Assembly (NCBI RefSeq): GCF_007752345.1
Contig: NZ_CP036299.1
Span: 1-64,000, forward strand
Direction: 5' to 3'
DNA: 64,000 bases
Origin: Planctopirus ephydatiae
Lineage (GTDB): Bacteria > Planctomycetota > Planctomycetia > Planctomycetales > Planctomycetaceae
Below the pieces are notes generated by a model that saw only the letters and a program-made list of their open reading frames with translations, was not told where the DNA came from and did no database searches. Positions 1-64,000 of this stretch are shown here, one piece after another. The number at the start of each line of letters is the position of its first letter. Within the stretch, counting starts at the first letter, position 1. The position numbers were made by a program, and so were the translations under genes.

Positions 1-1062
1 ATGCTCGCCGCACTATTGGCGCGCAGCCAATCTGCACTCGCCTCTCAGGAGCCGTTTCTCGTGCTCCCGGAGAATCATTTTGCCTATACGGCAGCGATGC
101 GAATTGTCGAACCGATGGGTTCGATGGCAGTGCAAGGGCCACGCATCACGCTGGTGTACGGCCCCAAGGGTGGTGGCAAATCTCATCTGGTGCGTCATGT
201 GGCCCGCGAAACTTTGAAGCGGTTGGCCCGTGGCAAACTCCTCCTGGCCAATGCCCATGAGTTCTGCCAGTGGCTGCTGGAAGCTCACGATCAGAAAGCT
301 GTCGTCGAAGCCCATGAGAAACTCCGCAGTCTCGAGGTTCTGATTCTCGATGGCTTTGATGAACTGCAGGATCGTGCCGACTTGCAGCAGCAATTGCTCT
401 GTGTCATTGATCTCATGGCCGATGCCGGCGGACATGTCCTCATCGTCAGTGAAAAAGCACCGGGTGAGCTGCGCGGGCTTTCCACTCGATTGGTCAACCG
501 TTGTCACGGAGGATTGTGCGCACTCCTCAAGTGGCCTGGCACGGACAGCCGCAAGCAACTTGCTCTCCATTTCGCTCACCAGAAGCATCTCCCGATGAGC
601 GAAGCCGCCGCTCTGGAACTGGCGGAGAATCTGGCAGGCTCACCAGCACAGTTGATTATCGCGATCCAGCAGATTGAACTGATGGCGCGACGGGAACATT
701 CGACAGCCGATCTCTCTTTGATCAAACGGTACCTGCAGGGTGAACTTCTCGTTCCCACGATTACCATCCATCAGGTGGCTTTGCAGGTGGCTGAAGAGTT
801 CGGCGTCACCATCGAAGCTCTTAAGAGTAAATCCCGGCATCAATCTGTGGTCCTCCCCAGGCATTGTGCCATGCTGCTGGCCAGGCAGATGACCGCTGCC
901 ACACTCGAGGAGATTGGTCGCTTCTTTGGAGATCGAAACCATACGACGGTCTCGCATGGATGCGCGAAACTCGAAGAACTTTTACCGGGGGCACCGACAT
1001 TGAGGCAGGTGCTCCAGAAAATCCGCGGGCGATTCCCGGCCAGCCACAATCGCACGGGTTAA
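1..1062 (+). CDS. dnaA: Chromosomal replication initiator DnaA (short form)
   Basis: AAA+ initiator that binds DnaA boxes at oriC and opens the duplex. Visible in order: Walker A GPKGGGKS at residues 54-61, Walker B VLILDGFDE at 113-121, an arginine-bearing STRLVNR segment near 161-167, and a C-terminal DNA-binding domain (about 255-330) with the signature DRNHTTVSH at 311-319, where the usual Asp before HTTV is Asn. At 353 residues it is about 100 shorter than typical DnaA: domains I and II (DnaB loading, linker) are missing or very short. The frame begins at base 1, so a truncated 5' end is possible, but a chromosome numbered from the dnaA start explains it equally well. I saw no cluster of DnaA boxes in the 150 bases downstream. 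Confidence 0.85.
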   Translation: MLAALLARSQSALASQEPFLVLPENHFAYTAAMRIVEPMGSMAVQGPRITLVYGPKGGGKSHLVRHVARETLKRLARGKLLLANAHEFCQWLLEAHDQKAVVEAHEKLRSLEVLILDGFDELQDRADLQQQLLCVIDLMADAGGHVLIVSEKAPGELRGLSTRLVNRCHGGLCALLKWPGTDSRKQLALHFAHQKHLPMSEAAALELAENLAGSPAQLIIAIQQIELMARREHSTADLSLIKRYLQGELLVPTITIHQVALQVAEEFGVTIEALKSKSRHQSVVLPRHCAMLLARQMTAATLEEIGRFFGDRNHTTVSHGCAKLEELLPGAPTLRQVLQKIRGRFPASHNRTG

Positions 1063-1215
1063 CCTTTTCGAGACTCAGAAGTTGAACGGCCCGAACTTCT
1101 GCTCGAAGATCAGGTGCCGATGACTGAATATCCTGAGGTCGTCGTGCTACACTTCGCCTCTGACCCAGCCCGATTGATCAATTGATATTTTGCCAAGAGA
1201 CAGGAATTCTGCAGC

Positions 1216-2223
1216 ATGACTTCCGCCAAGAGAGCCCTGATCACTGGAATCACCGGACAGGATGGTTCTTATCTGGCCGATCTGCTGCTGGAAAAAGGTT
1301 ACGAAGTTCACGGCCTGATTCGCCGGACAAGTTCCATCAGCACACAGCGGATCGAGCATCTTCTCTGTGGGAATCAACCCCGAGTCGTGCTGCACACTGG
1401 TGACCTGGGCGATACCACCTCGATCCAGCGCGTGCTCAAAGAAGCTCAGCCCCATGAGATTTATCACCTCGGGGCACAAAGCCATGTCCATCATTCCTTC
1501 ACGCAACCGCTCTATACAGCAGATGTCGTCGCTTTGGGGACTTTGCGTCTTCTGGAATCGGCCATCCAGTTGGCGAAAACTCAGGAAGTGCGGTTTTACA
1601 ATGCCGCTTCCAGCGAAATGTTCGGCCACGCGACCATCGTGCCTCAGAACGAAGTAACGCCATTCCATCCCCGCAGCCCGTATGCCTGCTCCAAGGTGTT
1701 TGGCTACCATCAGACGATCAATCACCGCGAAGCGTATGGCCTCTATGCTGCGAACGGGATTCTGTTTAATCACGAATCACCCCGGCGTGGTGAGCAGTTT
1801 GTGACGCGCAAAATCACTCTGGGTGCTGCTCGAATCAAAGTGGGTCTGCAGAAGAAGCTGGCCCTGGGAAATCTCGATGCTCAGCGTGATTGGGGCTTTG
1901 CGAAAGATTACGTCGAAGCGATGTGGCTGATGCTGCAGCAACCTGTGCCGGGCGATTACGTCGTAGCGACAAATGAAACTCACACGGTGCGGGAATTCCT
2001 CGAAGAGACGTTTCGACTGCTGGATCTCGACCCCGCACAATACGTCGAAATTGACCCTGCGTTTTTTCGACCCAGTGAAGTTCCAGTCCTCAAAGGCGAT
2101 TATTCTAAAGCCGAGAAAGAGTTGGGCTGGAAGCCTGCGACGAACTTTAAAGAGCTGGTACGACTGATGGTTGAAGCCGATCTGGCTTTGGCCCAGAAAG
2201 AAGCGGCCCAAGCTGTAATCTAA
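1216..2223 (+). CDS. gmd: GDP-mannose 4,6-dehydratase
   Basis: Short-chain dehydrogenase/reductase that converts GDP-D-mannose to GDP-4-keto-6-deoxymannose, precursor of GDP-fucose and related deoxysugars for surface glycans. The NADP-binding GITGQDG lies at residues 11-17, the catalytic ASSEMFG at 131-137, and the YxxxK pair at Tyr156/Lys160 (YACSK). Length 335 is normal. An AGGA stands about 10 bases before the ATG. The stop overlaps the convergent gene at 2220 by 4 bases. No GDP-fucose synthase (fcl) lies beside it. Confidence 0.93.
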
Positions 2224-3101
2224 GGCTGTGTAGTGACCGCTGACGCGCCGAGCTTACGGAAGTAGTCTTCGGTAAACACCGGGTCGAGCTGGTGGTAGAA
2301 GCCGATGGTCAGATCGAGCTTCTTGCGAATGGCGGCATGCTTTTCGGCAATCGGCCAGATCGATCCGTCACCGGCGAAAATCATTGCTGCAAAGGCATTG
2401 AAGTCATTCTCGAGGTTGGATTGAGCATACTCCTTGAGAAACCCCTGCTCGTGAAGTCTTTCATCGAGCTTCAAGCCCGCCTTCTTCTGTTTGACGGCAT
2501 CTACACCACTCCCCAGATATTTGAAGTCGGGCGGGTTCACCGACTTCCACGCATTTTCATCCAGGAACTTCGGCTGATTCCTCAAGAGAATGCTCGATAA
2601 CTCCGCATGTAAGACGGCTTCGTTGTGAGCATCGGTGAAGCCTTTATTGACATCACCAATCTTGAGATAGACCGCATTTCGCGAGTTTGTTCCACTTGTG
2701 ATGACTCCGCTGTATTTCAATTCCGAGAGCACATAAATCGTCCTGAGGTGCTGCTTAAGAAGTGCTTCGGGGTACTTGGCCAGTGCGGGGATAAGAATCC
2801 GCTGGACACGCTCGAATTCTGCCGCCGGGAGTTCTCCGCCACTGGCAGCAATGGAAGGCTTCAGCCACGATTGTGGGAAGATCCCGGCTCGATCCGATGT
2901 CACCACGGGGATGGGAGCCGCGATGACCGTCACATCGTCAGCCTGCGTGAATCGATCCGATTGACACACGAGGATGAGCAGGAAAGCAGCGAGGTAAATC
3001 GCTCGCTTACATATTTCCCGGGAAATAATTGCGCGGTGTTGGTTGAGAAGCCATGCTTGCCCAGAGCTGCAAGCATGGCACACAGAGCGCCATTTTCTCA
3101 T
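2220..3101 (-). CDS. Exported protein of unknown function; start codon unclear
   Basis: The N-terminal half has a hydrophobic stretch ([13 protein letters not shown]) followed by a polar region, consistent with a signal peptide or anchor. The mature part contains [15 protein letters not shown] and a later [12 protein letters not shown], loosely like planctomycete putative metallopeptidase proteins, but there is no intact HExxH, so I assign no activity. The start is a problem: no in-frame ATG, GTG or TTG lies close to the hydrophobic segment. The nearest ATG (3101) would place the first dispersed palindrome (3050-3079) inside the coding sequence as [11 protein letters not shown]. Either the repeat landed in the 5' end or translation starts at a rare codon such as ATT. 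Convergent with gmd. Confidence 0.6.
3047..3083 (-). repeat. Dispersed palindrome family 1, copy 1
   Basis: Perfect 11-base arms gccatgcttgc (3050-3060) and gcaagcatggc (3069-3079) around the 8-base loop ccagagct. It is the reverse orientation of the family consensus TGTGCCATGCTTGCAGCT / CTGGGCAAGCATGTCTT. It overlaps the presumed 5' end of the gene at 2220-3101. Confidence 0.85.
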
Positions 3102-3323
3102 AGAAAGTGTATTAGAGCCCCATCGAATCACCATACGGCTCCCCGGATTCAATCATCTCACGATCAAACTCAAATATCGAGGCCGAAAACGAGAGTACTC
3201 ATTTTTTGAATGGGGGGGCGAGTACGGTTTGTGGATGACCGGTGCGCAATTCGTACAAAGCCCGACCATGACTCGTCCGGGCAGTCAGCGAACAGACTTC
3301 ACGAAAGGGTCTTGAAGTCAGGC

Positions 3324-3923
3324 CTAAGTCGATAACGTCCCTTTGGAAGAAGGGACACCTGTTTGACGAGGATCGATTGCCACCGCTTGCCTTAAGGCTC
3401 GGGCTGTTCCTTTGAAAATGGCCTCGCTGATGTGATGGCTGTTGGTGCCGTGGTGCAGCACCAGGTGCAGATTCATGAGTGCATTGGCAGCCACAGCCTG
3501 CCAGAACTCTTCCACGAGTTCGGTATCGAAGGTGCCAATCTTTTCGGTGGGGAACTCGACCTTGTAGATGAATTTCACACGCCCCGACAAATCGAGTGCT
3601 GAAGTGACGAGTGTTTCTTCCATGGGCAAGGTGATGCTGCCATAGCGGACAATTCCTGCTTTGTTGCCCAAAGCTTCGAGGAGGGCTTTGCCCAGGCAGA
3701 TTCCGATATCTTCGGTCGAGTGATGGTCATCGATGTGTGTATCGCCATCGCAGGTCACTTCGAGATCAAACAGACCATGCTTGGCAAATAACGTCAGCAT
3801 GTGATCGAGAAAACCAACACCAGTCGCCACCTGGGCTTGGCCACTGCCATCGAGGTTGAGTGACAGCCGAATTTTCGTTTCGAACGTATTGCGTTCAATG
3901 GTGGCCTGGCGTGGAGAAGACAT
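3324..3923 (-). CDS. hisB: Imidazoleglycerol-phosphate dehydratase
   Basis: Sixth step of histidine biosynthesis: imidazole glycerol phosphate to imidazole acetol phosphate; Mn-dependent cytosolic enzyme. The three family motifs are present: [16 protein letters not shown] near residue 36, DDHHSTED near 65, and [12 protein letters not shown] near 160. These supply the metal-binding His and Glu residues. Length 199 is the monofunctional form, without the HisB-N phosphatase fused in E. coli. It follows hisC on the same strand after 159 bases, so the two are probably co-transcribed. Confidence 0.95.
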
Positions 3924-4082
3924 AACTCGATTTCGTTAAAGGAAATTTTTTTTAATAACTGTTCGATCCGAAGATAATCAGCGGTGATCAGCACTGCAGA
4001 CTACCCGACGGGGGATTCATCAGGAAAGAGGATTCATCGGGATGTTATTCAAAGCCTGTGGTTTCTCTGTCGTGCGATCCAG

Positions 4083-5159
4083 CTAGACGATCTGTTTCAG
4101 TGCATCAACGCAGGCGGCGACTTCTTCACGCGTGCCGATGGTGATTCTCAGACCATCGAGCAAGCGATCTGCGGCCCAATCGACGCCGGGAAACTTCATG
4201 TATCTCACGAGGATTTTTCGAGCTTTCAGTGCCAGATAAATGTCGTGATGTTTGCCGCTGGGATGAGTCGTCCAGACGAAGTTGGCCTGGCTGGGCGTCG
4301 GAGTGAACCCAAGCTGAATCAATTGATCTGTCAGCCAGGCTCGTGTTTCGCGGATGCGCTCGACGTTGGCCCGCATCCAGGCTTGATCAGCAATGGCGGC
4401 GGTGGCCGCTGCCAGCGAGATGCTGTCGCAGTTGTAGCTGTCTTTCACCTTGCGGAGACCGGCAATCACGTCATGTCGGGCGATGGCAAAGCCAAAACGA
4501 ATCCCTGCGAGGCTGTACGATTTGCTGAAGGTGCGTGTCATCACCACCCGGTCGCCGAAATCGGCGTTGAGGATCTCTGCTGTTTGTGGTTCATCAGCAA
4601 AGTCGGCATAGGCCCCATCGAGAACCAGTACACCTTCCGGCGGCACCAGTTCGGCAATCTGCGAGGTGGTCCAGCAGTTCCCTGAAGGACTGTTCGGATT
4701 GGGGACAAAGACGGCCTTGGCCCGGTTAACGACCGGCCCGACACGCTCTTTCGACCAGTTCCACCGATCATCGAGAATTAGCCGCTGGTGAGAAACATTC
4801 TGCAGATCGGCCAGGGTCTCGTACAGAATGTAGCTGGGATAAGGATAAGCCATCAGATCGCCCGTCCCGGTGAACGAACGGGTGATGATGGTGAGGACTT
4901 CATCGCTGCCATTGGTAGGGAGAATCTGATCGGGATCAACGCCATAAACTTCCGCAGCAATGCGGCGAAAGTTGGTGGCTAAAGGATCGGGATAGAGATT
5001 CAACCGACTGGTCGCAGCAGCCTGAATGGCCTCTGCCACTCGGGGTGAAGGGGGATATGGATTCTCGTTGGTGTTCAGCTTGATCCAGCCTGTTTCCTGA
5101 GGCTGCTCGCCCGGGACATAGCCAGAAATTCGTTCAATATGCGGCAGAAAAAGACTCAT
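4083..5159 (-). CDS. hisC: Histidinol-phosphate aminotransferase
   Basis: PLP-dependent class I/II aminotransferase that makes histidinol phosphate with glutamate as donor. NENPYPPSP near residue 31 is the typical substrate-loop start, PNPNSPSG lies at 153-160, DGAYADF at 181-187, and the PLP lysine is Lys213 in TRTFSKSYSLAG. Length 358 is normal. Upstream of hisB on the same strand. A degenerate copy of dispersed palindrome 1 lies about 75 bases before the start. Confidence 0.95.
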   Translation of the reverse strand: MSLFLPHIERISGYVPGEQPQETGWIKLNTNENPYPPSPRVAEAIQAAATSRLNLYPDPLATNFRRIAAEVYGVDPDQILPTNGSDEVLTIITRSFTGTGDLMAYPYPSYILYETLADLQNVSHQRLILDDRWNWSKERVGPVVNRAKAVFVPNPNSPSGNCWTTSQIAELVPPEGVLVLDGAYADFADEPQTAEILNADFGDRVVMTRTFSKSYSLAGIRFGFAIARHDVIAGLRKVKDSYNCDSISLAAATAAIADQAWMRANVERIRETRAWLTDQLIQLGFTPTPSQANFVWTTHPSGKHHDIYLALKARKILVRYMKFPGVDWAADRLLDGLRITIGTREEVAACVDALKQIV

Positions 5160-5767
5160 AACAGGCCTTGAAGGTCAAAGACTCGTAAAAACTTCGATGC
5201 ATTCCAGCGGAAAACAAGCCAACAGTGCTGTATGCCATGCTTGCAGCTGGGGTCCAGCATGTCTTGCTAACTTTTGTGAGTCATTCCAGTTGTACTTCGT
5301 CCCGGATTTTGAACAGGGAATCATCTTTCCCTGAGTCGGCAAGCTCGGGACAGAAGGTCGATTCACTATTGTCTCAGTTCTCGCTGCAGGGGGCAAACCG
5401 CTCTACCAAACTGTCGGAATTGTAGATCGCCAAGGAACTTCTGTCTCTGGAAGCCACCTGGCGCACGCTGACAGCCCTTCCCCTCCACAGAAAAAGACGC
5501 CACGAGCCCGTGCCAGGTTCTCGACAAAACCTGCGGGCTACAATCGTGGATGAGATTGAACGTTTCCCTGTTCGCTGAACGAGTGACGAAACGAAGACTC
5601 CCAGCAGTGCGGACGAGATTGGCAGCCTCTGGCAAGGGGCGATATGCTCCATGAAAGTGATCTGCAAGAACTGAGTAGGGTCACCGGCAGCGACAAATCA
5701 GCAGCATTCAGCACCTGAAAATCGATATAAAACATTTGTCAATCAAATGTTACGAAGGAATTTCGAC
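5160..5767. other. Intergenic region between hisC and the gene at 5768
   Basis: About 600 bases. I found only the degenerate repeat copy at 5232-5265. The short minus-strand frames at 5366-5735 overlap one another, lack a ribosome site and resemble no family. The region must carry the promoters of two divergent genes, but I saw no convincing -35/-10 pair. Confidence 0.5.
5232..5268 (+). repeat. Dispersed palindrome family 1, copy 2 (degenerate)
   Basis: tatgccatgcttgcagctgg followed by ggtccagcatgtcttgc. The left arm matches the family, but the right arm has lost part of the gcaagcatg sequence, leaving only catgct/agcatg paired. Upstream of hisC. Confidence 0.7.
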
Positions 5768-6406
5768 ATGGCGACGGGAACCGAAGACGTGATTCTGGCA
5801 CCGCGGCCCAAACGCCGAGTCAGTCGCACATTGATGATCCTCGGAATCGTCGGTGGCGTGGGGATTGTGGGTTGCTGCGGCATGGGCCTGATCTTCAATA
5901 ACGTCATGAATCCCAGTCTGGTCATTCAGCCCGAGCAGGTTCAGGAAGAACTCGCCAAAGTGATGGAACTCAATGTGCCAGAAGGGTTTATACCTGACTC
6001 TGCACAGTCGATGGATAACTTTCTCTTTCTGATGCGGGCGATCTTCTACCGCCAGCAGGATGGACGGGGCTGGCTGAGAATCTTCCAGTTCCAGCCGCGA
6101 GCCATTGGCCCGGATATTGGCAAAAAGCCAACACCCTTCGAAGCGGCTCTCGAACAGGTGGACAGCAATTATCCCCAACTGGAGCCACTCAACGCCCCCG
6201 AAGAGCAGATCGTGAAGCGACTGATTGGCAATCGTGAGGTTCCCATTCGAATTCTCGAAGGGGAAGCCATGACCTCCCGTACACGCTATGTGCAGATCAC
6301 GGCTCGATTCCCGGGAAAAGTGGGGGATATCGACATCAAATTCCAGATTGAGGCCAACCTCTGGAATGACGAGAAAACCGCCGCTCTGATTGACCAGATC
6401 AAGTAG
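5768..6406 (+). CDS. Membrane-anchored protein of unknown function
   Basis: 212 residues. A short basic N-terminus (PRPKRRVSR) precedes one transmembrane helix, about residues 20-45 (LMILGIVGGVGIVGCCGMGLIF); the rest is soluble and presumably periplasmic. No catalytic motif seen. I chose this ATG over the one at 5747 because AAGGA (5754-5758) stands about 9 bases before it and because the basic-then-hydrophobic order fits an anchor. No partner gene is adjacent. Confidence 0.7.
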   Translation: MATGTEDVILAPRPKRRVSRTLMILGIVGGVGIVGCCGMGLIFNNVMNPSLVIQPEQVQEELAKVMELNVPEGFIPDSAQSMDNFLFLMRAIFYRQQDGRGWLRIFQFQPRAIGPDIGKKPTPFEAALEQVDSNYPQLEPLNAPEEQIVKRLIGNREVPIRILEGEAMTSRTRYVQITARFPGKVGDIDIKFQIEANLWNDEKTAALIDQIK

Positions 6407-6753
6407 ATTGAATCTTCGCAACCTTTTAAAAATTCAAACTTTAAGACCAAAAAGCCAATCTTTGTGCCATGCTTGCAGCTTTGGGCAAGCATGATGTTGC
6501 AAACTCTCAAAACAGTGTCCATTCCACGAATGCTGCCGACGAATTGTCGAAAAGAACTTTCCTCACAGTGTGACACGTGGGTTATCAACCTGCGTGAGTG
6601 ATGGGGCGACTACAGGAATTTCTCGAAACAGAGGCCGAATTCAGGTGTTCAAATCCGGGATCGCGCGCGAGACTATCCGATGTAAGTATTGCTGAATGTC
6701 AGACGTGCGGGATTTTGGTCGCGGATGGTGCGAATTGTTGTAGGAATGCCAGT
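6407..6753. other. Intergenic region with repeat copy 3
   Basis: About 350 bases between two same-strand genes. It holds an A/T-rich stretch (6421-6450) and dispersed palindrome copy 3 (6464-6500). An in-frame extension of the next gene reaches back to 6598, but that stretch has no signal-peptide character and I treat it as non-coding. Confidence 0.5.
6464..6500 (+). repeat. Dispersed palindrome family 1, copy 3
   Basis: tgtgccatgcttgcagct followed by ttgggcaagcatgatgttgc. Arms catgcttgc (6468-6476) and gcaagcatg (6485-6493) are perfect. Forward orientation. Confidence 0.85.
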
Positions 6754-7515
6754 ATGGTTCGAGGAATCCTAAACTGCGGATTAGCGGCGGCCTTATTGCT
6801 GCCCTTGACCTCAGCATTCATGACGACCTGTCACGCTCAGCAGATGAATCGTTCCAGCGGCAGTACGACTGGCGGTTCTACAGCACCGCGAGCAAGTCAA
6901 GGCTCAGCTTTTGGTGGCAGCTCCATGCCCGGAATGGGTGGCGGCAGTACGCAATCTGCTGCCGGGACAGGTTTTGGGAGCACTCCACTGACAGGGATTG
7001 GGGCTGGTCTCTCGGCCTTTGGACAACAGGGGACGGGAACCGGTGGTTTCGTGGGTCAGAACTTTGGGACTGGCAACTTTGTCGGTCAGGCCAATGCTGC
7101 CAATGGCCAGGGTCAAAACCAGCGGGGCAATCAGAATAATCAGCGTGGCGGCGTTGATCGCGCGATTCAACAGCAGCTCAATGGCGGTGGCTTTGGTGGC
7201 CAGAACAATTTTGGCGGTCAAAACGGCGGTGGTGCCCGCCAGCAGATTGTCATTCGCCCCCAGCAGCGAATTGCGTTTGATTTCCCCAAGCCTGTCGCTA
7301 ACCAGATCATTCTGAACACGCAAACCCGATTCAATAAGCTAGCCTACAGGCAACCGGCTTTGGCTGGTGTGCAGATTGCCATGAATGCCGATGGTGTCGC
7401 GGTGCTGACGGGCAACGTGGTCAGTGAAGATCAGAAGCGTCTGGCCGAACAGTTAGTCAGGCTGGAGCCGGGTGTCAGGAACGTACAAAACAACCTGGCC
7501 ACCACAGCCCCTTGA
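6754..7515 (+). CDS. Secreted Gly/Gln-rich protein with a C-terminal BON domain
   Basis: 253 residues. A signal peptide of about 29 residues ends at TCHAQQ. Next come about 110 residues rich in Gly, Ser, Asn and Gln with loose GFGGQNN and GTGxFVGQ repeats. The last 80 residues form a BON-type domain (ILNTQTRFN..., GVAVLTGNVVSEDQKRLAEQLVRLEPGVRNVQNNL), a fold linked to membrane or phospholipid binding and seen in OsmY-like periplasmic proteins. The ATG at 6754 is chosen because it opens the signal peptide. A second BON protein lies at 24577. Confidence 0.75.
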   Translation: MVRGILNCGLAAALLLPLTSAFMTTCHAQQMNRSSGSTTGGSTAPRASQGSAFGGSSMPGMGGGSTQSAAGTGFGSTPLTGIGAGLSAFGQQGTGTGGFVGQNFGTGNFVGQANAANGQGQNQRGNQNNQRGGVDRAIQQQLNGGGFGGQNNFGGQNGGGARQQIVIRPQQRIAFDFPKPVANQIILNTQTRFNKLAYRQPALAGVQIAMNADGVAVLTGNVVSEDQKRLAEQLVRLEPGVRNVQNNLATTAP

Positions 7516-7563
7516 TTGCATTACACGTTTTCGTGGAAATCATAACGCGGTGTTATTTGTGAA

Positions 7564-7597
7564 GACATGCTTGTCCAGAGCTACAAGCATGGCACAT
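7564..7597 (-). repeat. Dispersed palindrome family 1, copy 4
   Basis: agacatgcttgtccagag then ctacaagcatggcaca. Arms catgcttgt (7566-7574) and acaagcatg (7583-7591) are perfect and carry compensatory changes (c to t and g to a) relative to the consensus. It lies between two convergent genes and might act as a bidirectional 3'-end hairpin. Confidence 0.85.
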
Positions 7598-7616
7598 ATT
7601 TGGCTATGAATGTCGA

Positions 7617-8243
7617 TTATCTCTCAGAGAGTTGATCGACAAAATAGACCGTATGCGATCTCGGGCCATGGGCACCGATGACCAGTGATTGCTCAATATC
7701 CGCAGTCTTCGATGGCCCTGCAATAAAGGCACCAAACCCGCGTGTAGGAAAGCTCAGGTGCTGGTAGGCCTCGAACATGTTATTGACGATTTTTTCCGCT
7801 GGCACCACGAGAGCCAGATGTTCGCAGATGAAGTATTCGGCCCGATGGCGCACTTTGCTCCCTTCACACCAGACAGCGGCATTCTCGGCCACAGCGAACT
7901 CGCCCGGAAGAATGGCAAAATCAACATCGGCCATGGTGCCGGCAGCCACCACGGAGTCGACATCCACGAGGCTCATCGCTGCACTTGGAGAAAATGTTAA
8001 ACCCTCCACTTCGCACAGCACTTTTTTCGACTGCGCGAAGGGAGCAAGGCTTTGCAGATCGTTCGCGACAGCTTCCAGATGGGGGACATGCACCATTCGG
8101 CCGCCAATCATCTGCAACACTTTGTCGAACTGATCCATAGGATCGGGGTACTGAATCCACGGCCCGTCGAGAGGTGGCAAAGGGGAAGATTCCGGCAGGT
8201 GTCGGCGAATTGCCTTCAGGATTTCAGCACGCGATGTTGACAT
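7617..8243 (-). CDS. lutC: LutC-like LUD-domain protein (lactate utilisation)
   Basis: 208 residues, LUD/LutC family. In the known LutABC system this is the small subunit of the iron-sulfur L-lactate oxidation complex that feeds pyruvate production. Family signatures: DVDSVVAAGTMADVDFAI in the middle and the C-terminal GPSKTADIEQSLVIGAHGP. LutA and LutB are not adjacent. It is the last gene of a minus-strand run and starts 59 bases after the nucleotidase gene. Lactate is an end product of deoxyhexose breakdown through lactaldehyde, which may explain its company with rhaB; that link is inference. Confidence 0.82.
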   Translation of the reverse strand: MSTSRAEILKAIRRHLPESSPLPPLDGPWIQYPDPMDQFDKVLQMIGGRMVHVPHLEAVANDLQSLAPFAQSKKVLCEVEGLTFSPSAAMSLVDVDSVVAAGTMADVDFAILPGEFAVAENAAVWCEGSKVRHRAEYFICEHLALVVPAEKIVNNMFEAYQHLSFPTRGFGAFIAGPSKTADIEQSLVIGAHGPRSHTVYFVDQLSER

Positions 8244-8302
8244 GGGTCAGAACTCATTAAAGCCACAGTTGTAAACAGCTCAAAAATTGTACTCTTCAGG
8301 GA

Positions 8303-9328
8303 TTATTGCTGAGCTGCCAAACTCTGCTGCTGTGCCACGACGGCTGCTACGATTTTCTCATGGTGAATTCCATTCGTGGCAACAACCCCGATATTGGCGG
8401 AAAGATGCCGGCCCTGTGAAAAGTCGAGTTCTTTTCCTGTGGTATCCGTCACTTTGCCACCGGCGGCTTCAATGACCATCACACCAGCCGCATGATCCCA
8501 GATGCATTCCTGGTAGCCTGCACGAGTGGGCAGGCGAAGATAGATCTCTGCCCTGCCACTGGCCACGCAGGCATACTTGGCCTGGCTGTCCATTCGCACG
8601 GGTTCGCCAGCGACTCCTAAAGACTGGGCAATCGTGGCGGAAGCATCGTGCCGACTGTGTGTGGCCTCAGCGGATTCACATACGCGGTATTCATGCAGAT
8701 TGTGCGATGTGGAAACATGAATGGGCCGGGGAAGATGATGACCATCGAGCGAGGTCACGAAAGCCCCTGCGCCACGGACGGCATAAAACAATCCTCCCTG
8801 AGCCTGATCGATAGGAGTCGTTGCGGGATTGATGAGATTCCGGACAGGATCAGCCGGGAGATTGGGGCAACCCAGCACGCCGAGAACAAGTTCCCCTTCA
8901 TCGTACAAGGCAAGGGCAATTGCGTACTGCTCTTTGCGAAGAAAGCCTTTGGTGCCATCAATCGGGTCGAGTGTCCAGTAGCGGCGAGAACCTCCTGCGC
9001 CATGGCCGCGATCAATCCACTCACAGATCTGCTGGCTGGTCGCCTGCGGATGATATTTTTGAACGAGAGCCGTCACTTCACTCAGTAGCTCAGGCTCCTG
9101 CTGCAACTCGGTCGAAGTTTCTTCCGCGACGAGGCAGTCGATGGGAAAAGCTCGGCCAATGGCTTCGAGAATGACAGCCTGGCTGGCAAAGTCGGCCATC
9201 GTGACGGGGCTTTTGTCAGACTTGGCCATCGCTGAACTGCCAATACGCCGCTGGACAATCTGGCAGATTTCCGCCGCATTGCGGACCGCAGAAAGTGCCA
9301 GTGAAAGCTCTTGCGAATAATCAGTCAT
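8303..9328 (-). CDS. cysQ: 3'(2'),5'-bisphosphate nucleotidase (CysQ/Hal2 family)
   Basis: Inositol-monophosphatase-superfamily enzyme, Mg-dependent, expected to hydrolyse PAP or PAPS to AMP or APS. Motifs: DKSPVTMADFASQ near residue 38, VAEE near 67, LDPIDGTKGF (metal site) near 125, and the C-terminal WDHAAGVMVIEAAGG. At 341 residues it resembles the longer Hal2/SAL1 form rather than E. coli CysQ. The ATG at 9328 is preferred over 9391 because homology begins there (MTDYSQEL). It sits 70 bases after the sulfatase gene, so a link to sulfate metabolism is plausible. Confidence 0.85.
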   Translation of the reverse strand: MTDYSQELSLALSAVRNAAEICQIVQRRIGSSAMAKSDKSPVTMADFASQAVILEAIGRAFPIDCLVAEETSTELQQEPELLSEVTALVQKYHPQATSQQICEWIDRGHGAGGSRRYWTLDPIDGTKGFLRKEQYAIALALYDEGELVLGVLGCPNLPADPVRNLINPATTPIDQAQGGLFYAVRGAGAFVTSLDGHHLPRPIHVSTSHNLHEYRVCESAEATHSRHDASATIAQSLGVAGEPVRMDSQAKYACVASGRAEIYLRLPTRAGYQECIWDHAAGVMVIEAAGGKVTDTTGKELDFSQGRHLSANIGVVATNGIHHEKIVAAVVAQQQSLAAQQ

Positions 9329-9398
9329 GGTGGAGAGCAATAATTCCGGCTGAGATAAAGAATGGAATGTCTTAAAGCAGTGTCGTGACACGAGCAGG

Positions 9399-10979
9399 TT
9401 ACTTCAACGGGCCAAAGGGGGACCATTCGAGCGGAGCATTCCCATAAGCCTTGGCCGGTGGTGGTGTCTGATCGTCAACCACTTTCTGGAGACTTCGAAT
9501 TTCGTCCTTGAGTTCTGTCATCGTCTGGGCATAGGCCGGGTCGTTATGGAAGCTTTTAACTTCCTGGGGGTCAACCTGTCGATCGAGCAGTTCCCATTCC
9601 CCTTCGCCAGTCCCTTCATAATGCACGAGTTTGTAACGATCAGTCACCACGCCATAATGCGGCTTGACGCGGTGAGGCGAGGGGTATTCGTAGTAGCGAT
9701 AATACAATGATTTACGCCAGTCAGCGGGCGTATCCCCCTTCAGCAGTGGCAGGAGGCTGGCCCCCTGCATGTCGGCGGGTGCCTCGATACGGGCGACATC
9801 GAGGAATGTCTGGGCGATATCGAGCAGCGAAACAATCTGGCCATTTGTGCGGCCTGCGGGAATAGCGGCTGGCCAGCGCGCGAGCAAAGGTGTCCGCAGA
9901 GATTCTTCAAAGATCCAGCGTTTATCGAACCAGCCATGTTCGCCCAGATAGAAGCCCTGGTCGGATGTAACCACCACGAGTGTATTTTCGGCAAGGCCTT
10001 CTTCATCGAGCGTCTGGAGTAACCGGCCCACACTTTCATCGACAGCCTTCACACAGGCCAGATAATCGTGCATGTACCGATGATAGCGCCAGCGCACGAG
10101 ATCCTGGCCTTGAAGATGGGCTGCTTCAAAGGCGTTATTCCGCGGCAGGTAGTACTTGTTCCACTCTTCCAGTTGAGTGCTGTTGATGCCGGGAGGTGGG
10201 ACAAATTTGGCATCAAGCTTGGTAAAGGTGCGGTCGATCCCCATATCGTGATCAACGACTGCCTGAGCGCGATCTTTGTACTGATCGAAGAGTGTCGCGG
10301 GTTCGGCAAAGGGTTTGTCTTTGTTGAAGCCCAGATGTCTCAAGGCGGGAGACCATTCACGATGGGGCGCCTTATGCTGAGCCATCAGCAGGAAGGGCTT
10401 GGATTTGTCGCGATTTTTCAGCCAGTCAATCGATCGATCCGTAATGATGTCAGTGACGTAACCTTGACGCTGAACTTTCTGGCCATTGGCGATCATCGGC
10501 GGATTGTAATAGATGCCTTGGCCAGGCAGGATCTCCCAATGATCAAAGCCTGTGGGTTCGCTGACAAGGTGCCACTTGCCAATGAGAGCCGTGCTGTACC
10601 CCTGCGATTTGAACAGTTTTGGGAACGTGGTTTGTGTGCTGTCAAAGCGTGAATTGCTGTTGTTGTAGAATCCGTTTTTGTGCGAGTACTTACCTGTCAG
10701 AATGGTCGCCCGGCAAGGCCCGCAGATCGAGTTCGTAACGACGCAGCGATCAAAGCGGATCCCTTCTTTCGCCACACGGTCGATATGAGGTGTTTCAAGC
10801 AGTTTTCGCTCATCTCCATAGGCACTGATGGCCTGGTAAGCGAGGTCATCGCTGAAGATGAACAGAATGTTCGGCGGTGCCGACTTTTCTGCAGCCATCG
10901 CAGTCGAGATGTGAACATCAGGAGAGATGAGAGCCAGCCATCCCAGACTGAGAATTAAGGCAAATTGGAGGGTATTCAT
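9399..10979 (-). CDS. Secreted S1-family sulfatase
   Basis: 526 residues with a signal peptide ending near AMAAEK. NILFIFSDDLA carries the metal-binding Asp pair at 44-45. The formylglycine site is CGPCR at 86-90, followed by ATILTGKYSHKNG. The CxPxR pattern for the formylglycine-generating enzyme is kept, but the usual Ser at the fourth position is Cys. The C-terminal part has VTSDQGFYLGEHGWFDKRWIFEES, a typical metal/substrate segment. The substrate is a sulfated glycan that cannot be named from sequence; the neighbouring rhaB makes sulfated rhamnose or fucose polymers a reasonable guess. Confidence 0.9.
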   Translation of the reverse strand: MNTLQFALILSLGWLALISPDVHISTAMAAEKSAPPNILFIFSDDLAYQAISAYGDERKLLETPHIDRVAKEGIRFDRCVVTNSICGPCRATILTGKYSHKNGFYNNSNSRFDSTQTTFPKLFKSQGYSTALIGKWHLVSEPTGFDHWEILPGQGIYYNPPMIANGQKVQRQGYVTDIITDRSIDWLKNRDKSKPFLLMAQHKAPHREWSPALRHLGFNKDKPFAEPATLFDQYKDRAQAVVDHDMGIDRTFTKLDAKFVPPPGINSTQLEEWNKYYLPRNNAFEAAHLQGQDLVRWRYHRYMHDYLACVKAVDESVGRLLQTLDEEGLAENTLVVVTSDQGFYLGEHGWFDKRWIFEESLRTPLLARWPAAIPAGRTNGQIVSLLDIAQTFLDVARIEAPADMQGASLLPLLKGDTPADWRKSLYYRYYEYPSPHRVKPHYGVVTDRYKLVHYEGTGEGEWELLDRQVDPQEVKSFHNDPAYAQTMTELKDEIRSLQKVVDDQTPPPAKAYGNAPLEWSPFGPLK

Positions 10980-11043
10980 AAGTTCTCTTTCGATAGGGAC
11001 TCGGCTCGTGTGCTGATCTTTGTACGAGATTCAACGAATTGTT

Positions 11044-12537
11044 TCAGGCTGGCAAAGCGGGGAGATTGATAAACCGGGCATAGGCGTCATCCCAGGCCGC
11101 TGAGTTCTGAGGTTCGTAATGCCGGACACTGGCTGATTCGCGGACGACGGCTCTTAAGTCGGCCAGATTCGAGAGTTCTCCCGAGGTGCGTGCCTGCACG
11201 AGGACATTCCCTAACGCTGTCGCTTCGATCGGGCCGGCAATCACAGGGCGGTGACAGGCGTCGGCAGCAAACTGATTGAGCAGTTCGTTCTGCGAGCCAC
11301 CTCCCACAATGTGAATCACTTCTGTCTTTTCGCCCGAGAGTCCTTCCAGCCTTTCGAGGACTTGCCGGTATTTGAGTGCCAGCGATTCGAGTGCACAGCG
11401 AATGACAGCTCCTTCGTCATCAGGAACTTCCTGATTGGTCTTCTGACAGTAAGTCCGAATCGCTGCGGGCATGTCCTCCGGGGCGACGAAGAGGGGAGAA
11501 TCGGGATTGATAAAGGCCCGGAACGATTTGGCATCGCGGGCAATCTGTGTCAAAAGACCGTAATCGTAGCTGGCACCATGCCTTTCAAACGATTTACGGC
11601 ACTGCTGGACGAGCCACATCCCCATGATGTTCTTCAACACTCGATACGTGTTATCAATGCCCCCTTCGTTGGTGATGTTCAGTTCGAGAGCCTTGGGTGT
11701 GAGAATGGCATGAGCCGATTCGATCCCCATGAGTGACCAGGTTCCCGAGCTGATGTAGGCCCATTTTGTACTCCCTGTGAGTGCGGCGGGAACAGCAGCA
11801 ATGGCTGCACCAGTATCGTGTGTCGCAGGTGCGACGACATTCAGCCTTGGTAAGCCCGAGCGACGGGCGACACTTTCGCGAAGCTGGCCCAGCGATGTCC
11901 CGGGGGCCACCACTTCCGGGAAGATGTGCGTGGGAATATCCAGCTTGCGCAGCATGTCGAACGCCCACGTCTTTTGTGTGGGGTGATAGCATTGCGAGGT
12001 GGTGGCATTGGTGAATTCGACCACGCGGCTGCCACACAAGAGCCAATGGAAGAAATCGGGCATCATGAGGAAACGATCAGCTACATCAAAAAGTTCCGGG
12101 CTGGATCGGCGGGAGGCGAGCAACTGATAGAGCGAGTTGATCTCCATGAACTGGAGACCTGTGTTCTCGAAAATCTCTTTGCGGGAGAGCTGGCTGATGG
12201 CGGCATCCATCAAGCCACGCGTCCGCGGATCGCGGTAGTGATAAGGCTGGCCGAGGATTTCGTCCTTTTTTGACAGCAGGACATAATCGACACCCCAGGT
12301 ATCAACGCCGACAGAAACAATCGAGTCGCCATACTTCTGGGCGGCTTTGGCCAGGCCCGTCTGAATTTCTGACCATAGGCGCACGACATCCCAGCGCATC
12401 GTATCGCCCAGATGAACCGGGCCATTGGCAAACCGGTGGAGTTCATCAAGACGGATTTTGCGTCCATCGAGCAGGCCAGCGATGACACGACCACTCTCGG
12501 CACCCAGATCGATTGCCAGATAACAACGCTCGGCCAT
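11044..12537 (-). CDS. rhaB: Rhamnulokinase
   Basis: FGGY-family sugar kinase, ATP + L-rhamnulose to L-rhamnulose 1-phosphate. The N-terminal [11 protein letters not shown] (residues 8-18) is the RhaB form of the phosphate-1 motif. It is followed by [16 protein letters not shown] and YRDPRT typical of RhaB; the second lobe has [13 protein letters not shown] and [19 protein letters not shown]. Length 497 is normal. First gene of the minus-strand run to lutC, 64 bases before the sulfatase. No rhaA or rhaD adjacent. Confidence 0.92.
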
Positions 12538-12868
12538 AACCCTCGCCCTACAACAACTGTGAACTCAAAAGTGTGATCTCAAAGATGAAAATCAGTGATT
12601 CGCGCGGTCGATCCCGCTCTGTGTGCCATGCTTAGAGCCCGGGGCAAGCATGTCTTGAGGTCTCTCTGAACGCGTCGTCTCAATGGCATTTCGTAGTGGG
12701 AGACAACTTGATGCCGGCTGGAGAATCACCAACAGGAAACCGCCAGACTCACATCAATCTACGATGATGCAAGTTTGGACTGTCACTGTCGAGCCAAAAC
12801 CCGTTTCTTGTGCGACAAAGTGAATCTACAGGCGAGCAAATTGACGCCTTGATGACTGGCCGATGGCT
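12538..12868. other. Intergenic region upstream of rhaB
   Basis: 330 bases between the asnB stop and the rhaB start, both on the minus strand. Contains palindrome copy 5 and no gene I can support. The rhaB-lutC promoter should lie here. Confidence 0.5.
12619..12657 (+). repeat. Dispersed palindrome family 1, copy 5
   Basis: ctgtgtgccatgcttagagc then ccggggcaagcatgtcttg. The left arm carries tta where other copies have tgca, so the stem is shorter; the flanks match the consensus. Upstream of rhaB. Confidence 0.78.
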
Positions 12869-14872
12869 CTATGCGGCCTGTTTTTCGACGGGCATGAAGC
12901 TCGGCGAGTGCTGACCATTGGCTGGGCATGTCGCCTTCTGGCACATCCAGTTTTTGAGTACGAGCAGACTGTAGAGTCTGTCGGCGTGGTTATCGCGGCC
13001 CGAGCGATGCTCGCGCAAAAGCTGCTCAATGGCAGAGGGTTCGAAGAGTTCATCCCAAAGTGAGTGAGGAGCCAGCAGTTTTTCATGCAGCCAGTCGGCC
13101 AGCGATGTCGCAAACCAGATCTTGATTGGCAATGAAAACCCTTTTTTCCGTCGCTCGGTAATCTCGACAGGCAAGTGGCGTCGGGCCAGTGCTCGCAAAG
13201 CGTACTTGGTTTCTTTGCCGCGAATCATCCAGTTCGCTGGAAGTGTCGCAGCGAACTCGGCCACGTGATGATCCAGAAACGGTGCCCGGGCTTCGACGCC
13301 ATAGCCCATGGTGGCGCGATCTCCTTTGAAGAGGAGTCGATCTGCCAGATTCGTGCCTTGATCGTCGAGCAATGCCCGATCGAGCCACGTCAGTCCCTCA
13401 TGATGACTTCGCTCAGGTAGCTCAAACGTCTCTCCGAGCAATGCCTTGACGTTGGATCGATAAAGGCTGGCACGCTGCCGAGGATCAAAACCTCGCTTGC
13501 GAAGATCGGCCCGCCGACTGGAGAAAATGTTCCGCGCACTCCAGAGAACGAGATGACGGAGTCCACTGGAGGAGCCGTCGACAGAGAGCAGTTGTTCAAC
13601 CGGGAGCGCAGCTCCCCAGAAGTTATGCAGCTTCTGCCACCAGAGTGGAGCCTGGGCAGACTCGCGGTACTTGCGATATCCGCCAAACAGTTCATCACCA
13701 CCATCCCCTGTCAGGACTGTCCTGACTGTCTGGCTGGCGACGCGGCTCAATTTGAGTAAAGGAAGTAAAGCGGCATCTCCCAGGGGAAGATCGAGTAGCC
13801 GCCCGCTGGTTTCGACGAGTTCCACAAAATCTTCATCGTGAAACTCAACCACTTCCAGATCACATTCTAGATGTCGGGCGGCACAGAGAGCAGCGGCCTG
13901 TTCATCCATCGGTGAGCCAGGAAAAGAGATGCAGAAGGCGGGCATCCGGCCTTGGATATGCTTGCAGGCCAACGCTCCTAAAAATGAAGAATCTATGCCG
14001 CCACTCAAGTAGAGGCCCACTGGGACATCAGCCAGCAGATGTGAGCGAACGGCCTCATCGATGACAGTTTCAAGATCGTTGAGCCAGAAGTCTGCGGTCG
14101 ATGACGTCGCGGAACAACGCCTGGGGACAGGAGGCGACCACCACGCCCAGGTTCTCAGCTCCGATGAAACCAGTTCGGCTGAATGAGTCTCGGTTTCCCG
14201 TTCACTTAGTTTCAGTTCCAGAGCATGTCCGGCTGGAAGTGCCTGAACCTTTTCAAACAAAGTTCGCGGAGCAGGGACGAATTGGTAGTAAAGGTATTGA
14301 TCCAGTGCCACAGGATCGATGGCAGCGGGTTCATGAGATAATGCCTCGCCGACTGGGAGGAGTGCCGAAGCTTCTGAGGCGAAAGAGAATCGTTCAGCCT
14401 GCCACGAATAATAAAACGGTTTCTGACCAAAGCGGTCGCGGGCAGCAAAGAGTGTTTTCTGCCTGGTATCGAGAATCGCGAAGGCGAACATCCCCTGAAG
14501 TTCATCGAGACAGGCAGTGCCCACTTCTTCGTACAGGTGGACAATGACTTCGCAATCGCTCCCCGTGCGGAAGTGATGACCGCGCGAGAGGAGTTCCTGG
14601 CGGATTTCCTGGTGGTTGTAGATTTCTCCATTCGCGACAAGTGCCAGCGTGCGGTCTTCGTTGAACAGGGGCTGAGCACCCCCCGCGAGATCGATGATCG
14701 AAAGTCGTGCGTGGCCCAGGCTGGCAAAGTTTGTCGAGAATGTCGCGGAACCATCCGGGCCGCGATGAGCCAGTTGGCGCAGCATCGATTCGACACGGGA
14801 TTTGGCCTTCGTGCTGGCAATTCCCGCAGCATCATGACCGATGGTTTCGACGCAACCACAAATTCCACACAT
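12869..14872 (-). CDS. asnB: Asparagine synthase, glutamine-hydrolysing
   Basis: Class II glutamine amidotransferase domain with Cys2 nucleophile (MCGICG), RGPDG and NGEIYNH, followed by the synthetase domain with the PPi loop LSGGIDSSFLGALA. At 667 residues it has a small insert after the first strand (about residues 15-25), as in AsnB forms often found in polysaccharide or exosortase loci. It may therefore amidate an Asp-type substrate other than free aspartate. Monocistronic by spacing. Confidence 0.92.
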   Translation of the reverse strand: MCGICGCVETIGHDAAGIASTKAKSRVESMLRQLAHRGPDGSATFSTNFASLGHARLSIIDLAGGAQPLFNEDRTLALVANGEIYNHQEIRQELLSRGHHFRTGSDCEVIVHLYEEVGTACLDELQGMFAFAILDTRQKTLFAARDRFGQKPFYYSWQAERFSFASEASALLPVGEALSHEPAAIDPVALDQYLYYQFVPAPRTLFEKVQALPAGHALELKLSERETETHSAELVSSELRTWAWWSPPVPRRCSATSSTADFWLNDLETVIDEAVRSHLLADVPVGLYLSGGIDSSFLGALACKHIQGRMPAFCISFPGSPMDEQAAALCAARHLECDLEVVEFHDEDFVELVETSGRLLDLPLGDAALLPLLKLSRVASQTVRTVLTGDGGDELFGGYRKYRESAQAPLWWQKLHNFWGAALPVEQLLSVDGSSSGLRHLVLWSARNIFSSRRADLRKRGFDPRQRASLYRSNVKALLGETFELPERSHHEGLTWLDRALLDDQGTNLADRLLFKGDRATMGYGVEARAPFLDHHVAEFAATLPANWMIRGKETKYALRALARRHLPVEITERRKKGFSLPIKIWFATSLADWLHEKLLAPHSLWDELFEPSAIEQLLREHRSGRDNHADRLYSLLVLKNWMCQKATCPANGQHSPSFMPVEKQAA

Positions 14873-15057
14873 GGTTCGAGCCTCCTTGCTCGCTGCCGGC
14901 AGAATCAGTCGTCAACAGGACGGATTCTGCTGAATAATGTGGATGTACCCGAAATGGCCAGTTTGTGCCAGATATTGTCTGTCGAGTGCATTTCCCGATC
15001 ATGAGTGGGGAATCTGATGACCCCCATCTGCTGACCATCCGGGCTCCCGTGCGTTGA

Positions 15058-16875
15058 TTAACCGATCAGACCTGCCAGCGAGTTAATGATCGAAGCAGCT
15101 GCGGCCGATGGTTCGGCCCCTGTCCACATGGTGGCTGTGGCTTCCCAGACGAGCCAGCCGTTGAGGACGACGAACAATCCACCCAGACACAAGGCAATTG
15201 TCGTGGGAACACCAAACGAAGGGAGTGCATAAGCTGCTGACTCTGCTCGAGCAGAACCTCGCGTCGGCATGGCCTCTTCAGAGAAGTCTTCGTCATCGGC
15301 AAGGACTGCATCCTCATCGTCATCTTCCATGACGAGATCGTCGCCGCCTAAAGATTCGATTTCGTCATCATCGTCGAAGCTGTCAATGACGGCTTCTTCG
15401 AGGTCGTCCGTCAGTTCGAGATCTTCGACTTCTTCGCCCAGAGTGAACTGATCCGAGATGCCCTGCTTGCGGCCTTTCGCTTTGCCGCTCCCTTTCGTCA
15501 CAGGTTCAACGTCGTCGTCTTCACCCAGAATCAACATCTGAGTCACGTCTTCTTCCGAGACTTCGTCGGCAGAGTCCTGCTGCAATTGAGTGGCAAAGAG
15601 GTCTTCTTCCTGGAATTGCTCTTCTCGTGCCAAACGCTGGGTGGAACTGGATTCCACCAGCGATTCTTCATCCTGCAGCGAAAGTTCATCGCTGAGGTCA
15701 AAATCATCATCAGCTGATGAATTGACCGTCATGCGCTGTGTGCCGGTGGTATCTGGTGCGGGAGCCGCATCGTCAGCAGCGAGGTCAAGCGACAGCCCCG
15801 AATCGCCCATATCGAGCGAAAGACCGGAGTCCCCCACGTCGAGCGATAAGCCGCTGTCACCAGTATCCAGCGAGAGACCGCTGTCCCCCGTGTCGAGAGA
15901 CAATCCATTGTCACCTGTATCAAGAGAGAGCCCACTGTCGCCGGAATCGAGTGAAAGCCCGCTGTCGGCTGTGCTCATCCGCAAGCTGCTGTCGCTCGAT
16001 GCATCGAGAATGAAACCACTCTCGTCGGCTGCTGGTTCGCCCGTATCGAGCGAGAGGCCGCTGTCTTCCATCCCCAGGCCCAGTGAGCCATCATCGATGA
16101 CTGTGTTGGCTTCTTCGGGAAGTTCGAGACGAATGCCAGTCTCTTCGCTTTCGTTGGAATCTTCAAAATCCAGATTGTTGGCGGACATGGCCGCCGCTTC
16201 TGAAGGAAAGTCGAGCCCGATGCCCGACTCATCCTGAAGCGCGGGTTCGTCACTATGCACACTGGAGGTGTCATCCTCACCAGTCATCAGGTTATGGACA
16301 AAACCACTGGAGGTTTCTGCGACTGGGGTGGGCTGGATTTGTGCAGCCGCTTCACCAAGATCGAGATCCGTTCCGCCGGCAGTTTCATCAACATCCTCGT
16401 CATGGAACAGGTCTGTCAGGGAATTGTATCGCGGCTGTGGTTCGGCTGGCGGTTTATCGGCAATTGTGGGTTCGTCCGCAGCGGGTGCATCTTCGAGTTG
16501 AGACAGAAAGTCCATAAGGTCGTCTCCGCCATCGACAATGGAGACATCGCTCGAAGAATCGTTCCCCTTCACGGGGGCAGTCGCCAGTGCGTCTTCATCC
16601 AGTTCCAGGAACGAGACGGCATCCGGGCTGGCAGAAAAATCTCCATCAAAATCGAACGAAATGACATCCGAATCGGAGTTACCTGAATTCGAAACAGGAT
16701 TCGCCGGAGTTAATCCTCCCGCAATCAGGGCTTCGATTTCATCGCGCCGGTATTTGAATGTTCCTCGATCAGCCAGGGCTTTGAGCTGGCCCTCTTGCAC
16801 GAGAGATTCAATCTGATCTCGCGAAAGTCCAAACGTGGAGATGATTTCGTCGGCAGTGAAGAACTTTTTTTCCAT
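15058..16875 (-). CDS. HTH-domain protein with acidic nonapeptide repeats and a C-terminal membrane helix
   Basis: 605 residues. Residues 1-50 form an excisionase/MerR-like helix-turn-helix (FFTADEIISTFGLSRDQIESLVQEG, then KYRRDEIEALI). The next 500 are strongly acidic and probably unstructured. Residues 305-367 hold seven near-perfect nonapeptides (consensus SGLSLDTGD), encoded at 15775-15963 with a 27-base period; diverged relatives occur earlier (DSGLSLDTGE, ESGIGLDF). Residues about 556-577 form one membrane helix (TIALCLGGLFVVLNGWLVW). The ATG at 16875 is preferred over TTG at 16881 because AGAGGA lies 6 bases before it. The layout suggests a membrane-tethered DNA- or protein-binding factor; function unknown. 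Confidence 0.8.
   Translation of the reverse strand: MEKKFFTADEIISTFGLSRDQIESLVQEGQLKALADRGTFKYRRDEIEALIAGGLTPANPVSNSGNSDSDVISFDFDGDFSASPDAVSFLELDEDALATAPVKGNDSSSDVSIVDGGDDLMDFLSQLEDAPAADEPTIADKPPAEPQPRYNSLTDLFHDEDVDETAGGTDLDLGEAAAQIQPTPVAETSSGFVHNLMTGEDDTSSVHSDEPALQDESGIGLDFPSEAAAMSANNLDFEDSNESEETGIRLELPEEANTVIDDGSLGLGMEDSGLSLDTGEPAADESGFILDASSDSSLRMSTADSGLSLDSGDSGLSLDTGDNGLSLDTGDSGLSLDTGDSGLSLDVGDSGLSLDMGDSGLSLDLAADDAAPAPDTTGTQRMTVNSSADDDFDLSDELSLQDEESLVESSSTQRLAREEQFQEEDLFATQLQQDSADEVSEEDVTQMLILGEDDDVEPVTKGSGKAKGRKQGISDQFTLGEEVEDLELTDDLEEAVIDSFDDDDEIESLGGDDLVMEDDDEDAVLADDEDFSEEAMPTRGSARAESAAYALPSFGVPTTIALCLGGLFVVLNGWLVWEATATMWTGAEPSAAAASIINSLAGLIG
15775..15963 (-). repeat. 27-base tandem repeat, seven units
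   Basis: In-frame repeat encoding SGLSLD-(S/T/V/M/L)-G-D. Units differ mostly at synonymous sites and at residue 7. This suggests expansion of a functional peptide unit rather than fresh slippage, though copy number may vary between strains. Confidence 0.88.
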
Positions 16876-17357
16876 GGTCAATCCTCTGATCCAGCAGCTT
16901 GAGGGCTGAATCAGCTACACAAAAATACTCGGTACCAGCGCGCTTTCAGAGAGACCAGAGCGAGTCCTGGTTGAACAACTTCACTCAGAACGATGCCCGT
17001 CAGTCAGCCCTTGTAGGCCGAAGTGACGGTCATTCGGGGCAAGCTGTCATCAACGGGTCGCCTCAGACTCCTGAAAGTGAGCGATTTGGATGGTGTGGAG
17101 GTGCCCGTCCCTGAGGCGTTACATTTTCCCTTATCGATAAGATACCCCATAGAAAACACGTCTCGCCAGATGGGAAATGGGGAAGTGAAAAACTCACCGG
17201 AAAGTTGTTCGATCCTGACGCGAAGTCCGTTCAGCAAATTTTTATTCAAGTTCTCAAAGCGAACCCGAATCCGCACAATCCCTACCGGTGGAACAACCGT
17301 CAAATTGACCGCGGGCTGATCGAATGATAGGTGCATTGACTGAAGAGCAGGCGCTTT
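16876..17357. other. Intergenic region between lhgO and the HTH gene
   Basis: About 480 bases with no gene I can support. A 110-codon minus frame (17004-17336) and a 98-codon plus frame (17023-17319) oppose each other; neither has a ribosome site or recognisable features. Confidence 0.5.
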
Positions 17358-18560
17358 TCAGGAGGCCAGCCGGTTGGCAATCTGATCGACAACAAAGTCG
17401 CCAATTTTGAGAGAAGCCGTCGCTGCCGGCGACGGAGCATTGCAAACGTTCACGACCAGGTCGCGCTCCTGAATCAGAAAATCATCCGCCAGTTCGCCCG
17501 TCGGCAGTAAGGCTTGTGCCCTCACCCCGGCTGGTGCCGGGATCAGGTCGTCGGAGTTGATATCCGGAACCAGCTTTTGAAGTGCTGTGACAAAGGCTTT
17601 CTTGCTGACTGAACGCCAGAGTTCCCGCAAACCTTCATCCCAGTTACGGAGCATCAGGAGCAAAAAGCCACGATAGGTAAGCGTTTCGAAAAGATCGTAG
17701 GGGTTGAAGCTGGTTTTATGGTAGCCCTCGCGAGAAAAGGCCAGCACAGCGTTTGGGCCGCACTCGACTCCGCCGTGAATCATGCGGGTCAGATGCACAC
17801 CCAGAAAGGGAAAATTCGGGTCGGGAACCGGGTAGATCAAGCCCCGGCAGAGTTTGTGTGCCGAAGGTTTGAGCTCAAAGTACTCACCGCGAAACGGGAC
17901 AATCTGAGCGGGTGGCATTTGTCCGGAGAGCCAGGTGAGTCGATCACTTTGTAAGCCCCCGCAATTGATCACGGTTTTGCCTTCGACAGGGCCGCGAGTG
18001 GTTTCGACGACCATGTGATTCCCGTCGCGGTACATGCCGTACACACGGGCAGAAGTCAGAATCGTACTTCCTTGCTGTCGGATCACTTCGGCCATTTTGT
18101 CGCAGACTTGCCGGTAATCGATGATGCCCGCTTCCGGAACATGCAGTGCAGCCACACCGCTGGCGTAGGGTTCGATCTCGCGAAGTCGTTCGGCAGTGAT
18201 CCTTTCCGCCCGGACACCATTGGCCATGGCTCGCTCAAAGAGTTTGTCGAGTTGTGGCAATTCGGCATCTTGAGTGGCCACGATCACCTTGCCACAACGC
18301 TCATAGGGAATATCGTGCTGATCGCAGAATTGTTCGAGCAGCAGCTTTCCTTCCCGGGCATTGATGGCCCGCATGGTGCCAGGTTTGTAATAGATACCGG
18401 TATGCAGGACGCCCGAGTTATGCCCGGTTTGATGCTGGGCAATTTCGCGCTCTTTATCGAGGACTGTGATCACCGCTTTGGGAAAGCGTTCGAGCAGGCG
18501 ATACGCCGTCGCCAGGCCGACAATTCCGGCTCCAATAATGACGACATCAGATCGCACCAT
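17358..18560 (-). CDS. lhgO: L-2-hydroxyglutarate oxidase / FAD-dependent oxidoreductase
   Basis: DAO-family flavoprotein of 400 residues. The FAD-binding VIIGAGIVGLATAYRLLERFP stands at the N-terminus. QTGHNSGVLHTGIYYKPGT is the LhgO hallmark, followed by AGIIDYRQVC, INCGGLQSDRL and the C-terminal VCNAPSPAATASLKIG. It oxidises L-2-hydroxyglutarate to 2-oxoglutarate and passes electrons to the quinone pool. Transcribed alone by spacing. Confidence 0.9.
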   Translation of the reverse strand: MVRSDVVIIGAGIVGLATAYRLLERFPKAVITVLDKEREIAQHQTGHNSGVLHTGIYYKPGTMRAINAREGKLLLEQFCDQHDIPYERCGKVIVATQDAELPQLDKLFERAMANGVRAERITAERLREIEPYASGVAALHVPEAGIIDYRQVCDKMAEVIRQQGSTILTSARVYGMYRDGNHMVVETTRGPVEGKTVINCGGLQSDRLTWLSGQMPPAQIVPFRGEYFELKPSAHKLCRGLIYPVPDPNFPFLGVHLTRMIHGGVECGPNAVLAFSREGYHKTSFNPYDLFETLTYRGFLLLMLRNWDEGLRELWRSVSKKAFVTALQKLVPDINSDDLIPAPAGVRAQALLPTGELADDFLIQERDLVVNVCNAPSPAATASLKIGDFVVDQIANRLAS

Positions 18561-18696
18561 GTTCGTTTCCTCGGCAGGCTCTCAACAACAGACCAGATTC
18601 GTGGATCGGCGGTAAAGTCTCTCAAATCCACCCAGTTTGAACAACAGGAGAGGACGAAAGCCTGGCGGTATCGAGTCTTATCCAGGTAAGAAAAAA

Positions 18697-18730
18697 AGTG
18701 ATCTGGCGAAGTTGCCTTCGCCAGATCACT
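18697..18730 (-). terminator. Rho-independent terminator of the CAP-domain gene
   Basis: Perfect 15-base arms agtgatctggcgaag and cttcgccagatcact with loop ttgc. The plus strand carries seven A immediately before it, so on the minus strand the hairpin ends in a T run. Confidence 0.9.
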
Positions 18731-18824
18731 CGATTTCGGACATTAACGGGTACTGAGAGTTGACCCGAGAGGTGAACTCTCAAGGATTGGATTTATGATC
18801 GTAGCACCGATCGCGCGGAATCGA

Positions 18825-19241
18825 TTAACGAACAACGCCTACCCAACAGTAACGCCCGCCAGAGACCATGTACCCAAAGCCACATTCAGAACCACTCAAC
18901 AGAATCGAGTGGTGAGCAGGTGAATAGATCCACCCCTGAACTGCGGCATCGGCCGAGGTCACACCCTGGAAAATGACTTCCATGTATGGCAGACCGCTGT
19001 GAGCAAACACACCAGTTGTCGCCATGTAATTGGCATGCTGCTGGGCATGCGCGCACATGACAGGATTCAGAGCGAGCGGAGCCCGCCCCATACGACCGCG
19101 GTGAGCATTGGTGAGCTGCACCAGTCGCTGAATCGTTGGGTGCTGAGTCAGATAGCTGTAGTCATTGGCGACACCGTTGGTGGTGTGTCCGAACAGGCAT
19201 GCCACTGAAACCAGCGCCGCGCAAACGATTCCGTACTTCAT
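18825..19241 (-). CDS. Small secreted CAP/SCP-domain protein
   Basis: 138 residues; signal peptide MKYGIVCAALVSVACLFG... ending near GVANDY. The rest matches the CAP fold: LVQLTNAHRGRMGRAPLALNPVMCAHAQQHANYMATTGVFAHSG, then GWIYSPAHHSILL and a C-terminal YCWVGVV. The two CAP His residues can be placed at AHSG and AHHSIL. It is shorter than SCP proteins of animals but normal for bacterial versions. Role outside the cell unknown. Followed by a strong terminator. Confidence 0.85.
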   Translation of the reverse strand: MKYGIVCAALVSVACLFGHTTNGVANDYSYLTQHPTIQRLVQLTNAHRGRMGRAPLALNPVMCAHAQQHANYMATTGVFAHSGLPYMEVIFQGVTSADAAVQGWIYSPAHHSILLSGSECGFGYMVSGGRYCWVGVVR

Positions 19242-19511
19242 TCGATATCCCTCCCTGTGGAAGAAGACTGCCGATCCTTAATGACCTTGATCGATGAGTG
19301 ATCAGGAAGTGGGGCCCGGAAGTCCAATTCGTGTCAGACGACCTGACGCGACTGGTAAACACGGTAAACCACAAAAACTTTGCGGATCAAGTGTACGCAT
19401 ACCTGGTTTTCCGAACAGGTGATCAAAAGTCGCTGATCACTTGATGCGACCTGCTTCACACAACGCATCGCAATCTGCCGGCGCGACGAGCGTCATTGAG
19501 AGAGAGCTGAG

Positions 19512-21269
19512 CTACTCATCCGTGCTGGCTGATTGTTCTGTTTTTGCCGGTTTTTCAGCGATTTTCTGATTGTGAGCTCGGATTATCCGGGCAACTTCCG
19601 GATCCTCAAAACCCAGATTTTCAATCCCCACAGGATCACATGAACCCATGGCCCACAGGTAGGCGACGGGGATTTTCCAGGGAGATTTTTGATCGGCAAG
19701 AAACCTTAAAAATGCGTCGTGAACCTGCCGGCGGTACGCGGTGTACTCCGAATTCGTCCACGGGTTCTCGGAAATCTTCGTCGTCATCGCCCAGGGAGTG
19801 CGGGCAATGTGTTCGACTTTTTCGGCGGGGTGCACCACTTTTCCCCCATCGAGCATGCCCGATCCACCCACACCAAATTCGGTCACAACGAGAGGTTTAT
19901 TGAGAGGCAAAGGGGCTCCCAACGCTCGCATTTCTGAATCCAGATAAATCAGATGGCCCAGAAAATCCTCGGGAGTCGCCGGGATGTCGAGATCTTTATA
20001 AAAAGAGACACCCAGAAAATCGCACGCCTGCCACAGTTTAGCGAGTTCGGCACCCTGAGCATCGCTATAGGGAACTTTCCCTCGATTAGAAGTGTGATTG
20101 AGGCCAATTCCCAATTGGAGATTGTTCAGCTTCGAGGCGGCTCGCAGGCGTTCGATCACAGTGATCCACGCTTGGGGATAACGGGTAATCGTCGTCCCCA
20201 TCTCACCAGTAATCGAAAACCGGACGGGCCAATCGGGAGGAACCGATTCGTTCAGAGCCTGAACCACCGCCAGTGGCCCCACATCGACATACGCCTGATT
20301 TTCGCATGGGACTAGCGGATCGAAATCGAAATCATTCCGCCAGACGTACACCGGGCCGCTGGTATTCGCGTGGAGCAGAATCGCAATTTCGAGCTGCTTT
20401 TCGACCGCACGGGCAAAGGCTGTTTTCATCCACGTCTGAAAATCAGCAGCTGTCTGGCCTTCAAGTGGCTTGAGGATATCTTTTTTCCAATCGGGAGGCT
20501 GATGGAATCGCAGACCCCAGCGCTGCACTCGCTGATTGTCGTCCAGCTCACATTGAATCCCAATCGCAAACTCAACAGCAGGACTCCCCACCTCGGCAAT
20601 ACGATCAACAAATTTTGGTGCACGCTTCATCTGATCGGGATAACCCATATGGCAGGTGAATCCCAGAGGTGCGGGAGGCCCGCTGGCCTCACTTCCAGCC
20701 AGTTTGACGAGGCGGAGTTGCCGTAAATCGGTAAATCGTGGAGCTGTCTCTTCCGGGGTTTGATGCGACGATTGCTCCTGTCGTGCCGCGGATGGAGCGG
20801 CCTGGGGATCCATCCAGCCCAGTACGATGCGCACAGGCTGCACACCGGCTTTGGCGGGAAAGCGGCCCAGATAATTGCAGGCACATTGGGGTTCAGGATG
20901 CGTTTTTCGAGTGATTTCTCCCAAAGTGGACTTGAGTTCAAGCTTGGCATTGCCCACAGTTCCATCGAGAACCAGAGCGTAATCGCCATCCTCAGGAATG
21001 TCGGCCTCGATGACGAGGGCATCGCCGACGTTTTGCCAGAGCCTGGGCTTTGTCGAAGTGTGGGAATCTGCTCCCTGAGGAGTCGTGGCTGCTGAAGCCG
21101 AGAGATTCAAAGGCTGATCGACGGTCAATCGAGATTCAGGCTGAGTTGCACGGAACTCGTTCGATCCGCAACCAGACAAAACCACACTGAAGATCATCGA
21201 TAACAGACAAGCAAAAGTGTTCCAGGGAAGAAACGATGGATCTTTGCGTTGAATGCCTATGAACATCAT
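19512..21269 (-). CDS. Lipoprotein with a glycoside-hydrolase-like C-terminal domain
   Basis: 585 residues. The lipobox LSGC puts the acylated Cys at residue 34. An N-terminal beta-rich part (about 60-200) is followed by a TIM-barrel-like region with RFSITGEMG, LGIGLNHTSNRG, CDFLGVSFYKDLD and KPLVVTEFGVGGSG. The last resembles the strand-7 nucleophile segment of clan GH-A enzymes, with Glu as candidate nucleophile; the Glu in TGEMG is a candidate acid/base. I cannot assign a GH family. Start at 21269 (or 21266): GGGGAGG lies just upstream. Its 5' side lies about 140 bases after the acetyltransferase gene. Confidence 0.65.
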   Translation of the reverse strand: MMFIGIQRKDPSFLPWNTFACLLSMIFSVVLSGCGSNEFRATQPESRLTVDQPLNLSASAATTPQGADSHTSTKPRLWQNVGDALVIEADIPEDGDYALVLDGTVGNAKLELKSTLGEITRKTHPEPQCACNYLGRFPAKAGVQPVRIVLGWMDPQAAPSAARQEQSSHQTPEETAPRFTDLRQLRLVKLAGSEASGPPAPLGFTCHMGYPDQMKRAPKFVDRIAEVGSPAVEFAIGIQCELDDNQRVQRWGLRFHQPPDWKKDILKPLEGQTAADFQTWMKTAFARAVEKQLEIAILLHANTSGPVYVWRNDFDFDPLVPCENQAYVDVGPLAVVQALNESVPPDWPVRFSITGEMGTTITRYPQAWITVIERLRAASKLNNLQLGIGLNHTSNRGKVPYSDAQGAELAKLWQACDFLGVSFYKDLDIPATPEDFLGHLIYLDSEMRALGAPLPLNKPLVVTEFGVGGSGMLDGGKVVHPAEKVEHIARTPWAMTTKISENPWTNSEYTAYRRQVHDAFLRFLADQKSPWKIPVAYLWAMGSCDPVGIENLGFEDPEVARIIRAHNQKIAEKPAKTEQSASTDE

Positions 21270-21409
21270 CAGCCTCCCCAAACCACCTTTAATCCTCAAA
21301 TTGACTGTAAGGGAAGGCAGGGACAGGTGTCCACAAGCAAAATGGATGTAGCGTCGATCTGTGAAACAATCCTCGATGAGTACAGGATGACAACTGAGTG
21401 CTGTCGGGG

Positions 21410-21925
21410 TCAGCAATTACCTGGGCTGAGTTCGCGCGACATCCAGAAGCCAGGCTCATTGGCATACTGATGAGGGCTGATGGCGCGGAAACCAAAACGC
21501 TCCCACAAAGGCCACGAATCGCGAACAGCCACCAATGTCAACTTTTGCCAGCCTGCCTGTTGAGCTTCTTCCGAGAGGCGATTCATCAGGTCAGTGGCCA
21601 GCTTCTGTCCACGGAAGGTTGGCGCCACGGCCACATCATGCACATGCAGCACATTGCATACCGCAGGCAATTCCCAGTCAGCAGCATGCAAAAGGGGCGG
21701 GGCGGCATCATGCCAGGGATGAGCAATGGCATAGCTGGCCAATAGTCCGAACGCCTGATCTCGATGACCAAACGCCAGCGGAGCGCGGCCGTATGCATCG
21801 GACAGAGCCAGTTTTTTGCGGAAGACATCGTCAGATTCACAGAATTCCGCGGGATAAACGAGAGCTTGCACTTCGACAATCTGCTCGACATCAACGGATG
21901 CTAAAGTCACGAGGGCGAAAGACAT
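21410..21925 (-). CDS. GNAT-family N-acetyltransferase
   Basis: 171 residues from the ATG at 21925 (MSFALVTL). The acetyl-CoA-binding motif A is VHDVAVAPTFRGQKLATDLMNRLSEEA, with Arg-Gly-Gln-Lys in the pyrophosphate loop. LTLVAVRDSWPLWERFGFRAI is motif B. Substrate unknown. Upstream in-frame ATGs (to 22024) lack homology. Confidence 0.82.
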   Translation of the reverse strand: MSFALVTLASVDVEQIVEVQALVYPAEFCESDDVFRKKLALSDAYGRAPLAFGHRDQAFGLLASYAIAHPWHDAAPPLLHAADWELPAVCNVLHVHDVAVAPTFRGQKLATDLMNRLSEEAQQAGWQKLTLVAVRDSWPLWERFGFRAISPHQYANEPGFWMSRELSPGNC

Positions 21926-22118
21926 GGAAAGAAATCCAGTGCTGGCGATGAAGCTGGCGCATGTTCGAAAGGAACTTGACAGACCATTGAATACGGCAGA
22001 GCTCAACCTTTGTAATCTCGACAAAGAGTTCCCCGTATTATCGTCTCAGCTACCTGTACCGTCGATGGTTTTCGATCATTCTATGTTTTAGATTCCAGAG
22101 AACATTGAACGTTCGATT

Positions 22119-22128
22119 ATGCTACTAT
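22119..22128 (+). promoter_or_regulatory. Likely extended -10 promoter of rnpB
   Basis: TATGCTACTAT has TACTAT at 22123-22128 preceded by TGC, an extended -10. It predicts transcription from about 22135, exactly where the P1 helix of the RNA begins (22137). No good -35 at 17 bases. Confidence 0.45.
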
Positions 22129-22136
22129 TGGGACGG

Positions 22137-22535
22137 CTCTGGAGAAGAGGCAGGCAATCGCTGCATGCGGCAAAACACAGTTTTGTGTTTTGTTCGTGAT
22201 GGAGAGGAAAGTCCGGGCTCCACAGGAGGCGGCGGTGGATAACGTCCACCATCCGTGAGGATCGGGAAAGTGCCACAGAAAAGATACCGCCACCAGTTCG
22301 CTGGGGGTAAGGGTGAAATGGTGCGGTAAGAGCGCACCGCAGTCTGGGTGACCAGACTGGCAGGGTAAACCCCGCCGGGAGCAAGACCAAGCAGGACGGA
22401 ATTCAGCTTCACGCTGATCCAGATCTCTCCGATCTGGCCTCACCGTCCGGGTCGGTTGCTGGAGACGGTTGGCAACAATCGTCATAGAGAAATGATTGCC
22501 CACGACAGAACCCGGCTTACGCAGCTTCTCCAGAG
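22137..22535 (+). ncRNA. rnpB: RNase P RNA (bacterial type A)
   Basis: Catalytic RNA that trims the 5' leader of pre-tRNAs. P1 is formed by ctctggagaag (22137-22147) and cttctccagag (22525-22535). Conserved blocks in order: GAGGAAAGTCCGGGCTCC near 22202, AGGGTGAAATGGTGCGGTAAGAGCGCACC near 22310, GGAGCAAGACC near 22377, and the 3' ACAGAACCCGGCTTA near 22505. The P3-region hairpin is caaaacaca/tgtgttttg. Length about 400 bases is normal. Confidence 0.95.
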
Positions 22536-22914
22536 TCTCTGAAATTCCTATGCGTCCTGTTTGCCTCAGGTTGATGTCTCAAGAAGATTTTTTCGTGAAT
22601 CGGCAGTTTTTTCCGGATTTTCTACTAAAATCTTGGAAAATCTCGTAAACCTTACAAAGGAACGGGTACGTTTACTTATGCAGGATGAATCGAAGGAATG
22701 CGATTCGTTATGCGACTGGGTGGTGAGGAAGGCTGACTTCTTCAGATCTGGTGATTTCAGAGATTGGTCAAAAGCTATTTACCAATCGCGATTGAGTGGC
22801 TCGCAGATGAACATGCAGCCAATGTAAAGGATTGCAGTTTTATCATCTTTGCGACAGCCGCTGTGGTCGTGTCGGAAAGGTGATGAGATTCAACGAAAGG
22901 ACAAGGAGGTTGAG
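22536..22914. other. Intergenic region between rnpB and csrA
   Basis: About 380 bases. One short plus frame (22561-22827; a sub-frame from 22678 would give 49 residues) has no clear ribosome site at a useful distance and no recognisable features. The csrA leader just before 22915 has two GGA motifs (aaaggacaaggagg) that include the Shine-Dalgarno sequence, a layout common in CsrA-autoregulated leaders. Confidence 0.45.
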
Positions 22915-23157
22915 ATGCTCGTATTATCAAGGAAAGCTGGCGAATCACTTCTGATCGGCCAGGGGCTTCTGGGTGAAGGAATCCAGGTCACTGTGGTTGC
23001 TGTTCAGGGCAACCGAGTGCGACTGGGAATCACCGCACCAGCGGAAGTCAGTATTCGTCGTCAGGAGATCGTTCTGGATCTTCCTGAAATCGCAGGCCAG
23101 GAAGAACCCTGCACGATGTCATCTGAGTCGCACGGTCGTACGCCAGAATTCGTGTAG
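22915..23157 (+). CDS. csrA: Carbon storage regulator CsrA, copy 1
   Basis: 80 residues. RNA-binding translational regulator acting as a dimer on GGA motifs. MLVLSRKAGESLLIG, VRLGITAPAEVSIRRQEI match the family, including Leu4, Arg6 and the Arg of the VSIRR segment. It carries a 3-4 residue insert (GLLGEG) between strands 1 and 2 not found in typical CsrA, and a polar 20-residue tail. Start at 22915 fixed by AAGGAGGT immediately upstream. No fliW or flagellar gene is near. Confidence 0.93.
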   Translation: MLVLSRKAGESLLIGQGLLGEGIQVTVVAVQGNRVRLGITAPAEVSIRRQEIVLDLPEIAGQEEPCTMSSESHGRTPEFV

Positions 23158-23305
23158 TCTGCTCTGCGATTGATCGTCTCTCCGTGAGTGAACTGACTGA
23201 GTTTGAACTCAGGCAAGTTGAACTCAGTGAAGTTTCTCACGAATTGCTAGAACGTCGGGCTGGTCGATCTCACACTTTCCATGAGTGTCGAGATCGGAGA
23301 TGCAG

Positions 23306-23410
23306 ATGTGTGCATCATTTTCCCGGTTGCATCAACATGATCATTTAACGATTGAAGAATCTGCTGGCAGCAAGGTCGAGATTAAAGTCGTCGGCCATCA
23401 GTCACTTTGA
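23306..23410 (+). CDS. Possible small protein between csrA and a terminator
   Basis: 34 codons from ATG 23306 (alternative starts ATG 23300 and GTG 23285), stop at 23408-23410. The peptide ends ...HLTIEESAGSKVEIKVVGHQSL. GGAG lies about 7 bases before 23306. The stop is 12 bases before a strong rho-independent terminator, the position expected for the last gene of a transcript. No family recognised, and the length is near chance. Confidence 0.3.
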   Translation: MCASFSRLHQHDHLTIEESAGSKVEIKVVGHQSL

Positions 23411-23422
23411 AACAGAATGAGT

Positions 23423-23456
23423 AAGCCCCCGAGTTTTGTCGGGGGCTTTCTTTTTT
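23423..23456 (+). terminator. Rho-independent terminator after csrA
   Basis: Arms aagcccccga (23423-23432) and tcgggggctt (23439-23448), loop gttttg, then tttctttttt. It lies 266 bases past the csrA stop, which leaves a long untranslated or small-ORF-containing segment. Confidence 0.9.
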
Positions 23457-23503
23457 CCGTCATCACTCGATATGCCGGCACCACTTCACGCGCCCGCATC
23501 ACG

Positions 23504-24268
23504 CTACGCAGGTTTCACTCCGCGGAACCATTTTTGTCGCAAAGAACCACACGACGTGATCTGCTCGAAGCCAATCTCTTTGAGCCACTGGCAAACATCA
23601 GCAGCAGGGTGTACCAGTCGGCGAAAATCAGGGTGCGTCGGCCACCCACGCCACTGGGTAATCCCGCAGGCATAGAGCCAATCACGAAGCTTGAAGCCCA
23701 CTCGAGTTCTGGCACTGATCGGTTCACAGTTCAATTGAAACACCAGTTCTCCACCAGGTGCCAGAACTTCGAAGGCATCTGCAAAATAAGTTTTCAATAG
23801 CGGAACTGGGACATAGTAGAGCACTTCGTACGAAAAAACGGTCTGCAGAGCATGCCCCTGCTGCTGAGAGACAGCCAATGCACTTCTCAGTTCATCCGTC
23901 ACCAGGCGCTGACCATCGAGCAGGTAGTAATCAATATTCGCCAGTGTCTGTTTTTTGCGAGCCTCTTCCAGCAGCTTCGGAGCGATATCGACAGCGAACA
24001 CGTGCCGGGTGCGACGAGCCAGAGCATGTGACAACCGGCCCACGCCGCAACCAATTTCCAGCACGTCTCCCTGGTTGTTGAGATTCATCCCACCGACAGC
24101 GAACGCATCGACCAGGTCTTGTTCAGCCGAATCGACGATTTCATTCCACGAAGCATCCTTCGAGATCAGCTTGTCCATCGATGTCGGACCCTGCTCGAAG
24201 TAAGCCCGATCCCACCATTCCGAAGAACTCTTCCGTTTGTCGGCAACTGCATCAATCGCTATCGACAT
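23504..24268 (-). CDS. Class I SAM-dependent methyltransferase
   Basis: 254 residues. SAM-binding motif I VLEIGCGVGRLS at residues 69-80, acidic motif II VFAVDIAPKLLEEAR, and VFSYEVLYYVPVPLLKTYF / LAPGGELVFQLN as later Rossmann strands. Substrate unknown. Stands alone between terminators. Confidence 0.82.
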   Translation of the reverse strand: MSIAIDAVADKRKSSSEWWDRAYFEQGPTSMDKLISKDASWNEIVDSAEQDLVDAFAVGGMNLNNQGDVLEIGCGVGRLSHALARRTRHVFAVDIAPKLLEEARKKQTLANIDYYLLDGQRLVTDELRSALAVSQQQGHALQTVFSYEVLYYVPVPLLKTYFADAFEVLAPGGELVFQLNCEPISARTRVGFKLRDWLYACGITQWRGWPTHPDFRRLVHPAADVCQWLKEIGFEQITSCGSLRQKWFRGVKPA

Positions 24269-24497
24269 GCTTCATTCCTTGTCAGGGGACGTTTCGCCAG
24301 TCATCAAGTTTCATGACGATCACATTGACAATGAATATGCATTTAGAAGCTTTCGATTTCTTCAGTTTTATCTCGAAGGGCTCCATTTCCGTTGTGCAGA
24401 AAAGCAACATCTTGTCACGACTGTTACAGGCCCAACTCAACAGGTTGTATTTTCAGTTATCTGCATCTATTTCCTGATGCAAAGGCTGGAAAACGAG

Positions 24498-24530
24498 AAA
24501 AGCCCGCAGCAGTGAATCACTGTTGCGGGC
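24498..24530 (-). terminator. Rho-independent terminator of the two-BON protein
   Basis: gcccgcagcagtga (24502-24515) pairs with tcactgttgcgggc (24517-24530); plus-strand aaaa before it becomes the T run on the minus strand. It lies 47 bases past the stop of the gene at 24577. Confidence 0.85.
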
Positions 24531-24576
24531 CGGCCATTCTCGGATTTCTCTCCCCACGAGGAGAGTCAATCATGCA

Positions 24577-25791
24577 TTACCAGTTGTTCGGACTGAGGAA
24601 CCACCACCACTTGTCGGTGCGTGAGCGGAACTTCAAGTTCCAGTATCCGTCATCCCATTCCAGGCTGGCCTTACGCCATCCCAGTGGAACTTGAGGATAT
24701 GGATAGAACGGTCCAATGTAAGGGAAGGCACTGGCACTGTACTGCTGTGGGTAAGTCACGGCAGCATAGTTGGGATACTGGGCATAGCTTGGCCAGGCAT
24801 GGTCTGGCATCGAAGCGTTGTTGTACATCGCACCGGGTGCACCGCCACCTGGCATCCCGGGGCCCATGGCCATCGGCATACCGGCTGGGCCACCCATCGG
24901 GCCGGGCATCGCACCCATTCCAGGGCCGCCCATTCCAGGACCACCCTGTGGAGCACCTTGATAGGCAGCACCGTAAACTTGTGGTGGCATTCCAGGACCG
25001 GCCATTGGCCGACCCATCTGGGGTGCCATTTGAGGGGCCATCTGTGGATAGCCGACTGGCTGAGCACCACCGGCAGGAGCACGTTCTTCTGTGCAGACCA
25101 GATTGTTCTGAACCTGGGCCACACCCGAAGTCGCCTGACAGGCACGGGTGGCAGCTACTTTCTGAGCCATGGTTGGCACAGAACCATCGAGTGTCACCAC
25201 GCCACTCTGATAACGGATCTCAATATCGTACCCATCGAGCTGGGCTGAAGTCAGCGACTGTGCAATCTGCTCAGCCATCTGCTGATTCGAAACACCAGCT
25301 TCGAAGTTCACCTGCTGAATGTTCTGGCGTGGGGCATTCATGGCACCACCGGCCTGCTGCACACCTCGACCGAAATCTTCTGGTGGCATTTCATTGCGGG
25401 TCACGGCCTGCTTGGGTGCAGCAGCCGGGCCGGCAGCTTGTGCTCCCTTGCGGGCGGCGACAGCCTTGGCATCGACCACCACCAGTTCATTATTCACACT
25501 CTTGACACCGGGCACACGCTCCACGACCTGTGAGGCCTTATCACGCTGCTTGGGGTCTGTCACTTTACCCTTCAAAGTGGCCACACCACCTTTACAGGCA
25601 ATTTCAATGTCGAAACCCTGCAGACGAGCCTGCTTCAGAGCGGCGGCCACATCTTCGGCCATTTTCTGATTGCTGCTTGTCGACTTGGTTGCGGCTGGCT
25701 CGTCCTTAGACGACCAGGGGGCGGCAGTGCCGACATTCGGGATGCTTGCCAGCAATCCCAGCGTCAACACCCACTGACCGTACTTACGCAT
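24577..25791 (-). CDS. Secreted protein with two BON domains and a Met/Pro/Gly-rich segment
   Basis: 404 residues; signal peptide ending near GTAAPW. BON domain 1 about residues 42-107 (GFDIEIACKGGVATLKGKVTD...VPGVKSVNNELVVV), BON domain 2 about 168-235 (GYDIEIRYQSGVVTLDGSVPT...GVAQVQNNLVC). Residues about 245-320 are low complexity (PQMAPQMG, GGPGMGGPGM). The C-terminus is aromatic (LEWDDGYWNLKF...KWWWFLSPNNW). Likely periplasmic or surface-bound, possibly binding membrane or polymer. Own terminator 47 bases after the stop. Confidence 0.82.
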   Translation of the reverse strand: MRKYGQWVLTLGLLASIPNVGTAAPWSSKDEPAATKSTSSNQKMAEDVAAALKQARLQGFDIEIACKGGVATLKGKVTDPKQRDKASQVVERVPGVKSVNNELVVVDAKAVAARKGAQAAGPAAAPKQAVTRNEMPPEDFGRGVQQAGGAMNAPRQNIQQVNFEAGVSNQQMAEQIAQSLTSAQLDGYDIEIRYQSGVVTLDGSVPTMAQKVAATRACQATSGVAQVQNNLVCTEERAPAGGAQPVGYPQMAPQMAPQMGRPMAGPGMPPQVYGAAYQGAPQGGPGMGGPGMGAMPGPMGGPAGMPMAMGPGMPGGGAPGAMYNNASMPDHAWPSYAQYPNYAAVTYPQQYSASAFPYIGPFYPYPQVPLGWRKASLEWDDGYWNLKFRSRTDKWWWFLSPNNW

Positions 25792-26724
25792 GAACTGGTC
25801 TCCTTACCGGTTATGATCCGACTGCCGGGATGTCTCGATCTCAAAAATCCGTGCAGACGGAACACACCGAGAATGGCCTTCGGTCGAATTCTGCTGCGGG
25901 CGGAAAGGCGATCGAGTTCGCCTCTGTCATGATTTCAGAAGAGCCTGCCTCACAATCCCTGCGGGCAAAATCTCTACCTGTCACGTTACATCGGGTGGGA
26001 TGGTTCCTCAGGCACAGACTATTCCGTTTTTTTCGACGCTAACCATTGTAACGCCTGCGGGATTCGCCGATGTTCAACCATCCTCCACCTCCCAGAGCCG
26101 GTTAACGGCAGCATGTGCCGGAGAAGATCGGGAGCAATGTGGGAAAGTGGCGACAAGGCGAGAAGGCAGGAAGATGAGAAGGAAAGAAGGTGAGAAGGGG
26201 GAGAAGCCGGATGTAAGAAGTCAACGAGGAGTTGGTCGGGGTGGATCTTGATTGAAACCTGATTGAATGCCATAAGACATTCTGTGCTATGCCAAGCTGC
26301 TGAGAGTGCGATTCGTTGTATCGGAGGGAAGGGAACCCGATGGCCGGCGACGGGTTTTAAAGATCTGGCAGCTCTCACACCGCTTGCTGTCCGCTCTATT
26401 ACATCCTTCTTCTCGCCGCAAACCTTTTCAAACGACCGGCCGGCCTCTCCCCTTCTCGACTTCTTCCCTTCCCGCCTTCTTAGCTTTTTTCCTTCTTCCC
26501 TTTCCCCCTTCTTAACTTCTTCTCTTCCCACAGCACCCGGCAATGACCGCCGAAGAAACTCTGCGTCAAGGGCAGTTGCGACCTCCCAGCCGTTAAATCC
26601 GAAAAAAACCCACAGTTTGACAGGCTGACTGATCGATACAGAAGGTGCAATCGGTGCGATCCAACAGCTTTGAGATCGCTCAATCAACCATTCATCGTCA
26701 AGTTTGCCCCTTCGGAGTGAGAAG
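25792..26724. other. Gene-free region with polypurine and polypyrimidine tracts
   Basis: About 930 bases. 26150-26215 is almost pure purine (gaag, gaaggaaag units) and 26400-26530 almost pure pyrimidine (cttcttccc units); together they could pair imperfectly or form triplex DNA. A 252-codon minus frame across it (26019-26777) is low complexity, overlaps the start of the real gene at 26725 and I reject it. The promoter of that gene should lie near the 3' end. Confidence 0.55.
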
Positions 26725-27315
26725 ATGCCCAAGTACGGATGGCTCAAGCGCCTGGCGCTCGTCGTCGTCGTTGGCATGACGACGCTATCCAGCAGTGGCT
26801 GCCAGCTCCTTCTCTGGGATGGCTTCCTGGGGACTGCCTTCCATTTTGCTGGTTTCTGGGATACGACACCGCTGATCCCGGTCAGCCCTTATTACAGCGA
26901 ACTCATCGAGGATGCTTACATCCGCGAAGAACGTTACGAGAAGGTGCCTGTCCTCGACCCTATTGAAGGCGAGCATGCTCCCACCTTCTGTCAGGATCCT
27001 CCTTCACAAGACGAAGTCATGCGGGCCATGCCGAACATCACGTCGGGTGGTTGGGTCTTCCTCGCCGAAACCAGCATGAACAACGTGCGAATCGTGGTAG
27101 AACCGATCGTTGACCGAATCGACGATTGCCGGTTCTTCCCGATGGTGGGCCCTGCTCGTCTCAAGCATTGCCACTATAAAGCGACCATCTACTTCGACAA
27201 GACCATTCGCTCAGGCTGGCCAGTTCCCTTCTCTCACAAGGATGAATCGATCGAAGTGGTCTACATCGACCATGATCACCTCATCCGCTGTGCAGGCCCA
27301 GCCACTCCTCAGTAA
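26725..27315 (+). CDS. Putative lipoprotein of unknown function
   Basis: 196 residues. N-terminus MPKYGWLKRLALVVVVGMTT then SSSGC, a weak lipobox with candidate acylated Cys26 (Ser rather than Leu at -3). The mature part has conserved-looking Cys (FCQDPPSQ, DDCRFFP, KHCHYKA, IRCAG) that might form disulfides. No catalytic motif. GGAG precedes the ATG by about 8 bases. Single gene with its own terminator. Confidence 0.7.
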   Translation: MPKYGWLKRLALVVVVGMTTLSSSGCQLLLWDGFLGTAFHFAGFWDTTPLIPVSPYYSELIEDAYIREERYEKVPVLDPIEGEHAPTFCQDPPSQDEVMRAMPNITSGGWVFLAETSMNNVRIVVEPIVDRIDDCRFFPMVGPARLKHCHYKATIYFDKTIRSGWPVPFSHKDESIEVVYIDHDHLIRCAGPATPQ

Positions 27316-27348
27316 TCAATCGGCCCTGCAGAGTATAGAACTCTTCAA

Positions 27349-27392
27349 CACCCGAAGTTTCGCACCTGCGAGGCTTCGGGTGCTCGGCTTTT
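27349..27392 (+). terminator. Terminator of the lipoprotein gene
   Basis: cacccgaag (27349-27357) pairs with cttcgggtg (27374-27382), followed by ctcggcttttc. 34 bases after the stop codon. Confidence 0.78.
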
Positions 27393-27520
27393 CTAAGAAA
27401 CACAACTCGCAAGCTGATATGGAACATCACCACGAGATGCGTGTTCTTTGCCAGGAGTGTGAACTTCCCACGAACCTTCAGGCCATATCGAGGTTGTCAG
27501 ATGTCCGACCCGCGTTCTTT

Positions 27521-27617
27521 CCTCCTTCTCCCGTTCCGACGGGAGAAGGACGGGATGAGGGGAACTCGAACGTATTGGGCATGCAATCAACAAGCGGCTT
27601 CATTGCAGCACGCTTTC
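27521..27617 (+). repeat. Dispersed repeat family 2, copy A
   Basis: About 95 bases that match 47074-47169. The head is a hairpin, ccttctcccgt/acgggagaagg with loop tccg; the tail includes gggcatgcaatcaacaagcg. Lies between the lipoprotein terminator and the end of the convergent ABC gene. Confidence 0.85.
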
Positions 27618-27634
27618 AGTCAACTTTGAGTGCG

Positions 27635-28339
27635 TCACGGATTCTCAACGAGTTGACCTGCTTTCAAGTAGCAGCGGCGGGGGTACGATTGGGCCATGGC
27701 TTCGCTATGAGTGACGCAGAGCAGAATACTGTGTGACTCCAGCGCCAGAGCGACCAGTAACTTCCCCACAGTCTCGGCCGTCGCAGGATCGAGATTTCCT
27801 GTCGGTTCATCGGCCAGCAGCAGCCGCGGGCGATTGATCAGCGCCCGGCAGACGGCAGTCCGTTGTCGTTCCCCCCCTGAGAGCTGGGCCGGTTTATGAT
27901 CCATCCGCGCCGTCAGCCCGACCTGATCCAGTAACATCAAAGCCCGCTCTCGGACTTCATTCGAGATGCCACGGTGAGGCAAAGCTGGTAACAGGACGTT
28001 CTCCAGCACTGTGAGCTGAGGCAACAGGTGATGATCCTGAAAGATGAAGCCAATTTTTTCGTTTCGAAATTGAGCCTGTTGAGTCACATCCATCGCAAAT
28101 GGATCTTCGCCCTCAAGACTGACTGTTCCCGACGTCGGATGATCCAGCACACCCAGGATCTGCAGTAGTGTGCTTTTTCCACATCCAGAGGGGCCGGTAA
28201 TCGCGATCGCCTCTCCCGTATTGGCAGTGAATCCGACACCTTGAAGAATGTGCAGCGTCTCGGAGCCATTCGAGAATTCACGCGAGAGATCCTGGACGAC
28301 GAGTGCCGGGTGACCTGACGGCGCTGTTAGATTCGTCAT
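27635..28339 (-). CDS. ABC transporter ATP-binding protein, LolD/MacB type
   Basis: 234 residues. Walker [11 protein letters not shown]-loop [20 protein letters not shown] (typical of LolD/MacB), signature LSGGERQR, Walker [15 protein letters not shown]-loop VTHSE. Such ATPases power lipoprotein release or MacB-type export with FtsX-like permeases, but no permease is adjacent. Start taken at 28339 (28351 is possible); the in-frame extension to 28534 is not homologous. Divergent from the SmtB-type regulator over 241 bases, so they might share regulation. Confidence 0.8.
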
Positions 28340-28517
28340 AGAAATTTCCATCCCGACGTACGAATTTTCTCTGGAAGAGTAAGATGATCCTCGCAGTTGA
28401 GCTTGCTCGCTCGGGTTGTGAATTGCCAGTCTGCCACGAAAAGTCCGTGTCTGTCTGGCACACACAGCCAAAAAACGATGTGCTATGCAATTGCAACGGA
28501 TGGTGAAAAATCGAGTC

Positions 28518-28558
28518 TTGACTCGCATGAACACTTTAGATATTATTCAATTGATGAA
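28518..28558 (+). promoter_or_regulatory. Promoter and candidate operator of the SmtB-type regulator
   Basis: TTGACT (28518-28523), 17-base spacer, TATTAT (28541-28546): five of six matches to each sigma70 hexamer. Half-sites overlap it: TGAA (28528-28531) and TTCA (28546-28549), then TGAA again (28555-28558). TTCAATTGATGAA (28546-28558) is an inverted repeat across the -10 end and start site, as expected if the ArsR/SmtB protein represses its own gene. Operator assignment is inference. Confidence 0.65.
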
Positions 28559-28580
28559 ACGATAGAGTGAGGTAGCCTGA

Positions 28581-28937
28581 ATGGATGAAGCCGAACCAGT
28601 TCTTCACGAGCACACGCATTCTCCACGCAAGCTGCCCATCGCCGATGTGGCAGCCTGTCAGATGGCGGCTGATATCTTTCGCGCTCTGGGAGATCCCAGC
28701 CGTCTGCGGATGCTCTCGTTGCTCATCCACGATGAACTCTGTGTTACTGAGATTGCCGAAGCTTTAGGAGACAACCTCTCGGCTGTCTCACAAAGGCTCA
28801 AGCTTCTCAAAAGCGAGCGCATCGTGGGTGCCCGCCGGGAAGGCAAGCACATCTTCTACCGCCTCTCAGATCATCACGTCAAAGACCTCGTGACCAATGC
28901 GCTCGAGCACGTTACGGAGCCCCACGACCATTCCTGA
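28581..28937 (+). CDS. ArsR/SmtB-family metal-responsive repressor
   Basis: 118 residues, winged helix: DIFRALGDPSRLRMLSLLIHDELCVTEIAEALG, recognition helix DNLSAVSQRLKLLKSE, wing REGKHIFYRL. The C-terminal helix fits the zinc-type alpha5 site DxHx10HxxE exactly: Asp97, His99, His110, Glu113. It also has a His-bearing N-terminus (HEHTHS) as SmtB does, and a C-terminal EPHDHS. Expected to release DNA when Zn, Co or a similar ion binds. Followed after 29 bases by a His-rich protein gene that it probably controls. Confidence 0.9.
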   Translation: MDEAEPVLHEHTHSPRKLPIADVAACQMAADIFRALGDPSRLRMLSLLIHDELCVTEIAEALGDNLSAVSQRLKLLKSERIVGARREGKHIFYRLSDHHVKDLVTNALEHVTEPHDHS

Positions 28938-28966
28938 AAACACGCCCAAATAGAAAGTCCCGACAG

Positions 28967-29311
28967 ATGGCTCATACATGTACCAGCCACGATCATGTTC
29001 ATGGCCCCAACTGCGGCCACAAAGCCGTTCAGCACAATGGACACATCGATTACCTGCACGACGGCCATTTGCATCATCAGGAGCAAGCCGGGCAAGTGAC
29101 TGAACATCAATTTGAAGTCAATGCGGCCAATCCCGCAACTTGCACATCAGGCCATGCCTGCACCAGTCATGCGGCTGATCACATCCACGGAGAGAACTGT
29201 GGTCACCCCGCCGTTCCTCACGGCGATCATGTCGATTATCTCGTCGATGGCCACCTGCATCATCAGCACGCTGGCCATTGCGATAATCACGGCCCGGTCA
29301 CTGTGGCATAG
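28967..29311 (+). CDS. Duplicated His-rich putative metal-binding protein
   Basis: 114 residues with 25 His and 6 Cys. Two copies of a 30-residue module, 8-37 and 70-99: each has HxHGxNCGH, then H-x-GHIDYL or GDHVDYL, then DGHLHH. A tail HAGHCDNHG follows the second copy. No signal peptide or membrane helix, so cytosolic. Composition and position behind an SmtB regulator suggest a zinc or nickel buffer or chaperone. Single-module relatives occur widely in bacteria without firm function; the internal duplication is notable. No transporter gene is linked apart from the divergent ABC ATPase. Confidence 0.8.
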   Translation: MAHTCTSHDHVHGPNCGHKAVQHNGHIDYLHDGHLHHQEQAGQVTEHQFEVNAANPATCTSGHACTSHAADHIHGENCGHPAVPHGDHVDYLVDGHLHHQHAGHCDNHGPVTVA

Positions 29312-29477
29312 TCACTGTGACATCGGAAGAGCTTAGTGCCATTTTCCAAAAAGCAAGGCGCTCGTTTCATCGCTTCGAACCTCAGGAAAATGGCACCTCG
29401 ATTGACGACGCCAGGCTGGTGCAGGAACATGCTGGCAAGACTTTCGTCAGCAGTTCTGCCCCAGCCCTGGAATCGAC

Positions 29478-30353
29478 ATGCCTGCCCGTATCATTGATGG
29501 AAAACTGATTGCCCAGCAGTCTCGCGAAGCATTGGCTCTTCAGGTCGCCGAGTTCACCGCCGAGACAGGTGTGACCCCTCGATTGGCTGCAGTCCTTGTG
29601 GGCGATGATCCTGCCAGTCAGGTCTATGTTTCCAGCAAGCAGAAAGCCTGTGCCAGTGTTGGCATGGCCTCTGACCTGTTTCGTTTACCTGCCACGACTA
29701 CTCAGGCCGAGTTACTTGAACTCGTGGATCGCCTCAACCACGATCCGTCGATCCACGGCATCCTCGTCCAACTGCCGCTCCCCTCGCATATTGATCCCGA
29801 AGCCGTTCTCGATGCGACACATCCTATGAAGGATGTCGATTGCTTCCATGCCGAGAACGTCGGGCTGCTCATTCAAGGTCGCCCAAGGTATCTTCCCTGC
29901 ACGCCTCACGGTGTGCAAGTTCTACTTGAAGCGAGTGGCGTCTCGACCGATGGTGCCCACGTTGTTGTTTTAGGTCGTAGTGACATCGTAGGGAAACCAC
30001 TCGCCAATCTGCTGGCTCTCAAAGGGCCCGGTGGTAATGCGACAGTGACACTTTGCCATAGTCGAACCCGCAACATTGCCAGCTTCACCCGTCAGGCTGA
30101 TATTCTGGTGGCGGCCATTGGTCAGCCACTGTTTGTCAAAGCCGATATGGTTCGTGAAGGAGCCGTGGTGATCGACGTGGGAACCAATCGACTCGATGGT
30201 AAACTGGTGGGTGATGTCGCTTTTCACGAAGTCTCTGAAAAGGCGGCTGCGATCACACCTGTTCCTGGTGGTGTGGGACCGATGACCATTGCGATGCTTC
30301 TCAAAAACACACTCACCGCTGCACGATTGCAAACGAAAACCATCGTCCGCTAG
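29478..30353 (+). CDS. folD: Bifunctional methylene-THF dehydrogenase / methenyl-THF cyclohydrolase
   Basis: 291 residues. One-carbon enzyme interconverting 5,10-methylene-THF, 5,10-methenyl-THF and 10-formyl-THF with NADP. Catalytic residues Tyr50, Lys54 (YVSSK) and Asp121 (MKDVDCF) fall at E. coli FolD numbering. VVVLGRSDIVGKPLANLL is the NADP site and PVPGGVGPMTIAML the C-terminal signature. The 166 bases before it hold no gene I accept. Confidence 0.95.
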   Translation: MPARIIDGKLIAQQSREALALQVAEFTAETGVTPRLAAVLVGDDPASQVYVSSKQKACASVGMASDLFRLPATTTQAELLELVDRLNHDPSIHGILVQLPLPSHIDPEAVLDATHPMKDVDCFHAENVGLLIQGRPRYLPCTPHGVQVLLEASGVSTDGAHVVVLGRSDIVGKPLANLLALKGPGGNATVTLCHSRTRNIASFTRQADILVAAIGQPLFVKADMVREGAVVIDVGTNRLDGKLVGDVAFHEVSEKAAAITPVPGGVGPMTIAMLLKNTLTAARLQTKTIVR

Positions 30354-30585
30354 CGACTCGCCTTTATCATGGCGTCGAGATCGAATGGCCACGTGCCCCG
30401 CTGAGTTTGCCCCGAAAAGTCTCCCAGCATCTGCCAGCTTCCACAAACCGACTCTTTCACTTCCATGAGTTCAATTTCTGGGCGAAATTTCTAATTCTCG
30501 CTCTGATAGTGTCAGTCAGCCGGTAGACTTAAAGCATTCATATCGATTGCGATGGGTCAGACTATCTGGTGCGAGAGCTGCGATC

Positions 30586-31629
30586 ATGCCAAATTGTTAC
30601 CAACTTCTATTGAACTCTGAGAGCGACCGTCTCCCTCGGGTTACTATAGCCATCGCGTTTGGCCTGAGTCTGCTTTTAGCGATGAATGCTTCAACAGCTT
30701 TGGCAGAAACCATCACCATTCGGGCAGCTCAAATCACGGTCGCAGAGCAGCTGGAAATTCCGGCTTTAGAATCAGGCACACTCGTCGAGCGGTTTTTCCG
30801 TGAAGGCGAAGTCATCGAAGAAGGTCAGAAGATCGGCCAGATTGATGACCAGGTCGCCAGACTGGCGGCTGCCAAAGCCCGTGCCGAACTCGCCTTAGCC
30901 AAAGCACTGACAGAGAGTGACTTAAAGCTGCGTTTTGCCCGCAAGAACGCGGAAGTCTCGAAAGCCGAACTGACAAGGTCGCTTGAATCGGTCGCGCGTT
31001 ATCCGAAGAGCGTTTCGCAGACCGAACTCGACCAATTGGCACTGGCTGCCCAGAAGGCCGAACTCGAGGTCGAGCAGGCTGAGTTTGACCAGCGGCAACT
31101 GGCACTCCAACAGGAGATTCGCGCACAGGAACTGGCAGGAGCCGAGTTAATGGTCGCGCGACGTGAAATCAAATCGCCACTCTCTGGTACGGTGGTGAAC
31201 TGGAAAAAACAGCGCGGCGAATGGGTTGATCCCGGGACACCAGTCGTGAGAGTTGTGCGATTAAATCCTTTGCGGATTGACACCTTTCTGCCATCCAGCC
31301 AGGCCCGACTGTTGCACATCGGGCAGACAATTCAATTCCTGCCTGTGGCCGGTAAAAAATCTCCCATCGATCCGTTGAAAGAAACAGGGAATCAACCTTC
31401 CCCTGTGAAAGCATTGGAAGGGAAGATCACTTTTATCAATCCGGAAGTCGATCCTGTCGGTCAACAGGTGCGGATCTGGATCGAACTGCCCAACCCGGAA
31501 TTGTCACTTCGACCCGGTGATCGTGGTGATGTCACTCTGGAGTTAACAGTAACTGACGCGCAAGTAATCCCACTGAAATCCACGAACACGACAAAGCCCG
31601 CTACGATTCCCGGTTTACAGCCTCGCTGA
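30586..31629 (+). CDS. HlyD/RND-type periplasmic adaptor (membrane fusion protein)
   Basis: 347 residues with a signal peptide ending at ALAETI. Lipoyl half-motif PALESGTLVERFFREGEVIEEGQKIGQID, a long alpha-helical hairpin (about 90-190) rich in Ala, Glu and Gln, the second lipoyl half IKSPLSGTVVNWKKQRGEWVDPGTPVVRV, then a beta-barrel with GKITFINPEVDPVGQQVRIWIELPNP. Adaptors of this type join an inner-membrane pump to an outer-membrane channel, but neither is adjacent. Start at 30586 preferred over 30547 for the signal peptide. Confidence 0.8.
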   Translation: MPNCYQLLLNSESDRLPRVTIAIAFGLSLLLAMNASTALAETITIRAAQITVAEQLEIPALESGTLVERFFREGEVIEEGQKIGQIDDQVARLAAAKARAELALAKALTESDLKLRFARKNAEVSKAELTRSLESVARYPKSVSQTELDQLALAAQKAELEVEQAEFDQRQLALQQEIRAQELAGAELMVARREIKSPLSGTVVNWKKQRGEWVDPGTPVVRVVRLNPLRIDTFLPSSQARLLHIGQTIQFLPVAGKKSPIDPLKETGNQPSPVKALEGKITFINPEVDPVGQQVRIWIELPNPELSLRPGDRGDVTLELTVTDAQVIPLKSTNTTKPATIPGLQPR

Positions 31630-31732
31630 ATTCGCGATGGCTCAATGCGGTGCGGACCGCTGCTTCTACAGCTTCTTTTGAGAGTGATCAAAGCTCTGCT
31701 GATCGACTCCAGCACACTGTTTCACCAGTTCG

Positions 31733-32773
31733 CTACATCGCTCGACGTTTCGCGTCTGCATTTCTCAACGCATCAGTAAAATGAGGCTTCAGTGGATGAG
31801 TTGATTCATCACTCGAGAGTCGTGCTTCGGCTTTTTGAGGGAGCATCTGTTCGAAGTGTTGAACCAGAATTTGATCATACTGGCCGGGTTCTGTATGACG
31901 GGCCTTGTTATGTTTGGCCCTGGGGACAATCCAGACTTTTGCCAGAGGCGAACGGATCCGACGCATCAGTTCCTGACTCAAGTAGTAAGGAACATAATTA
32001 TCTTTCTCACCAGCAATAAACAACGTCGGACACGACTTGAGTCGCTTTAAGTAAGATTCAATGTGGACATATTGAACCTTTCTCCGCCGGGCACTCAAAA
32101 ACTGAACAATCGCCACTGTGGAGCGGTAGTGCCAATCGGGAATCAACGATTCGGCCCATTGAGGCATATAAATCGATGCCCAGCGGGAAACAAAATGAAA
32201 TGCCAGCATGGAAAGCGAATAGGCACCATCGCAGCAGGCCACGAGAACATGCGGATATCGAGCTGCGACCCAGAGTGCCGCTGTGGAACCTCGACTGACC
32301 CCCATCACACCCAGTGGCAAACTGCTGAATTCCGCATGACTCTCGATCCACTCCAGTGCTGAAATCGTATCGTCGATCTCATACCGAGTCATCCACTGGT
32401 TGGGTTCATAGCCTGCTAAAGAGTCGCTCTCTCCCTGACTGCGGAAGTCGAACGAAATGACAGCAAAACCAGCTCGGATCAGGCCATCGCAATAATGACG
32501 TGCCAGCCAGTGCGTGCCATCCAGTTCGGTGCAGAACAAAATCACTCCCCGAGGCAGACCAGCTGGTGGTCGATGAACCGCACCTCGCAACATCAGACCG
32601 AGAGTCGTTTTGAAAGTGATTTTTTCTGCTGCCGGATCAGGAAGAACATGTGCCACGTTGAATGGTGGTTTGATATCAAATGTCGAAAGGACAATTCGTA
32701 CATAAATAATACGAATGACAATTTCGATTGAAAGTAGTGCGATCAACAGGCAAATGGTGATCGTAAGGCCCAT
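31733..32773 (-). CDS. Membrane-anchored alpha/beta hydrolase
   Basis: 346 residues. An N-terminal membrane helix (LTITICLLIALLSIEIVIRIIYV) precedes an alpha/beta-hydrolase fold. Candidate triad: Ser160 in GVSRGS, Asp258 in GEKDNYVP, His288 in RAKHNK. VISFDFRSQGESD is the typical strand-4 segment. The substrate may be an ester or peptide; unknown. Single gene, C-terminus polar. Confidence 0.78.
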   Translation of the reverse strand: MGLTITICLLIALLSIEIVIRIIYVRIVLSTFDIKPPFNVAHVLPDPAAEKITFKTTLGLMLRGAVHRPPAGLPRGVILFCTELDGTHWLARHYCDGLIRAGFAVISFDFRSQGESDSLAGYEPNQWMTRYEIDDTISALEWIESHAEFSSLPLGVMGVSRGSTAALWVAARYPHVLVACCDGAYSLSMLAFHFVSRWASIYMPQWAESLIPDWHYRSTVAIVQFLSARRRKVQYVHIESYLKRLKSCPTLFIAGEKDNYVPYYLSQELMRRIRSPLAKVWIVPRAKHNKARHTEPGQYDQILVQHFEQMLPQKAEARLSSDESTHPLKPHFTDALRNADAKRRAM

Positions 32774-32907
32774 AGTTTCGCTCTAATTCAGATCGATTCA
32801 AGAAAGATCGCCACAGTCATTCTGTTGAGTCATTTGTAGATACGATGATTCAACGGATGGTTTTGAGCGATAAGTATGCACGAGGTCCGTTCGGGCAGTT
32901 TCCAGAA

Positions 32908-34242
32908 TCAGTAGTCGTAACGAATTCCCAGTCCAGTCAATTGAGTCGTATTCCCCAGGAAGGAAAGCTGGTTATCAGCACCATTGTAAAACTGGAAGCC
33001 AGCTCTAAAGGTGTGGTCACTCGTGTCGCCGCGCCACTGCCAGCCAATCAGAACGTTAATACTCCCGCCCCAGTCGTTCTCTTCCATGAGATGGACGTTA
33101 CAGGCTGCGAATGGTGCTCCGCGAAATCCTGTAGGACCAGGCGGGTTATACTCTGCTCCAAACTGCACTTCCCAGGGTTCTGCACCATCCGTCAGATAGA
33201 ATCCATACCCGACTTCAAAATAGGTTCTTAACTCAGGAACAGGGAAATAGCCCACGCCTGTCACCAGACAATCCCGGCTGTAGTTTCTCCGCACAAAGTT
33301 GGGATTCTTCAACAGATACTCATCACCCAGATGACTGCTGATATGGTAATACCCAAACTTCCACTGAAAGGGCCCTTCACGATATGTAATCGGTGTACCG
33401 ATCCGGTAATCCGTCGCCATGACATCCCGCTCAGTTTCGGGCTGCATTCGCAAGAAGGCACCACCTTCAACATCCCATTGCCAACCTTCGGGATCGATAC
33501 TTCTAGCCGTTCCATAGCGAAGCAATCCAAACCGTCCACCCAAGACTGAATCCCAGTACGATTCCCCCCCATTCGTTGGGAACAGCCACGCTGTCGACAT
33601 GCGTGGTTCTTTCTCGCCCGCTATGTATGATTTATACATGAGACCATCAGGCACGATATGCCATGACCAGGGTTCGTCAGCATCCCAGACCGGCTGAGCT
33701 GCTTCTGGAAGGTAGGCATTCGGAGATGCCGGAGCCCAGGGCCCGGCATTCATCGATGAGGCTGGTGCCGGCGAACTCAACGGATTGAGTATCGATCCTG
33801 AATCGCCTGCGGCCGTCTCGTCATAGCTACCTGGTGGTACAGGAATTCCACTATCTGAATTTCCGGGAATTTGCCGGTAAGAAACTGGCGAAATCTCTCG
33901 TTGCCCGGCTTCATTCAGATTCAGTTCCATCGTGGGGAGTGTCTGATATTCTCCAGAGAACGGATCATTGCTACCGACCGATTGGATCGCTGTTGAACGC
34001 GGACTTGTTTCTCCGGCTGAACTCCGTTGAAAGCGGGGATCCACAGGGAGTGCGGAATTGCGCCCTTGCGGATTTCGAGGCAATGGCGGGCCGTTCACCT
34101 GTGCCAGTGCCATCGACGCTGTGCTGAAAAGCAGGAGCGCAGGAATCACGGCCAGGCAACCTGCGAATGCACGCATCTGCACCGCCAGGATTACCTTGCA
34201 ACAGGCGGCGGCAGTAAACCGCTGTGACCAGTCGTGTGCCAT
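32908..34242 (-). CDS. DUF1207-family outer-membrane-type protein
   Basis: 444 residues from ATG 34242; ATG 34176 would leave a compact signal peptide (AFAGCLAVIPALLLFSTASMALAQ), and 34323 is also open. After a Pro/Ser-rich linker, the DUF1207 domain starts around WHIVPDGLMYKSYIAGEKEPR. It continues with many alternating aromatic strands (WQWDVEGGAFLRM, FQWKFGYYHISSHLGDEY, TYFEVGYGFYLTDG, HTFRAGFQFYNG) and ends in Tyr, as beta-barrel proteins do. Function unknown. Confidence 0.75.
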   Translation of the reverse strand: MAHDWSQRFTAAACCKVILAVQMRAFAGCLAVIPALLLFSTASMALAQVNGPPLPRNPQGRNSALPVDPRFQRSSAGETSPRSTAIQSVGSNDPFSGEYQTLPTMELNLNEAGQREISPVSYRQIPGNSDSGIPVPPGSYDETAAGDSGSILNPLSSPAPASSMNAGPWAPASPNAYLPEAAQPVWDADEPWSWHIVPDGLMYKSYIAGEKEPRMSTAWLFPTNGGESYWDSVLGGRFGLLRYGTARSIDPEGWQWDVEGGAFLRMQPETERDVMATDYRIGTPITYREGPFQWKFGYYHISSHLGDEYLLKNPNFVRRNYSRDCLVTGVGYFPVPELRTYFEVGYGFYLTDGAEPWEVQFGAEYNPPGPTGFRGAPFAACNVHLMEENDWGGSINVLIGWQWRGDTSDHTFRAGFQFYNGADNQLSFLGNTTQLTGLGIRYDY

Positions 34243-34945
34243 TATGCTGGTTTCATCGTCAAAAGCAGATGTGCCGCAGGCTATCGAAGCGACCACCATA
34301 GGTCTTGCCATGCAGAGACACATCTATAGGGAATGGTTTGTGGAAAGTGTTCGGACGGGAATGACGAAGCCGCGCAGTGACTTTGAAATCGCTGAAGATC
34401 GATGGAAGCCGACAGGGAGGACAGGATGTTGAGGATGAAGACAGGAAAAACTGACTTTCGAGCGATCCTGTTTTATCGGAGTTCAGGTTTCTTGCCCAGA
34501 CCTGTCAGTCGGCATAAAGCCAGGAATGAACCCAACCTTGCGGAAGTGAAAGTCGTGACAGGCGTGGTTTCAGCAAGAATTGCCACCAACTGGTGAGAAT
34601 CGGCAGAACTGGCAGCAGTTGCTGGTCTCCAAGCCGGGAAAAGATGAACAGATGAAACCCTGCAATGGATAGGGACCAAAACAAAAACGTCCGCTGGCAG
34701 TTTCCGACCTGATGCGACGATGGCCGGAGCTGATGTGTCGCCCATCTCATTTCTTCACTGGGTTTTATGCACATAACTCATTACACGGAAATAATTTGCG
34801 TCGCAAGTTGCGCCCCAGTCAGTTGAGCGGCTAATCGCTGCACCTCGGAGATGACGTTGAGTGGTGCTTCCGCCCACAACTCACCGTGGCGAGAGCCGCT
34901 CGACAAAGCTAAAATTCTCATCACTTTGTGAAGGATGATGTTTCC
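34243..34945. other. Intergenic region upstream of the oxidoreductase
   Basis: About 700 bases. A minus frame at 34505-34750 would encode about 81 residues with a hydrophobic stretch (TFLFWSLSIAGFHLFIF); it lacks a ribosome site and family match, so I do not call it. No repeat or RNA seen. Confidence 0.45.
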
Positions 34946-36001
34946 ATGACTGCCTTGCCTGTTCGCGTTGGTCTAATTGGTGCTGGAGCAAACACTGTCG
35001 CCAGGCACATTCCCGGTTTTCGAGCAATTCCCGGCGTAACGATTGCGGCTGTCGCCAATCGAACGTTGGCCTCGGCCCAGAAAATTGCCACTCAGCATGC
35101 GATCCCGGCAACTTACAGCACCTGGCAAGAGTTGCTGGCAGACCCCCAAATCGACGCTGTATGTATCGGGACATGGCCTAATACGCATGCCGAGATCACC
35201 TGTGCGGCACTGAAGGCTGGTAAGCATGTGCTGTGCGAAGCCCGCATGGCTCGCAATTTGGCCGAAGCCCGTCAGATGTTACTTGCCAGTCAGGAACGAC
35301 CCCAACAAGTCGCGATGCTGGTCCCCAGTCCCTTTGGCTTGCGGGTTGATGCCGAAGTTCGAAACCTGATCGAACGGAACTTTATTGGAGACTTACGGCA
35401 GGTGGTCGTGATTGGTCTTGACGATCAATTTTATGATTACTCACAGAACCTGCATTGGCGTCAGGATGCCGAAAAAAGTGGTTTGAACGCTCTGGCAATG
35501 GGGATTCTGCATGAAACAGCTCTGCGCTGGATCCCTCCCACGAAAAAGGTTTTTGCACAGACACAGATCTTTGAACCCACCCGGCCAGATCCCCATTCCG
35601 ACGAAAATCTCCCTGTCACGACACCCGAACTGGTGCACGTGCTGACAGAGTTGGAAGGCCGCGCCCGCGGTGTTTATCAATTCTCAGGGATGGCTCTCCA
35701 TGCCCCCGTCAAGCAGATTCACCTGTATGGCAGCACTGGAACAATGCGTGTGGAGTTCGGGGCCACTGAGAAACTGCTGGTGGGCAGGCCCGGTCAACCG
35801 CAACTGTTGGAGGTGGAAATTCCAGCCGAGCGAGTCGGCAAATGGCGAGTGGAAGCGGAGTTCATTGGTGCCATTCGGGGCGAAGAACCGGTCCGCCTGA
35901 CTTCCTTTGCCACAGGACTGGAGTACATGAAATTTACCGAGGCCGTCGCACGAAGTGCCCAGGCAGGTTGCCAGGTCTCATTGGAAGAGACTCCCGCTTA
36001 G
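34946..36001 (+). CDS. Gfo/Idh/MocA-family oxidoreductase
   Basis: 351 residues. NAD(P)-binding [24 protein letters not shown] at the N-terminus, then [31 protein letters not shown], where the family's catalytic EKP is replaced by CEARMA. The catalytic Lys is therefore missing. The C-terminal domain is typical ([20 protein letters not shown]). It may still bind cofactor or act on a sugar by another residue. ATG 34946 has AAGGA about 10 bases upstream; GTG 34928 is an alternative. Confidence 0.82.
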   Translation: [351 protein letters not shown]

Positions 36002-36277
36002 CCATGGTCACTCACTGAACGCTCGTCGGGTGTGATGGAGCGCAGCGGAATACACCACTTTCCTTACATAACGAACACCCAACGACATTCTTCTGCATCG
36101 CAGCCTTGGCTGTGAACTTCCAAAACCTGCTTCGCACCGATGAACCCGGTTCGAATTGGCGTTCTCGGCAAACTTTTCTGGGGAATCGTGTGTGAGTTCC
36201 TTGTCGGCTCTCTGACATGCCGATACACTTCGAACACGGTGAACTGTTAACAAATCTAATTGTTTCATCAACATTGA

Positions 36278-36351
<74 letters not shown>

Positions 36352-36355
36352 CTTG

Positions 36356-36399
36356 AAAAGCCCGAGATCACTCGATTGTGGTCACGGGCTTTTCCTTTT
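36356..36399 (+). terminator. Terminator after tRNA-fMet
   Basis: aaaagcccgagatcac pairs with gtggtcacgggctttt around tcgatt, with one bulge or wobble, followed by ccttttc. It begins five bases after the tRNA. Confidence 0.82.
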
Positions 36400-36597
36400 C
36401 GAGTCACCTCTCTGACCTCTGCGCCATGATCTTTGAGCGCACCCCGCCCACCTATCGCGGCGTTTGACGCTGGCTGATCCAGTCATCAAATTTCTCATGA
36501 ATCCACAAAAATTACTGGACCTTTAAACACTCACCGACTAGCTTGTTTCCGACAGTCAGTTTTTGAGAATGCAGTTGTTTGTCACAGGGGATTACTG

Positions 36598-36906
36598 ATG
36601 CTGGGTCTGTTTCTTGGTGCTGCCATTTTGGGACTGATCATCTCGATCATGGAGGAAGGAGAGTTTCCCGGCTGGGAGAAAATGACCGTTTGTGTGCTTG
36701 CCGCAGTTATCCCAGCCGCCATCTTGAATGCTTTCCTGCCACCCGAATTGTTCCTCGTAGGTTTGGCAGTCGGTGCCTTGTGTGCTGGCTGTGCGATATC
36801 GGCTTTGTGTGGCATGTCTGTCCAGCGTGCGGCCATCGCTGCCAGTATTTATCTGGGGATCAATGTGGCCCTCTCGCTGACATTAAGTGCCCTGCTCTCC
36901 CGATAA
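36598..36906 (+). CDS. Small membrane protein of unknown function
   Basis: 102 residues with about three membrane helices (LGLFLGAAILGLIISI; MTVCVLAAVIPAAILNAFL; FLVGLAVGALCAGCAISALCG; SIYLGINVALSLTLSALL). Good ribosome site AGGGG 7 bases before the ATG. Lies 110 bases before the frameshifted membrane gene on the same strand, so both may be one transcript. Confidence 0.7.
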   Translation: MLGLFLGAAILGLIISIMEEGEFPGWEKMTVCVLAAVIPAAILNAFLPPELFLVGLAVGALCAGCAISALCGMSVQRAAIAASIYLGINVALSLTLSALLSR

Positions 36907-37016
36907 TCGAAATTCTTGACGGATCCAGTAGCGGGCAGACCAACTCGTCCTTGCAACCGTCCGATGATCGTTCTCGACAAGCTGTAGGTTATCGATTGTC
37001 CGCAGGATCTGCCCTG

Positions 37017-37485
37017 ATGTCACCTCAAGAGATCGTCACTGATGATCGGCCGGGAAATGGCACTGTGTGGTTACTGCGACTGCTGGCGGGCTTCCAGTTT
37101 CTCGGTGGGATCTTTTTCGCGACGTTCACCTGGATGTTGATTCTCGTACCTCTGGGTATATTCCACCCCCAGTATCAATACCAGCTTCGGGATGTTGTGT
37201 TTTCGATCACGGGCGCGACCCTGGCGATCACCGGCTATTTTGTCTGGTGGAACTGGTTCTTATATGCCGTTCGAGGACGTTTTTTTTCGGGATTGGGGAG
37301 TGGCTGTTCAACTCATTTCCATATTCAATCACTTGGGCTGGTTGATGTACTTCCCTTTTCTGCGTTACGAATCCTTTCTTGCCGTTTTGGAATCGGCCCC
37401 GGGAATTGCCGCCTGGTTGCTGATCAATCTTGCGACCTCGATGATTCTGCTCCCGTATTTTTACTTTCGATCTCTCGAGTATTGA
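37017..37485 (+). pseudogene. Membrane protein gene broken by a frameshift at an eight-T run
   Basis: Frame 1 from ATG 37017 (MSPQEIVTDD) encodes helices LLAGFQFLGGIFFATFTWMLILVPLG and VVFSITGATLAITGYFVWWNWFLYAVRGRFF, then turns into non-membrane sequence. From the eight T at 37280-37287, reading the next frame gives RDWGVAVQLISIFNHLGWLMYFPF...AAWLLINLATSMILLPYFYF and a stop at 37483-37485. Removing one T joins the halves into one four-helix protein of about 155 residues. Sequencing error, true mutation or transcriptional slippage are all possible. AGGA lies about 10 bases before the ATG. Confidence 0.7.
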
Positions 37486-37749
37486 TTCTCGTGGCGAACG
37501 CAAAAGTTCTTCCAACTCCTTGAGTGCCACTTCTCCCCGCCTTTTCACTTGGATGATCATCGAAGGGAAAAAATCACTGCGATCTCGTGGTGCTTATCCA
37601 ACTGAGATTGAATTGCTCATCATTCGCAGTTTACATTTGAACACATGGGACTTTCTCGTGATGATTGATCGGGGTATTGTCTTTCAAAGTGTCGAGTGTT
37701 TTACTGTCGTGGATTTGTTGGCGGCGGTTGCAACTGACCAGGAACTTGA

Positions 37750-39372
37750 ATGCCGGAAGATTTCCGCACGGAACATGTTGAGTCAGGTCATGAGGTGCTT
37801 TCGGGAAATGGAGAAGCACAGGGAATTCTGGTTTCCATCGAGCAGATCGCTTCTTTGAGTCGCGATATCGAAAAAACGCTGCTCATGACACAGCCTGGAG
37901 TGTTGACGACGGAAATCAGTCCGGAAACTTTGCAGCGCATGCAGCAGATTCTGCAGAGTCTGGCTCCCGGTTTGGCATCTCCTTCAGCCGAAGAACTGCA
38001 CCTTGTTGATCTCCCGCCATCGATCGGTCGGTATCGAGTAACCAAGGTTTTAGGACGCGGTGGGTTTGCTGTCGTCTACGCAGCGCATGATCCGCATTTG
38101 AACCGGGAAGTGGCCATCAAGGTGCCTTTGCCGTATCGGCAACTGACACCCGATGCGAGGCAGCGATTTCTTCTCGAAGCCCAGGCCGCGGCCCGGTTGG
38201 ATCATCCGCATATTGTGCCCACTTTTGAAACGGGCTCAGCCGGTGAGTTGCCCTATATCACTTATGCTCTCTGCCATGGGTCCACATTGTTTCGCTGGTT
38301 AAACCGCCATGGGCCACTGTCGCCGCGAGTGGCTGCAGAACTGGTGATGCAATTGAGCCGAGCGGTCGCTTACAGCCATCAGCAGGGTGTGCTCCATCGC
38401 GATTTGAAATCGGCCAACGTGCTGTTGTTCCCGATCGCGGATGCTTTCGCAAATTCTGAAGAAGAGTTTCCATTCATTCCGCGACTGACCGACTTTGGTC
38501 TCGCCAAAGTGCTCGAAGGAACCCTGGTCGAAACCTGTTCCAGCGTCATTATGGGAACGCCCCATTACATGGCCCCGGAGCAGCTTGAGAAAGGGCTTCG
38601 CGGTTGTACCCCGGCGACAGATGTGTTCGGTCTCGGCACAATCCTGTTTGAATGCCTCACAGGAAAGCCTCCCCACCAGGGAGAAACTGTCATTGAGATT
38701 CTGGCTTCGATCCGCGAGGGTGAAATTTCGCACGTCAGCCAGTTTCGTCGGGATGTTCCTCAGGATCTCGTCAGAGTTTGCGATAAAGCCCTCAGCTTTT
38801 TACCTGAAGATCGTTATGCAACGCCGCAGGAACTCGCCCAGGATCTCGCCCGGTTTCTTTCGCATGAATCGGTGCTGGCGACCGGGCCCAACTGGCAGAC
38901 ACGCTTGTGGCGAGCAGCCCGGCATCCCGCGCGAATTGCCGATGCCGCCACGTTTATCATCATGAGTAATCTCGCGATTATGGCGTGGATTACGATCTTT
39001 CCGATTTCGATCGTATTTGGTTTAGCGTTCACACACTCTGTGGAGCTGGGCCAGTTGATGCCCCATACAGCACCGTTGTGGGTGTTTCACTTTCTCATGG
39101 TCATTTTGGGATACCTCATTGGGCGAAAGTCGCTCTGGGCAGCGATGGCTTCCACCATCAGTGGAGCCGTGCTGACACTCTTCATATGGTCGGTACTCGC
39201 GCGCTGGATCACGCCACCGTATCCGGCGATTTATTCGGATGACAAAGCCCGCGATATCGTCTTCGTCCTGCTGCTGGCGATTTTTGGAGCACAAATGATA
39301 CTGAGTGCTTGTGCCTGGCTGGCACTCAGGACACTTTCGCTCAAAAACCGTCAGCCCGGTGCAACTAGCTGA
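37750..39372 (+). CDS. Membrane Ser/Thr protein kinase (PknB-like)
   Basis: 540 residues. A polar N-terminus of about 90 residues precedes a complete Hanks-type kinase domain: glycine loop GRGGFAVVY at 102-110, Lys124 (VAIKV), HRDLKSAN at 216-223, DFG at 248-250, and MGTPHYMAPEQ. The C-terminal 140 residues hold about four membrane helices (AATFIIMSNLAIMAWITIF, FHFLMVILGYLIG, AAMASTISGAVLTLFIWSVL, IVFVLLLAIFGAQMILSACAW). This layout is common in planctomycete kinases. AGGA lies 7 bases upstream. No ECF sigma gene is adjacent. Confidence 0.92.
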   Translation: MPEDFRTEHVESGHEVLSGNGEAQGILVSIEQIASLSRDIEKTLLMTQPGVLTTEISPETLQRMQQILQSLAPGLASPSAEELHLVDLPPSIGRYRVTKVLGRGGFAVVYAAHDPHLNREVAIKVPLPYRQLTPDARQRFLLEAQAAARLDHPHIVPTFETGSAGELPYITYALCHGSTLFRWLNRHGPLSPRVAAELVMQLSRAVAYSHQQGVLHRDLKSANVLLFPIADAFANSEEEFPFIPRLTDFGLAKVLEGTLVETCSSVIMGTPHYMAPEQLEKGLRGCTPATDVFGLGTILFECLTGKPPHQGETVIEILASIREGEISHVSQFRRDVPQDLVRVCDKALSFLPEDRYATPQELAQDLARFLSHESVLATGPNWQTRLWRAARHPARIADAATFIIMSNLAIMAWITIFPISIVFGLAFTHSVELGQLMPHTAPLWVFHFLMVILGYLIGRKSLWAAMASTISGAVLTLFIWSVLARWITPPYPAIYSDDKARDIVFVLLLAIFGAQMILSACAWLALRTLSLKNRQPGATS

Positions 39373-39439
39373 TGCTCTTCACCAATCATGACTTGAACTT
39401 GAGTTCCTACCACCAATCCTGCCTTCAGAGAGGAAGCGC

Positions 39440-41119
39440 ATGCAATGCCTGCTGACGAGGATCTGCCTGGCGGTCACACTGGGCTGCATGACCTCGATGA
39501 ACATGCTTGGTTTGATGGCCTCAGAGCCAGAGGTCACAACTTCGGTCGTTGTCGATGACGGGAAGGCGGCTGAGTTCAAGTGGATTGGTCCCGAATGGAC
39601 ATCCATCAAAGATCGCCCGGGCTCATCAGACGCACTGGTCGCGAGTGGCCAGAATCGATGGCTGCTCTCTCGAAGCGGGATTGGCGCAGGTGATTTTCAT
39701 GTTCGCGTTCAGCTCCAGTTGGCCAAATTGGATGGAACGGCTGCCGCCTTCGATTTCGGAAGCAGTCGCTTCGGCCTGGATGGTAAAGCCGGCCTGCTGT
39801 TTGTCGAAGGGCCACTCTTTCGCAATCAACCGGCTGCGACGCTCAAAATCGCAGACCTGGTGCAGCCCGATGTTCCATTCTTGCTCGAAATGATTCGAAA
39901 GGATGAACAAACCCGGTTTCTGATCAATGGCCAGACGGTCTACACATTAGATGGCTGGAAAGGCTCTGTCGGTCGAGTGGGGTTGCGGCCGTGGCGCAAT
40001 GAGATGGCGGTGTTTGACTTCTCGATCAAAGGAAATCTTTACGAGTTGCCAGCACCACCTGAGCCTTTGTTTCAAAGTGGCTTTGCGGGTGGAACAGAAG
40101 GCTATCACACCTTTCGGATCCCTTCACTGACAACCACGCGCTCGGGAACATTATTGGCCCTTTGCGAAGGACGAAAAAACTCAACGGGCGACAGTGGCAA
40201 TATCGATCTGGTCATGAAGCGATCGACCGATGGTGGCCAGACGTGGAGTCCGCCTGTCGTGCTGTGGGATGATGGCGAGAATACTTGCGGCAATCCGTGC
40301 CTGGTCGTCGATCAAACGACGGGGGAATTGCTGCTGCTGGCAACGTGGAATCGTGGTGACGATCACGAGAGTGAAATCATTGCCGAAACGAGTCGCGATG
40401 GTCGGCGAGTGTACGTTCTGCGATCCAAAGACGACGGCTTGACCTGGAGCCAGCCGGTGGAGATCACCAAAGATGTGAAACAACCCGACTGGACGTGGTA
40501 CGCCACAGGGCCGGGTGGCGGGATTCAAATCCAGCAGGGCTCCCACGCCGGTCGATTGGTCATACCCTGTGACCATATTGAAGCCAGAACGAAAAAGTAC
40601 TACTCGCATGTGATCTACTCGGATGATCATGGGCAGACCTGGAAACTCGGCGGAAGCACACCAGCCGCCGGTGTGAATGAATGTGAGGTTGTCGAACTGA
40701 CGGGGGGGAAACTGCTGCTCAATATGCGTAATGCCAGCTCCAGCAGAAAGAGGCAAACGAGTGTCGGCGAGGATGGTGGCCTCACCTGGAGCGAATTGAA
40801 ACCTGACGCGGCACTCATCGAGCCTGTCTGTCAGGCGGCCATCCTGCGAGCCCGTTGGCCAGATGGGAAAGAGTCAGGTTGGATTCTCTTCAGCAATCCT
40901 GCGAGCACCACCAGCCGCACGAATCTGACGGTTCGCGGCAGTCGGGATGACGGCCAGACCTGGCCTGTCAGTAAAGTTCTCCACGCTGGCCCATCGGCCT
41001 ATTCTGATCTGGCACTTCTCTCGGACGGGAAAATCGGTTGCCTGTTTGAAGCGGGTGAAGCCAACTACGCCGAGTCAATTGTCTTTGTGACATTCGGACT
41101 GAATGAACTCACGAAGTGA
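39440..41119 (+). CDS. Exported sialidase (GH33-like)
   Basis: 559 residues. A signal peptide about 27 long ends near GLMASEP. Residues 30-200 look like a beta-sandwich (LamG-like). The propeller begins with FRIPSL (225-230), where Arg is the first of the catalytic triad. Asp-boxes: STDGGQTW (262-269), SKDDGLTW, SDDHGQTW, GEDGGLTW, SRDDGQTW. Expected to cleave terminal sialic acid or a related acid from glycans. It lies 67 bases after the kinase and convergent with an SSS symporter. Confidence 0.9.
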   Translation: MQCLLTRICLAVTLGCMTSMNMLGLMASEPEVTTSVVVDDGKAAEFKWIGPEWTSIKDRPGSSDALVASGQNRWLLSRSGIGAGDFHVRVQLQLAKLDGTAAAFDFGSSRFGLDGKAGLLFVEGPLFRNQPAATLKIADLVQPDVPFLLEMIRKDEQTRFLINGQTVYTLDGWKGSVGRVGLRPWRNEMAVFDFSIKGNLYELPAPPEPLFQSGFAGGTEGYHTFRIPSLTTTRSGTLLALCEGRKNSTGDSGNIDLVMKRSTDGGQTWSPPVVLWDDGENTCGNPCLVVDQTTGELLLLATWNRGDDHESEIIAETSRDGRRVYVLRSKDDGLTWSQPVEITKDVKQPDWTWYATGPGGGIQIQQGSHAGRLVIPCDHIEARTKKYYSHVIYSDDHGQTWKLGGSTPAAGVNECEVVELTGGKLLLNMRNASSSRKRQTSVGEDGGLTWSELKPDAALIEPVCQAAILRARWPDGKESGWILFSNPASTTSRTNLTVRGSRDDGQTWPVSKVLHAGPSAYSDLALLSDGKIGCLFEAGEANYAESIVFVTFGLNELTK

Positions 41120-41149
41120 TGGGTGCGAACGTTTGCCTGCCGCGTGCCG

Positions 41150-41232
41150 TGCCTGCTGTCTGCCATGCTTGCTGTGTGCCATGCTTGCTGTGTGCCATGC
41201 TTGCAGCTCTGGGCAAGCATGTCTTCGCAACT
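41150..41232 (+). repeat. Dispersed palindrome family 1, copy 6, with extra partial units
   Basis: Three successive gccatgcttgc segments at 16-base spacing (starting near 41162, 41178 and 41194), then the complete element with gcagctctgggcaagcatgtctt. The first two units (gccatgcttgctgtgt) are half-elements duplicated in tandem. It separates the convergent sialidase and symporter genes. Confidence 0.88.
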
Positions 41233-41293
41233 AACATCGCGCCGGTATCTCCTCTGAAACGTGAAGTTATTCGAAGACGATCTCGTGACCGGA

Positions 41294-42805
41294 TCAGTGG
41301 CTCACCACGCTGCGGCGTTCCTGAGCTAAATCGGCGGGATGTCGTGGAACGTGCTTGATCCAGTTGGGCATGGAGGAACCAATAATCATTCCGAGAATCG
41401 ATGCCACAAGGCCATAGATCTGTGGTGGAACCACCTGCCATAGATTGGCACTCTCTTCATCATGAATGAACTCGGTTCCCAACCAGACTGGTAGAGCAAA
41501 CAGGATGGAAAAAACCGCACCCTGAGTGGTGGCTTTCGACCAGTAAATGCCAAAGGCTAGGGGCACGAAGGCAATCACCAGTGTCACTTTGTAGCCACTC
41601 TCGACCATCTCATACATCGTGCTTTCCGAGTTCACGGCAATTGTGGTGGCAGTAATCGACACCAGCACCAGCATCGTGCGCACCAGCCACAGGAGCATGT
41701 TGTCGCTCATATTGAGAGTGAACTGACGCAACACGTTTTCGGTGAGGATACTGGCTGGTGCCAGCAACGTCCCACTGGCCGTTGACAGAATGGCCGAAAG
41801 GACGGCTCCAAAGAACAAAATCTGGACCCAGAGTGGAGTCTGATTCAGGATCAGAACTGGCAATACCTTTTGCACTTCCCGAGCATCTTCGGAGGCAAAA
41901 TGACCGGCTGCCGCTGGATCAATCATGGTGGCCGAAAAGGCAATGAACATCGGCACAAAGGCGAAGCCGAAATAGAACAGCCCGCCGAAGAGAGTGCCCG
42001 CCCGGGCGGTCGCTTCGTTGCGGGCACTGGTCACACGCTGGAAAACATCCTGCTGAGGAATCGATCCCAGCGCCATCGTGAGAAATTCACCAATAAAAAT
42101 CAGCCAGGCGGCAGTTGTCACGTGTGGAAACAGATTCAGCTTCCCTGCCTGAGCGGCGGCGGCCACGACGGGCTGAAATCCACCCGCTTTTTCACCCAAA
42201 ATGTATGCGACTAGCAGTAGACCAATCACAATGGCGACAGTCTGCACCACATCCGTGAGAGCGATCGACCACATCCCGCCAAAGAAGGTGTAGAGCGTGA
42301 CAATCACCGCACCAATGATGATGGCCTGATTCAACGTGACGTACTCTGGAAACAGCACATTGATGACCAGACCGAAGGCCGAGAGCTGTGCTGTCGTCCA
42401 GCCCATGTACGATGCAGCAATCCCCAGCGACGTGAGAACTTCCACAAATCGGCCATACCGCACATGGTAATAGTCGCCAATCGTTAACAGCTCGAGACTG
42501 TAAAAGGTGCGGGCAAAAAAGATCGCCACGAGCACCAGGCACACCGATGCGCCGAAGGGATCACCCGAGACAAATCCCAGTCCCTGATCAGCAAAACGAG
42601 CAGAAACCGAAAGCACGGTCTCCGCACCAAACCACGTCGCAAACACGCAGGCAAAGTTCATTCCCAAAGGGAGTGAACGACCAGCCACCATAAAGTCTTT
42701 GGCACTCCCCACCATGCGGGCGCCATACGCGCCTAAAGCCAGTGTGCCCACCATGTATGCAATCACGCACGCAATCAGCACTGACACATCCCCTTCTGAA
42801 AACAA
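41294..42805 (-). CDS. Sodium:solute symporter (SSS family)
   Basis: 503 residues and about 13 membrane helices. Typical SSS segments: FMVAGRSLPLGMNFACVFATWFGAETVLSVSARF near the N-terminus, TFFGGMWSIALTDVVQT (the SSS signature), and FFGAVLSAILSTASGTLLAPAS. Resembles the proline/panthothenate/sialic acid branch; substrate not assignable. Convergent with the sialidase gene, which makes a sugar acid attractive but unproven. Confidence 0.88.
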   Translation of the reverse strand: MFSEGDVSVLIACVIAYMVGTLALGAYGARMVGSAKDFMVAGRSLPLGMNFACVFATWFGAETVLSVSARFADQGLGFVSGDPFGASVCLVLVAIFFARTFYSLELLTIGDYYHVRYGRFVEVLTSLGIAASYMGWTTAQLSAFGLVINVLFPEYVTLNQAIIIGAVIVTLYTFFGGMWSIALTDVVQTVAIVIGLLLVAYILGEKAGGFQPVVAAAAQAGKLNLFPHVTTAAWLIFIGEFLTMALGSIPQQDVFQRVTSARNEATARAGTLFGGLFYFGFAFVPMFIAFSATMIDPAAAGHFASEDAREVQKVLPVLILNQTPLWVQILFFGAVLSAILSTASGTLLAPASILTENVLRQFTLNMSDNMLLWLVRTMLVLVSITATTIAVNSESTMYEMVESGYKVTLVIAFVPLAFGIYWSKATTQGAVFSILFALPVWLGTEFIHDEESANLWQVVPPQIYGLVASILGMIIGSSMPNWIKHVPRHPADLAQERRSVVSH

Positions 42806-43306
42806 GTCAACCTGTCAGCAGGTCAACCTGGCAGGAAAACGAGCCCAACCCATCCTCAGATACCATTAACAGCAGGCCAGCCACGAAAACACCGATTTGT
42901 TCCAGCCAACGGGGAAATTGAGCACAGGTCTTGACCCGCGAACGCTTTGGAACGGAAAGAGTATTGAACTTTCCCGAACTGACTGCAAGCCGAAAACAGT
43001 TGCAAAGTGCCAAGGCGGATGCTGTTGCGGCTGATCCCGTCATGACTCATCGCTATCGACTTATCTGTTTGCCATCCAACGCCAGAGCTGGCATTCTTTA
43101 ACGATCGATCGCCTGCGAACTTCAAACTCTCATTGACTTGGCCTCGAAACGCTTGCCGGCAAAGTTTGAGTTCTGGATGGCGCAGCGGCAACGTGTGGAT
43201 TTCTGGCTGCACAAGACCCTCTGTTTTTCCTGGCAGACGACATCCCTGTACCACCCCACAGAGATCTCCAGTTCTCTCCTGGCAAATTCGTTCGCGAGAA
43301 AGCAGT
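42806..43306. other. Intergenic region between divergent genes
   Basis: About 500 bases. Only overlapping low-quality frames on both strands (the longest minus frame 42856-43362 has no recognisable features and crosses the start of the next gene). No repeat seen. Confidence 0.45.
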
Positions 43307-43792
43307 ATGCCGTCACTTCTCAGAGGTCTATTGGCAATCGGGGCTGGAATACTGAGCATCATTGTGATCGTCAGTGCAGGAGAGGCGATTGGACACCTTG
43401 TCTACCCGCCACCCGCTCAACTCGATTTCAATGATCCTGCTCAACTGCAGAAGTTCATCGCCACATTACCTGCAGGAGCTTTCCTGTTTGTTCAGTTGGC
43501 ATGGATGGCAGGATGTTTCACGGGTTCTCTTGTCGCCTCATGGATTCAATCATCCCGGCTGCAACTCATGACCTTCCTGATGACAGCATTTGTCCTCCTT
43601 GCCGCCATCGCCAATTTGTATCTGCTCCCGCATCCCACATGGTTTGCCATCAGCAGCCTGACAGGAATCTTAGTGACAGGAGGTGCGACGGCGTGGCTGC
43701 TCCCTGGAATTCTGCCTGTTGGAAAGCCGTCGGAGAATTCATCCACCACATGTGCCAAGTCGGCCTCAGATGACCAAGTGGCCGATCGATGA
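43307..43792 (+). CDS. Small membrane protein of unknown function
   Basis: 161 residues. MPSLLRGLLAIGAGILSIIVIVSAGEAIGHLVYPPP, AGAFLFVQLAWMAGCFTGSLVASWIQ, LMTFLMTAFVLLAAIANLYLL and WFAISSLTGILVTGGATAWLL give four helices. Loosely similar to other four-helix integral membrane proteins without function. Start 43307 is chosen because the upstream in-frame stretch is not hydrophobic. Confidence 0.65.
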   Translation: MPSLLRGLLAIGAGILSIIVIVSAGEAIGHLVYPPPAQLDFNDPAQLQKFIATLPAGAFLFVQLAWMAGCFTGSLVASWIQSSRLQLMTFLMTAFVLLAAIANLYLLPHPTWFAISSLTGILVTGGATAWLLPGILPVGKPSENSSTTCAKSASDDQVADR

Positions 43793-43853
43793 ACATGTCC
43801 ACGACCTGAGTTTGCCGCCTGAGACGTGGGGGGTGTGGCAAACCAGTGAACTC

Positions 43854-44408
43854 TTATCGACATTTGAGCTTATCGCCAAACTTCTGGCGGAACTTGGCCA
43901 CTTTGGGAGCCACGACACCGGCGCAGTAAGCCTGAGCCGGATGGGCGCGGAAGTAACCTTGGTGGTAATCTTCTGCTGGATAAAAGGTCTCAGCTGCTGC
44001 CACCTGCGTCACGAACTTTGCTGGCCAGATGCCAGCCGCTTCGAGTTCATGAATTTTGGCCTGAGCGATCGCTTGCTGATCACCATCATGGAAAAAGACA
44101 GCCGAGCGATACTGCGTGCCAACATCGTGACCCTGCCGGTCTTTGGTCGTGGGGTCATGGATCGCAAAAAAAATCTCGAGCAGTTCGCTGAAGCTGATGA
44201 CCAATGGATCGAAGCTGATCTGCACCACTTCCGCATGCCCCGTACGGCCAGTGCAAACCTGCTCATAGCTCGGATTGACGGTGGCTCCGCCCATGTAGCC
44301 AGAAACGACACGATCAACACCAATCACGTTCTCGAAGACCGCTTCGAGGCACCAGAAACAGCCACCTGCTAAAGTCGCCATCGAACGGTCAGATTGTGCA
44401 TTGGTCAT
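43854..44408 (-). CDS. msrA: Peptide methionine sulfoxide reductase A
   Basis: 184 residues. Reduces methionine-S-sulfoxide in proteins. GCFWCLEAVFENVIGV carries the catalytic Cys; YMGGATVNPSYEQVCTGRTGHAEVVQISFDP is the core. AYCAGVVAPKVAKF near the C-terminus offers a recycling Cys. The C-terminal KLKCR has a further Cys. No msrB fused or adjacent. Confidence 0.95.
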   Translation of the reverse strand: MTNAQSDRSMATLAGGCFWCLEAVFENVIGVDRVVSGYMGGATVNPSYEQVCTGRTGHAEVVQISFDPLVISFSELLEIFFAIHDPTTKDRQGHDVGTQYRSAVFFHDGDQQAIAQAKIHELEAAGIWPAKFVTQVAAAETFYPAEDYHQGYFRAHPAQAYCAGVVAPKVAKFRQKFGDKLKCR

Positions 44409-44597
44409 GGATAGCCTCTTGAATCTCAGCAGATCTGTGCAGCCACGCGCTTGGTGAGTCGATCACGCGGCAGCAGGCGTTAACTTCCTGCCCTACGCGA
44501 TTTGATTCCACTTTTGTGATTTTAGTAACAGCGGCATCAGGCGGGAACACTGCTGAAAATGGTTGTCCAGCCCCATGAAGATGCTAGGTGAGCGAGA

Positions 44598-45626
44598 TCA
44601 CTTTCGTTTGATGTAGTTCATGTAGGCAAAAAAGATCACCGGTGGTGCGACAAGAAATGTCAGTGGGAAAAAGACCCAGCCGGGAATGCGGTTCTGATAA
44701 ACGTAAGGCCACAGGATCCAGGTATCGAGGTTGAAACCGGCAATCAATGTGCCGCAGATGATCAGAATCCCCATGTTCCGCTGTTCGACGTATTCATCAT
44801 CCGTGAGTTTTTCAGCGGCCTGCTTGCGAGGTGCGGCAGCGCCGGGCTTGCTAGATGATGACTTGCTCCCCTTTTTGCGATTGGGTTCGGCAACCTCCTT
44901 GCGCATGCCGTTGGCATAGTATTTGGAGATGCCCTGATTGATGCCGAGCTGGGAAGCGATGACGTGCCGCATGGGCTTGTCGTAGCGCAGGCGAATTTCG
45001 TCTTCGAGTTCTTGTGGCGGATCGTCGGCACAGGCCACGAGAATCTGTCCGTCGTCTTCGAACAGCGGCAAACAGGTATGCCGGCGAACCACCTGCCGAG
45101 GGAGAAGATCGAGAATGGAATCGTCGGGGAGCATTTCATTGAGGTCAACAAACGGTCGCCCCAATTCGCTGGCCAGGGCCCGGGCCGCGGTTTCACCATC
45201 GGCCAGTTTCAATTGAACAACGGCGTCTTTGAGAGTGAGGCCCGAGCGATCTGCGAAGGCTTTGACTTCTTTGGCCTGATCCTGCGAGATGACCCCTTGA
45301 TCCACCAGGTAGGCTGTCACGGGCCGGCGGCCGGTGCTGGGGTCGCGGTCGTCGATCTCCCTTCCGAGTGAGCGATCGTAATCGAGTTTGCGTTCGAGAT
45401 CGGTGAGGCAGAGCATGGCTCTGGCCAGTTCATTCAGCAGTTCCTGCGATTCCGTCGCGTACTGGCCAGTGGCGTATTTGCGAACATGGCCGTTGAGTTT
45501 TTTATAGTTCTTGCGAATTTTGTCAGGGTCATCCTCGAATTGAATGACCCGCAACAGGGCATAGTGATCGGGCGGACGGTCACCTTCGGGAATTCCCAAC
45601 CATTCCTTATAAACGTCAATGGCCAC
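44598..45626 (-). CDS. J-like domain fused to a GspE N-terminal domain and membrane helices
   Basis: 342 residues. Residues about 5-90 (YKEWLGIPEGDRPPDHYALLRVIQFEDDPDKIRKNYKKLNGHVRKYATGQ...LDYDRSLGRE) form a planctomycete J-like module without HPD. Residues about 100-240 match the T2SSE_N/MshEN domain of type II secretion and pilus ATPases (VTAYLVDQGVISQDQAKEVKAF..., LPRQVVRRHTCLPLFEDDGQILVACADDP). A Lys/Ser-rich linker follows and two membrane helices end the protein (GILIICGTLIAGFNL; WVFFPLTFLVAPPVIFFAYM). The ATPase domain is absent. Role unknown, possibly a membrane adaptor or nucleotide sensor. Confidence 0.82.
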   Translation of the reverse strand: MAIDVYKEWLGIPEGDRPPDHYALLRVIQFEDDPDKIRKNYKKLNGHVRKYATGQYATESQELLNELARAMLCLTDLERKLDYDRSLGREIDDRDPSTGRRPVTAYLVDQGVISQDQAKEVKAFADRSGLTLKDAVVQLKLADGETAARALASELGRPFVDLNEMLPDDSILDLLPRQVVRRHTCLPLFEDDGQILVACADDPPQELEDEIRLRYDKPMRHVIASQLGINQGISKYYANGMRKEVAEPNRKKGSKSSSSKPGAAAPRKQAAEKLTDDEYVEQRNMGILIICGTLIAGFNLDTWILWPYVYQNRIPGWVFFPLTFLVAPPVIFFAYMNYIKRK

Positions 45627-46013
45627 GGTTCACTCCGGCTGGTTGTTTCGTCGAGGGGTCAAGTCTGATGTGGTCAACCGTAATCGTTCGGCAAATTGGA
45701 GAGGCGTACTGCGAACGGGGCAGTTTGATATTGGATTATCATCGAATCAATCTGCTGGAGGCAACGCAAGAGAGCAATGTCCTGTTTTGACTTTCTCCAG
45801 TGAGAAACTGCCCCGTTCAGCCTTGGAAAGCCAGGAGTGGCTTCGATTTGTGATGCCTGGGCCAAGAAAATCTCATCCGGGCTGACAGGATCTCTGCTGG
45901 AAGGGAGCCCTTCCTGCTACAATATTAGCAGTAGAAGCTTGCAGGCTATGGGCACGAAAACTTGCCCAGTTTTGCCTCAAGGAACCATGTTATTGGCCTG
46001 ATGGGAAAGACGG
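45627..46013. other. Intergenic region between divergent genes
   Basis: About 390 bases. No gene or repeat I can support. Includes ctacaatattagcag near 45918, which might carry a -10 for ispH, but I could not pair it with a -35. Confidence 0.4.
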
Positions 46014-46958
46014 ATGCGGATACTTCTGGCAAATCCTCGTGGCTTTTGCGCTGGTGTGAACATGGCCATTGAGTGTCTGGATGAAGTGATCCGCATGTTC
46101 GGGCCGCATGTCTTCGTGTACCACGAAATTGTTCATAACAAGTATGTGGTCGATCGATTCACACGTCAGGGTGTGACTTTTGTGGATTCGGTGGAAGAAG
46201 TCCCTGAAGGTTCAGTGCTGTTATACAGTGCCCATGGTGTTTCGCCTGTCATTCGGCAGGCAGCCCGTGAGCGAAAACTGCAGACGATTGATGCCACCTG
46301 CCCACTGGTGACCAAGGTGCATCTGGAAGCCATCAAGTATGCCCGGGAAAAGTACAATATCATTCTCATCGGCCATGAAGGTCATGACGAAGTGATTGGC
46401 ACGATGGGTGAAGCTCCTGAGAGTATTACCCTGGTCGAGACTGATGAAGATGTGGCCAGCTTACCTTTCACTGCGGAGGATCCGCTGGTTTATCTGACTC
46501 AGACAACACTTTCGGTCGAGGAAGCCGGGAGAGTGGTAGCCGCTTTGAAGGCACGATATCCGCACATCAAATCTCCCCCAAAGGAAGATATCTGTTACGC
46601 GACGACCAACCGGCAGGAAGCTGTGGCTCAACTGGCGGCCGAGGCCGATCTGGTGATTGTGCTGGGGAGTCAGAACAGTTCGAACAGCCGCCGGTTGATG
46701 GAACTTGGCAGTGCCGGCCACAAACCTTCGTATCTGGTGGATGGCGCTCACGAACTCAATCACGCCTGGTTTGAGAATGTCGAATGCGTGCTGATCACGG
46801 CTGGTGCCAGTGCTCCTGAGGTTGTTGTTCAGGATTGCATTGAATACCTGCGAAACAATTTTGGTGCACAGGTCGATGAACGCACCATCCGCGAAGAGCA
46901 CGTCTCCTTTCCGCTACCCAAAGAACTCCGAGCCTTGCAGCGGTTGGGAACCCCCTAG
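46014..46958 (+). CDS. ispH: 4-hydroxy-3-methylbut-2-enyl diphosphate reductase
   Basis: 314 residues. Last step of the MEP pathway, giving IPP and DMAPP. The three [4Fe-4S] ligands are Cys12 (GFCAGV), Cys96 (DATCPLV) and Cys194 (EDICYATTNRQ). His41 (HEIVHN), His74 (SAHGV) and His124/Glu126 (GHEGHDE) match the catalytic set in E. coli numbering. Single gene. Start fixed by the conserved MRILLANPRGFCAGV. Confidence 0.96.
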   Translation: MRILLANPRGFCAGVNMAIECLDEVIRMFGPHVFVYHEIVHNKYVVDRFTRQGVTFVDSVEEVPEGSVLLYSAHGVSPVIRQAARERKLQTIDATCPLVTKVHLEAIKYAREKYNIILIGHEGHDEVIGTMGEAPESITLVETDEDVASLPFTAEDPLVYLTQTTLSVEEAGRVVAALKARYPHIKSPPKEDICYATTNRQEAVAQLAAEADLVIVLGSQNSSNSRRLMELGSAGHKPSYLVDGAHELNHAWFENVECVLITAGASAPEVVVQDCIEYLRNNFGAQVDERTIREEHVSFPLPKELRALQRLGTP

Positions 46959-47073
46959 ACCACGTTTCAGGTTTGCAGGATGGGGTTGTCAGCATGTAAT
47001 TTGTTGTGAATAAGCAGGGGACTCACGGATCGCTCTGGAAAAGATGGGTCTCTCATCGCGGGCAAGCGTTTTT

Positions 47074-47169
47074 TCTCCTTCTCCCGTTCCGCCGGGAGAA
47101 GGCCGGGATGAGGTGAACTCGGAGATGTTAGGCATGCAATCAACAGGCGGCTTTAACGCAGTACGCTCT
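47074..47169 (+). repeat. Dispersed repeat family 2, copy B
   Basis: Matches 27521-27617 over about 95 bases. Head hairpin ccttctcccg/cgggagaagg; tail ttaggcatgcaatcaacagg then cggctttaacgcagtacgct. Between convergent ispH and the helicase gene. Confidence 0.85.
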
Positions 47170-47236
47170 TTTGATCTCTCGCTCATAGCTGGCAATCAGC
47201 GCCCCTGCGGAAGCCTCTCCTAATGAGGCACATCGC

Positions 47237-49351
47237 CTATTCCCACATTCGGCCGATTTTTTTGCGGACGTCGGCGGTTGTTAGTCCGTTAGCGATATGA
47301 GTTTGACTTGCGGGTTCGTGAATGCGGGGTGTGACGATCTGCCAAGCCGTCAGAATGTCATCCGGCAGGAAGCGGGTGCGCTGAGAGTAGCTGTGGCGAT
47401 CTGACTGATTCTTGCCGTGAAAGTAATATCGCTGTGGATGATAAACCTGCAGATGCGTTTTCGCGCGCGTGAGAGCGACGTAAAACAGGCGGCGTTCTTC
47501 TTCGATTTCGCGAGGGTTGCGTGTGGCCATATCGGCGGGGATGTTTCCATCAGCCGCATGCAGAACATAAACGGCATCCCATTCGAGACCTTTGGCAGAA
47601 TGAATCGTTGAGAGTGTGATCCAGTCCTCATCGAGAAGCGGGTCTTGAGCAAAATCCTGCGTAGAAGTGGGTGGGTCGAGTGTCAGTTCTGCCAGAAATT
47701 GACTGCGGGATTCATACCGGGCGGCGATGATTTCGAGTTGTTCCAGATCGCGCAGGCGAGCCGGTGCGTGGTCGTACTTCTGTTCTAAGAGGGGAGCGAG
47801 AAACTGACGAACCTGCGCGAGTTGCACGGGAAGAGGCGTTGTGGTTTGACCACCTTTGACCAATGTCCGTAACAGAGCCACAAAGACCGGCCAATGAATT
47901 TTCGTCGCTGCGGCTGGGGTATGTTCGCGCCAGGGTTCAAAGGCAGAACTCCCTGATCCCAGGCGTTCCGTCAGTTGACGGGCCGTTTTAGGGCCAATCC
48001 CGGGGAGCAGCAATAACACACGCAGGGCGGAGACGGTGTCTCGCGGATTTTCGGCCAGCCTCAGCATGGCCATGGCATCTTTCACATGAGCTGCTTCGAC
48101 GAACTTCAGACCGCCAAATTTGATGAACGGAATGTTTCGGCGAGAGAGCTCAATTTCGAGAGTGGCGCTGTGATGCGAAGCACGAAAGAGAACGGCCTGT
48201 CCTTTGAGGGAAACCCCCATTTCTCGCAGTTCCAGAATGCGCTCGGCGACCATTGTGCTCTGCTCGTTGTCGTCGCGGCAATTGACAAGTAGCGGCTTCC
48301 CTTGCGGTGGACGGTTGGTCCATAGTTGTTTCTGGCGGCCTTCGGTCGCCAGTGACATCACGAGATTACTGGCTGCGAGAATCTCGGGAGAACTGCGATA
48401 ATTTTGTGAAAGCGTGAGGACATTGGTGCCGGGATATTCCTGATCGAATCGGAGAATGTTCTCAATGGTGGCGGCTCGAAAGGAATAGATCGACTGGGCG
48501 TCATCTCCGACGACTGTCAGACCCTGACCATCGGGACGAAGTGCCCGCACAATTTCGCCCTGCAGGGCGTTGGTGTCCTGATATTCATCGACGAGGACGG
48601 CTTTGTATCGCTGCCTCAAGAGTGGAGCGGCAGGGCTATCCTGCAGGAGTGCCAGCCAGAAGAGGAGGAGATCGTCGTAATCAAGAATCCGCTGCTCTTC
48701 CTTTCGCTGGGTGAATAATTGAAACAAGGCTTTGAGCCCGGCCTCATGCTCGACACACCAGGGAAAAGTCTCTTTTAGGACAAGGCTTAAGGGCTGACGG
48801 GTATTGACGCAGCGGGAATAGATTTCGACACAGGTGCCCTTGAGAGGAAACCGCTTTTCCTGGCGTGTGATGTCAAGTTCTGAGCGAAGCTGGTTCATCA
48901 GATCTTCGGCGTCACTGCGATCAAGAATCGTGAAGTCCGCATCAAGTCCGAGATACTGGCCGAATTCCCGCAGATGTCGGGTGGCAATGGCATGGAATGT
49001 TCCCCCGACGACGTGGCGACCATGGATACGTGCAATGCCCGGCGTTTTTGCAGCCACCGCGAGAAGTTGCTCGACCCGGCGAATCATTTCGGCGGCAGCT
49101 CGACGAGTGAACGTCAGCAGCAGGATTTCACCAGGGTCGATCCCTGTAGCGATCAAGTGAGCGACTCGATGAACCAGCGTGGTGGTTTTGCCAGTCCCGG
49201 CACCGGCAATAATGAGCAGTGGAGCCGGCCCTGCCTGAGCAGCGGCCCGTTGCTCGGGATTGAGATCCTGCTGCCAACGGGAAAGATCTGCTAAAGGAAC
49301 TGATGGAGGGCTGGCTGTCTGTGGGGAATCGGTTGTCATCCGTGAACTCAT
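47237..49351 (-). CDS. UvrD/Rep-family superfamily 1 DNA helicase
   Basis: 704 residues. N-terminal LNPEQRAAAQ Q-motif, Walker A AGAGTGKTTTLVHR, motif Ia LLLTFTRRAAAEM, motif II VLVDEYQDTN, motif III VVGDDAQSIYSFRAA, motif IV LSQNYRS, motif V STIHSAKGLEWD, motif VI LFYVALTRAK. A 3'-to-5' translocase for repair or replication restart. Closer to UvrD/PcrA/Rep than RecB by length. Start taken at 49351 (49381 and 49339 also possible). Confidence 0.92.
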   Translation of the reverse strand: MSSRMTTDSPQTASPPSVPLADLSRWQQDLNPEQRAAAQAGPAPLLIIAGAGTGKTTTLVHRVAHLIATGIDPGEILLLTFTRRAAAEMIRRVEQLLAVAAKTPGIARIHGRHVVGGTFHAIATRHLREFGQYLGLDADFTILDRSDAEDLMNQLRSELDITRQEKRFPLKGTCVEIYSRCVNTRQPLSLVLKETFPWCVEHEAGLKALFQLFTQRKEEQRILDYDDLLLFWLALLQDSPAAPLLRQRYKAVLVDEYQDTNALQGEIVRALRPDGQGLTVVGDDAQSIYSFRAATIENILRFDQEYPGTNVLTLSQNYRSSPEILAASNLVMSLATEGRQKQLWTNRPPQGKPLLVNCRDDNEQSTMVAERILELREMGVSLKGQAVLFRASHHSATLEIELSRRNIPFIKFGGLKFVEAAHVKDAMAMLRLAENPRDTVSALRVLLLLPGIGPKTARQLTERLGSGSSAFEPWREHTPAAATKIHWPVFVALLRTLVKGGQTTTPLPVQLAQVRQFLAPLLEQKYDHAPARLRDLEQLEIIAARYESRSQFLAELTLDPPTSTQDFAQDPLLDEDWITLSTIHSAKGLEWDAVYVLHAADGNIPADMATRNPREIEEERRLFYVALTRAKTHLQVYHPQRYYFHGKNQSDRHSYSQRTRFLPDDILTAWQIVTPRIHEPASQTHIANGLTTADVRKKIGRMWE

Positions 49352-49421
49352 GATCGTGACTGTGGGCCTGAATCGATGCACTCAATCCGTCAAGAGTGAT
49401 CAAACCTGTCTGGGCAACACC

Positions 49422-49862
49422 TTATGGAGCATTGTTTGAAGTGCCAGTGAAATCCACAGCGGGAAGTCGATCGAGATACGAAGGAGGAATCTCAATGGCT
49501 TTTAAGGCCCCTTCCTGCATCGTACAGCAGACCGTGGTCATTTCGCCGCTGGCCAGGATTTTGCCATCTCGCGAGAAAACGTAACTCATGGTGAGCGAAC
49601 GCGTCGTCTGCCGGATGATGGTGACATCGATAGTGATGACTTCCTCATATCGGGCCGGCGCCCGGTAATCGCATTGGCAAGCCACTCGCGGCCAGCCGAT
49701 TTCGATCCCTTCGGCCGTCTTTCCTGAAATCTTCAGCCCTAACGAGCGAAAGAATTCGTGCTCGGCCTGCTCCATATACCGGAAAAAATTGGAGAAGTGG
49801 ACAATTCCGGCCATATCGGTTTCGTAGAACTCCACTCGACGCTGGGTAGAGAAATGCGGCAT
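49422..49862 (-). CDS. Acyl-CoA thioesterase, YbgC / 4-hydroxybenzoyl-CoA type
   Basis: 146 residues, single hotdog fold. RRVEFYETDMAGIVHFSNFFRYMEQAEHEFFRSLG contains the family Asp (ETDMAG) and the Tyr/His of the substrate pocket; VACQCDYRAPARYEEVITIDVTI follows. Cleaves an acyl-CoA; substrate unknown. Starts 70 bases upstream of the helicase, same strand. Confidence 0.88.
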   Translation of the reverse strand: MPHFSTQRRVEFYETDMAGIVHFSNFFRYMEQAEHEFFRSLGLKISGKTAEGIEIGWPRVACQCDYRAPARYEEVITIDVTIIRQTTRSLTMSYVFSRDGKILASGEMTTVCCTMQEGALKAIEIPPSYLDRLPAVDFTGTSNNAP

Positions 49863-50213
49863 GGCCAGTTTCTGCCTGTAGGATCGGGAGGGGAAGAGTC
49901 GCTAAAGAATATGCCATTTTTCCAACGACGCGACTGCACGCAAAACGATTCGATCCAACGATTTTGCGAAGTCTGCCAGACTTTTGCGAATGAACGGGCT
50001 GGTGAGGTCTGTTTGAACACGACGTCTCCTCCCTTCGAAGAGTGAAAATGATCTTGGAGAGGGACAACCTGTCGAGGGACGTTACAATCAAACTTATCAG
50101 GTCGAGCAGAGACTGTTGGCGATCATAACGGATCGACAAGTCCTGGTTTGATACGGTGGTTGTTTCATACAGTGACTGTTTGGTGATGTCGGTTTTGAAC
50201 AGGGTGCCGTCGA
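49863..50213. other. Intergenic region between divergent genes
   Basis: About 350 bases with only overlapping short frames; no repeat, RNA or clear promoter seen. Confidence 0.4.
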
Positions 50214-50654
50214 ATGAGTCGATCAGCGAGTGATCTATTTGCCCAGAGAATTCTTGGTGAGATTGACCGGTTGATTCAGTTGGCGGAATCGCAGACGCGC
50301 CCACTGGAAGTGGATCCTTACCATCGCGAGTTGTTTCAGCTTTTCAAGTTGGCTTACGAAGCCGGTTTGACCAGTGGAGAGGCAACGCCCGATCTGTCGG
50401 CTGACGGAATCTGTCAGCAACTGGCGGCCATGTGGGGTTTGACATCGGCAGCGCAGACCTGGCTGACACAGGCGGCTCAACTCCCTAAGGCTCAACTGAC
50501 CAGAATGCGCAGCCTGTGGTCTGTCATGCGGATGTGGATGGAGTGGGATTTTGCTTTGTCGAACATTCATCGGGATCTTTCGGCAGAGAACGCTGCTCCG
50601 GCAGAGGCCTCGATAGCAGGCGATCCGGAGTCTGCTGCAGATCCTGTTTCGTGA
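50214..50654 (+). CDS. Uncharacterised helical protein
   Basis: 146 residues, cytosolic by composition, mostly predicted helix (RILGEIDRLIQLAESQ, HRELFQLFKLAYEAGLTSG, WLTQAAQLPKAQLTRMRSLWSVMRMWMEW), with an Ala/Glu-rich tail. No family recognised. Followed 82 bases later by another uncharacterised helical protein on the same strand, so the two may be a pair. Confidence 0.6.
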   Translation: MSRSASDLFAQRILGEIDRLIQLAESQTRPLEVDPYHRELFQLFKLAYEAGLTSGEATPDLSADGICQQLAAMWGLTSAAQTWLTQAAQLPKAQLTRMRSLWSVMRMWMEWDFALSNIHRDLSAENAAPAEASIAGDPESAADPVS

Positions 50655-50736
50655 ATCAGGTGATCGCAATGATCGTGTTGAAGATAGCCAACCTGATGTG
50701 TGTCTGACTTCTGGACTGAATGGAACTGGTGCCAAG

Positions 50737-51666
50737 ATGCCTGCCATGCTGGCTCGGGAAGAATATATCGAGCAGGCTTACTTCTTTCGGACGTTCCGCG
50801 AGCGGCTGAAGGAGGATTTGCCCACACAGGAAATTCTCCAGGCGCTGCAGGACGAATTGCTCGCTTCGACCAGGCTGCCCATGGCGGTCAATCATCTGCG
50901 AACCGAGTTATTGCACAGTGGTGTGATCTTCACCGGGATGAGGCAACTGGGCCATTATTTTACGTCCTTCCAGGCGTTTGTGATGGAGCAGGCCGAGCAG
51001 GAAGGGAGTCGATTTGATCATTGGCTGGCACTCGAAATTCTCGAACGGGAAGCCGACTACAAATCGAAAGAGGCGCTCGCTTCAGGATTATTCGTATTTC
51101 AGTTTGAATCGTTGGCACGCAATCGACTGGGGTATGATCGCGGCCTCGATGCGATTGCCGGCGACCCGATTTATAACGAGGCATGGAAGATCTGGATCAA
51201 GCGTTTGCGGGCGTTATTAGGAACCGTCGATTTTGCCGACCTGCTGTATCATCGGTCGGAACTGGCGGCTAAAAATCGCGAAAAACAAGCTGCCCAGAAG
51301 GCCTCGATCCAACAGCTTTCACGGACTGAGGAAAGTGGCACTGAGCCTGCCGACGTGAATTCGACGACCAGCCGGGCACCTCAAGGAGAAGAAATTCTCT
51401 TCAGCGAGGCGGCTGGGCGGATTGCCAAAGCGAATCATGGGAAAGATCCACTCTATCTGTTCGCGGCACTGCAAAGGCAACTGGGATATCCGGCAGTTCC
51501 CAGGCCGCAACGTGCTCTCAAGTTGGCCCAGACACATCCCGAGTTGGAGATGCGGCTTTCGCGGCTGGAACAGCGTCTGCATCTGATGGAAGCGGAGCAA
51601 TCGGGGAAACTGGATCTCAAGGAATTTCTCATGAAGCCGCCCTCCTTTGGAGACGATCTCGCGTAA
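50737..51666 (+). CDS. Uncharacterised helical protein
   Basis: 309 residues. Start MPAMLAREEYIEQAYFF chosen over 50698, as the upstream part lacks structure. Helical N-terminal 180 residues (EEYIEQAYFFRTFRERLKEDLPTQEIL, FDHWLALEILEREADYKSKEALASGLFVFQFESLARNRLGYDRGL), a charged linker, then LEMRLSRLEQRLHLMEAEQSG, a possible short coiled coil. No motif for activity. Similar planctomycete proteins are annotated as hypothetical, as far as I recall. Confidence 0.65.
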   Translation: MPAMLAREEYIEQAYFFRTFRERLKEDLPTQEILQALQDELLASTRLPMAVNHLRTELLHSGVIFTGMRQLGHYFTSFQAFVMEQAEQEGSRFDHWLALEILEREADYKSKEALASGLFVFQFESLARNRLGYDRGLDAIAGDPIYNEAWKIWIKRLRALLGTVDFADLLYHRSELAAKNREKQAAQKASIQQLSRTEESGTEPADVNSTTSRAPQGEEILFSEAAGRIAKANHGKDPLYLFAALQRQLGYPAVPRPQRALKLAQTHPELEMRLSRLEQRLHLMEAEQSGKLDLKEFLMKPPSFGDDLA

Positions 51667-51720
51667 GATGCCCGGTGCAGATCCATCAATTCTGAGACGA
51701 TGAAGCCAGAGCATCGTGGG

Positions 51721-51769
51721 AGGCATGCTTGCTCAGTATTAACTCAAGACAGGCCGCAAGCATGGCACT
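51721..51769 (-). repeat. Dispersed palindrome family 1, copy 7 (expanded loop)
   Basis: ggcatgcttgctcagtatta then actcaagacaggccgcaagcatggcact. Arms catgcttgc (51724-51732) and gcaagcatg (51756-51764) are perfect, but the loop is about 23 bases rather than 8. Upstream of ribD. Confidence 0.8.
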
Positions 51770-51806
51770 GATCACGGGCAACCAACGACAGGCTTGAAGG
51801 AAGAAC

Positions 51807-53012
51807 ATGCGATTCGCCACGCCAGATGCTGTGATGGAATATGCCCTGATGCTGGCTCGTCGTGGTGTCGGGTTTGTCGAGCCCAATCCGGCTGTGGGCG
51901 CAGTGGTGGTGGACGAACATCTGCAGCTACTCGGCGAGGGCTGGCATGAAAGGTTTGGCGGGCCTCATGCCGAAGTGCATGCCCTGGCAAAGGCTGGTGA
52001 GAAAGCGCGCGGCGCCACGATTTACACCACTCTCGAGCCCTGCTCTCACTTTGGGAAAACACCTCCCTGTGCCGACGCACTGATTGCGGCTGGGATTCGA
52101 CATGTAGTGACAGCAGTGATCGATCCTGCGGCTCATGTTTCGGGCCAGGGAATTGAGAAATTGCGGCAAGCCGGCATCACGGTGAATGTTGGTCGCTGCG
52201 CGGACAAAGCCCGTGAGCTGCTGGCCCCGTTTGTGGCCTTTCAGTGTGCCAATCGGCCCTGGGTGCATGCCAAGTGGGCGATGACACTTGACGGAAAAAT
52301 CTCGACCAAGACAGGGCATTCGCACTGGATATCGAGCGAGGCATCGCGGCGGACTGTCCACGAACTGCGGGGGCGTGTCGATGCCATTGTCGTCGGGATT
52401 GGCACTGTGCTGGTGGATGATCCCCAACTGAATGTCCGCCTGCCGGAAGACTGGAAAGGGCCAAGACGAACACCCGCGAGAATTGTGCTCGACTCGCGGC
52501 TATCGATCAGCCCGCACAGTCAACTGGTGCAGACGGCCAGAAAGATCCCCACGATTGTGGCCACGATCGGCCCGGAACATCTGCAGATGGCCGAGAGAGA
52601 AGCCGACTGGCAGCAACGGCGGGAAGTGCTGGAATTAGCGGGTTGCCAGGTGTGGTCGCTGCCTTGTGGCTCGACAGATATTGGTCTGGCGCATCACCCG
52701 TGCTTGATTCATCTGCTGGATAAGATGCGTGCTGCCGGCATGGCCCATCTTCTGGTTGAGGGCGGGGCACGGATTCTGGGATCATTTTTGGATCTGGATC
52801 TGATCGATGAGGTGCATACGTATATCGCACCGAAACTGGTCGGAGGGTCGGCCGCTGCTTCACCCATTGCAGGCAAAGGACGCATGACGATTTTCGAAAG
52901 TGAAGAGTTCGCGTCGGGAACGTTTACCACGATCGACAAAGATGCGTATTTCCATGGAGTTCGCCGGGTGGCGATCGATCGTTTGCCGTGGCTAGCCCCA
53001 GTCGACGCGTGA
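51807..53012 (+). CDS. ribD: Bifunctional riboflavin biosynthesis deaminase/reductase
   Basis: 401 residues. N-terminal deaminase: NPAVGAVVV, HAEVHAL (zinc His and proton-relay Glu) and PCSHFGKTPPC (two zinc Cys). C-terminal reductase: AMTLDGKISTKTGHSHWISSEASRRTVHELRGRVDAIVVGIGTVLVDDPQLNVR, then LLVEGGARILGSFL and YIAPKLVGG. Makes 5-amino-6-ribitylamino-uracil phosphate from the GTP cyclohydrolase II product. No FMN riboswitch recognised upstream. Confidence 0.94.
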   Translation: MRFATPDAVMEYALMLARRGVGFVEPNPAVGAVVVDEHLQLLGEGWHERFGGPHAEVHALAKAGEKARGATIYTTLEPCSHFGKTPPCADALIAAGIRHVVTAVIDPAAHVSGQGIEKLRQAGITVNVGRCADKARELLAPFVAFQCANRPWVHAKWAMTLDGKISTKTGHSHWISSEASRRTVHELRGRVDAIVVGIGTVLVDDPQLNVRLPEDWKGPRRTPARIVLDSRLSISPHSQLVQTARKIPTIVATIGPEHLQMAEREADWQQRREVLELAGCQVWSLPCGSTDIGLAHHPCLIHLLDKMRAAGMAHLLVEGGARILGSFLDLDLIDEVHTYIAPKLVGGSAAASPIAGKGRMTIFESEEFASGTFTTIDKDAYFHGVRRVAIDRLPWLAPVDA

Positions 53013-53158
53013 AAGCCGGAAAATCCGGCCGCGGAGTGACAGGGTCGAACTTTTGGCTGACTTCTGCCACACTTCGCAGTAAGTCATCTGGCCGCAGTGA
53101 CCCATCGTGGATGATTGTGGGCCGCTTGTTTGTCCTTTGTGAAATGTGCCAGGTTGAT

Positions 53159-54466
53159 ATGGTCGATGTGAGTCCGTTTTGTGGATGGCGTTATCAACTG
53201 GGTCAAGTTGGCGATCTGGCCGATGTGACAGCGCCCCCCTATGACGTGATTGGGCCGGAGGAATTGATCCAGCTGAGGCAGAAACATCCGGCGAATATCG
53301 TCCATCTGATCCTGCCGGAATCGCTGCCTGATGATCCTGGTCCCGATGAATGTTATCAAAGGGCGGCTGCACTTCTGGCACAGTTCAAGCTCGATGGCAT
53401 CCTCGCGCGTGATCATGCAGATGCCTATTACGTGTATCATCAGACATTCGAGATCGCTGGCGAAAAATATGTGCGGAAAGGGTTTCTGGGTCGGCTCAAG
53501 CTCTCGCCATTTGGTGAAGGTCAGGTCTTTCCGCATGAGCGCACGCTGGCTGCACCTAAGGCCGATCGATTGAAGCTCTTTCGAGCCGTGAAGACCAATC
53601 TATCGCCCATTTTCGGTTTGTATGAAGACCCGGCTGGTGAAGTCGAACAGGTGCTGACCACCGCTCTGGCAGGTCAAACGGGGGTGCAGCTGATTGATGA
53701 GCAGCGAGTGCTGCACCAGTTGTGGCCAATTTCCGACCCGCAGGTAATGTCGAAAGTGACCTCGCTGATGAAGAGTCGGCCCGTGGTGATTGCGGATGGA
53801 CATCATCGCTATGAAACGGCCCTCGCCTATCGTGATGAACTGGTGGCAACAGGCACGCTCACGAATGAACTGCACGCAGCGAATTCGGTGATGTGCATGT
53901 TTGTCGCTTCGGAAGATGGCGGGTTGATGGTGCTGCCGACGCATCGCATCGTCAAAAACTGGCAGGCGTTGACGGCTCAGCAGATTGGTATGGCGCTCAC
54001 GCCGGTGTTTGAAGTGGATGTGGTCGGGAGCCATGCGACAGCAGCCCAGGATGCGTGGGATCTGGCACAATCCTGTGGGAATGGATGTGCCCTCGCTCTG
54101 GGAACTTCTGCGGATTCGACCTGGGTTGTGGCTGAATTGAAAGACATGGCCTCGATGCGGCTCGCTTCGCCAGGAAAATCGGATGAGTGGTGCCAGTTAC
54201 CAGTCAGTGTGCTGCATCAACTGGTGCTGCCACGATTGGCACCACTGGTGCATCCACGGGAAGAAGCCGATCTGGAATACGTCCACGAAGATCGGACAGC
54301 CGCCCGTGCCATCGAAGAAAAGAGTGCCGGTCTGGCAGTACTGGTTCCTGCGACGAGTGTCACCCTGGTGGAAATGATTGCACAGGGCGGAGAGGTGCTA
54401 CCCCCCAAATCGACCTACTTCTACCCCAAGCTGCGCTCGGGAATGGTGTTGAATCCGTTGACGTAG
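53159..54466 (+). CDS. DUF1015-family protein
   Basis: 435 residues. Family features: PFCGWRYQ..., DVTAPPYDVIGPEE, NIVHLILPE, YYVYHQTFEIAGEKYVRKGFLGRLKL, GQVFPHERTLAAPKADRLKLFRAVKTNLSPIFGLY, VIADGHHRYETALAYRDE, and C-terminal PKSTYFYPKLRSGMVLNPL. Relatives are called SerC-associated or HTH proteins without known role. ATG 53159 is preferred; upstream in-frame ATGs (52988, 53144) overlap ribD or lack homology. Confidence 0.85.
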   Translation: MVDVSPFCGWRYQLGQVGDLADVTAPPYDVIGPEELIQLRQKHPANIVHLILPESLPDDPGPDECYQRAAALLAQFKLDGILARDHADAYYVYHQTFEIAGEKYVRKGFLGRLKLSPFGEGQVFPHERTLAAPKADRLKLFRAVKTNLSPIFGLYEDPAGEVEQVLTTALAGQTGVQLIDEQRVLHQLWPISDPQVMSKVTSLMKSRPVVIADGHHRYETALAYRDELVATGTLTNELHAANSVMCMFVASEDGGLMVLPTHRIVKNWQALTAQQIGMALTPVFEVDVVGSHATAAQDAWDLAQSCGNGCALALGTSADSTWVVAELKDMASMRLASPGKSDEWCQLPVSVLHQLVLPRLAPLVHPREEADLEYVHEDRTAARAIEEKSAGLAVLVPATSVTLVEMIAQGGEVLPPKSTYFYPKLRSGMVLNPLT

Positions 54467-54644
54467 GATGGTTGTGTCTGGCAGATTTGGGAAGTTCGCC
54501 AAGGCTGTTCTTTTGACTCACTTCGCGGGAGAATCTGGAGAATGTCAGTGTGAGTTCGTACCGGTGTGAGTTTTGTTTCGGGCTCGAAGAATTCAATGCC
54601 TGTTGCCCTTAAAGGGCGACCTCACGGATGAAAGTGTGCTTGCC

Positions 54645-56063
<1,419 letters not shown>

Positions 56064-56410
56064 CAACGGCCGACAAATAAATGAGGCCTGTGAATCGGAG
56101 CCGATCCGCTACAATACTTCGCGATAACAGAGAATCTGTCGGTGGGGAGCCAGCCAGGCTGCTTGACCCCAATCGGCAGGCTCGCGACACTGAAGTTGCC
56201 TTGGCGATGGGAAATCCAGGCTGTTGCGTGGACGTTGTCTACGAAACGGCTTGGATAGCAGACCTTTGTGCAGGCAGATTCTCAGCAATGGCCGATATCG
56301 CAACCTATTCCTGCATCATCATTTAGATCATTTTTTCACGAACCCGAATTCATCTTGAACTCTGGTTCGACTGAACAAAACTATCCACACAAAACCGGCT
56401 CAGGCAGTCC
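56064..56410. other. Intergenic region before lepA
   Basis: About 350 bases, same-strand neighbours. No gene, repeat or RNA seen; short frames on both strands are featureless. Confidence 0.4.
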
Positions 56411-58216
56411 ATGTTTGATCAGCGATTTATTCGTAACTTCTCGATCATTGCCCACATTGATCACGGGAAAAGCACACTCGCAGACCAGCTTCTGCTGAAA
56501 AGTGGAGCCATTACCCAGCGGGAATTCCGTGAGCAGATTCTCGATGACCTCGATGTGGAACGAGAACGCGGCATCACGGTCAAAGCCCGGGCGGTGGCCA
56601 TTCACTACACACTGGACGGTCAGGAATACGAGATCAATCTGATCGATACGCCCGGCCACGTGGACTTTCATTATGAAGTCTCGCGAAGTCTGGCCGCTTG
56701 CGAAGGGGCGTTGCTGGTCGTGGATGCTTTTCAGGGAGTGCAGGCTCAGACTGTCGCCAATGCGTACGCAGCGATTGGTTGCGATCTGGAAATTATCCCG
56801 GTGCTCAACAAGATCGATCTGCCTGTGACCCGTATTCCGGAAGTGATGGAAGAAATCGAATCGGTGGTGGGGCTGGATACATCGAATGCGCTCAAAGTCT
56901 CTGCCAAAGCCGGGATCGGGATTGAAGATGTCTTTAAGGCCATTGTGGAGCGGATACCAGCACCCAAGGGGAAGCCGGATGATCCATTACGGGCACTGGT
57001 CTTCGACAGCAAGTACGATCATTACCGCGGTGTGGTCACTTACATCCGTGTGAAGGAAGGGACGATTTCCAAGGGCCAGAAGATTTATTTCATGAAGGCG
57101 GGCACAGCCCATGAAATTCTGGAGATTGGGCAGTTCCGGCCCCATATGCTCCCTTGCGAAGAGCTGGGACCTGGCCAGGTGGGTTACATCGTCACTGGCA
57201 TTAAAGTGCTGGGCAATGTGCATGTCGGGGATACCGTCTGCGATTATCTGAGGCGACCGGCCGCTCCACTTCCCGGTTATGAGATTCCTCAGCAGATGGT
57301 GTTCTGCGGGATGTACCCGATTGATGCCTCAGATTTTGAGCATCTGCGGGAAGAGCTTGCCCGCATGAGTCTCAATGATGCCAGCTTCAGTTTTGCCGCC
57401 GACACGAGCGAAGCGTTGGGCTTTGGTTTCCGCTGCGGATTTCTGGGGATGCTCCACATGGAGATCATCCAGCAAAGGCTCGAAAAGGAAGCCAATGTCG
57501 ATCTGATTCAAACGGCACCCAACGTGACGTATCAGATTCTCAAGACCAACGGAGAAGAAGTCTTTATCGATAATCCTCAGGAAGTCCCTGATGCCGGTTC
57601 GATTACTGAGTTCCGCGAGCCGATTGCAAAAGTCGCGTTCATTCTGCCCAGTGATAAGATCGGCGCGGTGATGCAGATGTGTGCCGACCGCCGGGGTGTT
57701 TTTGTCACTACCGAATTCTTAGGCCCGCAGCGGGCCCAGCTGGTGTGGGAACTTCCACTGGCTGAAATCGTGTTCGACATGTACGACAAGCTCAAGAGTA
57801 TCACTCAGGGCTACGGCACGATGAATTACGAGATTATCGGCTACCGCGCAGCCGATCTTGTGAAGATGGATATTCTCGTTAAGGGCGAGCGCGTCGATGC
57901 GCTTTCCACAATCGTCCACAGGACATCGGCAGAAAGGCGCGGCCGAGCCTTGTGTAAGCGGCTCAAAGAAGAAATCTCCCGGCATCAGTTCGAGATTCCG
58001 ATTCAGGCCGCCCTGGGGGCGAGAATTATCGCCCGTGAGACAATCTCTGCGGTTCGTAAAGACGTGACTGCCAAATGCTACGGCGGCGATATCAGCCGCA
58101 AGCGCAAGCTGCTGGAAAAGCAGAAAGAGGGCAAGAAGCGCATGAAGCAGTTCGGCTCTGTCGAGATCCCCCAGAAGGCCTTCCTCTCCGTGCTGGATAC
58201 GGGGAATGATGAGTAG
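56411..58216 (+). CDS. lepA: Elongation factor 4 (LepA), translational GTPase
   Basis: 601 residues. G1 AHIDHGKSTL, G2 region RERGITVKA, G3 DTPGHVDF, G4 NKIDLP, then the EF-G-like domains and the LepA-specific C-terminus (CYGGDISRKRKLLEKQKEGKKRMKQFG). Back-translocates or rescues stalled ribosomes. Length is normal. Confidence 0.97.
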   Translation: MFDQRFIRNFSIIAHIDHGKSTLADQLLLKSGAITQREFREQILDDLDVERERGITVKARAVAIHYTLDGQEYEINLIDTPGHVDFHYEVSRSLAACEGALLVVDAFQGVQAQTVANAYAAIGCDLEIIPVLNKIDLPVTRIPEVMEEIESVVGLDTSNALKVSAKAGIGIEDVFKAIVERIPAPKGKPDDPLRALVFDSKYDHYRGVVTYIRVKEGTISKGQKIYFMKAGTAHEILEIGQFRPHMLPCEELGPGQVGYIVTGIKVLGNVHVGDTVCDYLRRPAAPLPGYEIPQQMVFCGMYPIDASDFEHLREELARMSLNDASFSFAADTSEALGFGFRCGFLGMLHMEIIQQRLEKEANVDLIQTAPNVTYQILKTNGEEVFIDNPQEVPDAGSITEFREPIAKVAFILPSDKIGAVMQMCADRRGVFVTTEFLGPQRAQLVWELPLAEIVFDMYDKLKSITQGYGTMNYEIIGYRAADLVKMDILVKGERVDALSTIVHRTSAERRGRALCKRLKEEISRHQFEIPIQAALGARIIARETISAVRKDVTAKCYGGDISRKRKLLEKQKEGKKRMKQFGSVEIPQKAFLSVLDTGNDE

Positions 58217-58533
58217 ATGGGTGGGCGTTCCGTCCCCCGTAGGGTCCGCTGTGCGGACCATATTGGGCTTATCGCCGGAACGAGAGATGAAAGTTAGTAG
58301 TTAGTAGGGCAGTTAGCCTGCCGTCCTTGCTGGCCGCGGCTGCCGTTCACGACTTCTTCCGTGAGAGAACCGGCTTTGGTATGGGAATGACTTTGACTCT
58401 GGGTCATCTCGTAATTGAGACCAAAAGACCCGACGCCGCCGGATCAAACGTCATATCAGCGCGGAGATGGTTGGCTTGGGAGGTTCCAGATCCCACGATT
58501 GACTCAACTGGAACGACGTTCCTCCAAAATCCT

Positions 58534-58588
58534 GCTGTGGCGAAGCCACCCCGGTAGAAATCAGAATTTCAACCGGGGCCACCCTGCG
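58534..58588 (+). repeat. Dispersed repeat family 3, copy 1
   Basis: ctgtggcgaagccacc then the hairpin ccccggt (58549-58555) / accgggg (58572-58578), with inner gaaat/atttc pairing, then ccaccctgcg. Directly repeated at 59245-59298. Confidence 0.85.
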
Positions 58589-58624
58589 CTTTGATGCATA
58601 CTCAACCAACCAAGCTGCAACCGC

Positions 58625-58951
58625 TTAATGTCTGTTTCCGATGAATACAACGATTTCTCCTATGTCTGGTTCTCGGCCCAATTCATTCCATGCGTTTTCT
58701 ATGTAAGAAACGGCACTTTTCGGCTCCATACCCCACGCCTCAACGCCGCTTCCATCGGGCTTGTAATAGCCAGCAACGACTGCTCCTGAAGTAAGAAGCT
58801 GGTTGACACATTGCAGAGTCGTAGCTTGGAGCAGTATAGATTCCTCTACCCCGAGGTCATCACGAATTCGACCGATGATAAACCAAAGGCCGACTTCATC
58901 CGCCGTTGCTTCGTCAATGATTTCGTCTAAGAAATGCTGCGGAATATCCAT
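58625..58951 (-). CDS. Orphan protein of unknown function
   Basis: 108 residues from MDIPQHFL (58951); a longer form from 59011 would start beside a hairpin repeat. Acidic and soluble: FLDEIIDEATADEVGLWFIIGRIRDDLGVEES, then VVAGYYKPDGSGVEAWGMEPKSAVSYIENAWNELGREPDIGEIVVFIGNRH. Size, acidity and isolation resemble small immunity proteins, but no toxin gene lies nearby, so this is only a suggestion. Flanked on both sides by repeats. Confidence 0.6.
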   Translation of the reverse strand: MDIPQHFLDEIIDEATADEVGLWFIIGRIRDDLGVEESILLQATTLQCVNQLLTSGAVVAGYYKPDGSGVEAWGMEPKSAVSYIENAWNELGREPDIGEIVVFIGNRH

Positions 58952-59014
58952 TGGAGTCTCACGGTTCAAAGTGGATTTTTTTACGGGTATACCCTGAATG
59001 TTCACGCCCATGAG

Positions 59015-59040
59015 AAAACAAAGGGGTCAGGACTCTTTGT
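59015..59040 (+). repeat. REP-like hairpin, left member of an inverted pair
   Basis: Stem acaaaggg/ctctttgt (one G-T pair) with loop gtcagga. The segment aaacaaaggggtcag reappears inverted as ctgacccctttgttt at 59426-59440. The GGGGTCAG core resembles REP elements linked to RAYT transposases; no such transposase is in the window. Confidence 0.7.
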
Positions 59041-59244
59041 CGTCTAGTTTGTGTTTAATTTGAACCTGTGGTCTACCGCGTGGGGTGATGGTGGAGGTCA
59101 GTCCGCAGGGTGGCACCGGTTGCTCGTCCGCAGGCTACCTGTGTGCCGGAGGCAAAAGAGGTTTGGTTGCCGGAAGAGTCCCGATGCGGATCCCTGTTCA
59201 TGGTAGATCGGGATTTTTCAGAACTGCAATAGAGCCATTACCTC

Positions 59245-59298
59245 CTGTGGCTTCACCACCCCGGTAGAAAACAGAATTTCAACCAGGGCCACTCTGCG
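59245..59298 (+). repeat. Dispersed repeat family 3, copy 2
   Basis: ctgtggcttcaccacc, ccccggtagaaaacagaatt, tcaaccagggccactctgcg. Same order as copy 1 with one base change in the right arm (accaggg), so its stem is weaker. Confidence 0.82.
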
Positions 59299-59425
59299 AG
59301 TGCATGATACAACGTACCCGCCTCACACGCTCCTTGTGTTCCGGGTATCGCAGCAGGCTTACAAACACCCGAAACAAGACAATCAGTCCTGACGCAATTG
59401 TTGCTGCGCTGTTTCTCTGTTTCTG

Positions 59426-59440
59426 CTGACCCCTTTGTTT
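59426..59440 (-). repeat. Right member of the inverted pair
   Basis: ctgacccctttgttt, exact inverse of 59016-59030. About 400 bases apart. Confidence 0.75.
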
Positions 59441-59546
59441 CTGTCGATTTGACTATGCACGCTCATTCATGGGAACCTATGGGAATGAATCGGACAGGCA
59501 ACGGTCCGAGCGATCTCTGACTGTAATCTCTTAAAAGACAATCCCC

Positions 59547-60965
59547 ATGAGACAATTCTCATTGTTGGCGCTGGTATGGGTGTCCCTGATCTCTTACGCG
59601 TTGGCTACGCAGCAGAATGTGCTGTTGATTTGTGTCGATGATCTGCGGCCTGAATTGGGTTGCTATGGTTCGCGCAGTGTTTTGACGCCGCACATCGATG
59701 CGCTGGCGAGTCGCAGCCGGCTGTTTACCCGGCACTATGTTCAAGCTCCCACTTGTGGGGCCTCCCGGTGTACGCTGCTCACCGGCCGGTATGGCCCGGC
59801 TGGAAACAATGCACTCTTTGAACTGGCTAAACGTCGCAAACAGGATGGCGATGCGGTGCCGCCTTCCATGCCCGAGTACTTTCGAGGCCAGGGATACACG
59901 ACAGTTTCAGTCGGAAAAGTCTCGCATCATCCCGGTGGTCGCGGTGGAGCCAACTGGGATGATAACAACCAGATCGAAATGCCCGGCGCCTGGACTCGAC
60001 ACCTCATGCCGACCGGCCTTTGGAATCATCCCCGCGGAGCCATGCACGGCTTGGCACATGGCGAAATCCGGGCATCAGAAAAAGGGAAAATGGCGGTCTT
60101 TCAGGCCACTGAAGGAGCAGATGACATTTACCCCGATGGTCTGATTGTCGAGGAATCACTCCGACAACTGGATGTACTGACCAGCGAAGACAAACCGTTC
60201 TTTCTGGCTGTGGGATTGATTCGTCCTCATCTGCCGTTTGGATCTCCTGCAAAATACTTCGAGAAAGTGAGCCAACTCCCCTTATTGCCCATTCCACATT
60301 CGGAAAAGCCAATCTGGCCATCGACCTGGCATGGCTCGAATGAGTTGAGGCAGTACCAGTTGTGGGAGAAAGATCCTCTCAAAGATCCATCATTCGCTGA
60401 TGAAATTCGTCGGCATTACTACGCCTGTGTGACCTATGCCGATGCGAATGTAGGCCGCTTGTTGGAAAAACTGGCTGCTACAAAAGAGGCCGACAATACG
60501 ATTGTGGTGTTGTGGGGAGACCATGGCTGGCATCTGGGTGAACATGCATTGTGGGGAAAGCATACTCTGTTTGAAGAATCGTTGAGATCGCCGCTGATGA
60601 TCTCGACCAGTCAGTTGAAACAACCGGGGGAACCGACGAAAGCCGTCGTCGAAACGATCGATATTTTCCCCACGTTGTGCGAGCTGACCGGGCTGGAAAA
60701 GCCTGCGTTTGTGCAGGGAGTGAGCCTGGTTCCCCAGTTGAATGACCCTACAACTACAGGACACACCGCGTTCTCGTACTCAGGGAGAACGCGGACGGTA
60801 CGGACAGATCGCTACCGCTTGATTGCTCATCCCGACAAAGCCGGAACAATGGAATTGTTTGACCATGCGGCTGATGCAGGTGAAACAAAAAATATCGCCG
60901 ACACTCACCCTGAAATTGTCAGCTCATTGCTGAAAGAACTCGATCAGCGACTTCCTCCTCGTTGA
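59547..60965 (+). CDS. Secreted S1-family sulfatase, iduronate-2-sulfatase-like
   Basis: 472 residues; signal peptide ending near [24 protein letters not shown] has the metal Asp pair. The formylglycine site is CGASR (CxAxR rather than CxPxR) within [44 protein letters not shown] is the C-terminal metal segment. The iduronate-type family often removes 2-O-sulfate from uronic acids; the real substrate is unknown. Monocistronic with a terminator. Confidence 0.9.
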
Positions 60966-61010
60966 GGGCGGCTATGTGATCGTGACTTCGACACCCAATC
61001 GATGAAAAGC

Positions 61011-61050
61011 GAAAAACGCCTCGCGGCATAAGCCACGCGGCGTTTTTTAG
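61011..61050 (+). terminator. Bidirectional terminator between convergent genes
   Basis: aaaaacgcctcgcggc pairs imperfectly (two mismatches) with gccacgcggcgtttttt around ataa. A tract on the left and T tract on the right serve the sulfatase (+) and the Asn/Tyr-rich gene (-). Confidence 0.78.
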
Positions 61051-61113
61051 GGGTTTACGATCGATGGTCAGACTTCAATGGGAGATCGCTTAGACGGACT
61101 CTTTCCACTGAGG

Positions 61114-61632
61114 TTATGGATAGAACGGGCTGTTGTTGTTGCGGTAGCTGTTGTTGGCCGATGGGTATGTTCGGTATCGGTCATTGCTGTAGTAGTTCGA
61201 CGGTGTCGAATAGTTATAGTTATTGACCGGTGCCTGGTACTGGTATGGCCGACTGTAATTCACGGGAGCGTAAACCGGCTGGCCAAAGTTACTGCTGTTG
61301 CCGTAGTACCCGTTGTTGGCGGGGAAGCACTGGCCGTTGGCGCAGTTGACCGGTGGGCAGACACCGCCCGGGCAGTTTCCATAGACGCCTGTGTTGTTCT
61401 GGTAAGAGACAGGAGCGTACGAAACAGGACGGGCATAGCCATTGTTATAGGCTGGTGCATAGCTGACTGGCTGGTAGCGATTCACGGCTGGTGGGCAGTT
61501 CCCGGTATTGCAGTTGTTAGCAGGTGGCTGGAGGATGCCCAGCCCCATGTTCGGCAACCATTGAGCCTGAGCTGACGATGCAGCCAATCCGATTGTCAGA
61601 GCGGCCATTGAGAAGAGTGTCTTGAAGGTCAT
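61114..61632 (-). CDS. Secreted Asn/Tyr/Pro-rich repetitive protein
   Basis: 172 residues; signal peptide MTFKTLFSMAALTIGLAASSAQA. The mature part is Asn/Tyr/Pro-rich with Cys motifs (NCNTGNCPP, NCPGGVCPPVNC, NGQCFP) and PVSYAP repeats. Low complexity, likely surface or wall associated, possibly cross-linked through Cys and Tyr. No catalytic domain. AGAGGA lies 8 bases before the ATG. The upstream in-frame stretch to 61821 is not part of the protein. Confidence 0.75.
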   Translation of the reverse strand: MTFKTLFSMAALTIGLAASSAQAQWLPNMGLGILQPPANNCNTGNCPPAVNRYQPVSYAPAYNNGYARPVSYAPVSYQNNTGVYGNCPGGVCPPVNCANGQCFPANNGYYGNSSNFGQPVYAPVNYSRPYQYQAPVNNYNYSTPSNYYSNDRYRTYPSANNSYRNNNSPFYP

Positions 61633-62168
61633 GATTCGCTTCCTCTTTGAAGAGTTTGCCGCGTGGATCCTCCCTGTGATGCAGCACAGGCCGAAGAGCT
61701 GCGACTGATGTTCTTTTGCCAGGTGTCTCCCTGGCGGGAACGTCGAATCATTTATGCACCATCTGTGCCAATTCAAAAAATCCGTTCGACGACTATCTCG
61801 TAGTGGTGTACACACCGTCAAACTCTACGCACGCGCCGCTATCCTCACAGAGCACCTGAAAATCTTACACTCGCGAATATCATTTATACACACATCCAAT
61901 CCTTGAAGATATCGTATTGATTACACCGGTATTTTGGTGGTTCGTAATTCTTTCAGGGAGGGGATGGCAGAATTTCCAAAGTTACAACCCGGGTGGCGGC
62001 CGTTCGGCGGGTCCTGCCGGTTTCTCATCAAAGTTTGCGTTTTTGACACGTTTTCAGGGTATTTTTCGCTGTGCCAAAGCGAATGGCACGGTCTCTGCAT
62101 AAGGGTGGTGGCATGGCGAATGGCAAGGAGCCTCGCCAGGAACCACAACAAGACGAGAGGACGCGATC
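61633..62168. other. Intergenic region between divergent genes
   Basis: About 535 bases. Only short overlapping frames on both strands. No repeat, and no convincing -35/-10 pair. Confidence 0.4.
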
Positions 62169-62396
62169 ATGCTGGTACTGACACGCAAACGAAATGAAAC
62201 GATTCAAATTGGCCAAGATATTGTCATCCGAGTGATTCACACAAGCACCGGTGCGGTCAAGATTGGAATTGAAGCCCCACGGGAAGTCTCTGTTGTACGT
62301 GGTGAACTCGCTCAGCAGCGACTCGCTGCTGCACTGGGTTCCCATGGAGTCGAAGTGAGCCACGAAGCAGCCGCCACGTTGCTGGCAGCTGGTTAA
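62169..62396 (+). CDS. csrA: Carbon storage regulator CsrA, copy 2
   Basis: 75 residues. MLVLTRKRNETIQIG, VKIGIEAPREVSVVRGEL with Leu4, Arg6 and Arg44 in canonical positions. It lacks the loop insert of copy 1 and has NET in place of GET at 9-11. The tail (AQQRLAAALGSHGVEVSHEAA) is Ala/His-rich. Ribosome site AGAGGA about 9 bases upstream. The two copies differ enough that distinct RNA targets are likely. Confidence 0.93.
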   Translation: MLVLTRKRNETIQIGQDIVIRVIHTSTGAVKIGIEAPREVSVVRGELAQQRLAAALGSHGVEVSHEAAATLLAAG

Positions 62397-62465
62397 CGGC
62401 TGTGGTCGGTCGGAAATGCAAGGGATGAATTGGGGTTGGTTTCTGTTTCGGGTTTTTCACTTTCT

Positions 62466-62493
62466 GGGCCATTGAGATCAATGGGCCTTTTTT
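62466..62493 (+). terminator. Terminator after csrA copy 2
   Basis: gggccattg pairs with caatgggcc around agat (one G-G mismatch), followed by six T. It ends about 20 bases before the start of the next gene. Confidence 0.78.
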
Positions 62494-62511
62494 GACAAGG
62501 AAGGATGCATC

Positions 62512-64000
62512 ATGAAGCTGTTTCAAGTCATGGCACGTACAACCGGGGTTTTCGCAACTCGACTGATCTTCGCGGGGGCTGTTGTGGCTCTGCTGGGGAT
62601 TCAGGCTCAGGCTCAAAACTATGGGCCCGATGAGACCAGAAGCCGCAACGATTTTCCTGCTTATGAAAGCCGCAATAACACCTGGTCGGACGATCGATAC
62701 GAGCGGACACGCCCGCCGCTGGATCGCCCTGTTGATCCACGCGATGAGATGTACTGGCCAAACCCGGTGAGCAACTCTCTTTCTCGCCAGCAGATCGAAG
62801 ACCGTTTGTTCGACGATCGCAGAAACTACGGAGGATTGAATGACCCTGTCCGATCAAACAACTGGCAGAGGCCGGCTCTTCGGCCATCGTCGGATCTGAT
62901 CAGCGACTCCCGCTATCGTGAGTACGATGCATTTCCCTATAGCACTCAGCCCTATGATACCGGCCGTTATAATACAGGTCGCAGCGATAATGGCCGCTAC
63001 GATAACAGTCGCTATGAAACTCGCTACCGCGAAGAGCTGTACCGTAACGATGATCCTCGGAACCTCCCGTTTGATTCACGTTTGAACAATGCCCGCGATC
63101 GCAACCGTGATTATCTCCCTGCAGCTCCCAGCAGCTGGGATCGGAACAGTAACTGGAATAATAGCGGCAACTGGCCGCAGGATCCCCGGCTGGAACCAGC
63201 TCCTGCCACTTTGCAGAAGAATCACCCTACGATCCAGCAGTTGATTTCGAAGCGGTATCGTGATCAGAGAATCTTGCAGACTTTAAGCTCGATGTCGCCA
63301 CAGGCTGCTGAATCGTTCTATCTGGAAACGGCCCAATTGATCGATGCCCGGGCCTTAGCTCCTTCGGCTTATCCGACTCGAACAGCCAAAGCGTTAGAAA
63401 ACCTGTATGTCGCGGTGGATAACCAGGAGTTCGTGAATGCCAACCGGCTGCAGGTTGCTCCTCAACAGCGGGCTGCCTTTCAGCAGGCCATCTCGCAACT
63501 GGCTGGACAAGTTCAACCACGCAATGCACAGGAAGCGATTCAGGTCATGCGACAGGTGGCACAGATGAGTCAGAAAATCGTCGGTTTGCGTCCTCAAGTT
63601 GTGGCGATGGAGTTTACCTATGGTGCACTGGAAACACTCGATGAATATTCGACCTTCATGCCCAATGAAGTCAGCGGCGGGCCCAGTACTCAATTGGGTG
63701 AAAGCCTGGTGGGGATTGGCGTAGAAATTGAAGCCCATCCGCTGGGACTCAAAGTGCTCAAGGCGATTACTGGCGGGCCGGCAGCACAGGCCACCATCAA
63801 GCGAGGCGACATTATTACGATGATTGGCGGACGGTCGATTGCCGGTATGGAACTCGATGAAGCGGCTAATCTGATCAAGGGCCCACTCGGATCGATGGTG
63901 CAGCTTCAGGTGAAACGAGGTGACTACATTGCGGATATGTCGTTGATGCGGAGCCGAGTGCAGATTCAAAGCGTGGCTGAAGTTCGTATGGAAGATCAGG
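62512..64000 (+). CDS. S41-family C-terminal processing peptidase-like protein, 3' end outside window
   Basis: At least 496 codons without a stop to base 64000. AAGGAAGGA lies 7 bases before ATG 62512. A signal peptide (FAGAVVALLGIQAQAQN) is followed by about 180 residues rich in Arg, Tyr, Asn and Asp with loose GRYDN/SRYET repeats. A helical region comes next (LEYDEYSTFMPNE). Residues about 400-460 form a PDZ domain (GIGVEIEAHPLGLKVLKAITGGPAAQATIKRGDIITMIGG), as in CtpA. The catalytic Ser/Lys domain should follow beyond the window. The Arg/Tyr-rich N-terminal region is unusual for Ctp proteases. Confidence 0.78.
   Translation, partial: MKLFQVMARTTGVFATRLIFAGAVVALLGIQAQAQNYGPDETRSRNDFPAYESRNNTWSDDRYERTRPPLDRPVDPRDEMYWPNPVSNSLSRQQIEDRLFDDRRNYGGLNDPVRSNNWQRPALRPSSDLISDSRYREYDAFPYSTQPYDTGRYNTGRSDNGRYDNSRYETRYREELYRNDDPRNLPFDSRLNNARDRNRDYLPAAPSSWDRNSNWNNSGNWPQDPRLEPAPATLQKNHPTIQQLISKRYRDQRILQTLSSMSPQAAESFYLETAQLIDARALAPSAYPTRTAKALENLYVAVDNQEFVNANRLQVAPQQRAAFQQAISQLAGQVQPRNAQEAIQVMRQVAQMSQKIVGLRPQVVAMEFTYGALETLDEYSTFMPNEVSGGPSTQLGESLVGIGVEIEAHPLGLKVLKAITGGPAAQATIKRGDIITMIGGRSIAGMELDEAANLIKGPLGSMVQLQVKRGDYIADMSLMRSRVQIQSVAEVRMEDQ

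Follow-up and report, generated by a model that had tools for sequence, protein, structure and literature searches.

The locus considered here raises the question of what a putative metal-responsive repressor may achieve by controlling, besides itself, only a small histidine-rich protein that belongs to no recognized family. The two genes lie in the window, by which we mean the whole 64,000-nucleotide stretch of Planctopirus ephydatiae DNA that was analyzed. An earlier note had described the pair as a possible metal-buffering module. The observation was confirmed, and the interpretation attached to it could be supported in part. We consider it probable that these genes form an SmtB/SmtA-like, zinc-inducible, and self-regulated sequestration or buffering operon whose zinc binder is of a new kind.

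Repressor, Promoter, and Operators

The first gene (28581–28937, + strand) encodes a 118-residue ArsR/SmtB-family repressor that scores above the cut-offs of two family models (NF033788: 90.7 bits, cut-off 55, E = 3.8e-26; PF01022: 39.1 bits, cut-off 22). This protein contains the DxH-x10-HxxE ligand set of helix 5, which is the criterion for the alpha5 zinc class. The signature DHHVKDLVTNALEHVTE begins with Asp97, and all four ligands of the perfect zinc-type site proposed by the earlier note (D97, H99, H110, and E113) were found in place. The ArsR-family model has 11 matches in the 5.2-Mb, one-contig chromosome, and the alpha5 motif occurs in the repressor of this operon only. These sequence features support the assignment as a zinc-type ArsR/SmtB repressor. 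They also suggest that zinc is the metal sensed by the operon, and that metal would derepress it.

The repressor gene is preceded by a predicted sigma-70 promoter (28518–28546, + strand) located directly at the operators. The −35 hexamer TTGACT (28518–28523) and the −10 hexamer TATTAT (28541–28546) are separated by 17 nt, just as the earlier note had read them, and agree with the consensus at 10 of 12 positions, although such a match by itself is near chance (1 found vs 0.7 expected). When 44 arsR upstream regions were submitted to an expectation-maximization motif finder, a 24-bp palindrome emerged that is present in 43 of them. With a symmetric matrix derived from 35 of these 43 sites, excluding the window, we scanned the entire 64 kb. 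The best match (predicted main operator TCAATTGATGAAACGATAGAGTGA, 28547–28570, 20.4 bits) spans the predicted transcription start, and the second-best match (predicted upstream operator ACACTTTAGATATTATTCAATTGA, 28531–28554, 18.0 bits) overlaps the −10 box. At these scores 0.005 and 0.02 sites, respectively, are expected per 64 kb, and the third-best site in the window reaches 12.3 bits. Both predicted operators are imperfect palindromes; they overlap by 8 bp, and the stretch they span includes the −10 hexamer as well as the predicted start. The overlapping TTCA/TGAA half-sites that had been proposed within 28528–28558 are correct as to a site at the promoter, but the sites that find support are a pair of 24-mers that overlap rather than simple half-sites. 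No spacing was enriched when TGAA/TTCA half-sites were enumerated at fixed gaps.

The main operator is conserved in the genus, the upstream operator is retained in three congeneric genomes (14.2–18.6 bits), and the paired arrangement is found again in loci L151–L153. Among the loci outside the matrix, the top site is situated just upstream of arsR in L151–L156, L159, and L160; the site in L158 is weak, and L157 contains neither ArsR nor a site. Since L151–L153 belong to the genus of the window and L154, too, is a member of the family, the matrix tests on L151–L154 are partly dependent. Loci without a nearby ArsR are mostly without an operator. The exceptions above the 99th percentile of shuffles are L035, L096, and L020, and L035 illustrates that at least one such locus keeps the operator (28.5 bits) with ArsR 2.5 kb away. 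These comparisons support that the promoter sits under a conserved predicted ArsR operator. The layout in the window agrees with that of SmtB-type promoters, in which a 12-2-12 repeat occurs once or twice close to the transcription start (PMC8790569).

In a regulon scan that covered the 64-kb window and the loci fetched by family searches, no site scored higher than 10.5 bits in the roughly 1.5 kb around the two CDF genes, the P1B-ATPase genes, the ZIP gene, and the ZnuA gene of the same genome. Therefore, the repressor looks dedicated to its own operon, and sequestration is favored over export as its local output. The same preference had been expressed by the earlier note, on the ground that the operon holds no efflux pump. 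Indeed, the two-gene operon contains no efflux gene, and the next gene is folD at 29478. A FUR-family gene in the same genome (L118; G000:C1 near 2054365) was considered as a second target and rejected. The 19-bit site upstream of this gene is absent in nine relatives and overlaps an apparent promoter element of the Fur gene itself, and chance alone would produce one such match in 5.2 Mb. The match is probably fortuitous; the gene adjoins a folE-type GTP cyclohydrolase gene.

The idea that the LolD-type ATPase encoded next to the operon could belong to the same regulon is unsupported because this synteny is limited to four genus members and absent beside all other family loci. On the 3′ side of folD lies a gene for a membrane-fusion adaptor of the RND/HlyD type (30547–31629, + strand). 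The gene after it (31733–32773) is on the opposite strand, and a pump gene was not seen right next to the adaptor gene.

The His-Rich Protein and Its Family

The stop codon of the repressor gene ends at 28937 and the second gene (28967–29311, + strand) starts with an ATG at 28967, which leaves the 29-nt gap noted before. The encoded protein has 114 residues with 25 His and 6 Cys, also as noted, and is present in a single copy in the genome. No signal peptide is evident. The proposed duplication is real, with 23 of 38 aligned positions identical between the halves, but the length of each copy is nearer to 38 than to the 30 residues first suggested. These homologous beta modules (approximately residues 10–47 and 72–108) are joined by a conserved NP-x2-CT linker.

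This protein matches no Pfam or NCBIfam family and has no relative in the PDB by sequence. An AlphaFold2 model based on 55 related sequences (mean pLDDT 83.7, pTM 0.75) contains eight strands of at least three residues, four in each half. According to this model the protein is probably folded. Foldseek returned no significant PDB fold match and VIA-align no match with Z ≥ 2; an absent PDB match is no proof of a new fold, and metal-free models of metal-binding proteins can mislead. Invariant residues among the 55 sequences include H10, H12, C16, H18, H23, H26, D28, H31, D32, H34, and H36 in the first half, and H72, H74, C78, H80, H85, D87, H88, H98, H101, H104, C105, D106, and H108 in the second half. 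In the alignment these His, Cys, and Asp columns present themselves as a specific ligand set rather than a loose His tail. The His-rich protein is accordingly very likely to take up surplus zinc in the cytosol, and it may bind and sequester several metal ions. The number of zinc ions per protein, and sequestration as its purpose, are likewise inferred.

A genome scan of GTDB contigs revealed at least 461 candidate stretches that encode a relative of the His-rich protein; 80 loci were kept, and the true number is higher. Relatives occur in Planctomycetota, Acidobacteriota, Pseudomonadota, Myxococcota, Gemmatimonadota, Verrucomicrobiota, and others, as well as on plasmids, including those of Pantoea, Paraburkholderia, Cupriavidus, Pediococcus, Rhodococcus, and Streptomyces. 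Within Planctomycetota the distribution is patchy (14 of 294 genomes). All four genomes searched from the genus of the window contain a family member, with identities of 96% (two genomes) and 78% (one genome). The search for the module and its neighbors, as proposed in the earlier note, established a conserved ArsR/His-rich cassette: of 97 non-redundant loci, 61 have an ArsR gene, which almost always immediately precedes the His-rich gene, and all but one of these ArsR partners (60 of 61) carry the alpha5 signature. Conservation of the His-rich gene without the regulator, which the earlier note had named as an argument against the module, is seen in part, at the 36 of 97 loci without a nearby ArsR.

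In several lineages the ArsR and His-rich ORFs are fused or overlapping. One ORF spans both proteins in six loci (L034, L052, L084, L091, L095, and L100). These ORFs are likely to encode true fusions; this is not certain, since the junctions inspected (five of six) contain an internal ATG.

NCBI records name such proteins hypothetical or "zinc transporter permease". The latter annotation is carried by short single-module relatives from Rhodococcus (NZ_AP026692.1, L023:3968–4117; NZ_CP034156.1), and their sequences, with about 50 residues and no membrane segment, do not support it. We found no curated family model, no solved relative, and no open-access paper on the His-rich family, and a description in a subscription journal may exist. 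The regulatory unit follows known SmtB-type logic; the His-rich family itself appears undescribed.

Sequestration, Storage, and Other Readings

Strong comparative evidence, together with established knowledge of the alpha5 class, argues for control of the SmtB–SmtA type, in which surplus zinc would release the repressor. At low cytosolic zinc, an ArsR/SmtB dimer bound to the two overlapping palindromic operators at the −10 box and the start would block transcription. Rising zinc would fill the alpha5 sites and cause the repressor to leave the DNA, so that repressor and His-rich protein would both be made. The His-rich protein would then bind several zinc ions in the cytosol and lower free zinc, which would let the repressor shut the operon again. 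Such a buffering role is plausible. However, conservation across phyla and the confident predicted fold exceed the needs of a simple metal sponge, the zinc-starvation genes among the neighbors point equally to supply as to detoxification, and about one-third of the family lacks an ArsR at the locus. The imperfect symmetry of the operators in the window also counts against this reading.

The neighboring genes elsewhere make zinc storage or metallochaperoning a serious rival. COG0523 genes were found at 13 of 97 loci, both with and without ArsR, compared to 0.4 expected from 51 CobW_C hits in 20 of these genomes (about 121 Mb); the resulting P value of about 4e-16 assumes independent loci, an assumption that does not hold for closely related genomes. 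Other recurrent neighbors are ZIP, ZnuA/ABC-3, NicO, and FUR-family genes. Zinc-supply genes adjoin about a fifth of the non-ArsR members; neighbors of non-ArsR loci include ZnuABC, COG0523, a FUR-family gene, and ThrRS paralogues. Given the clustering of family members with COG0523 and zinc-uptake genes, and the absence of a nearby ArsR in about one-third of them, the protein could be loaded when zinc is plentiful and later give zinc to, for example, COG0523 GTPases or apo-enzymes. The high sequence conservation and the predicted fold would also suit this function, as would the sites resembling Zur boxes that L053, L079, and L101 have in the shared intergenic region. On the other hand, canonical Zur boxes as a general feature of non-ArsR His-rich genes were rejected because they are not enriched upstream of this group (3 of 39 vs 1.5 expected), which makes a switch of these members to Zur control only a suggestion. 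Moreover, the neighbors in the window and the genus are folD and the ABC ATPase, not zinc-supply genes. We regard storage or chaperoning as possible but rather unlikely. With the same caution one may envision the His-rich proteins as an undescribed folded zinc-store family across phyla, filled under an ArsR sensor of zinc surplus and drained into the zinc-starvation network represented by the COG0523, Zur, and ZnuABC neighbors, with some lineages having moved the gene out of ArsR control. Sequestration or buffering is favored, storage or chaperoning is the main rival, and the boundary between the two is not sharp.

The six single-ORF loci also invite the reading that the His-rich protein mainly tunes its own ArsR, as a local metal buffer or as a donor or acceptor. 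Pairwise distances of the two proteins correlate in accordance with this idea (r 0.49 for 54 pairs, permutation maximum 0.31), but this correlation is also expected from shared descent. The internal ATGs mean that the fused frames could still yield two proteins, and one-third of the family would have no nearby ArsR to tune. An accessory role of this kind is therefore very unlikely. We judge it slightly more improbable still that the operon handles Co, Ni, or Cu instead of zinc. The alpha5 group can sense Zn, Cu, Co, and Ni (PMC8790569), which counts against a firm assignment to zinc, and NicO-family genes lie near five ArsR loci. In contrast, the remaining recurrent neighbors are zinc-linked (COG0523, ZIP, ZnuA, and ABC-3), and the alpha5 ligand set is identical to that of the zinc sensor SmtB.

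Two further observations concern individual loci. In the alphaproteobacterial loci L062, L095, L100, and L103, Zur-box-like sites (12–13 of 14 matches) occur close to the ArsR/His-rich pair. In L035, L056, and L063 (6693–8507), a large permease with an ArsP_1 domain at residues 271–549 is encoded near the cassette; no Pfam family matched its N-terminal membrane part at the limit applied.

Comparison with Known Systems

At the level of the motif PHGDHxxY, we take the His-rich protein to resemble the zinc-binding domain of pneumococcal Pht proteins. Membership in the Pht histidine-triad family was rejected: Pfam hits of 71 family members at E 0.1 include no Pht match, Foldseek ranks the PhtA domain 2cs7 29th, with a nonsignificant E = 7, and VIA-align gave no match with Z ≥ 2. 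Pht is a surface protein, whereas the His-rich protein, with no signal peptide evident, would be cytosolic. The same Pfam search of 71 members gave no match to a metallothionein family, and with 6 Cys and 25 His among 114 residues this protein does not have the Cys-rich composition of a metallothionein with its metal-thiolate clusters.

Known SmtB-type sequestration operons encode Cys-rich metallothioneins and are on record for few bacteria. Here, the same control logic would be combined with a His-dominated, apparently folded predicted binder in Planctomycetota, Pseudomonadota, Acidobacteriota, Myxococcota, and Gemmatimonadota, and on plasmids of Pantoea and Pediococcus. This family provides a direct way to ask whether many bacteria hold a dedicated cytosolic zinc store, a question that a review on zinc in Pseudomonas leaves open for metallothioneins (PMC10393844).

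Descriptions of SmtB and Zur encoded in one operon are confined to actinobacteria, namely mycobacteria and a few others (PMC7174638). Three loci of the Rhodopirellula/Rubripirellula type are similar in that an SmtB-type sensor is tied to a FUR-family gene, which directly follows arsR and the His-rich gene (L037:5473–5898, L046:5417–5908, and L055:5214–5645). The mycobacterial smtB-zur operon as described contains no His-rich protein (PMC7174638), and the operon in the window contains no FUR gene.

In common with SmtB–SmtA, BxmR–BmtA, and AzuR–NmtA, the present system features an ArsR/SmtB repressor whose alpha5 signature is DxHx10Hx2E; at the start site there are imperfect inverted repeats, either one or two, and the target is a small cytosolic protein that binds metal, here by prediction (PMC8790569). 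AzuR–NmtA from Anabaena combines the DxHx10Hx2E site with operators of the 12-2-12 type, of which each promoter has one or two close to the start (PMC8790569). Unlike SmtA, BmtA, and NmtA, the target in the window is dominated by His, duplicated, and predicted to adopt a beta fold, and its gene forms a co-directional operon with that of the repressor, whereas smtA and smtB form a divergon and nmtA and azuR are unlinked.
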